Source: a virus
Direction: 5' to 3' (one strand)
DNA length: 31,035 bases
IMG/VR virus record: IMGVR_UViG_3300027810_000037
Span: 1 to 31,035 of that record
A program made the translations under genes and the position numbers. This document shows positions 1-31,035 of this stretch, piece after piece; within the stretch, counting starts at the first letter, position 1, and each line of letters starts with the position of its first letter. Below the pieces are notes generated by a model, which was not told the DNA's origin, ran no database searches, and saw only the letters and a list, made by a program, of their open reading frames with translations.

Positions 1-206
1 TGTTATCGATTTGCCTAGACTTTAAAAGTCGCTCGGTTTTCGCCCAGATCTGAGCGTTTTCGGATCGGCATCGTCTGAGCCTGGAGCAGGGGCGGCGGGG
101 GGTGGCTGCCTCGCGCGCGGGGGGGTATATGCCCTTATGAATCTTCCCGAATTTTTGAAAGCGCCCTCCCCTCGTCACGCCTCGTTGACGCCCCGCCACC
201 TATACC
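1..206. other. GC-rich non-coding end region downstream of the large terminase
   Basis: No convincing reading frame is present. The stretch is visibly richer in G+C than the rest of the window and contains long G runs (89-92, 97-102, 119-125), a near-palindrome at 18-30 (gactttaaaagtc) and a CAGATCTG palindrome inside a short inverted repeat at about 47-62. In T7-like phages the sequence after the large terminase gene runs into the direct terminal repeat or packaging site, so a genome terminus or pac-like role is a reasonable inference. Nothing here proves it, and no copy of the sequence is seen elsewhere in the window. Confidence 0.45.
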
Positions 207-2102
207 CTATGTGTTGCGTTGGGTAACTTCTGAACGAGTCCCATCGGCTCTCCTGCGTCCTCTGATGGACACTACATTGCCGCCTAGTTCCCTGCCCTTA
301 AAGCCGCCTTGTGCCATACCCATAAAGTCCTCTATCTCCTGCTCCCAACGGGAATCCAATACGCCCTGCCTAGCTTCATCGATAGACTGACCCATCGTCT
401 TCTGCCAGTAGGCTACGGCTCCTGCTAAAGCATCTACCCTATCGTCATGCTTTAAGCATCCACGGTCACGGGTGATGTGAGTTAGCTGATACATCAGACT
501 GTAAACATGGTCATGGTTCTTAACGTCAGACCTGATTAACGACTCATCCATAACTAGACGATGCTGCGTCATGACAGGCTCAAGGGTATCGATGATACGA
601 CCTTCCTTGTGACCTTTAGCCCACTCAGATTCCTGTACTGTACAACCACCGGGCCATACCTTTTGCAGGATAGGGCCGAATGATGTAACCCACAGTCCCT
701 GTCCATAGTTAGGTTCTACCTCTACTACGTTAACAGAGAAGCGTTTAGCATCTATCGCTATCTGCTGCATGGCCTCTGCGGGGTCACCCTTATATCCACC
801 TACATGGAGGACATACATGATGCCGTTAAGAGTCGCTACGATAGCCCATGCTGTTTCATCCTTACCACGACCAGCGGGGTCAACGAATAGCACCGTACCG
901 TCATAAGGTTCCCACTCAGTATCAGTGAACAGAGGACGAAGGAAGTGGTCACCAGAGAACCCTAGGTTACTGATGTCACGGATCTGGTTCTTCTTGTCAC
1001 TGTCTCTTCCCCACTGCACCTGTAACGGAGCCTTAACGGGGTTGGTAGAGAACACAACTAAGTCGAACTGTCTCAGTGGGTAACGCTCAGCATCTGACAG
1101 ACTAGTATCAAGCATGTACTGTAGGGCATAGGTAGCCCTGCCTTTAGATTCGATCTTAACCATCTCGTCATGACCGAACCGTGTGTCTGTCACACCGCCA
1201 TACTCTAGTAGACCTTCGTCATTCTTACGCCTTAGATAGGGGGCCAGTATGTTTACGTCTTCCCCGGTCTCTTCATCTCGTAGTATGTAGTTCTTCAGCT
1301 TGTCCTGTACGGGATAACGTACGGGTATAGTGAATGTCCTAAACTGCATGGACTTAACGAGTACGTTGTAGATAGATTCTTCCGTCTGCGGTGTACCGAG
1401 TAAGATAATGTCACCCTTACCATGCTCTGTCTTGGTAATAGGCACGAAGTCAGACTGTACGACCCTGACTATTCTTTGTCGGGCTTCCTCTGTGAGGGAG
1501 TTCTTCTCTACCTCTATGTCGTCTGCGATCAATAAAGTCGCACGACTTCCCGTGATCTGTGAGGTTATACCCCTAGCAGCCACAGAATAGCTTTGTGATA
1601 GAGAACTACTGGAGACATCAAACTGGTCAGCCTGATCTCTACGAGCGGCGCCTTTCTCACGAGCGCCCTCTATAAGCCATTGAAGTATAGGCATAGACGC
1701 AATAATGCCTTTAGTCTGTGATACGAATTCCTTTGCCTTTGAACCAGCCGCTGACACAACGAGTATCTTCTCGTCACGGGGGTTACGCTTTAGACGCCAT
1801 ATAGCGAAGGCTGACGTTATGTACGACTTACCAGCACCACGGAAACATCGGACAATATCCTCACGGGGGTTCTCAAACAGGGAGACAAGCTTATGTTTAT
1901 CTAACTCTACTGCCTCTGCTGTGTCATAACCATACTGTAGTCGGTGGGCTATCTCATACTGGGCCTCTGTAGGGGCAGGTAGTCCGAGGTGATGCCACAC
2001 AATGGCAAGGAAGTTACGGAATTCCTCAAACGAGGGCCACAGTTCTTCGGGGAAGCTGGCCTCCCAGTGGGGCCTTCCATCAATCATAAGGGGTTGGAGC
2101 AT
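207..2102 (-). CDS. terL: Terminase large subunit (T7 gp19-like DNA packaging motor)
   Basis: This is the ATPase and nuclease that cuts concatemeric DNA and drives it into the prohead through the portal. The 631 residues compare with about 586 in T7 gp19. Walker A is visible at 87-93 (FRGAGKS) and Walker B at 190-197 (LLIADDIE). The C-terminal RNase H-like nuclease shows D408 in LFVDPAG, E461/E463 in VVEVEPNYG and D553/D554/D557 in KHDDRVDAL. The chosen ATG at 2102 follows AAGGT at good spacing. It is the last gene of the leftward series, directly after the small terminase, as in T7 (18 then 19). All key residues are present and the frame is intact. This is one of the firmest calls in the window. 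Confidence 0.95.
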   Translation of the reverse strand: MLQPLMIDGRPHWEASFPEELWPSFEEFRNFLAIVWHHLGLPAPTEAQYEIAHRLQYGYDTAEAVELDKHKLVSLFENPREDIVRCFRGAGKSYITSAFAIWRLKRNPRDEKILVVSAAGSKAKEFVSQTKGIIASMPILQWLIEGAREKGAARRDQADQFDVSSSSLSQSYSVAARGITSQITGSRATLLIADDIEVEKNSLTEEARQRIVRVVQSDFVPITKTEHGKGDIILLGTPQTEESIYNVLVKSMQFRTFTIPVRYPVQDKLKNYILRDEETGEDVNILAPYLRRKNDEGLLEYGGVTDTRFGHDEMVKIESKGRATYALQYMLDTSLSDAERYPLRQFDLVVFSTNPVKAPLQVQWGRDSDKKNQIRDISNLGFSGDHFLRPLFTDTEWEPYDGTVLFVDPAGRGKDETAWAIVATLNGIMYVLHVGGYKGDPAEAMQQIAIDAKRFSVNVVEVEPNYGQGLWVTSFGPILQKVWPGGCTVQESEWAKGHKEGRIIDTLEPVMTQHRLVMDESLIRSDVKNHDHVYSLMYQLTHITRDRGCLKHDDRVDALAGAVAYWQKTMGQSIDEARQGVLDSRWEQEIEDFMGMAQGGFKGRELGGNVVSIRGRRRADGTRSEVTQRNT

Positions 2103-2116
2103 ATGCTTACCTTAAT

Positions 2117-2137
2117 GACGGGGCGCAAGGCCCCATC
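2117..2137. other. GC-rich hairpin between small and large terminase genes; terminator-like only on the + strand
   Basis: An 8-bp stem (GACGGGGC / GCCCCATC, with one G-T wobble) closes a 5-nt loop. Read on the + strand it is followed at once by TTTTAGTTT, giving the shape of a rho-independent terminator. Read on the coding minus strand it is followed by ATTAAGG, which is a poor U tract. It abuts the stop codon of the small terminase gene and lies just upstream of the terL ribosome-binding site. It could stop antisense transcription or affect terL translation. No + strand gene is seen that it would serve. Confidence 0.5.
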
Positions 2138-2139
2138 TT

Positions 2140-2385
2140 TTAGTTTGACGCCTTGATAGGCATTACGTTGGTGTACTTCTTCAAGGTATCGGACAGGTTG
2201 TTGTCTGTCTGAACTACCATTTCCTCTGGTGGGAATTGCTTGAGGAAGTTAACGGCTGCGTTAAGTGTGCTGGCGGGGGCATCGACACGTTCACCAGACC
2301 TAGGGTCTACCTCACCGTTAGCCACCCTGTCACACAGGGATATAATTAGCAGACCTTTAAGATCTGCACTGGTCTTCTTCTTCAT
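2140..2385 (-). CDS. terS: Probable terminase small subunit (T7 gp18-like)
   Basis: This 81-residue protein sits immediately before the large terminase, the position of T7 gene 18 (89 aa). The middle segment, with charged GEVDPRSGERVDAP followed by ASTLNAAVNFLKQF, resembles the helical region of podoviral small terminases, where an 'A..LNAA..FLK' stretch is common. By family knowledge it would recognise phage DNA and regulate TerL. The ATG overlaps the TGA of the upstream holin gene (ATGA), and AAAGGA lies 8 nt upstream. The identification rests on position, size and this weak motif, because small terminases diverge strongly. Confidence 0.7.
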   Translation of the reverse strand: MKKKTSADLKGLLIISLCDRVANGEVDPRSGERVDAPASTLNAAVNFLKQFPPEEMVVQTDNNLSDTLKKYTNVMPIKASN

Positions 2386-2774
2386 TTCGTAAGTCCTTTA
2401 GCTTTCTCGAATGACCGTAGGCCACCAAGGCCCAGTAAACTCATTACGAGTGTTGTTAGTTCAGCGGATGCGATAGCAGGAAGTTCTGCGGGTAGTGCGA
2501 AGTAGGCGTTGATGAGGCCAGCAAAAGGTAAGATAAGGAACTGGTAACCTAGACCAATTGCACATATCCAACCGATAGCTGGACGCCAGCCAGCCACCCA
2601 CACAGAAGCATGTTTGGCAGATTCTATATTCGCCATTGCTTGTAAGTTGTGGGGTTTCTGAAGTGCTTCCGTCAGCTTGAGTCGAGCATTGGCCCTCTCT
2701 TCGTCTGACGTAAACAGATCATCAAGACCATCCATCACACTACCAGCAATCCCCGCTAGGGGGTTGATAGACAT
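2382..2774 (-). CDS. Holin of the three-transmembrane GTA/phage type
   Basis: This 130-residue inner-membrane protein probably forms the lysis hole. The first 50 residues are amphipathic (LDDLFTSDEERANARLKLTEAL). Next comes a GWRPAIGW signature at about 62-69, then hydrophobic segments at about 66-88 and 105-120, with a short basic tail. The N-terminal charged helix followed by WRP-x-x-GW is typical of the 'Holin_3TM' family of gene transfer agents and many marine podoviruses. It overlaps the small terminase by four bases (ATGA), a neighbourhood matching T7, where holin 17.5 precedes terminase gene 18. No separate endolysin gene is adjacent. Confidence 0.8.
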   Translation of the reverse strand: MSINPLAGIAGSVMDGLDDLFTSDEERANARLKLTEALQKPHNLQAMANIESAKHASVWVAGWRPAIGWICAIGLGYQFLILPFAGLINAYFALPAELPAIASAELTTLVMSLLGLGGLRSFEKAKGLTK

Positions 2775-2787
2775 AATGTTTCCTTGT

Positions 2788-3015
2788 TTAAGTGCCTAAC
2801 CATTTGGATAGGACTGACGAACCGACACCACCTAGACCGATAGATAGCAACATAGCACCAGCAAGGAATCCCTTGCCTTTTACTAGTTGTTTCTCTAGGT
2901 CATTAACCCGTTGGGATAAGATGACGGTTGTATTATTTAGCGACTCGACTTGTGCGCCTAGGTTCTCTACTAGAGTAACGAAGCGTCCAGCGTCATAGTC
3001 CGACATGTTAGACAT
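2788..3015 (-). CDS. Small coiled-coil protein with one C-terminal membrane segment (lysis region)
   Basis: The 75-residue product has a predicted coiled-coil stretch at roughly 12-45 (heptad-like spacing in VENLGAQVESLNNTTVILSQ), then a Lys-Gly hinge and one hydrophobic segment at about 49-70. AGGG lies 8 nt before the ATG at 3015. The layout, an N-terminal coiled coil followed by a membrane anchor, is like haemolysin XhlA or holin accessory proteins, and it lies directly upstream of the three-TM holin. It may be an antiholin, second holin or spanin-like partner. I do not recognise a specific family, so function is inferred from position and topology only. Confidence 0.65.
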   Translation of the reverse strand: MSNMSDYDAGRFVTLVENLGAQVESLNNTTVILSQRVNDLEKQLVKGKGFLAGAMLLSIGLGGVGSSVLSKWLGT

Positions 3016-3019
3016 GATG

Positions 3020-3460
3020 TTACCCTTTAATGTATACAGCGATTCCGAATAGAAGACCCAGTGCTAGAATCATGCAGATTCCCACATTGATCCCAAGAGA
3101 TATGTCTTTCTGTAACTTGGCTGCTTGTCTAGCTTTCTTCTTAATTAAAGCCGCTTCTTCTTCTCTGCGTTGTCTGTGCCATTCTGCTTCAAATCGAACA
3201 AAATCTGTCCAACCATTAAGGCGACTCTTCTTCATATGCCACTCAAGATTAGCCCTTTGGATTCTTTGCTGCTCTTGAAATTGCCAACATTCTAAGGCTG
3301 TGCCTTTACTGGAACTGTCGCCAGCTTTTTTCTGAACTTCATGTGTCGCTGAGAAATAGTCCGTAAGTTGGCTCCCCATATCGTAGATGGATTTGCCATT
3401 TTTGAATGCAGTCGAGACTACCTTATACAGACTATTGGCAAGGGCGATTTCCGTTAACAT
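3020..3460 (-). CDS. Coiled-coil protein with C-terminal membrane anchor, unknown function
   Basis: The product is 146 residues from the ATG at 3460. That start was preferred over the ATG at 3466 because AGGAGG sits 8 nt before it and only 2 nt before the upstream ATG. The N-terminus (MLTEIALANSLYKVVSTAFKN) is followed by a strongly charged helical region rich in Arg, Glu and Lys (RRQREEEAALIKKKARQAAK type, about 90-115) and one hydrophobic segment at about 120-143 ending in KG. Such a cytoplasmic helix with a tail anchor in the lysis neighbourhood could be a spanin-like or holin-associated protein, or a minor virion protein. I do not recognise it with certainty. Confidence 0.65.
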   Translation of the reverse strand: MLTEIALANSLYKVVSTAFKNGKSIYDMGSQLTDYFSATHEVQKKAGDSSSKGTALECWQFQEQQRIQRANLEWHMKKSRLNGWTDFVRFEAEWHRQRREEEAALIKKKARQAAKLQKDISLGINVGICMILALGLLFGIAVYIKG

Positions 3461-3633
3461 AGCCATAACCTCCTGCTATATTCTAGGGTTTCGTAAGGTT
3501 TGGTTGAGGGTTGTACTACTAGATATTCGATGGGCTTCTCTGCCACCACAGGTTCGACAAGTAAAGCCTTCCCTTCTGGCAGCAAGGAAGTGCTTTGATG
3601 AACTAGGGGCAGTCCAACAGGACTAGACCACAC
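3454..3633 (-). CDS. Possible 59-residue Pro-rich protein filling an apparent gap
   Basis: Reading the minus strand from a GTG at 3633, immediately after the stop of the 173-aa gene (TAATAGTG), gives an open frame of 59 codons to TAA at 3454-3456. It overlaps the next gene by a few bases. The translation has a coding look, with a central LLVEPVVAEKPIEYLVV, then QPSTKPYETLEY and a short basic end (SRRLWLC). It would fill a 169-nt gap in an otherwise gapless region. Against it, the start is GTG with only a weak upstream GAGTG, and no family is recognised. A spanin outer-subunit role is conceivable but no lipobox is seen. Confidence 0.45.
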   Translation of the reverse strand: MWSSPVGLPLVHQSTSLLPEGKALLVEPVVAEKPIEYLVVQPSTKPYETLEYSRRLWLC

Positions 3634-3635
3634 TA

Positions 3636-4157
3636 TTAATCTACACTCATTGGGGTTTGGTATACGTTATTTCCGTTATCTAAGTGCTTTACAAATACAC
3701 AGCCCATAGATTTAACAAACCGTTCCATGTTTCTACCAGCAGGATATGAGTATACTTTTTGAATACCAAGTTGATGCAAAGATTCTTCGGTTTCACGCCA
3801 CAATTCTGGGTCGTATATCCAGTTCATTCTCCCTTGTGAGTCTGGCCCAAAGAAACTAAGTTCAAGATGGAGGATACCATCATCATCTAAGATACCTGTT
3901 TGTACGCCTAGTAAAGTGTCTGTTCCTGACTCCCTAGTTTCAAATGTCGTTTCTTTTTGAAGAAGCTCGTAAAACCTTTCTTTAATAGCGTCTTTAATAT
4001 TTAAGCCTGTAAGTCTATCTCCTGTAGATACTCCTAGTTCATTAACCATCAATACTCCATAGCCAATGTTTCCTGCTAAAAGGTAGCGTTTACTTGTTTC
4101 GTATACAGTATCGAAATCATCGCTTGAAAGTTCTTTAATTAATTGTGTATAACTCAT
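3636..4157 (-). CDS. Protein of unknown function, possibly GNAT-like, next to the tail fibre genes
   Basis: The product is 173 residues from the ATG at 4157, which overlaps the stop of the upstream gene (ATGA) and is preceded by GGTGGTG. A longer frame to 4214 exists, but it would lie inside the upstream gene and has no better ribosome site. The C-terminal half alternates strands and helices: LLGVQTGILDDDG, then LHLELSFFGP, a helix WRETEESLHQLGIQKVY, and NMERFVKSMGCVFVKHL. The last part resembles the end of GNAT folds, where a helix precedes a 'GF' strand, but the acetyl-CoA loop R/Q-x-x-G-x-G/A is not obvious. Treat as unknown with a possible GNAT-type fold. Confidence 0.6.
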   Translation of the reverse strand: MSYTQLIKELSSDDFDTVYETSKRYLLAGNIGYGVLMVNELGVSTGDRLTGLNIKDAIKERFYELLQKETTFETRESGTDTLLGVQTGILDDDGILHLELSFFGPDSQGRMNWIYDPELWRETEESLHQLGIQKVYSYPAGRNMERFVKSMGCVFVKHLDNGNNVYQTPMSVD

Positions 4158-4708
4158 AAGAACACCACCGATGAAGATGAACCACGGAATAGATTTCTTC
4201 CTTGTCCATGCCAATGATAGGATATTGAATTAATATTTCCTGCATAAGGCTGGTGTGTGTGGGGCGTTTGATTTGACGGCCCCCAACGATGATAATAACC
4301 CGCAGATGCCCTAGTAAACACCTGACCTTCGATTGTGACCGTAGTAAATGGAACATGTGTAGTGCCATAAAACATAATAGTTACACCACCTGTAGTACAG
4401 GCATTACCGAGTGAAGGAGTGGTGTAACAGGCCATCATCCGAACACCTTTATAGTATCCGGGGTTTATAGCTCCCCTCGCTGCATTGTGGTCTATTATGG
4501 AAACTCCAGGGTCTGCTGCAAAGAATCCGTACACATCATAGTCAGGAGATAGCTTATCATTTCGCAACGATTGCGATCTGTTCGTAGTGTAGTGTTGTGA
4601 ACCCAAATCCTTTAGCCAGATTTGAGAACCATTAAGATTTATTCGCTCAACATTTGAACCATTAAAGTTTGTTGCATTAACATTCCCAAGGTTAATTGAT
4701 TGACTCAT
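4154..4708 (-). CDS. Tail fibre tip / receptor-binding-like protein
   Basis: The 184-residue product opens with a segment typical of marine phage fibre proteins, where a short N-G repeat leads to a V-x-x-I-x-x-N-G-x-x-I-W motif (SNVERINLNGSQIW, about 19-32). The rest is rich in Gly, Tyr, His, Asn and Thr, with a His/Trp-rich C-terminal part (YHRWGPSNQTPHTH, and ISYHWHGQGRN near the end), and ends in SSSSVVFL. This looks like a beta-structured fibre tip, perhaps metal-binding through the histidines. The ATG is preceded by AAGGAGGT, an almost perfect Shine-Dalgarno site suggesting high expression. It lies directly after the collagen-like fibre genes. The exact role, adhesin tip or fibre chaperone, is open. 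Confidence 0.65.
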   Translation of the reverse strand: MSQSINLGNVNATNFNGSNVERINLNGSQIWLKDLGSQHYTTNRSQSLRNDKLSPDYDVYGFFAADPGVSIIDHNAARGAINPGYYKGVRMMACYTTPSLGNACTTGGVTIMFYGTTHVPFTTVTIEGQVFTRASAGYYHRWGPSNQTPHTHQPYAGNINSISYHWHGQGRNLFRGSSSSVVFL

Positions 4709-4719
4709 CTATAACCTCC

Positions 4720-5544
4720 TTATGTGTTGATGTTTAGGGTAGTTCCCGACATTGAGAACGTAGCACCTACGGGGCCTTGTGATCCTGTGCTGCCAGTAGA
4801 TCCAGTAGATCCTGTAGAACCTTGTGGGCCTGTAGCTCCTGTACCACCAGCAGAACCTGTAGGGCCTGTAGATCCTGTGTTTCCTGTATTACCTACAGGG
4901 CCTTGTGCGCCAGTTCCACCCTGTGCGCCCGTGGGGCCAGCGGGGCCTGTATCACCCTGTGGGCCAGTGGGGCCTTGTGATCCTTGAACTCCCTGTGATC
5001 CAGTAGTACCAGTATCGCCTTGTGGGCCAGTAGGGCCAGTGGCTCCTTGGACTCCATCATCTCCATCTCCACCAGCCGTACCTTGTGGGCCTTGTGAGCC
5101 TGTATCACCCTGTACGCCTTGTGCGCCTGTTGATCCAGTTCCTCCAGTGGGGCCTGTGTTACCAATGGGGCCTTGTGGGCCAGTATCACCAGTATCACCA
5201 ACTGAACCTGTTGGGCCAGTAGGGCCTGTTGGCCCAGTGTTTCCTAACGGGCCTTGAGGGCCAGTGTCGCCTTGAGATCCTTGAGGGCCAGCCGCCCCTG
5301 TAGCACCCGTTGTTCCTTGTGGGCCTGTGTTACCGATTGGGCCTGTTATACCATCTGCACCCTTCTCAGCCATAAGTTGCCAAACAGCAGCTTGAGCAGA
5401 AGGTACAGTACCAGCGGCTGAGTCTTGAAGGGCGACATATGTCGCACCTTGATATTCAACAGCATCGAAGGTTTCATAAGCAGTTGCAGCAGACCATTGG
5501 CCTTTAAATGCAATGCGTACCTTACCTATATTTAAAGTTGGCAT
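4720..5544 (-). CDS. Second collagen-like fibre protein with N-terminal carbohydrate-binding-like domain
   Basis: Residues 1-61 form a small domain with [20 protein letters not shown] and TYVALQ, typical of the CBM5/12-like modules found at phage fibre ends ('W-x-x-x-x-x-Y-x-x-x-D-x-V-x-Y-x-G-x-x-Y-x-A'). From residue 62 to 262 come 67 uninterrupted Gly-X-Y triplets rich in GPT, GPQ, GNT and GST. A 12-residue cap ([12 protein letters not shown]) ends the protein. Gly-X-Y stretches in phage fibres form collagen-type triple helices, so this is expected to be a rigid trimeric rod. The gene begins inside the stop of the previous fibre gene (TAATG). It is probably a fibre extension attached to the first fibre protein. 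No frameshift is seen. Confidence 0.8.
4759..5361 (-). repeat. Gly-X-Y (collagen-like) coding repeat, 67 triplets
   Basis: A 9-nt-based degenerate repeat encodes Gly-X-Y without interruption through residues 62-262 of the second fibre protein. On the + strand it appears as many near copies of ccttgtgggcc and cctgtagggcc. Such tracts change length readily by slippage or recombination. The same repeat type occurs at 5676-6206, providing homology between the two genes. The long open frames in other phases here are by-products of the 3-nt periodicity. Confidence 0.9.
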
Positions 5545-6836
5545 TAGATTGTTACCTCTAGTTCACCGTTTGAATTGATTGAGAAGTCTTGGTCTGCCGC
5601 ATCACCGTAGTATTCGATGGATAGCATTCCTGTTGTGGGGTTCATTGAGAAAGTACCGAAGGCTAGACCTAGTGCAGTCGGCCCCATAGCACCTATTGGG
5701 CCAGCAGAACCTGTAGGGCCTAAAGAACCTTGATCACCGTCAGGGCCTTGGTTACCTAAGTCGCCTTGAATACCTTGTGGGCCTATCGGGCCAGTAGGGC
5801 CTGTCGATCCTAGTGGGCCTTGAGAACCCGTAGGGCCTAATGATCCAGTGTCGCCTACAGGGCCTTGAGAACCTGTGTCACCTGTAGTTCCTTTAGTTCC
5901 TTGAGGGCCAGTAGGGCCTAACGGGCCATCATCACCTGTAGCACCTTGCGATCCTGTATCTCCAGTAGCACCAATTGATCCTGTGTTACCAGTTACCCCT
6001 TGGATACCCTGCAGTCCTATTGGGCCTATTGGGCCTGTAGTACCTTGTATTCCAGTGACACCTTGATCACCCACAGGGCCTGTATTGCCTATCACACCTT
6101 GAGGGCCTATTGGGCCTTCGGGGCCTATGACACCTTGAACACCTACAGGGCCTTGAGATCCTGAAGCACCAGCAGGGCCAGTTGCTCCGATAGGGCCTTG
6201 AGGGCCTTCAGATAAAGAGAAAGTAAGTAGACCTGTACCAGCGTTGTATGAGACAGAACCTTCTGCACCGTATGGCAGAGAAGTCATGGTGGTTGTAAGG
6301 GAATAAAGATCGTCACGAATATTAACAACGTCTGTATGTTTAATAACAACGTCTGTATGTTTAGATGTTATGTCTGCTGTTACCGCAGCTTGGTTAGGAA
6401 ATAACGAATCAGCATATGCTTTAGTTACGACATCCCCATCTGATACGGGATAAGCTACGTCTGATATTAACTTATTGTTAGCTGTGAATTTACCTGCCGC
6501 TACATCTTCAAAGATTCCCAATTTAGATTGGTCAATCGCTTCTTGCGCTAGGTTGTGTACTTGATCAAAGGCTGTATCTAAATCTTCCTCGGTAAGCTGA
6601 CCGGGAATAACAAAGTCTACCAACCGAATATCGGGAGAAGACTCTCTGAATATATACACCAAGTCTAAGTTTGATGTAGTTAATAATTGAATCTGAGTGT
6701 CGGAATACCAACTAAATGTTGTATCAAATACTCCGTTAACCTTAACCTTAACGTGAGCCTTGTCCAGATAAGAAAAGGGTATTGTGAATTGTGTCTGACC
6801 TGTATTGGCTATATATGACACATAAGAGTAAGCCAT
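5544..6836 (-). CDS. Tail fibre protein with T7-type N-terminal anchor and collagen-like shaft
   Basis: The 430-residue protein starts with a T7 gp17-type tail-attachment domain (about 1-145; [19 protein letters not shown] and a later [14 protein letters not shown]). Residues 153-190 hold a short linker containing a duplicated heptad [15 protein letters not shown] beta motif ([12 protein letters not shown]) follows, then 59 uninterrupted Gly-X-Y triplets at 211-387. A 43-residue C-terminal segment again contains an F-x-x-N-x-T-T-G-x-L-x-I beta motif. The N-terminus should bind the tail tube; the collagen-like part forms the shaft. No T7-like knob is present, so receptor contact may be made by the next two gene products. 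It lies just downstream of a terminator. Confidence 0.88.
5676..6206 (-). repeat. Gly-X-Y (collagen-like) coding repeat, 59 triplets
   Basis: Continuous Gly-X-Y coding covers residues 211-387 of the first fibre protein. Isoleucine is more frequent (GPI, GVI, GIQ) than in the second fibre protein's repeat (GPT, GNT, GST). The difference suggests the two tracts have diverged for some time rather than being a fresh duplication. Confidence 0.9.
6323..6363 (-). repeat. In-frame 21-nt tandem duplication in the tail fibre linker
   Basis: On the + strand the 20-nt unit taacaacgtctgtatgttta occurs at 6323-6342 and again at 6344-6363 with one base between, giving a 21-nt period. It encodes two seven-residue copies (KHTDVV plus I or N) in the linker of the first tail fibre protein. 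The two copies are identical over 20 nt, so the duplication is recent or maintained. The reading frame is unchanged. Confidence 0.9.
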
Positions 6837-6856
6837 AGGGACTCCTATTAAGTTAT

Positions 6857-6883
6857 AAAAGAAACCCCTCTATTGAGGGGCTT
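6857..6883 (-). terminator. Rho-independent terminator after the internal virion genes
   Basis: On the minus strand AAGCCCCTC, loop AATA, GAGGGGTTT form a 9-bp stem (one G-U pair, 6862-6883), followed by TTTCTTTTA. It lies in the 54-nt gap between the 1411-aa internal virion protein gene and the tail fibre gene, so it probably reduces expression of the fibre and lysis genes relative to the virion core genes. Confidence 0.85.
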
Positions 6884-6890
6884 AAAGGTT

Positions 6891-9800
6891 TTAATCGTCT
6901 GAGGTTAGATCGGCTATCTTGAAGAGAACCTGATAAGGGGCAAGTCTACGAAGCTTTTCAGCACCGTCAGTCCTGTCAGGATCAGACAGCGCGTTTATGC
7001 CTGTACCTAAGTCAGTTGCTAATCCAAAGGCTGGGCCAAATAGAGCGCCCACAGCGTTGGTAGCTTGGAACCTAGAACCACCAGCACCAAGACCCGTGGC
7101 CTTTTCGATACCAGAAGCATAAGGAGACAACCAAGCTAGTGCGCCTGACCGATCAAGAACATCCCGAACCCACTGACCGTTAGTACGTTCTTTGACCTCA
7201 CCGTGGCGAATCATATCTTTAGTGATTACTACAAGACCGCCTAAAGCCAAGGCCATTGCCATAGAAGCCACAGCATCTGCATCCTTATAGTGGTGCATTC
7301 TCTGAGTCGCAGGGGCAATCATCTTGTTCATGATAACGAAGCCATAGGTTTGGAACTGCATCAACATCTTAGCCACAGGCCCGTCCATTAGTAGAGGTGT
7401 ATCACCAATTCCAGGAGTCATAATTCCACGGTCAGCAGCCTGTCTCATTGATCCGACAAAAGATGTATAAGCTTCACGGCCTTCCGAATACAATGCGTAT
7501 TCATCTTGCATGGCCTTACGAAGAATATCTAAGTCCTCGTCCTTGATCTCGCCTTCACTAAGTAGACGTTTGCCTTGGTCGTATTCCTTACGAGCGGCAA
7601 CATACTCTACTTCGTTACGGGTCTGCCATTTCTCTGCGTTAAAGCTTTTGACTCCACGATCATCAGATATTCCAAACTCTTTAGACATCTTCTTGAACTG
7701 GGCTAATTGATCAGGGCCTATACCTATCGTAGCCAGCTTAGCTCTAGTGAGGTCATCTAGCAGACGGGGGTTAGTAACTAGATCAACTAGCTTGTCCTGT
7801 TGAAAGATCATCGTCATAGCTTTCTGCTTCATGTTCCAAGCAGCTAGTCCAGACATGACGTTAACCTTTTCGTTTAGACCAGCAGTCAAACGATCTATGT
7901 TAGCCGTAACAACTTGCTTTGCAGAACCTGTAGCGCCAATACCGATACCTTGGTTAAAGTTATCCGTACCAGTTAGCTTTAGGTGACGCGCTTGATGCAG
8001 CAATCTTTCAGAAGCAACAGCTATCTTGTGGATTACATCATCAGGAGAGTTCTTTAAGATGTTAGAAGAAGCCCTAAAGTACTTACCAGCATAGACACCA
8101 AAGCCATTAGTCAACACCATGTTAGCGGCGTCAGTAAAGGATGTGACAATAAACTCAGGGCCAAACCGCGTGAAGTTATACTCACGGGCCTTACCTGTTA
8201 TCCAGAACATAGCAGCATCAGTATCATCAGGCATTCCTGCACGACCATAAAGTCGATCAAGTAAACCATCAATGTCTTTTAGTACCTGCTCCTTTTCAGT
8301 AGCTAGGTGTGAGTGCTTTTTGTTCTTACTTCTAAGAGCCTCTATATCGCGGTCATACTTATCCTCGATAATCTTCTTCTGGTCACTAAGATCTAATGAA
8401 GCATCTTTACCAAACACCTTCTTAATAGATAGTCGAGCAGACACTTCTTCCCACTGCTTATCTAGCACTTGATGTAGGTCATTCTTTAATATACCTAACT
8501 CATGTGCTTCTTTAGTTTGTTCGGGGGTCATACGAATACTTCGTGTTTTACTACGACCACCTTGAAACATAGCTTCAGTGAGAACACCTTGTGGAGACTT
8601 GTTGCTTTGCTGTAAGTTACTTACTAGGTCATCTACAGTTTCGCTCATGTTCTTAATAGAACCAGACTTACGCTGAATACGAGTAGCCTTTTGCTTCCAT
8701 TTAGCTGCCCTACGCCAATCACTCTTCATATCCTTATAAGCAGCACGGGCATCTTTATTAAGACCCCTTGCAGACTTTATAGCGGCCTGAGTTGCAGACA
8801 CAGCGACTTCTAAATCTGTGACCTTGGCTTGCTTCTTTTCTATCTTTATAGCGGCTTGTTTAATTGTGGCCCTAGCTTTGTTAGCAATCTGTAGGTACTT
8901 ACCAATCACTTGCTTGTCCACAGTTATGTTACGCCACATATCATCAATAGCTAAAGCATGGTCTATCTCAGCTTTTACAACAGCTTCTTGTGCCACCTTG
9001 TAAGCTTTAGGATCACCTTCTAACGGGCCTTTCTTAGCGGCTTTGTCTAACTTACGAACAGTAGCCGCAGCAGCATTAATAGCTTGTTGAGTTTTAATGG
9101 TTCCCTTATCTACAAAGGCAACTTGCTGAGCATACTCCTTCTCAAGTTTGGCCCTTAGTTCAGCCTGTGAAGCAACGAGTTCCTCTTTAGCACGGACGCG
9201 AGTAGCCTTGTCTAGTTCTATACGTTCATAGGTTGTTCTAACTAGATCTTTAGCAACTTTAATACTTAGGTTTTTAATCCTAGTAGTGCCTTGCCTAATA
9301 ATAGAGGCCGCTGCAACCATATCTTTACGGGCGACTAGTTCTTCCATATGGGCAACCCTAGCAGCTTCGTCTATCTCTGCTAGTTTAACCTCGTAGTTAT
9401 TACCTGCCCAATCTCTAAGGATCTCGCCCTTATAGTTTTGACCTTCTGCTTTAGTAATTACTCGATCTACGACCCCACCGAAATCGCCTTTAATCTGAAC
9501 ATCTTCCAGACCAAACTTAGCGAAGTCATCTAGGCTAATACCGTAGTCCTCTATAAACTCTTCCGTAGGGGAATCTTGGAAGATCTTAATAAAGAAGTCT
9601 TTAGCTTTAAACGCGTCCTCTTTTATGTTCTTACTATTCCATAACTGAGCCATCTTATAGTCATCACCCATACGCATCTTATCGGTGATCAAACCATTTT
9701 CTACCATCATGTCTTCTAGGTGACGGTTGGCATCGTTAATCTTTTTAGTCATATCGTCAGCAGCACTTTTAATAAGCTTTGCATTATCAGGCCCCCAACG

Positions 9801-11126
9801 AGTTTCAATCTTAGCTAGATCGTCAGCACTGGTATAACCATGAAGATTCTTTACAACTATCTCATTAAACTCACTAGGCTTTAGAAGTCCCATGTTAAAG
9901 GTTTCAGCCTGTCCAGTTACGCTCTGCGCCCAGTTAATTGGACGGGTCATGTCAGAGGACAGTTGTTGTGCTATACGGCCTTTACCCGTCATTGCCATGT
10001 TAAGGTTAGTAACAATGTTTTCAGACTGTAGAACAAGAGTGTCATACTCAGTCTTTAAAGCATTCTTAACTGACTCAGCACTTATCTCAGCCTTACCTTC
10101 AGCCGCTCCCTTGCTTACTCGACCACCAGTGTCCATAAGCTTTTGGGTAACACTACGGGCCTCTGCAAGTGTCCAGTTAAATGAGCGACCTATAGGTGTA
10201 GTCCTATCAATCCATCCCACTGCTTTATTAAGGGCATTAGCAACAACACCTCTATTACCATCCATTACTGAAGTGGTAGTGTCTGCAACTCTCATTGCAC
10301 CAGCAGAGTCATTCATAGGGCCAACGAAGTCATCACCCCCACCGCCAATAAACTCTGGATCATTAGACTTCAAAGGTAAAGGCCCAACAAAGTTTGGATC
10401 AGCCGCTTGAAAAACTGGAGCAGAATTTGTAGGCGTAGCTTCTGGAGCGTTCTTAAACGTAGGTACGTTAGACTTCATGCCTTTGTAACCACCAACAGCA
10501 CTCATAAGAGCGGCGCTGGCTAATACGTTTATCAAAGACTCGTCCATTGTTCTGAAGTCTTGCTGTTGGTGCAGAGCGATTTCCTGACCAGCTACCAACG
10601 CACCCGTCTTGAGCGCGTAGTTAGCAGCACTAGCCAAGGTTTTTCCTTTCTTAGCTTGTCCCAATACAGGAACTAAAGTAAGTACATCAAAAAAGGACAT
10701 GCCCATGCCCAACATGATTCCAGTACCATCACCGTTCATCATGTTGTCACGGTTCGTTTGCTCTTTACGAAACCTCTTAGTTCTTTGATTAAAGTGTTCA
10801 AGGTTGTCCACGTTGTCAAACAGACCTTGCCTGACAAAAGTGTCCATATCCTCCAGACCTTCTTTGTTTTCCGTATAGTGACGGTAAACATTAAACATAG
10901 GATCAGGCGCCCCATGAACAAGTTCACCAGAATACGCAAACGTGGAACCTATTAAGGTTTCTTGTTGATAAAAGGATAAAGCTGTTTCAAGAGTTCCCGG
11001 ACTTTCCTCGTCATCTACAGAACGTACATTGGTTCGGGGAGTAAACGTGGTTACTTCACTATCGACAGCTTGAACACGCGTAAACGCATTTTCCGCTGCC
11101 GTTGTTGATGAACGTATCAAGTCCAT
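6891..11126 (-). CDS. Large internal virion (ejection) protein, T7 gp16-like
   Basis: The product has 1411 residues from the ATG at 11126, chosen over an upstream GTG at 11135 because AGGTGA lies just before the ATG. T7 gp16 is about 1318. It belongs to the ejectosome that forms the channel carrying DNA through the envelope. The N-terminus lacks the transglycosylase domain that T7 gp16 carries: no E-S-x-x lytic motif is visible. Residues of roughly 600-900 are Lys/Ala/Glu-rich and probably long helices. The C-terminal part has the gp16-like features MLMQFQTYGFVIMNKMI and a hydrophobic ALALGGLVVIT segment (about 1286-1303). It follows the GH24-containing protein directly and precedes a terminator. 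Family assignment rests on size, order and the C-terminal pattern. Confidence 0.8.
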   Translation of the reverse strand: MDLIRSSTTAAENAFTRVQAVDSEVTTFTPRTNVRSVDDEESPGTLETALSFYQQETLIGSTFAYSGELVHGAPDPMFNVYRHYTENKEGLEDMDTFVRQGLFDNVDNLEHFNQRTKRFRKEQTNRDNMMNGDGTGIMLGMGMSFFDVLTLVPVLGQAKKGKTLASAANYALKTGALVAGQEIALHQQQDFRTMDESLINVLASAALMSAVGGYKGMKSNVPTFKNAPEATPTNSAPVFQAADPNFVGPLPLKSNDPEFIGGGGDDFVGPMNDSAGAMRVADTTTSVMDGNRGVVANALNKAVGWIDRTTPIGRSFNWTLAEARSVTQKLMDTGGRVSKGAAEGKAEISAESVKNALKTEYDTLVLQSENIVTNLNMAMTGKGRIAQQLSSDMTRPINWAQSVTGQAETFNMGLLKPSEFNEIVVKNLHGYTSADDLAKIETRWGPDNAKLIKSAADDMTKKINDANRHLEDMMVENGLITDKMRMGDDYKMAQLWNSKNIKEDAFKAKDFFIKIFQDSPTEEFIEDYGISLDDFAKFGLEDVQIKGDFGGVVDRVITKAEGQNYKGEILRDWAGNNYEVKLAEIDEAARVAHMEELVARKDMVAAASIIRQGTTRIKNLSIKVAKDLVRTTYERIELDKATRVRAKEELVASQAELRAKLEKEYAQQVAFVDKGTIKTQQAINAAAATVRKLDKAAKKGPLEGDPKAYKVAQEAVVKAEIDHALAIDDMWRNITVDKQVIGKYLQIANKARATIKQAAIKIEKKQAKVTDLEVAVSATQAAIKSARGLNKDARAAYKDMKSDWRRAAKWKQKATRIQRKSGSIKNMSETVDDLVSNLQQSNKSPQGVLTEAMFQGGRSKTRSIRMTPEQTKEAHELGILKNDLHQVLDKQWEEVSARLSIKKVFGKDASLDLSDQKKIIEDKYDRDIEALRSKNKKHSHLATEKEQVLKDIDGLLDRLYGRAGMPDDTDAAMFWITGKAREYNFTRFGPEFIVTSFTDAANMVLTNGFGVYAGKYFRASSNILKNSPDDVIHKIAVASERLLHQARHLKLTGTDNFNQGIGIGATGSAKQVVTANIDRLTAGLNEKVNVMSGLAAWNMKQKAMTMIFQQDKLVDLVTNPRLLDDLTRAKLATIGIGPDQLAQFKKMSKEFGISDDRGVKSFNAEKWQTRNEVEYVAARKEYDQGKRLLSEGEIKDEDLDILRKAMQDEYALYSEGREAYTSFVGSMRQAADRGIMTPGIGDTPLLMDGPVAKMLMQFQTYGFVIMNKMIAPATQRMHHYKDADAVASMAMALALGGLVVITKDMIRHGEVKERTNGQWVRDVLDRSGALAWLSPYASGIEKATGLGAGGSRFQATNAVGALFGPAFGLATDLGTGINALSDPDRTDGAEKLRRLAPYQVLFKIADLTSDD

Positions 11127-11140
11127 AAATATCACCTATA

Positions 11141-14100
11141 TTAAACTTTATCCTCATTACCCGCAGCCACTGAGGCCGCGTATTGAGCCGCATACTTTTC
11201 TGGTAACACGTTAGCCATGTAGGCTAGATAGGATGGAATACCGTGAATGCGATTGGCTCCAACAAATGTTAGGGCTTCTTCGTATCGGCGGTTGTAAAGG
11301 CCAAGCATTCGTGATCCGTTAGACTTGTAGAGTATTTCCTCCACAGCCTCTTCCATACGACCACCTTTCAAATGACCTACTAAGTTTTGACCGATTAGCT
11401 TTGGCGAGTTATACGCCATAGACACTAGGGCTAATCTTTGTTGATGGTTAAGGTCTACACCCTTTAAGCGGTTATCAATAACAGACTCGGCTTCATCTAC
11501 AGCAGCATCAAATAACTTACGGCCTTGGGCCTCAGTAATCTCAACCTTTCCAGAATGAACATCATCGAAGTAATTTTCGTTGACCTGCAGTGTCTTAATG
11601 AATAGATCCTTGTGACCCACAGAATCCATGTTGTAACCATAGCCTACAGTTCGGTAACCCTTACCATTAGGTGCGCTCTTAACACCATCCCAGTAAGCAC
11701 CTGACCGCCAAGCTTCACGCTCTGCAATCATTTCAAACCGTTGTGATGTGTACTCTGGATCTGATTCAGTTCCCATATGTTCTTTTACCCTTATGTAAGC
11801 ATCCTGTATAAACCAGGATGCGTTTTCCGCAGCATTAAAAATTCCAGAAGCCGTTATGTCAGGAACAAAACCAGCTTTTAATGGAACAGTTAAACCAACC
11901 GTATCGCTAACTTTTCCAGCTAACTGAAGTTCGTTCATTACGCCTTCTTGGAGTAACGCGCTTTGGTCTATAGCACTCTGAGATTTAGAATGTCTAAGCT
12001 GTTGGTTTAAATCCTCTTGCAAAGGATGATCACCATTACGCTTAGTCTTATCGAAGGCTGGCCCATGATAGCTACGAATAGTCATATCATTCTTATTATT
12101 ACCTTTGCTCATAGTCTTTAACTGAGCATCAGTGTAGTAAGTAGAAGGTCTATTGGTTTTAGCCATGTGAGGAAATACAGCTATGTTGTATCCCATAGCT
12201 TCTGCCGAACCATCTGCTATTGCAGCTTGTGACGTATTTGCAGGGTATACAGCAACAAACTGACTTCCTTCAACCATTGCAACTTCCGCTAAAGCCGCTT
12301 CATCAGTAGCCTTATCGCCTGTAAAAGTTACAATAGATTCCTTAGCTTTGGGAGCGTTACTGTCAGCTATGGCACTGGCTAAGCCTTGACCTAAACTAGC
12401 TGGCGCACCGCCTGTTTTCACAATAGTTCCTAAATCAAAAGCCACCCCTGTACCTAGGAACAACTTCTCCCTGCCAACACCACTATCGGTTGTTAGAGCG
12501 AACTGACCCGAACCATCACCCATAGCAACAAACCCTAAATTACCTTCTACCAGACCTTTAGCACTCCACGCTTGTACAGCGGTGTTCATGTTGTCTGTGG
12601 CATTAATAGGTTTAGTACTATCAAGAGGATTAGGTTGATTGTTTCCTTCTTGCATCTGAATAGAAACGTTACCGTCAATAACAGATAGAAGAGGGGGAAG
12701 AGGTTTAGCATCTTGCCTAAAGACCACCTTACTGCGGCCCTCATTGACAAGATTAGAACTAAGATTAGGAATCATCTGGTTCCAAACTTGGGCAGCTATT
12801 CCTTGAGCATCTAAACTACCACCGCTATTTCTGTCGGTTATAGTCATAGATGTATGAAGGGCTAGGAACTCTTTAGCAACAGCGCCGTTTGGACTAAAGA
12901 AAATATCATCCTCGTCTAGACCTAGTGCTTCGGCAATAGTTTCCATATGATCATTATCATCATACTGAACACCTATGAATGAACTGTTGTCCATTATAGT
13001 TGCGAACATTTCTCCCCTAGTTTCAACACCAAGTTCAAGAAACGTAGCAGCCTCAGTATCTTTAATAAGCTTCACATCTTGAAGTTGCGCCACTAGATCA
13101 AAGTCTTCACTGATAACAGATAGGTCTATGTAGCCTTCCTTAACGGCACTATAGAAAGCAGCAGCCTTATCGTTACCTTTAAGAATATCAGCAGATATAG
13201 CACTATCCACAGCATCCAACTTCTGGAGCATTAGGTAGCCACGCGTCCTTGATACAGGATCGTTTACTGAAGTTAACATACTAGATAAGGAATACTTTAC
13301 CTTGTCTGATACGATACCCGTTGAATCCTTATGATTAAGAATCATGCCCACTGCGTTAGTAGACATAGCTGCATAGTCTTCTTCACTCGCAGTCGTATCC
13401 GTATAGTTAGAAGCAGGGTTATTAGTAATGTAAGCTTGCTGATTACTTTTGAATTCAGCCAAGGGTAGAGAAGAGTCTGACCCCATTGTTGCTGCAGTCC
13501 ATTGTTCAGATAAAGCATTCGCTTCTGCGATTTTTTCAACCTTTGTACTAAGGGCTGAAATCATCTTGTTAGTTCCTACCTCGTCACCATAACGATCACT
13601 ATGCTGTATAAGTTCAAACTGTAGGGCTGCGACTTCTGCCTTACTGTCAGCATTAGGAGTCAATGAGTTAATCTCATTTATAAGAGAGGTAACATTTTGA
13701 TCAGCTTCTAGACCAGATGTTGCTTGATGTTCTTTATATCCAGCATCAAAAAGGTTTGCAGACATCTCAGGAAATTCTGCAGAGAAAGATACAAAACCAT
13801 CATCCTTCGGAATAACCTGCTCGTCAGATAGAAAACGGGCTAGTGGTTTAAACTTACCGTTTAATTTAGCCGAGTTAACATACATTTGTAATATCTTTGA
13901 AGAAGCTTCCGTAAATGTCAATGAAGGTGATATGCCTACTACTCTAGCAATGTCATCTGCAAAGTTATGCCCGTACATCGGCATATCTCTAGTAGCGACT
14001 TCAGTAGAAAGACCATTCATTAGATTAGTTCTATGTGCAGTTTCACGTTCTTCACTGAACTTTGAGATCAAAGGAACTACCTTTTGGTCAAAGTCATTTT

Positions 14101-14779
14101 TGATCTTCTGATCTAATATGTCATTACCCGTAGGGACAAAGTTAACCTCAAAGAAGTCTGTTGCAGTTTGAGCAAAACCTATTTCATTAGTTTCTACATT
14201 AAAGTCTCGAATAACATTTTCATCGAAAGCTTGAAATAGAGAGTTAACTTGTGTGTTAACAACACCTATATTTTCTACAACCTGTAAATTGTGAGCCTCT
14301 TGTTTAGCTTCTGCCTCTGCTTCTGCAAGATACCTATTTACATTTCTGGTAGTAGTATCTCGTTTAGCTTGGGCTATTCGTTCCTGTTTGGCAGCATACT
14401 GGGATAACTCTTGCTCCTTCTTGTTAACCTTTTTACGGTGCTGATACTTAGCCTCTGATCTAATCTCAGCTTTTACCCGATTGCGTTCTGCCTTAGACTC
14501 GCTGGCAACCCGAAGCTGCTCGGCACGTTCTACCTGTACAAGATCCGAATCAACCTTGGCTATAGCGCCAAAGAATCCACTCATTGCTTGTCCCATTTTA
14601 CCGATAGCATTAGCTTCGGCTAAACCACCACTCATAATAGATTGGCTGTTTTGGGTTGCTAGTTTTTGGTTTTGAATTTGTACGGTAGTGGTTGGCCCCG
14701 CGCTAGTCTGAACCTTGGAGTTACTGCGTCCAGATCGGCTAGTGCGTGAACCAGAACCGCCGTTAGATAATTCTGGCAT
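11141..14779 (-). CDS. Internal virion protein with C-terminal GH24 lysozyme domain (T7 gp15 position)
   Basis: The 1212-residue protein occupies the gp15 slot but is much longer than T7 gp15 (about 747). The first 60 residues are Ser/Gly/Gln-rich, followed by a charged coiled-coil region (about 85-155). Near the C-terminus a phage-lysozyme domain is visible: E1022, then GAYWD with D1031, then RTVGYGY with T1044. This matches the E-8-D-x-T triad of T4 lysozyme, with a longer loop between D and T. A helical lobe with LNHQQRLALVSMAYN and a basic NRRYEEAL end the domain at about residue 1170. It should locally cut peptidoglycan during DNA entry. The ATG is preceded by AGGGG. The gene lies between the gp14-like and gp16-like genes. 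Confidence 0.85.
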   Translation of the reverse strand: MPELSNGGSGSRTSRSGRSNSKVQTSAGPTTTVQIQNQKLATQNSQSIMSGGLAEANAIGKMGQAMSGFFGAIAKVDSDLVQVERAEQLRVASESKAERNRVKAEIRSEAKYQHRKKVNKKEQELSQYAAKQERIAQAKRDTTTRNVNRYLAEAEAEAKQEAHNLQVVENIGVVNTQVNSLFQAFDENVIRDFNVETNEIGFAQTATDFFEVNFVPTGNDILDQKIKNDFDQKVVPLISKFSEERETAHRTNLMNGLSTEVATRDMPMYGHNFADDIARVVGISPSLTFTEASSKILQMYVNSAKLNGKFKPLARFLSDEQVIPKDDGFVSFSAEFPEMSANLFDAGYKEHQATSGLEADQNVTSLINEINSLTPNADSKAEVAALQFELIQHSDRYGDEVGTNKMISALSTKVEKIAEANALSEQWTAATMGSDSSLPLAEFKSNQQAYITNNPASNYTDTTASEEDYAAMSTNAVGMILNHKDSTGIVSDKVKYSLSSMLTSVNDPVSRTRGYLMLQKLDAVDSAISADILKGNDKAAAFYSAVKEGYIDLSVISEDFDLVAQLQDVKLIKDTEAATFLELGVETRGEMFATIMDNSSFIGVQYDDNDHMETIAEALGLDEDDIFFSPNGAVAKEFLALHTSMTITDRNSGGSLDAQGIAAQVWNQMIPNLSSNLVNEGRSKVVFRQDAKPLPPLLSVIDGNVSIQMQEGNNQPNPLDSTKPINATDNMNTAVQAWSAKGLVEGNLGFVAMGDGSGQFALTTDSGVGREKLFLGTGVAFDLGTIVKTGGAPASLGQGLASAIADSNAPKAKESIVTFTGDKATDEAALAEVAMVEGSQFVAVYPANTSQAAIADGSAEAMGYNIAVFPHMAKTNRPSTYYTDAQLKTMSKGNNKNDMTIRSYHGPAFDKTKRNGDHPLQEDLNQQLRHSKSQSAIDQSALLQEGVMNELQLAGKVSDTVGLTVPLKAGFVPDITASGIFNAAENASWFIQDAYIRVKEHMGTESDPEYTSQRFEMIAEREAWRSGAYWDGVKSAPNGKGYRTVGYGYNMDSVGHKDLFIKTLQVNENYFDDVHSGKVEITEAQGRKLFDAAVDEAESVIDNRLKGVDLNHQQRLALVSMAYNSPKLIGQNLVGHLKGGRMEEAVEEILYKSNGSRMLGLYNRRYEEALTFVGANRIHGIPSYLAYMANVLPEKYAAQYAASVAAGNEDKV

Positions 14780-14793
14780 AATAATGGCCCCTA

Positions 14794-15363
14794 TTAATAT
14801 TGTGTATAATCTGATTGATCACGGTCAAGCCCCTGTAATTGGAGCTTGTAGTTTCTCTCGTTAGCTTTGTATGAGCCGTAAGAAGATCCTGCGTTTGTTA
14901 TAGAACCTATAGCGTTTGCATTTGCACCAGCTACCGCTGCCGCGCCTTGACTATAAGCTAGTGTGGTTTGATTGAGATAACCCATCTGACCTGCTCGTTT
15001 ATTAGCCTGTAAAGATGCTATCTGATTATCTCTGCTTTGGTTTGTACGAAGTACATCAATGCCTGTGTTATAAGAAGAGTCAAACATTAAAGCGTTATAA
15101 GAGGATACCGAAGCACCCTGCTCACCCATTAATACAGATAGCGACCCTAGTTCACGATTAGATGCACGAATACGGTCTGAAACCGCTGAGTCGTATAACT
15201 CATGTGATTCCTTTTGTAGTCGATTATTCTCTAGATAAGCTAGGTCCAGGTTTTTTTCTTCAGCAGCATAAGCGCGTTCAGTAGACGATTTAGCCACTGA
15301 TGCTTGTTGGGATGCCGCTGCAAGCCCTGCTACCGCAGAGGCGACAATTGCTGTGACGCACAT
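14794..15363 (-). CDS. Internal virion protein, T7 gp14-like
   Basis: The 189-residue protein matches T7 gp14 in size (196) and position, between tail tubular protein B and the large ejection proteins. The N-terminus MCVTAIVASAVAGLAAASQQ is a short hydrophobic Ala-rich segment like that of gp14, followed by a long Gln/Asn/Ala-rich helical stretch and a Gly/Ala/Asn-rich region (GAAAVAGANANAIGSITNAG). gp14 forms the outer-membrane pore of the ejectosome in T7. The gene starts three bases after the tubular B stop. Sequence similarity is only general, so the call leans on order and architecture. Confidence 0.78.
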   Translation of the reverse strand: MCVTAIVASAVAGLAAASQQASVAKSSTERAYAAEEKNLDLAYLENNRLQKESHELYDSAVSDRIRASNRELGSLSVLMGEQGASVSSYNALMFDSSYNTGIDVLRTNQSRDNQIASLQANKRAGQMGYLNQTTLAYSQGAAAVAGANANAIGSITNAGSSYGSYKANERNYKLQLQGLDRDQSDYTQY

Positions 15364-15365
15364 AA

Positions 15366-17297
15366 TTACTCCTGCCTTGTCATTTCGTTAAAGAACCCGA
15401 CCCACCGTGCGCTCGTAATAGTACAAGGCATGTATGAAGGATTAGTGATTTTAATATTTACTGTACTTCCATCAGATCTAATAGGTGCATCAAATACACC
15501 ACTTAAAAGTTCTGGAGTGGCTGTGATAAAATTACCTAGGCTTGTACCGTTAAACGTAAAAGTTCTAGCGGGTCTTTTATCAGGGGTTACTATCACTTGA
15601 AGAAACGCGGTGTCTTTGTAATCAAAGTACATACGCTTTAGCTGAAGCCTTCCAGTAGTAACTGTTGCTTGATTGTCACCCTCTCGTAGGTATTGCTTAG
15701 ACAACTCTACGGACATGTTGTAATTAAACCCTAGGTATATAGGCGTACCACTTTTATCACCACCTACAACAAAAGAATTACCACTAGATGATAGGGGAGT
15801 TATAACAGAACCTTGAGTTCCTATTGGTGCTACAACGCTATCGGCAACCGCAGACATTGTTGTCGAATCAACAGGGTAGGCACTGGTATAAGTAGTTGTG
15901 TTAGATGCTGAATCATAAGTCCCTACAATATACTGCAAGGCATCAAGCCTAAGTGGGTACTTAAAGTTGGTAGGCTTCTCAGCAGCGTTGAGAGACATTT
16001 TCTCAATCGATAGGATTCCGTTTCGTGATATTAAAATAAACACATCACCATCGGTTACAGTTAGATTGTGAAGTACAGATCCTGTACCAAACGTCCACTT
16101 ACCCCAAGCTGATTGTGCTTTATTTTCACCATCCCAATAAGTTTTATAGACATATATAGAGGAACGGTCAGTGCCACTTAACGCAAGAACAGTTCCAGTT
16201 ACAGTGTCTCCAACTAAGCAAGTTATCGGTGCGGGTATGTAGTCAGACGCATGTATTAAAACATCACTAGCAGTGTGACCTACAGATTTATCGCTATAGA
16301 AATATTCAAATAAAACGGCACTGCTACCACTACGAGAAGCAAAGTAAAGTTCATCTCTAAATCCAATAGGGCGACACAAAGGTTCCGAAGTGTATTGTGT
16401 TGCTACATCAATAGTTGTTGTTGTAGGAGTTACAGCAGGATCTCCAGATAGTTCAAACTGTGCTGATTCAGCAGAGCAGAATAAAGCTTTTCTGAATGCA
16501 ACCACATGTCGTAATTTATTTACCTGTGAACTAGAGGCTGTTCTACCAAAAGGATCACTATCAATAACCTGACCCTCAGTCTTGGGCCAGAAGTTTACAT
16601 AATCACCAGACGCTGAGAAGAAAACTGTTTCATCCGATACAATACTTAAACGGTTACGGAAGAATGTGATGTCAGATATACCTTTTCCTACAAAGTCAGG
16701 GGAAGGAATAATAGCTTCTGCTGCTGCTCCTACTGCCCCAGTGTCGGGACGCACACCCCACTCCAAATACATCTTAAATGTGAAAGTACCATCTGCTTCT
16801 CTTACTAACTGGTGAGGCATAGTGTCGTGATGAAACGTACCATCCTCATATATCAATACAGTTTTTAGTTTATTAGCAATAAACGTAACGTCACCCGTTG
16901 TTGCAAACGATAAGTCTTGCGAAGGGTTATCTGTAGATAGGTATCCTAAAGCTGTATCAGGCGCGGTCAGGTTATAAGCTGTTCCTGATGGATCAAATAT
17001 AGCTATGTTGCATCGACCACCGCCTCCACTATCATCAGTATCCTTGCCTATAACTATTAGATACTTCTCGTTAGTGTCGCGCTCATAGCTGTGGAAAGCA
17101 TGGTCAGTAGCATCTACTGGGTCAAGTTGTACATCAGTGACAAACTGAGTTCCCGGCCTTTTAGTGAAACCTCCAGACACAACTGAGAATAAAACATTCT
17201 CTGCTTCTTCAACCTGACCCGGTAGTCTTACGGTATCAGGCTGGCGGCTTACGCCTTGGTACATGGTTCTAAGGGTTTGCTCGACCAGTTTACCCAT
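15366..17297 (-). CDS. Tail tubular protein B (T7 gp12-like nozzle)
   Basis: The 643-residue protein begins with the family signature: MYQGVSRQPDTVRLPGQ at about 13-29, followed by EEAENVLFSVVSGGFTKRPGT. It forms the tail nozzle that contacts the fibre and the cell surface. The body is beta-rich, with FRNRLSIVSDETVFFSASGDY and SAQFELSGD segments typical of these proteins, where 'R-N-R-L-x-F/I' and 'S-x-S-G-D' are conserved. It is shorter than T7 gp12 (about 794), which fits simpler marine members. The gene is separated from tubular A by two bases, consistent with coordinated production. Confidence 0.92.
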   Translation of the reverse strand: MGKLVEQTLRTMYQGVSRQPDTVRLPGQVEEAENVLFSVVSGGFTKRPGTQFVTDVQLDPVDATDHAFHSYERDTNEKYLIVIGKDTDDSGGGGRCNIAIFDPSGTAYNLTAPDTALGYLSTDNPSQDLSFATTGDVTFIANKLKTVLIYEDGTFHHDTMPHQLVREADGTFTFKMYLEWGVRPDTGAVGAAAEAIIPSPDFVGKGISDITFFRNRLSIVSDETVFFSASGDYVNFWPKTEGQVIDSDPFGRTASSSQVNKLRHVVAFRKALFCSAESAQFELSGDPAVTPTTTTIDVATQYTSEPLCRPIGFRDELYFASRSGSSAVLFEYFYSDKSVGHTASDVLIHASDYIPAPITCLVGDTVTGTVLALSGTDRSSIYVYKTYWDGENKAQSAWGKWTFGTGSVLHNLTVTDGDVFILISRNGILSIEKMSLNAAEKPTNFKYPLRLDALQYIVGTYDSASNTTTYTSAYPVDSTTMSAVADSVVAPIGTQGSVITPLSSSGNSFVVGGDKSGTPIYLGFNYNMSVELSKQYLREGDNQATVTTGRLQLKRMYFDYKDTAFLQVIVTPDKRPARTFTFNGTSLGNFITATPELLSGVFDAPIRSDGSTVNIKITNPSYMPCTITSARWVGFFNEMTRQE

Positions 17298-17299
17298 GA

Positions 17300-17896
17300 T
17301 TATCTCCCGTAAAGTGAGTGGTTACGGCCTACAACGTAGCGGCAAAATGCACTATCAGTTAAGGCGTTAGAATCGTCAGCTTCTGCTTCGGCATCCATGA
17401 GAGAAGCGTAGGCTTCTTGCTCTGCACGAACAGCAAACTGGTCAGCCGCAACAGAACCCAGTTCGGATTCTTGGAATCGTCTGGAGGCTTTAGCGGTTAT
17501 GTAGAGTTGTAGTTCTGGGGTTAGATCTGCTATGTCTCGTTCCCATACAATGTCTACGGAAAGGGAAGCAGGAAATATGAATGTGTGTTTAACGATGTTA
17601 TAAAGATGTGGTTGGTTTAGGTATTTACGGACGGTAACGTGGGTAGATTTGTCTACACCTACTGTATCAATTCGTAAAACATCACCTGATAAGGGAATAG
17701 TCCCATCGGTGGTGATAGCCATAGTGTAATCACGTTCATGGTTACATAGCCAACCTTTGGCCTGTACCTCGCGGGACACTCGGTCAAGAATTCGTTCGGC
17801 TGATTCTGCGTCAGGCAGACCAGAGCTTAAAGATGCGACTGGGTCTTCGCCAATAGACTCAAGAATCTGATTGACTGCATCAAGTTTAGTTAACAT
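17300..17896 (-). CDS. Tail tubular protein A (T7 gp11-like gatekeeper)
   Basis: The 198 residues equal the usual length (T7 gp11, 196). Family features are visible: LDAVNQILESIGEDPV at the N-terminus, ERILDRVSREVQAKGWLCN with the conserved GW-x-x-N, then IPLSGDVLRID, and a helical C-terminus rich in Ala and Glu. The protein forms the ring joining portal and nozzle. It is the first gene after the capsid terminator, so its transcription depends on read-through or on an unseen promoter. Confidence 0.93.
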   Translation of the reverse strand: MLTKLDAVNQILESIGEDPVASLSSGLPDAESAERILDRVSREVQAKGWLCNHERDYTMAITTDGTIPLSGDVLRIDTVGVDKSTHVTVRKYLNQPHLYNIVKHTFIFPASLSVDIVWERDIADLTPELQLYITAKASRRFQESELGSVAADQFAVRAEQEAYASLMDAEAEADDSNALTDSAFCRYVVGRNHSLYGR

Positions 17897-17912
17897 AAGA
17901 ACCTCTTAAATG

Positions 17913-17943
17913 AAAAAAAGCCCCACCCGTTAAGGTGAGGCTT
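17913..17943 (-). terminator. Strong rho-independent terminator after the capsid gene
   Basis: On the minus strand AAGCCTCACC, loop TTAACG, GGTGGGGCTT form a 10-bp stem (one G-U pair, 17918-17943) ending in a run of seven T residues. It lies 28 nt past the capsid stop. T7 has its late terminator T-phi at the same place, right after gene 10. The likely effect is to make capsid mRNA more abundant than tail mRNA, with partial read-through feeding the tail genes. Confidence 0.93.
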
Positions 17944-17970
17944 ATAGTTCTAATTAAAGAACCGTAGTGT

Positions 17971-18948
17971 TTATGCAGTCAATTCGATTGCACACTCAGG
18001 ACGTAAAGTACCGTGACCTGTTAACATCTTAGCAACTAAGAAGTCTTCAAGACGGCGAGTGTCACGCTCTGATTCAAAGCCAATGTCCATTAGCTTAACG
18101 GTTGCAACAGCATCCGCAGTCCAGATACAACCAACAGTAGTTGCATAGTTAGCACGGTACTTTGAGTACACAGTAGTGTCAGCACTTTCGTCAGCACTAG
18201 GCATGTTCAAAGACTTAACAATTTGAACACCATCGATGGTCAAAGAGTCAGCACGGCCTTCAATACCACCAGCACCTGAGTGACGTAAGTCAGCATCAAG
18301 AACTAAGTATTGACCGTTTGCGTCTTTAGCAAACTTGATCTTGTTGAAAGTCTCAGCAGTAACAGACATATAACGGGTCTGTTCTTCTGGTACTGACAAG
18401 TTGAAGAACTTCAAGTTAGCTAGACGGATCGCATCGATCCATTCTGCGCCAGTAGATGAAGCACCCAAACCAGTAATTGTGTCACCACCGGGGAATGGGC
18501 CATCAGCAGTAGTACGAGCAGCCATGATGATTTGACGGAATACGTTCTTATCGAATACACGCGCTAATGCACGACCCATCTGGGCAGAGTACTCAGAGCG
18601 TACATCGAAGTGTGACAACATAGTGTCAATGTCCGATACAGCAGTGTGTGATACTAAGATGTCATCGATGGTGATAGAGATCTCACCTGTTTCGATTTCA
18701 GTACCCATCAATTCAGTACCCGGAACATGGTACTCGGCAGATGCTTTCCAAGTCTTAGGGAAACGGAATGAACGCTGACCACCACCAACAGTTTTCACGT
18801 TGTGCTTGTCAAGAGTTACGGTAGCCATATCGAATGCGGTAAGTACTTCGCCGCCGAATACGTCTAAGAATAAACCACGATCATTAGTTGGGGACGTTTG
18901 TCCCTGACCAAAGCGTGATGGTGAAGAAGTAATGCTAGAAATAGCCAT
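17971..18948 (-). CDS. Major capsid protein (T7 gp10-like)
   Basis: The product has 325 residues from the ATG at 18948 (MAISSITSSP), preceded by CAGGG at 8-nt spacing. A longer frame to 18990 has no better ribosome site and was not used. The protein carries the T7-type capsid pattern: GGEVLTAFDMATVTLDKH, then RSFRFPKTWKASAEYHVPG, EIETGEISITIDD, then DIDTMLSHFDVRSEYS and MGRALARVFDK. It has the HK97 fold by family knowledge and forms the icosahedral shell. It lies between the scaffold gene, with a 258-nt non-coding structured leader, and a strong terminator. Leader and terminator together suggest its own abundant mRNA. Confidence 0.95.
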   Translation of the reverse strand: MAISSITSSPSRFGQGQTSPTNDRGLFLDVFGGEVLTAFDMATVTLDKHNVKTVGGGQRSFRFPKTWKASAEYHVPGTELMGTEIETGEISITIDDILVSHTAVSDIDTMLSHFDVRSEYSAQMGRALARVFDKNVFRQIIMAARTTADGPFPGGDTITGLGASSTGAEWIDAIRLANLKFFNLSVPEEQTRYMSVTAETFNKIKFAKDANGQYLVLDADLRHSGAGGIEGRADSLTIDGVQIVKSLNMPSADESADTTVYSKYRANYATTVGCIWTADAVATVKLMDIGFESERDTRRLEDFLVAKMLTGHGTLRPECAIELTA

Positions 18949-19206
18949 GATAATACCCTGTAAAATATATGTATAAAGTGTCAGTCCCATAAGGGACGGT
19001 GTAGATCGGTTTAGAGAGTCATTCCATCACAAAGATTATCTGCCTTAACAGGTCAATGGTTTGGGTGTCTCAAGAGCGCACAAATTTACCCACACGGCTT
19101 AGCCTTGCTGTGTCAGGATCTTGGGAGTGCGACCTTATCGTGAGTAACGCTGGCTTGGCGGTACTCTAGAATGAGGGGGTAGCCTCCCGAAGGAGGCTCA
19201 TAGAAC
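18949..19206 (-). promoter_or_regulatory. 258-nt non-coding leader between scaffold and capsid genes
   Basis: This is the longest internal gap in the window and has no credible reading frame. Three stem-loops can be drawn on the minus-strand transcript: a UUCG-capped hairpin at 19181-19198, an ACAC/GTGT plus GGC/GCC stem-loop at 19092-19113, and GTCCC-TTAT-GGGAC at 18984-18997. A very AT-rich patch (TTTATACATATATTTTA) precedes the capsid ribosome site. T7 places the strong phi10 promoter in this position, so a capsid promoter or mRNA-processing leader is plausible. I could not find a -35/-10 pair with correct spacing, so the promoter claim remains inference. Confidence 0.5.
19181..19198 (-). 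other. UUCG tetraloop hairpin just downstream of the scaffold gene
   Basis: On the transcript AGCCUCC-UUCG-GGAGGCU forms a perfect 7-bp stem with the extra-stable C(UUCG)G loop, starting 8 nt after the scaffold gene stop. No U run follows (ACCCCCUC), so it is not a standard terminator. It may protect the 3' end of upstream mRNA or mark a processing site. Confidence 0.75.
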
Positions 19207-20007
19207 CTAGTCTAGGTCGTATGTAGAGACAGACATCTTTTCGATTACTGTCTGACGGAATGTAGGATTAGTCCGATATTCGGGGTTTGCCATATCCTTC
19301 TTCATTTCCGCGCGTGATCGGTATCCCGTTGAAGAGTTACCGACTTCGTTGCCGATCATTAGGTTCGGCTCGTTGTTAGTCCCCATGCGGGACTTAATAG
19401 CGTCTACTGCCATCTTCCAGTTCTCTCCATTTAACGTGTCGTTGTAAGCAGTCTTTTCATCACCACTGAGATTGTTCTCAGCCCATGAATTGACCTTGTC
19501 CCACTCTGCTTCGCCACCGACATAGTCGAGTGCTGATTTAGATTCCGCATCCATCCTAAACTTTAGGTTGTCTACATAGGAATCAATGAGTGCCGCATCA
19601 ACGCCTTGAGCAACGAGTGCCGATTTAGCATCTTCACTTAGGTTACCGTCTTGCTGGATTTGCTGAACTAACGTATCAACGTCAAGTCCTGCCTTACTCA
19701 CGACATCAAGGGCTGCAGTATCGGTATCCGCTTCTGGCGCGGCCTCTGTGCTTTCCTCGTCCTTCGTTTCCGCATCGGGTGAACCCCCTTTCATGCGGTA
19801 CTCCAACTCAGCAGCATGTGCTTGCCAGTTGTACTCACCAGTTTCCGAGTTATAGAATTTGTCCTGACCGTTCTCTGGTTTATCAGGTACGGGGGTGCTG
19901 TCTATATTTTCTTCGGAAGGTGTGCCGTGACCCGCTTTGAATTGATCAGCTTTTTGCTGGTTGTATTCATCTGAGCCTAGTTCTGGTTGTGTTGTTTGAT
20001 CTGTCAT
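19207..20007 (-). CDS. Scaffold / capsid assembly protein (T7 gp9-like)
   Basis: The 266-residue protein is strongly acidic, with long Asp/Glu/Ala/Thr-rich stretches (ETKDEESTEAAPEADTDTAA at about 81-100), and probably disordered or helical, as usual for podoviral scaffolds (T7 gp9, 307 aa). A conserved-looking part follows: VSKAGLDVDTLVQQIQQDG, then YVGGEAEWDKVNSWAENNL. A C-terminal basic segment (YRSRAEMKKDMANPEYRTN) would contact the capsid. It guides prohead assembly and is released before packaging. Position between portal and capsid supports the call. Sequence alone is only generically similar. Confidence 0.85.
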   Translation of the reverse strand: MTDQTTQPELGSDEYNQQKADQFKAGHGTPSEENIDSTPVPDKPENGQDKFYNSETGEYNWQAHAAELEYRMKGGSPDAETKDEESTEAAPEADTDTAALDVVSKAGLDVDTLVQQIQQDGNLSEDAKSALVAQGVDAALIDSYVDNLKFRMDAESKSALDYVGGEAEWDKVNSWAENNLSGDEKTAYNDTLNGENWKMAVDAIKSRMGTNNEPNLMIGNEVGNSSTGYRSRAEMKKDMANPEYRTNPTFRQTVIEKMSVSTYDLD

Positions 20008-20035
20008 TAATTATCCTGTTTGAGTAGCGAAGGGG

Positions 20036-21544
20036 CTACATGCCCCCTTGCTCCACTGCTTGTTGTGCCATAGCTGCACCGCCAGCTTGCGCCGCTGCAC
20101 CCATGCCTTGTTCAACTTGTCTTTGTTGACGTTTCTGAGCCACTTCATCTTCTGTGTTAACAGCATCTTCTAAAGATAAACCATTAAACGCCTTACCCAA
20201 CAACTTCTCCCAACGTACATAGTCGAGAATTTCTGGAGGTAAACCTTGAAGGAATTGAAGCGCCGAACCTACGCGCTGAACGTCTTGCTCACGGCCTAAA
20301 CTTTCTAGTCCAGTTAGAACAGTTGGTTCAACCACGCCTTCGGGCCACGGTGGTAGCTTGCCTTGTGCTTGCATCTGAATTATCAGACGGTTAAGACGAG
20401 CAGACTGCATGTCGCGTGACAGCATTGAGAACGCACCACCTAGGGAGCCTTCTAATTCCTCTGCCATCATCTTTAATTCGTATGCAGTAACACGCTCACC
20501 CTGACGCTGAACACTAGAGTTCATCAAGAATGCTGACGCTATCTCTTGCTTCTTTTCAGCGAGTTCAGCTTTTGCAACCTGCAAACCAGGAGCGTTTTGG
20601 TAAGCTAACATCCCAATATCTTCGGGGTTGCCAACTACATACTCACCGTTGTCAGCCGCAGCTAAACGTCTGCGTAGGTTAAGACCACCAGCAGCGTTAG
20701 GACGTATCATCATTACATGTCGTGAAGCTAGTGCAGCACCATCAAGCATTGCCTTAGACAACCCATCAACAGCCATCAAGTCGCCTAGATGTTCTTCACA
20801 TTTACCACGACCATAATCTTCCCCAATAACAGCAGTCCATCGGAGTGCGTTAAATGGGCATACGTCATAAGTGCCCGTGGACTTAGCTACCTTCTTACCA
20901 GCGACTTCTTGATGAACCTCGTACCCTTTCTGTGTCTTCTTACACGATGTGTAGATTGGCACTTTCTGTGTCGGAGAATCCTCTGCTGTAAGCATTGAGC
21001 GAACAACATCAGGCAGGTTGGTAGGCGCGAAGTACTCTTCAATGATAACTTCGGTTACATCACCCGTCATATCACGCACGACAACGTATTGGTCTAATCG
21101 AAAGACCCTCATACGGTTATCAGGTAGGACTTGCTCTAAAGCATTACCAGTAGTTATAAGATACTGCAAGGTAAGGTGAGTAGGCTGTCGCCACTGTTTA
21201 CGCTCAATCTCATTACTGATCGCCTTTTCAGACAATGCTAAGCCACGCTCTGTTTCCTGATCTGTCTCCAGCTTACCTTCTTGAATCAATATCTCAGACG
21301 GTATTTGAAGACGGAACGATGACATTCCCGGTGGATACATAGCAATCATTAAACGACTAGCTAAGCTAACAACCGCTCTAGCACCAAGCCCTTGATAGGG
21401 GGCTGGTAAGACGGTGTGTGAGTTGTGTCCTTGAGGCGGTAATAGTGCGGGTATGGTTATTGCAGAACACTCTCTAGCGCGTGTTAAGAAAGGCTCACGC
21501 CTAGACTTGAGAGACTCATATCGGGATTGGGTTGTGTCATTCAT
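20036..21544 (-). CDS. Portal protein (T7 gp8-like head-tail connector)
   Basis: The 502-residue protein (T7 gp8, 536) forms the dodecameric ring through which DNA enters and leaves. Recognisable features are the N-terminal RYESLKSRREPFLTRARECS, then LTRA..TIPALLPPQG, GLGARAVVSLASRLMIAMYPPG with the family's 'L-A-x-x-L-x-x-x-L-F/Y-P', and QYLITTGNALEQVLPD with the conserved 'G-N-x-L'. Later come EDYGRGKCEEHLGDL and ERVTAYELKMMAEELEGSLG, both typical of podoviral portals. The ATG at 21544 follows AGGGG at 7-nt spacing. The C-terminus is Gln/Ala/Gly-rich. It precedes the scaffold gene as in T7. Confidence 0.94.
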   Translation of the reverse strand: MNDTTQSRYESLKSRREPFLTRARECSAITIPALLPPQGHNSHTVLPAPYQGLGARAVVSLASRLMIAMYPPGMSSFRLQIPSEILIQEGKLETDQETERGLALSEKAISNEIERKQWRQPTHLTLQYLITTGNALEQVLPDNRMRVFRLDQYVVVRDMTGDVTEVIIEEYFAPTNLPDVVRSMLTAEDSPTQKVPIYTSCKKTQKGYEVHQEVAGKKVAKSTGTYDVCPFNALRWTAVIGEDYGRGKCEEHLGDLMAVDGLSKAMLDGAALASRHVMMIRPNAAGGLNLRRRLAAADNGEYVVGNPEDIGMLAYQNAPGLQVAKAELAEKKQEIASAFLMNSSVQRQGERVTAYELKMMAEELEGSLGGAFSMLSRDMQSARLNRLIIQMQAQGKLPPWPEGVVEPTVLTGLESLGREQDVQRVGSALQFLQGLPPEILDYVRWEKLLGKAFNGLSLEDAVNTEDEVAQKRQQRQVEQGMGAAAQAGGAAMAQQAVEQGGM

Positions 21545-21553
21545 ACACTACCC

Positions 21554-21784
21554 CTATAGAGAAAGACCGCTTCCACCACCGCCACCCATATTAGATCCAG
21601 ACTTGGGACTTAATTGAATGCGAAATGATGAACGACCTTTTTGTTTAGCTTTCTCTTTGGTTGCTGTAGCTGCCATTTTACGAGAGGCTGTTAATTCTTT
21701 TTTCTTTGTCTCGGCGGGTGTGGCTACAACGGCTTTGGGTACTGGTTTAGGTGCTGGTGGTGCAGAAGGAGTTGGGAAACACAT
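21554..21784 (-). CDS. Small Pro/Ala/Lys-rich phage protein upstream of the portal gene
   Basis: The 76-residue product begins MCFPTPSAPPAPKPVPKAV and continues with Lys/Ala-rich sequence, a basic RSSFRIQLSPKSGS and a Gly-rich end (GGGGGSGLSL). Short proteins of this style next to portal genes occur in many podoviruses and are sometimes virion components, but no function is established. The start is coupled to the stop of the 34-aa frame (TAATG), and the portal gene follows after 9 nt. The low-complexity make-up suggests a flexible linker or DNA-contacting tail rather than an enzyme. Confidence 0.7.
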   Translation of the reverse strand: MCFPTPSAPPAPKPVPKAVVATPAETKKKELTASRKMAATATKEKAKQKGRSSFRIQLSPKSGSNMGGGGGSGLSL

Positions 21785-21888
21785 TATTTATCCTCTCCCT
21801 TTTTAACTTGAACTAATTTTTTAGGAACTTGCTTAACTGGAGCAACTTCTTTTTTAACTACTGGACGATTGTGTTTGACTAGTCCCAT
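21784..21888 (-). CDS. 34-residue Lys/Val-rich basic peptide
   Basis: The frame from the ATG at 21888 to TAA at 21784-21786 encodes a highly basic peptide (MGLVKHNRPVVKKEVAPVKQ, then VPKKLVQVKKGEDK). AAGGA lies about 8 nt before the ATG, and the stop shares bases with the next gene's start (TAATG). It overlaps the acetyltransferase gene by 35 nt and fills the only gap between it and the 76-aa gene. The alternation of Lys-Lys with Val and Pro resembles the lysine-rich part of the 76-aa neighbour. Function unknown; binding to nucleic acid or to an acidic partner is a guess from charge. Confidence 0.6.
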   Translation of the reverse strand: MGLVKHNRPVVKKEVAPVKQVPKKLVQVKKGEDK

Positions 21889-22354
21889 GAGGATTGTTCC
21901 TTGTATATAAGATGCCTGATTGTTTAAAGCCAAGTGCTTCGTACAGGCCACCTGTTTCTTTGATTAACATACCCGTGGTTACCCCAAGATGTATGCGAGT
22001 AGCTCCTAAAGATTCTGCCCACTTCTGGTATGCCCGAACTAGTTTTATTGCGGCCCTAGACCCTCGGTATTCTTTTTTAACATAGAGAAATAAATCACAT
22101 GTTGATACAGATGGGCCAAAGAATTCGGTGGTAGAGATCGCGCCTAACATTCCAGTAATTAAACCATCATCATCTGTGGTTATTAAAATAGTCGCTAGGT
22201 CTGGAAATGATATTGCAGTTTCAGCTAGGTTTAAAAGTTTTACTGAGTCCAAAGGTAAGACCTTATAGACGGGACTTTCTTGATGCATAGCCCTAGCTAA
22301 GTGAAGCATAGAGTCTAAGTCTTCACTAGTGCATACCCGTACTTGGTGTTTCAT
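21854..22354 (-). CDS. GNAT-family N-acetyltransferase
   Basis: The 166-residue protein has the GNAT layout. The N-terminus is VRVCTSEDLDSMLHLARAM, and the central strands include ATILITTDDDGLITGMLGA. The acetyl-CoA loop RGSRAA (97-102) sits in YVKKEYRGSRAAIKLVRAY, followed by a helix and ATRIHLGV. The end is GLYEALGFKQSGILYTRN (about 136-153), the usual 'Y-x-x-x-G-F' region. AGGAGG lies 6 nt before the ATG, a strong site. GNAT genes close to head genes are common in marine T7-like phages, but the acetylated target is unknown; host or virion proteins are both possible. The serine-rich tail (SQTQSSSS) is probably unstructured. Confidence 0.85.
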   Translation of the reverse strand: MKHQVRVCTSEDLDSMLHLARAMHQESPVYKVLPLDSVKLLNLAETAISFPDLATILITTDDDGLITGMLGAISTTEFFGPSVSTCDLFLYVKKEYRGSRAAIKLVRAYQKWAESLGATRIHLGVTTGMLIKETGGLYEALGFKQSGILYTRNNPHGTSQTQSSSS

Positions 22355-22541
22355 CCGCTTCCTCCTGCCATACCATCAACTCGTCAATCAACTCTCGCAT
22401 TCCCGCATAGCGGTGAGCGGAGATCTCTGATTCGTTATATGCAATACACCTTGCAGGGTAATGCTTGTGTAATAAAACTAAAAGTTCGCGGGAAGATGTG
22501 GGAAATTCTGGAAGAGTTTGTTCTTCTGTTTCTGTACTCAT
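22326..22541 (-). CDS. Small protein of unknown function at the start of the late block
   Basis: The product is 71 residues from the ATG at 22541, chosen because AGAGG sits 7 nt upstream; an in-frame ATG at 22577 lies inside the terminator region and has no ribosome site. It is acidic with a predicted helical C-terminal half (YAGMRELIDELMVWQEEAD). It overlaps the acetyltransferase gene by 29 nt and is the first gene after the replication-block terminator. No family recognised. Confidence 0.65.
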   Translation of the reverse strand: MSTETEEQTLPEFPTSSRELLVLLHKHYPARCIAYNESEISAHRYAGMRELIDELMVWQEEADETPSTGMH

Positions 22542-22575
22542 TTTGATACCTCTGGCATGAGCGCCCCTAATTGAC

Positions 22576-22609
22576 AAAAAGGCACTGTCAGAGGGGAAAT
22601 CTCCGACAG
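22576..22609 (-). terminator. Rho-independent terminator between replication and head blocks
   Basis: On the minus strand CTGTCGGAG, loop ATTTCCC, CTCTGACAG form a 9-bp stem with one G-U pair (22585-22609), followed by TGCC and five T residues. It lies 13 nt after the thyX stop and marks the boundary between nucleotide-metabolism genes and virion genes. The U tract is short and offset by four bases, so termination is probably partial. Confidence 0.8.
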
Positions 22610-22621
22610 CGCGTAAGGTTT

Positions 22622-23260
22622 TTAGCTAGTTAATGCTCCCCAAGCCACGGGGTATAAGGGTTTCAGTATTTCACCAACTTCTAGTGCCAGGATTTTTATC
22701 TCCTGCTGAGCGTGTGGATCAGTACGTTGTTTAAAGAACCGCGCGTAGGCTGATAATGAACCTGTCCAGTACCAGCTAACCTCTGTGCCTTGCGGTAGAA
22801 GGAACCTAGCCTGTTCGGGACACATTCCACCAGCGAGAGCCATTTCGTAGGACTCAAGACACATGGTGTTTACAGTCTGAAAATGTCTACGCCAGTACTT
22901 GTCGCCTGTTGGGTGCATGTCTTCACCAGAACCCTGTTTGACCGAACCTTCTGGGTGCTTACGGAATTGTCGGGGGATAAAGAACTTAGGATTAGAACTA
23001 ATGTATCTGCGCGACTCTTCATTCTCTGAGAATCCAACCTTATGTTTGAAGCATTGTGTCCGAATCGGAACAGGTGCTGTCATACGCAAGGTAATGGATG
23101 TGTGAGAGAAGGGAGTCCAGTGATTATGTTTAGCGAGGTATCCAATTAACCCCGAATCCCTTCCACCATCAAACTCAAGTCCGTCAGCCGCGAATGATAC
23201 TCTTGCTGCTTTGACCACAGAGGCATCGCTGCCCATGTGATCTATGTATTCAGCCCTCAT
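22622..23260 (-). CDS. thyX: Flavin-dependent thymidylate synthase ThyX
   Basis: ThyX makes dTMP from dUMP using methylene-tetrahydrofolate, FAD and NADPH, supplying thymidine nucleotides for phage replication. The 212-residue protein shows HNHWTPFSH at 45-53 (a conserved 'H-x-x-x-x-x-F-x-H' region) and the signature FKHKVGFSENEESRRY at 71-86, the phage variant of R-H-R-x-x-S-x-N-E-x-S-x-R-Y. The first basic residue is Lys rather than Arg and the spacing matches phage versions. LLPQGTEVSWYWTGSLSAYARFFKQR carries the conserved helix near the C-terminus. AGAGGA precedes the ATG at 23260. It overlaps the 56-aa gene by 11 nt and is the last gene before a terminator. Confidence 0.95.
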   Translation of the reverse strand: MRAEYIDHMGSDASVVKAARVSFAADGLEFDGGRDSGLIGYLAKHNHWTPFSHTSITLRMTAPVPIRTQCFKHKVGFSENEESRRYISSNPKFFIPRQFRKHPEGSVKQGSGEDMHPTGDKYWRRHFQTVNTMCLESYEMALAGGMCPEQARFLLPQGTEVSWYWTGSLSAYARFFKQRTDPHAQQEIKILALEVGEILKPLYPVAWGALTS

Positions 23261-23420
23261 CTACATAATCCTCTACCACGGTACTAGGTGACAGACCTAG
23301 ATCGACACGGTCTTTTACTGTCTTCTGACCTGCTGGTAATTGAAAACCAAACAGTCTCTCCCAGTTGTCGGTATACGCATCAGAGTTTGCCTTGCTAACG
23401 ATCTTATCTTCTTCACTCAT
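23250..23420 (-). CDS. 56-residue phage protein with a D-x-Y-x-x-N-W-x-R-x-F-G motif
   Basis: The frame from the ATG at 23420 to TGA at 23250-23252 encodes 56 residues: MSEEDKIVSKANSDAYTDNW, then ERLFGFQLPAGQ and an acidic end. It overlaps thyX by 11 nt and sits 3 nt after the 125-aa gene. The segment SDAYTDNWERLFG resembles short conserved phage proteins with a D-x-Y-x-x-N-W-D/E-R-I/L-F-G core that I recall from many marine and enteric phages, none with known function. It removes what would otherwise be a 163-nt gap. Confidence 0.75.
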   Translation of the reverse strand: MSEEDKIVSKANSDAYTDNWERLFGFQLPAGQKTVKDRVDLGLSPSTVVEDYVDEG

Positions 23421-23423
23421 ACA

Positions 23424-23801
23424 TTAATCTTCCTTACTGGCTGCTAAGATACGCTCCGAGAAAAACACCATCTTCTCTGCGTCATACACACTATTGTTAC
23501 CCTTCTTTTCCTTACCCTGACGGGCAGCGGCTGTACGCCATATCGCTTTGAATACGTTGCCTTCGGCAAATGTCATTTCTAAAGATTCGATAATGTCGTT
23601 ACACTCAGCTTTATAGGAGGTGGGTATTGTCGTAGGGTTTCTAACCTTCACGCGGTAGTAGCCCGAACTGCCACCAGTGTGTTCCTCAGTTATGGTCGGG
23701 TCAGGTAGTAATTTTTCGTTATCGTTGTAAATGCAAACATCACAGTGACTAGGGTTAAGACCCATCGGGTGACCACATTTCGTACAATCATAATGTGCCA
23801 T
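23424..23801 (-). CDS. Zinc-ribbon protein with DUF3310-like C-terminal domain
   Basis: The 125-residue protein has an N-terminal four-cysteine zinc site (C6, C9, C20, C23). Its helical C-terminal part at about 65-120 contains CNDIIESLEMTFAEGN, then VFKAIWRTAAARQGKE and YDAEKMVFFSERI. The 'A/C-x-D-I-I..L......N-x-F-K-x-I-W-R' pattern is like DUF3310, the family that includes the T7 gp1.7 nucleotide kinase. That link is tentative because key catalytic residues are not established from sequence alone. It overlaps the HNH-like gene by 14 nt and lies within the nucleotide-metabolism block, which fits a role in nucleotide handling. Confidence 0.6.
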   Translation of the reverse strand: MAHYDCTKCGHPMGLNPSHCDVCIYNDNEKLLPDPTITEEHTGGSSGYYRVKVRNPTTIPTSYKAECNDIIESLEMTFAEGNVFKAIWRTAAARQGKEKKGNNSVYDAEKMVFFSERILAASKED

Positions 23802-24150
23802 TAAGTGCCTCCGATCTTCCTAGCTTACGTTGAGTCCATAGAGCGACTTGCATGATTTCTGAGGGCGTACAGTCAGACTTCATTCGGTTTGCTCTCATAG
23901 AGATAACCGCTGTGTTGTCTGGGGTGTAACCAATGGCTGGGTCAAGACGATCCAACGTAGCACTAGAGGCCCCACCACCCTGACTGTTACCAGCACTGAG
24001 GGAAATCCCTAAGACAGGACAGGACTCAGGGATGTTTAAGTCTTCGACCTCCAAGGTAAATGTTATACCAGCGCCTTTTGCACGGTACTTAGCATTAGCA
24101 ATCATTGATCTTTTGTGTTCAATCGAACCGAACCTATAAGCAATAGCCAT
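23788..24150 (-). CDS. HNH / endonuclease VII-like small nuclease
   Basis: The 120-residue protein matches a compact phage nuclease type with the sequence order C-P-x-L-G (44-48), TLDRLDPAIGYTPDN (65-79), then RANRMKSD (86-93). The D-R-x-D-P, downstream Asn and R-A-N-x-x-K-x-D are family-conserved and suggest a beta-beta-alpha-metal fold, although the classical first His is replaced here by a less obvious residue. It may resolve branched DNA before packaging, taking the place of T7 endonuclease I (gp3), which is not seen in the window. It directly follows phoH. Substrate and activity are inferred. Confidence 0.7.
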   Translation of the reverse strand: MAIAYRFGSIEHKRSMIANAKYRAKGAGITFTLEVEDLNIPESCPVLGISLSAGNSQGGGASSATLDRLDPAIGYTPDNTAVISMRANRMKSDCTPSEIMQVALWTQRKLGRSEALNGTL

Positions 24151-24873
24151 CTATAATCCTTCCTTATCAAACGCTTTAATCCACATTGCACATGCGCCGC
24201 TTCGGACGATGTCTTCCATACTGAACTCAATGAGAGACACAGGTAATCCTTGGGTTCTAATCAACCTGATCACTGTCTCTAATCCAGATGTAACTTTGAT
24301 GTCCCGCTGGCGAACATCACCATTGACCACGACAGTACAATCCCTACCCACCCGACTTAGAAACATCTTCATTTCTTCGGGCGTGGTGTTCTGAGCTTCG
24401 TCAAGAATGATGAATGCGTTGTCGAATGTACGACCCCGCATGACTTCAAACGGAATTATCTCAATAGCTTTATGTTTCATAGCGATGTCGTATTGACCAC
24501 CGCCCATTCGCTTACGAATTACATCTGTAAAGGGTACAACCCATGGGGCTATCTTCTCTTCCATAGTGCCTGGAAAAAATCCTAGCGACTTAGACCCCGT
24601 AACATTGGGGCGGGTTAAGACAATCTTATCGATGTTTCCTAATCGATATAGGTCAGCCGCGACAGTAGAAGCGATGAATGTCTTACCCGTACCCGCAGGG
24701 CCTAGTACAACCACTTGATCGTTGCACATTAACGCTGCCATGTAGTCGGCTTGTGTGTCAGTCTGAGGCCGTAGAGGCGGCACAGCATTACGCTTTTCAT
24801 CTAGGAACTTATCCTGCACATCCCTATTAGGCTTACGTTTGTTCTTCCTTTCCTTTCGCATTACCATCCCCAT
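24151..24873 (-). CDS. phoH: PhoH-like P-loop ATPase
   Basis: The 240-residue protein has Walker A at 58-65 (GPAGTGKT) and Walker B at 154-161 (FIILDEAQ), followed by NTTPEEMKMFLSRVG, the PhoH signature. The N-terminal 30 residues are basic and probably disordered. PhoH is very common in marine phages; in bacteria it is phosphate-starvation induced and may act on RNA, but the phage role is unsettled. The ATG at 24873 follows GGTGA at suitable distance; an alternative ATG at 24861 shares bases with the nrdB stop (TAATG). The gene overlaps nrdB by 13 nt, so it is co-expressed with the reductase. Confidence 0.93.
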   Translation of the reverse strand: MGMVMRKERKNKRKPNRDVQDKFLDEKRNAVPPLRPQTDTQADYMAALMCNDQVVVLGPAGTGKTFIASTVAADLYRLGNIDKIVLTRPNVTGSKSLGFFPGTMEEKIAPWVVPFTDVIRKRMGGGQYDIAMKHKAIEIIPFEVMRGRTFDNAFIILDEAQNTTPEEMKMFLSRVGRDCTVVVNGDVRQRDIKVTSGLETVIRLIRTQGLPVSLIEFSMEDIVRSGACAMWIKAFDKEGL

Positions 24874-25814
24874 GTATCACCCGTCATTCCATCTGCTGAA
24901 TAATCAGTCACGCGCCCTTCAAAAAAGTTCTTGAATGAGTCGCCGCTCAATACCCAATCAAGCCACGGCAGAGGATTCTCCGCTATGTCCCAGTTGGGCT
25001 TTAACCCTAGGTTAGTTAGTCTTCTGTCTGCGATGTATCGGATGTAGTCCTTGACTTCACTAGCCGTGATACCTTCCACACTCCCCATGTCAAACGCCAG
25101 ATCAATAACCTTATCTTCAAGATCAACAGCATCTCGGTACATTTGATATATAGATAATTTAAACTCATCATTAACCACCTCTGGATTTTCTTTTAAGTAG
25201 ATACGAAACAACTCAGTCATTCCGTCTACATGCATGGTTTCATCGCGGATAGACCATTCAACAATCTCGCACATGCCCTTCATTTTTCCGACACGCTGGA
25301 AGTTCAATAGCATTACGAATGCTGAGAACAAACTCATGCCCTCGTTGCACACTGTCTGCGCTAGGGCTTTAGCTAAGCCAGCCTTGGTGGACACATCGAA
25401 GTCCTGCATGAACTCAAGCTTCTCTGACATTTCCTCATACTCAAGAAACGCAGAGTACTCAGACTCTGGGAATCCAAGCGTGTCATTTAAGAAGGCGTAA
25501 GACCTCATGTGGATAGACTCTCGCTGAGCAAAAGACATCATCATCATTCGGGCTTCGTTGTTTTTAATGTTGGGTAAGAACACCTCAACGTATGATCCTC
25601 CAACAACCACATCAGACTGAGTGAACAAGCGAAGGATTTGCTGGATGAACTCCTTCTCTGGTGCGCTAATCTTCCCTGACTTCCATTGGTTTACGTCCTC
25701 CATTAAGGAGGCTTCCCATTCACCCCAGTGGATTTTGTCATGCTCAATAGCACGGTTGACTAGGCTTGGGTATTTAAAGGGCTTGTACGCTGTACTAGTT
25801 TCTAACAGACTCAT
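24861..25814 (-). CDS. nrdB: Class Ia ribonucleotide reductase beta subunit NrdB
   Basis: NrdB carries the di-iron centre and tyrosyl radical used by NrdA. In this 317-residue protein all expected ligands can be placed: D68, E99 and H102 in QRESIHMRSY with radical Tyr Y106, then E158 in CNEGMS, and E192 with H195 in RDETMH. This is a complete Tyr-bearing class Ia-type set. The C-terminus ends in a short tail (TGDTWGW) expected to dock into NrdA, after FFEGRVTDYS containing a candidate radical-transfer Tyr. AAGGA overlaps the nrdA stop and serves as its ribosome site. The length is short compared with E. coli NrdB (about 376) but normal for phages. Confidence 0.96.
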   Translation of the reverse strand: MSLLETSTAYKPFKYPSLVNRAIEHDKIHWGEWEASLMEDVNQWKSGKISAPEKEFIQQILRLFTQSDVVVGGSYVEVFLPNIKNNEARMMMMSFAQRESIHMRSYAFLNDTLGFPESEYSAFLEYEEMSEKLEFMQDFDVSTKAGLAKALAQTVCNEGMSLFSAFVMLLNFQRVGKMKGMCEIVEWSIRDETMHVDGMTELFRIYLKENPEVVNDEFKLSIYQMYRDAVDLEDKVIDLAFDMGSVEGITASEVKDYIRYIADRRLTNLGLKPNWDIAENPLPWLDWVLSGDSFKNFFEGRVTDYSADGMTGDTWGW

Positions 25815-25817
25815 TAT

Positions 25818-27563
25818 TTATCCTTGGCATGAGAGGCATTCATCATCATCTGCGTAATCTTTTAAAGCCACGCGGGTGGCTTTTACAGAAACATTGTCGG
25901 CTTTAGCGCCAGCACTGGTGCGGAGATAGTAAAGACCTTTAAGTTTTTTGTTAAACGCCCGTAAGTGGACTTCGTTTACATAAGCTTTATCTGTCCCAGA
26001 CGGGAAGAATAAATTTACTGATTGACCCTGACATATGAATGGCTGACGAGCGGCTGCATGATCTACAACCCAACGCTGATCCAACTCAAATGCTGTCTTG
26101 TATACATCCTTGTGCCAATCGCTAAGCCACTTGAGGTGCTGCACAGATCCTTCACTTAGGATGATGGACTTCCACTGCGCCTCCACCCATTCGATGTCTG
26201 GGTTGTGTGCTTTGATTACCTTGTCTAAATAAGGATTCTTCACAAGGTGAGAACCTACGCGAGTACGGTGTGTATACGCATTAGATTTCCACGGCTCAAT
26301 AGAAGGAGAACAACCAGCAAGTATAGAACTGTTGGCATTCGGAGCGATAGCTAACAGGTGGGAGTTGCGAACACCCTCTATGTCGGGACACGACCCACGC
26401 TCAGCGGCAAGGTACACAGTCTGATTGATTGCTTGCGCTTTAATGTGAGCAAACATATTCTCATTCAGAGTGTTAGCCATTGGAGATTCCCACGGCACTT
26501 CCTTGCGCTGCAAATAGGTATGGAAACCCATTGCGCCTAGACCCAGTGCGCGTTCCTGCGTAGCTGAATAGACAGCCTTGCGTAACTCTTTGGGAGCATG
26601 GAAGCAGAAGAAGCTTATTACATTGTCAAGCATGGTGATTAGGTCGGCTACCATTGTGGTGTCCTTCCATTCGTCATAATGCTCAAGGTTCACAGACGAT
26701 AAACAGCAGACAGCAGTTCGGTCTTCAGACGTAGGTAAGTGGATCTCATTGCAGAGATTACTACCGTGAATCTTTAGACCTTTGTCTAGCATAGCTGGTG
26801 GCAGCTTGCGGTTAGCTTCATCGATAAAGTTAAGGTAAGGCTCACCTGTTCTGAACCGAGTCTCCAACAACCGCTGCCACAGACCACGCGCAGGAGTAGA
26901 CTCTCTGACTGTCTGATCGTTTGGATCAACTAAGTCCCACTCGGCGTCAGACATTACAGCATCGATGAACGCATCAGTAATGTTGACAGCGTTGTGAATG
27001 TTGAACGCTTTACGATCTGGATCACCACCTGTTGGCACACGGATGTTCATAAACTCAATGATGTCTGGGTGGGACACATCCATATAAGCCGCGTAGCTAC
27101 CCTTGCGGGTTGTGCCTTGGCGATACGCAGTCATGTCTGCATCGACTGTCTTTAGGAATGGTATTGGACTAGGAGCCACATCACTAGTACTACGGATGTC
27201 GCTCCAATGACCGCCCACTCCACCACCTTTAACACTAAGCCATCGCAACTCGGACGAATGATCGATAAGACCATGCAGAGTGTCAGGCACATAAGTAAGG
27301 AAGCATGATATAGGTAGTCCACGGATTTTCTCCCCCTCCTTGGGGGCATTAGATAATATAGGTGAAGAGAACATGAACCAGCCTTTGGAGGCGTAGTCGT
27401 AGATCCGTTGTGCTAATTCAAAGTCATGCTTGCAGAATGCGGTAGCCGCACGGGCGAAGGCATCTTGGGGATCTTCCCCTTCCATGCAGTAGTAATCCTT
27501 TAACAGAGTCCGTGCCTGTTCTGACATGCTGTTGTTTCTTGTGTAATCAATGACAATGCTCAT
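25818..27563 (-). CDS. nrdA: Class Ia ribonucleotide reductase alpha subunit NrdA (compact form)
   Basis: NrdA reduces ribonucleoside diphosphates to deoxyribonucleotides. The product is 581 residues from the ATG at 27563, chosen for AGGAG at 7 nt; the longer frame begins with TTG. Active-site Cys C87 (PISCF) pairs with C286 (CCLSSVNL). N269, C271 and E273 lie in SNLCNE, with C271 as the thiyl radical site. Y545-Y546 (LYYLR) continue the radical path. The C-terminal redox pair is C576/C579 in ECLSCQG. The protein starts about where the catalytic barrel starts, so the N-terminal ATP-cone of E. coli NrdA is absent. It overlaps the glutaredoxin gene by 17 nt. Confidence 0.96.
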   Translation of the reverse strand: MSIVIDYTRNNSMSEQARTLLKDYYCMEGEDPQDAFARAATAFCKHDFELAQRIYDYASKGWFMFSSPILSNAPKEGEKIRGLPISCFLTYVPDTLHGLIDHSSELRWLSVKGGGVGGHWSDIRSTSDVAPSPIPFLKTVDADMTAYRQGTTRKGSYAAYMDVSHPDIIEFMNIRVPTGGDPDRKAFNIHNAVNITDAFIDAVMSDAEWDLVDPNDQTVRESTPARGLWQRLLETRFRTGEPYLNFIDEANRKLPPAMLDKGLKIHGSNLCNEIHLPTSEDRTAVCCLSSVNLEHYDEWKDTTMVADLITMLDNVISFFCFHAPKELRKAVYSATQERALGLGAMGFHTYLQRKEVPWESPMANTLNENMFAHIKAQAINQTVYLAAERGSCPDIEGVRNSHLLAIAPNANSSILAGCSPSIEPWKSNAYTHRTRVGSHLVKNPYLDKVIKAHNPDIEWVEAQWKSIILSEGSVQHLKWLSDWHKDVYKTAFELDQRWVVDHAAARQPFICQGQSVNLFFPSGTDKAYVNEVHLRAFNKKLKGLYYLRTSAGAKADNVSVKATRVALKDYADDDECLSCQG

Positions 27564-27780
27564 TAATCCACTCCTCTGTTTGGTAGATACCTTTGAAGCC
27601 AATTAGTGTGGCTCCAGTTTCTGTATTTATGATGGTGGGTACGCTGCGAATTCGATGTTCGACAGCACGGGTAATATCTGTTGCGATATTAACTTCTTCA
27701 TATTCGATGCCTAACAAATCTAATACCTGACTAACGGCTCTGCATGGCGCACAACCCTCAGTCATAAATTTAATAATCAT
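27547..27780 (-). CDS. Glutaredoxin/NrdH-like thioredoxin-fold protein
   Basis: The 77-residue protein has the thioredoxin-fold redox motif C10-A-P-C13 and the cis-proline P48 in RSVPTII, then a Gly-rich end (LIGFKGIYQTEEW). Size and the start (MIIKFMTEGCAPC) fit glutaredoxin or NrdH. It probably re-reduces the C-terminal cysteine pair of NrdA, encoded by the next gene with a 17-nt overlap. The T7 polymerase borrows host thioredoxin for processivity, but this short protein is more likely the reductase electron donor. Its ATG shares bases with the stop of the 44-aa gene (ATGA). Confidence 0.9.
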   Translation of the reverse strand: MIIKFMTEGCAPCRAVSQVLDLLGIEYEEVNIATDITRAVEHRIRSVPTIINTETGATLIGFKGIYQTEEWINEHCH

Positions 27781-27911
27781 TCGTCCTTATCCTTTTCTTC
27801 ACGAGTCTCTGGGCCGAACAATAGATCCATTAAATACAAAAAGAATATAGTCAGACCTGCGTATGTTATTGCTTGTACTAAATCACCAAGCGCGTTAAAG
27901 AGGTGTTCCAT
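27777..27911 (-). CDS. 44-residue single-pass membrane peptide
   Basis: The frame from the ATG at 27911 to TGA at 27777-27779 gives MEHLFNALGDLVQAITYAGL, then TIFFLYLMDLLFG, and a charged tail PETREEKDKDE. AAGGAG lies 6 nt upstream of the ATG, and the stop overlaps the glutaredoxin start (ATGA). A hydrophobic helix at about 11-32 is followed by an acidic and basic cytoplasm-type tail. It overlaps the exonuclease gene by 17 nt and fills the gap to the glutaredoxin gene. Strong ribosome site and coupling support it as real. Function unknown; membrane anchoring of the replication or nucleotide complex, or a small toxic early protein, are speculative. Confidence 0.8.
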   Translation of the reverse strand: MEHLFNALGDLVQAITYAGLTIFFLYLMDLLFGPETREEKDKDE

Positions 27912-28671
27912 CAGGATCTCCTTGTAGGTCTAACCATTCGTGGCCTGTCGGCCCCCATAGTTTTATTCTGTGATTTTCATTATCGTAATCCTCAACTCTC
28001 AGGATACGAGCCATGCGACAATTAAGTATCGCCTCTTCTTCGGTTTGCCCTTTCTTCTCGTAAAGAGCGACTACTGCTTTCCACATCTGAGTAACAGTTC
28101 CACAGTCGCCTAGTGCAGCCTCTGCTTTCTTAGGCCCTATACCTACAGCACCAGAGTACCCGTCAGTCTTATCTCCCATCAGAGTTTGAATCATCCATGA
28201 ATGGTCAGCACTGAACGGGCGTATCATCTGAGGGCGTTTCATTTTGTATGGGTTAAAAAGTTTGCAGGGTACAGTCAGTAAATCTTTATCTATTGTGATA
28301 ACCACAGAGCCTTTTAGCCGTGGGTTAGTACCATAGATGCCCATCACATCGTCAGCTTCAAGACCTTCTATGCGGCTGACACGATAGTTCTTCTCTAAGT
28401 AATCTATGACTTTGGAATAGCACTGAGGCTTCTCCCCTTTACGATTAGCCTTGTACTCTGGGTTTATGATCTTGCGAAAGTTGCCGCCGTCCTTTGGACT
28501 CAGTGTGAGAATAGGTTTAGAAACCCTAGCACCATGCATCCACTCTGCTATTAATTTGTCAGCACCACGACAAGCCCTTCGGCTGTCTACAACAATTTCA
28601 TCATCCCAAGTTTCTTGTGCAGCAATGGCGCTGCGATAGGCAATGATGTCCCCATCAATTAATCCATACAT
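27895..28671 (-). CDS. 5'-3' exonuclease (T7 gp6-like, FEN family)
   Basis: The 258-residue nuclease has the FEN metal sites: D6/D8 (LIDGDIIAY), E105-D107-D108 (GLEADDVMG), D128/D130 (TIDKDLL), and D167/D170 in the helix-three-turn-helix region GDKTDGYSGAVGIGPKKAE. By family knowledge it removes RNA primers, degrades host DNA and processes concatemers. T7 gp6 is about 300 residues. It starts within the stop codon of the polymerase gene (TAATG), and AAGGA lies upstream. This polymerase-exonuclease coupling resembles the T7 arrangement, where gene 6 follows gene 5. Confidence 0.93.
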   Translation of the reverse strand: MYGLIDGDIIAYRSAIAAQETWDDEIVVDSRRACRGADKLIAEWMHGARVSKPILTLSPKDGGNFRKIINPEYKANRKGEKPQCYSKVIDYLEKNYRVSRIEGLEADDVMGIYGTNPRLKGSVVITIDKDLLTVPCKLFNPYKMKRPQMIRPFSADHSWMIQTLMGDKTDGYSGAVGIGPKKAEAALGDCGTVTQMWKAVVALYEKKGQTEEEAILNCRMARILRVEDYDNENHRIKLWGPTGHEWLDLQGDPDGTPL

Positions 28672-30539
28672 TAGTGTGTGTCCTTCCAGTTGTTGCCAAT
28701 CTCATAAGCACCTGATAATTCGCAATTCATATTTAGATTTATTCCCGCTTCCTTTATTCCCTGCGCGAACAGTTTCCCTATGTCCTCTGCGTGTTGAGGA
28801 CGCACGGACATCTGCACTTCGTCATGAACGTTTGCACAATAGTTAAAGGTATTGGGATAGAACGAGACAGGGTCAACATGACCAGCATCTACGCATAGTT
28901 TGAAGTGAAAGTGGACTAGAGCCTCCTTCATAACTACAGCCCCGTCAGACTGCAGCAGCGAATTTAAACTGCTGTGTTCGCTATCTGATAGGATCGGTCT
29001 AAGGTCAGCACTGATAAGATACTTTTGCTCACGGGTCTGTTTCTTGCACAGATCTGTGAGTTCCTCTAGACCCTTAATGCCCTTGGCTAAGTCATTGCGA
29101 ATGCGCTTGCCTATACCAGCCAGCCTTCCCTTCTTGACTACACCATGAGACTTCCACGCAGACACATAGATCTGTCCTAAATTAGGATTACCAGAACCAT
29201 AGAGCGTGGCGTAAATTAGGGTCTTGGAAGAATCCCGATCTGGCATACCTGCTGCTTTCATAGTGCGGCTGTGGGCATCAGTACCTTTGGCTTTGTCACC
29301 ATAGATAACCGCCTTGGCATAAGCCCCATTGTCATAAGGGAATAATCTGTTAGCTAATCCTCTTAGCTCCAAGCCCTCTGCGTCACAACCAACCAACTTG
29401 TCGCCTTCATTAGCAGTCCAGACCTCACGCATACGGAGATCCTTCTTATCCACTTGGGCAACATTAGGCGAGAAGTGGGACATGCGATGTGTCCTTGCGC
29501 CTACTTGGTTTATCCTGCCATGTATGCGACCATTCTTTTCTAACCTCATCCACGCATTAGCGCCTTCGCTTACCTGCCCTAACTGTTTACTGATCCTCAG
29601 ATAACGGTTAAGTGCAGCAGCTTCGGGGTAGATAAGGTTCTTTAGCGTAGCCTCATTGATCTGAGGTACACCAGTTGGTGTGGTCTTGACAGGTTCCCAA
29701 TCGCTATGCGCTTGGCTTATGCGGTAGGTACATTGAGGACGGGAGCCAGCATTAAATGGTTGCAGAGTTACCTTGGTATACGGGATACCCTTAGTCACAC
29801 CCCTGCCTTTGTTAGACACTTTAGGTAGGGTCACCTCAACATCATTCCACACACGGGCCTTCCAATCCCACGAAGCTTTCTCAGGTATAAACACAGGCTG
29901 AAATAGTTCTTGAAGTCCTCTCTCTATGTCAGCCTTTTCACCTGACAATTCTATGTACAGTTCAGTTAACTTAGGCATGTCCAGTTTGAACCCGTGCTGC
30001 TCTTGAAGGTGCAAGCAGAACGCCACCTTGTGTTCCAGCGCCACTGCTGGCCTCCAATCCACTTTCTTCTGTTTGAACCAGCCAATCAATTCATTCTGCA
30101 ATTTGCGATACACTTTCATGGTGACTAGTACATCTTGATTGCAGTAGGTAGCCATCGATGGATGCCACTTGTCAAAGTCGTTGAAGTCACCTTTAGGGAA
30201 TCCAAGATCTAAACCCCACGCTGCCAGTGCATGAGAACGGCGATCAGGAAACAACATCTTTGATATAACAAGCGTGTCGTAGACCTGACTGAATTTAAGT
30301 TTAAGATGGTCAGGCACGAATAGATTAATTGCATGAAGGTCGTAGCCTAGGCCGTTGTGAAACACGACACGATCAGCTTTAGTTAGCCTCTCAAAGCCCT
30401 CACTCATTGGCCTGTAACCAGCCTGATCTGCGTAACAGATAACCTCGTCTGTTAAAGGATCACCGACTGATAGACACCAGTGACGGGTGATTGTATCTAG
30501 CAAGCCGTTGGCCTCTAGGTCTGCAATTAATACTTTCAT
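28671..30539 (-). CDS. Family A DNA polymerase with 3'-5' exonuclease (T7 gp5-like)
   Basis: The 622-residue replicative polymerase (T7 gp5, 704) has exonuclease sites D7/E9 (DLEANGL), D67 (HNGLGYD) and D136 (YCNQD), so proofreading should be intact. Polymerase motif A has D386 (VGCDAEGLELR), motif B has K439 and Y443 (SKTLIYATLYG), and motif C has H572-D573-E574 (ANVHDEV). Tyr at 443, the equivalent of T7 Y526, predicts good acceptance of dideoxynucleotides. The segment where T7 carries its thioredoxin-binding loop (here about 215-260) looks clearly shorter. AAGGAAGAG precedes the ATG. It follows the helicase by 14 nt. Confidence 0.96.
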   Translation of the reverse strand: MKVLIADLEANGLLDTITRHWCLSVGDPLTDEVICYADQAGYRPMSEGFERLTKADRVVFHNGLGYDLHAINLFVPDHLKLKFSQVYDTLVISKMLFPDRRSHALAAWGLDLGFPKGDFNDFDKWHPSMATYCNQDVLVTMKVYRKLQNELIGWFKQKKVDWRPAVALEHKVAFCLHLQEQHGFKLDMPKLTELYIELSGEKADIERGLQELFQPVFIPEKASWDWKARVWNDVEVTLPKVSNKGRGVTKGIPYTKVTLQPFNAGSRPQCTYRISQAHSDWEPVKTTPTGVPQINEATLKNLIYPEAAALNRYLRISKQLGQVSEGANAWMRLEKNGRIHGRINQVGARTHRMSHFSPNVAQVDKKDLRMREVWTANEGDKLVGCDAEGLELRGLANRLFPYDNGAYAKAVIYGDKAKGTDAHSRTMKAAGMPDRDSSKTLIYATLYGSGNPNLGQIYVSAWKSHGVVKKGRLAGIGKRIRNDLAKGIKGLEELTDLCKKQTREQKYLISADLRPILSDSEHSSLNSLLQSDGAVVMKEALVHFHFKLCVDAGHVDPVSFYPNTFNYCANVHDEVQMSVRPQHAEDIGKLFAQGIKEAGINLNMNCELSGAYEIGNNWKDTH

Positions 30540-30553
30540 TTACTCTTCCTTTT

Positions 30554-31035
30554 TTAGAATGGAATATCATCAAAGTCGTTATCCACAATGATTGGCCCAC
30601 CGCCTTCCTTGGCAGGAAGTAGGCGACCAGTTGTTGTGTTGAACTCATTTAGATCTGCCTCTCCTAAGTCGCCGAACTCTCGGTTCTTTAGTAGACGGAT
30701 GCGTGATTGATCAGGGTTGTCCCCCTGTTGGTCACGCTCCACAGCTATGATGTTGTCCGATAATTGTTCCAGTGATGCTGACCCACGCATGTCCTGCAGC
30801 GTGACTCGACCACCTTCGTTATATGATTTACGCCCACCATCTGGACGCTTTAGATGTGTGATAGCTATGAGGCCAACACCTGTTTGCTCTACTAGACCGC
30901 GCAAGGCAGTCATAAGTAGGTCAATGTCTTTACGCTCACCCTCGCCGCTGGACTTCTGACCCGACACCACGATTGAAATGTGGTCTAGGATGATGAAGTC
31001 ACACTCCAAAGAGGTAGCCATAAACTTTAGTTTTG
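30554..31035 (-). CDS. DNA helicase (T7 gp4-like), C-terminal part, 5' end outside the window
   Basis: The visible C-terminal domain matches the RecA-like helicase of T7 gp4 closely: Walker B as FIILDHISIVVSG, ITHLKRPDGG, then LQDMRGSASLEQLSDNIIAVERDQQGD with the conserved L-x-D-x-R-G-S and R-x-Q-Q-G-D, and an acidic tail ending DNDFDDIPF. The acidic tail with a C-terminal aromatic residue matches the gp4 feature that binds the polymerase. The open frame continues without a stop through base 31035, so the Met near 31021 is internal and the Walker A motif and any primase domain lie beyond the window. Confidence 0.95.
   Translation of the reverse strand, partial: KLKFMATSLECDFIILDHISIVVSGQKSSGEGERKDIDLLMTALRGLVEQTGVGLIAITHLKRPDGGRKSYNEGGRVTLQDMRGSASLEQLSDNIIAVERDQQGDNPDQSRIRLLKNREFGDLGEADLNEFNTTTGRLLPAKEGGGPIIVDNDFDDIPF

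Follow-up and report, generated by a model that had tools for sequence, protein, structure and literature searches.

The window (the whole 31,035-nucleotide stretch of DNA analysed, a 31-kb piece of a virus record, from a T7-like phage of marine origin) carries on its minus strand, in this order, the genes for the portal, scaffold, capsid, tail tube, nozzle, gp14-like protein, GH24 protein, gp16-like protein, tail fibre, holin, and terminase, which is the same gene order as in T7. The initial annotation had placed the muralytic domain of this module in a 1212-aa protein at the gp15 position rather than in the 1411-aa gp16-like protein, and both open reading frames were found where it had located them. 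The features of the module are as follows.

17300–17896, minus strand: gp11-like tail tube protein (Pfam Tube, 9.4e-32; phrog_446, 8e-46)
15366–17297, minus strand: gp12-like nozzle protein (Pfam Phage_nozzle, 1.7e-141)
14794–15363, minus strand: gp14-like internal virion protein (Pfam T7_gp14, PF24072, 1.1e-8)
11141–14779, minus strand: gp15-position ejection protein, a predicted tunnel protein with a predicted C-terminal lysozyme (1212 aa; ORF between the gp14-like and gp16-like genes)
12761–14473, minus strand: helical body of the gp15-like protein, approximately residues 103–673, strongly divergent (DSSP of the model)
11276–11716, minus strand: predicted GH24 lysozyme domain, residues 1022–1168 (PF00959, 8e-12)
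11714–11716, 11687–11689, and 11648–11650, minus strand: triad codons of E1022, D1031, and T1044, respectively
6891–11126, minus strand: gp16-like ejection protein without a detectable transglycosylase domain (1411 aa from ATG; phrog_342, phrog_16310)
10485–10829, minus strand: N-terminal segment of the gp16-like protein, with a weak profile match to the part of gp16 relatives that follows the SLT domain
5544–6836, minus strand: gp17-like tail fibre with collagen-like repeats (Pfam Phage_T7_tail, 1.2e-21, and Collagen)
2382–2774, minus strand: holin, adjoining the terminase gene (PF11351, 2.5e-10; phrog_3427, 3.1e-27)

The gp16-like open reading frame spans 6891–11135 and encodes 1414 aa from a GTG at 11135 or 1411 aa from the ATG at 11126, from which its relatives align. 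No endolysin gene was recognised beside the holin gene. The nozzle protein (643 aa) is shorter than usual, its homologue in the 44.6-kb relative G001 having 745 aa, and its residues 154–639 match positions 302–790 of the 794 in the profile. In addition, positions 4720–6836 encode two adjoining collagen-like proteins of 430 and 274 aa, the first of which has the T7 tail fibre N-terminal domain.

The GH24 domain and the body of the 1212-aa protein

Residues 1022–1168 of the 1212-aa protein matched Phage_lysozyme (PF00959) in Pfam with a score of 46 bits, twice the curated cut-off of 22.3 bits. The residues E1022, D1031, and T1044, which the initial annotation had named as a GH24 triad near the C-terminus, are present as described, and are identical in all of the 11 aligned sequences, the window counted among them. 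Six of the eight related records searched gave one GH24 match each, inside the gene at the gp15 position; the stretches searched in the remaining two, which gave no match, stop short of the gene end where the domain lies. Because the triad is invariant in the 11 sequences and a single GH24 domain lies inside this gene in six related records, chance is not a reasonable source of the observation. These results confirm that the 1212-aa protein carries a predicted GH24 lysozyme domain with its catalytic triad.

The catalytic triad of T4 lysozyme consists of E11, D20, and T26. The spacing between Glu and Asp is equal in T4 lysozyme and the window domain, whereas that between Asp and Thr is 6 in T4 lysozyme and 13 in the window domain. 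The larger spacing corresponds to an enlarged loop, and T1044 lies within a T-V-G-Y-G motif, which marks the catalytic Thr in GH24 enzymes. In a fold search with the domain, the top PDB matches were GH24 muramidases, with target TM-scores of 0.67–0.71 but a Foldseek E value of only ~0.01, from a modest model. Among GenBank phages, the best match was to the lysozyme of Bacillus phage B103, which is of the phi29 type (33% identity, 74% query coverage).

The enlarged spacing relative to T4 lysozyme could also be read as a sign that the domain is catalytically inactive and is used for peptidoglycan binding or as a structural element. The invariance of the triad argues against this reading, as does the conservation of the domain, which ranks with the best-conserved regions of the protein (82–95% identity, compared with mostly 20–45% in the body, in the relatives L004 and L006); we therefore regard an inactive domain as very unlikely.

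An AlphaFold model of 1199 residues of the 1212-aa protein, of modest confidence (pLDDT 59), is mostly helical to approximately residue 670; beyond this come a part rich in strands, a linker modelled with low confidence, and the lysozyme domain. The long alignments obtained for it in BFVD were to internal virion proteins of Xylella phage Cota and JG068 and to the 854-aa 'Lysozyme' of LKA1, with E values of 1e-4 and TM-scores below 0.25. Sequence similarity of the body to T7 gp15 or SP6 gp36 was not found with the family profile, a PHROGs scan of the protein assigned no family, and a PDB sequence search with the family profiles of both the gp15-position and the gp16-like protein gave nothing useful. 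Since no significant match to T7 gp15 was obtained with the family profile, in PHROGs, or among PDB sequences, the protein is named here by its gp15 position, between the gp14-like and gp16-like genes, and is a putative rather than a proven gp15 homologue.

Between window positions 11141–14779 and L006:6327–9995, dS is saturated (>3) over codons 101–900 and is 0.74 in the GH24 region, whereas the values for the nozzle and terminase genes are 0.105 and 0.21, respectively. The body of the gp15-like gene, and to a lesser degree gp16, looks as if it has been exchanged by recombination between otherwise close phages.

The gp16-like protein and its lack of a detectable transglycosylase

The large protein matched phrog_342, the family that it shares with T7 gp16, with an E value of 4.7e-42, and phrog_16310 with 2.2e-103. 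When its family profile was aligned by hhalign with gp16 of T7, SP6, K1E, and TL-2011b, an E value of 3e-16 over 454 columns was obtained. On these profile comparisons, the large protein is homologous to the T7/SP6-type gp16 across its C-terminal ~450 residues. Among GenBank phages, tblastn with this protein found only TL-2011b and similar enterobacterial phages.

No SLT domain (PF01464) was detected by Pfam in the 1411- or 1414-aa form of the protein, nor at E ≤ 1 in six-frame searches covering the window and eight related records, whereas T7 gp16, used as a positive control with the same library, gave 1.7e-31 over residues 15–127. These results agree with the initial annotation, according to which no transglycosylase is visible in this protein; profile searches of both proteins thus left its central proposal intact, with GH24 found in the 1212-aa protein and SLT not found in the 1411-aa protein. 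The model of the N-terminal 701 residues (pLDDT 41) is too poor for a fold search or for excluding a cryptic fold.

In the N-terminal part, residues 103–217 gave a weak profile match (i-E 2.4e-4), and hhalign paired them with T7 residues ~233–424 at a probability of 42%. Because these weaker matches fall after the transglycosylase domain of T7, they suggest that the gp16-like protein begins downstream of that domain. A similar picture is seen with phrog_342, where the matches of SP6 gp37 and TL-2011b gp16 start only at profile position 203–206 and that of T7 gp16 at position 4. The N-terminal SLT domain is absent from gp16 of SP6 and TL-2011b as well, and so does not define the gp16 family as a whole.

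Muralytic domains in known phages

T7 shares the gp16 family (phrog_342) with the window but shows the opposite arrangement, with an SLT domain at the N-terminus of gp16, while in gp15 no muralytic domain was found. The statement of the initial annotation that enzyme type, host protein, and end have all changed relative to T7 is therefore borne out: SLT is replaced by GH24, gp16 by the gp15-position protein, and the N-terminus by the C-terminus. Its implication that the arrangement is unusual does not hold. In the Molineuxvirinae, SP6 gp36 and K1E gp35 occupy the gp15 position and contain a C-terminal PF00959 match (6.6e-10 and 3.9e-10, respectively), and no SLT domain was found in their partners, SP6 gp37 and K1E gp36, as in the window. 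Relatives of SP6 gp36 along most of its length were found in 153 phage records. However, the bodies of the SP6 and K1E proteins have no detectable sequence similarity to the window protein. The K1E and window GH24 domains are only distantly similar (~25% identity over 130 aa).

In phiKMV, a GH24 match at 31116–31430 falls in the C-terminal part of gp36 (28866–31562), and no SLT domain was detected in the genome by six-frame search. The gp15 position and the C-terminal GH24 are shared between the window protein and phiKMV gp36, which carries the KMV36C lysozyme domain and is accompanied by gp37, but the two have little sequence similarity. A 'Lysozyme' of LKA1, a homologue of the phiKMV protein, was among the best fold matches of the window protein mentioned above. 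The phiKMV gp36 protein gave no Pfam match by hmmscan, yet scored 29.6 bits in the six-frame search, a match that is trusted because the literature agrees with it. This missed domain warns that the absence of a Pfam match in other gp15-position proteins is no proof of absence.

The same arrangement has been described previously. According to a review (PMC5380687), SP6 gp36 and phiKMV gp36 are both lysozymes associated with the virion, and the phiKMV lysozyme is C-terminal, thermostable, and of measured activity. Swanson et al. (2022; PMC8954989) state that the lysozyme activity located on gp16 in T7 is contained in some gp15-like homologues, such as those of K1E and K1-5, and conclude that swapping can bring the hydrolase domain to the gp15 homologue. 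The layout of the window is thus already known, from SP6, K1E, K1-5, and phiKMV.

Of all phages surveyed, the Escherichia phage TL-2011b gave, with its gp16, the strongest match to the window gp16 family profile (1.3e-28). As in the window, this gp16 lacks SLT and the muralytic domain is encoded by the gene before it. This domain is, however, an internal SLT transglycosylase (residues 263–342 of the gp15-position protein) and not a C-terminal GH24. Relocation of the muralytic domain therefore recurs, as TL-2011b has SLT in the gp15 position. RHEph01, like T7, has SLT at the start of gp16. Neither GH24 nor SLT was found in the ejection genes of several other surveyed phages, which may reflect sensitivity. 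SIO1, which the initial annotation had named for comparison, gave no GH24 or SLT match and was set aside; it is not the closest relative to compare, because of this result and because the 44.6-kb relative encodes a T7-type RNA polymerase. Where recognised in the surveyed ejection proteins, the muralytic domain lies either at the start of gp16 (T7 and RHEph01) or in the gp15-position protein (SP6, K1E, phiKMV, TL-2011b, and the window clade), and never in both. Since the GH24 domains are distant from each other, separate captures of them are possible.

Relatives of the window and predicted role of the lysozyme

Close relatives of the 1212-aa protein were found neither in GenBank phages by tblastn nor in IMG/VR with short patterns, and the gp16-like and nozzle genes served instead to find the related records. 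The relative G001 contains the same module together with a T7-type RNA polymerase in two open reading frames, an integrase, and an HTH regulator. The two adjoining polymerase frames (L027:1717–3036 and L027:3048–4328) match phrog_414 positions 7–381 and 386–816, respectively, as would be expected of a split gene or a frameshift. The tyrosine integrase (L025:253–1494) and the HTH regulator (L025:1851–2180) suggest a temperate life style for this T7-like relative. Another relative, L044, lies on the 43-kb MAG contig JAPYOO010000011.1, which was binned as Bermanella sp.; this gives a weak hint of a gammaproteobacterial host, weak because the binning of phage contigs is unreliable. In L044 the open frame holding GH24 is only 396 aa, and the gp15-like gene seems to be interrupted.

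We consider it highly probable that the window is a fragment of a T7-like podovirus with the ejection layout of SP6 and phiKMV, in which the 1212-aa protein is the gp15 equivalent with a C-terminal GH24 domain and the 1411-aa protein is the gp16 equivalent without a recognisable transglycosylase. This reading draws directly on the domain content, the conservation of the triad, the gene order, the gp16 homology, and the layout common to SP6, K1E, and phiKMV.

In another reading, this clade encodes no dedicated endolysin, and its only GH24 domain, carried by the ejection protein, would act in final lysis as well as in DNA entry. As infection ends, the wall would then be degraded either by the full protein or by the free domain, released by proteolysis or made from an internal start. 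Consistent with this, a holin is present, the only GH24 domain in G001 is the one in the gp15-position protein, SLT and Amidase_2 are absent, and a scan of its uncharacterised open reading frames of ~70 aa or more gave no match to a known wall hydrolase. Moreover, a Met just before the GH24 domain is kept in all 11 sequences. An AAGG, a possible Shine-Dalgarno sequence, lies ~11 nt upstream of this Met, but this distance exceeds that at the native starts looked at and the codons account for the motif, so that an internal translation start for a free lysozyme was set aside as a weak lead only. Against it, phiKMV and SP6, which share the layout, each encode a separate lysin (gp45 and gp46, respectively); PMC3594737 cites a paper whose title calls that of phiKMV a SAR endolysin. 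In addition, an endolysin that escaped recognition is likely to lie among the uncharacterised open reading frames (e.g., L025:4873–5298) or outside the contig. Because such frames remain and both phages keep a separate lysin, a dual role is judged unlikely.

Under the reading of the window as a T7-like fragment with the SP6/phiKMV ejection layout, the 1212-aa protein would, by analogy with SP6, phiKMV, and T7, be packaged in the virion core and ejected through the tail after adsorption. Its helical body would then form a periplasmic tunnel, a role that is likely for this protein from its position and predicted architecture, and the GH24 lysozyme, if catalytic as in SP6 and phiKMV and as the transglycosylase is in T7, would cut the peptidoglycan locally and thereby let the tunnel cross the wall. 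For the C-terminal part of the gp16-like protein, the predicted role is in DNA uptake, at the inner membrane and in the cytoplasm.

The modest new points are, as far as these searches reach, a clade that appears to be without close relatives in GenBank phages and a putative GH24 domain very distant from that of SP6. Overall, an uncultured, sequence-divergent clade is added to the T7-like phages with the entry enzyme on the tunnel protein, and the distribution of the muralytic domain, either on gp16 or on the gp15-position protein, fits a mosaic view of ejection proteins.
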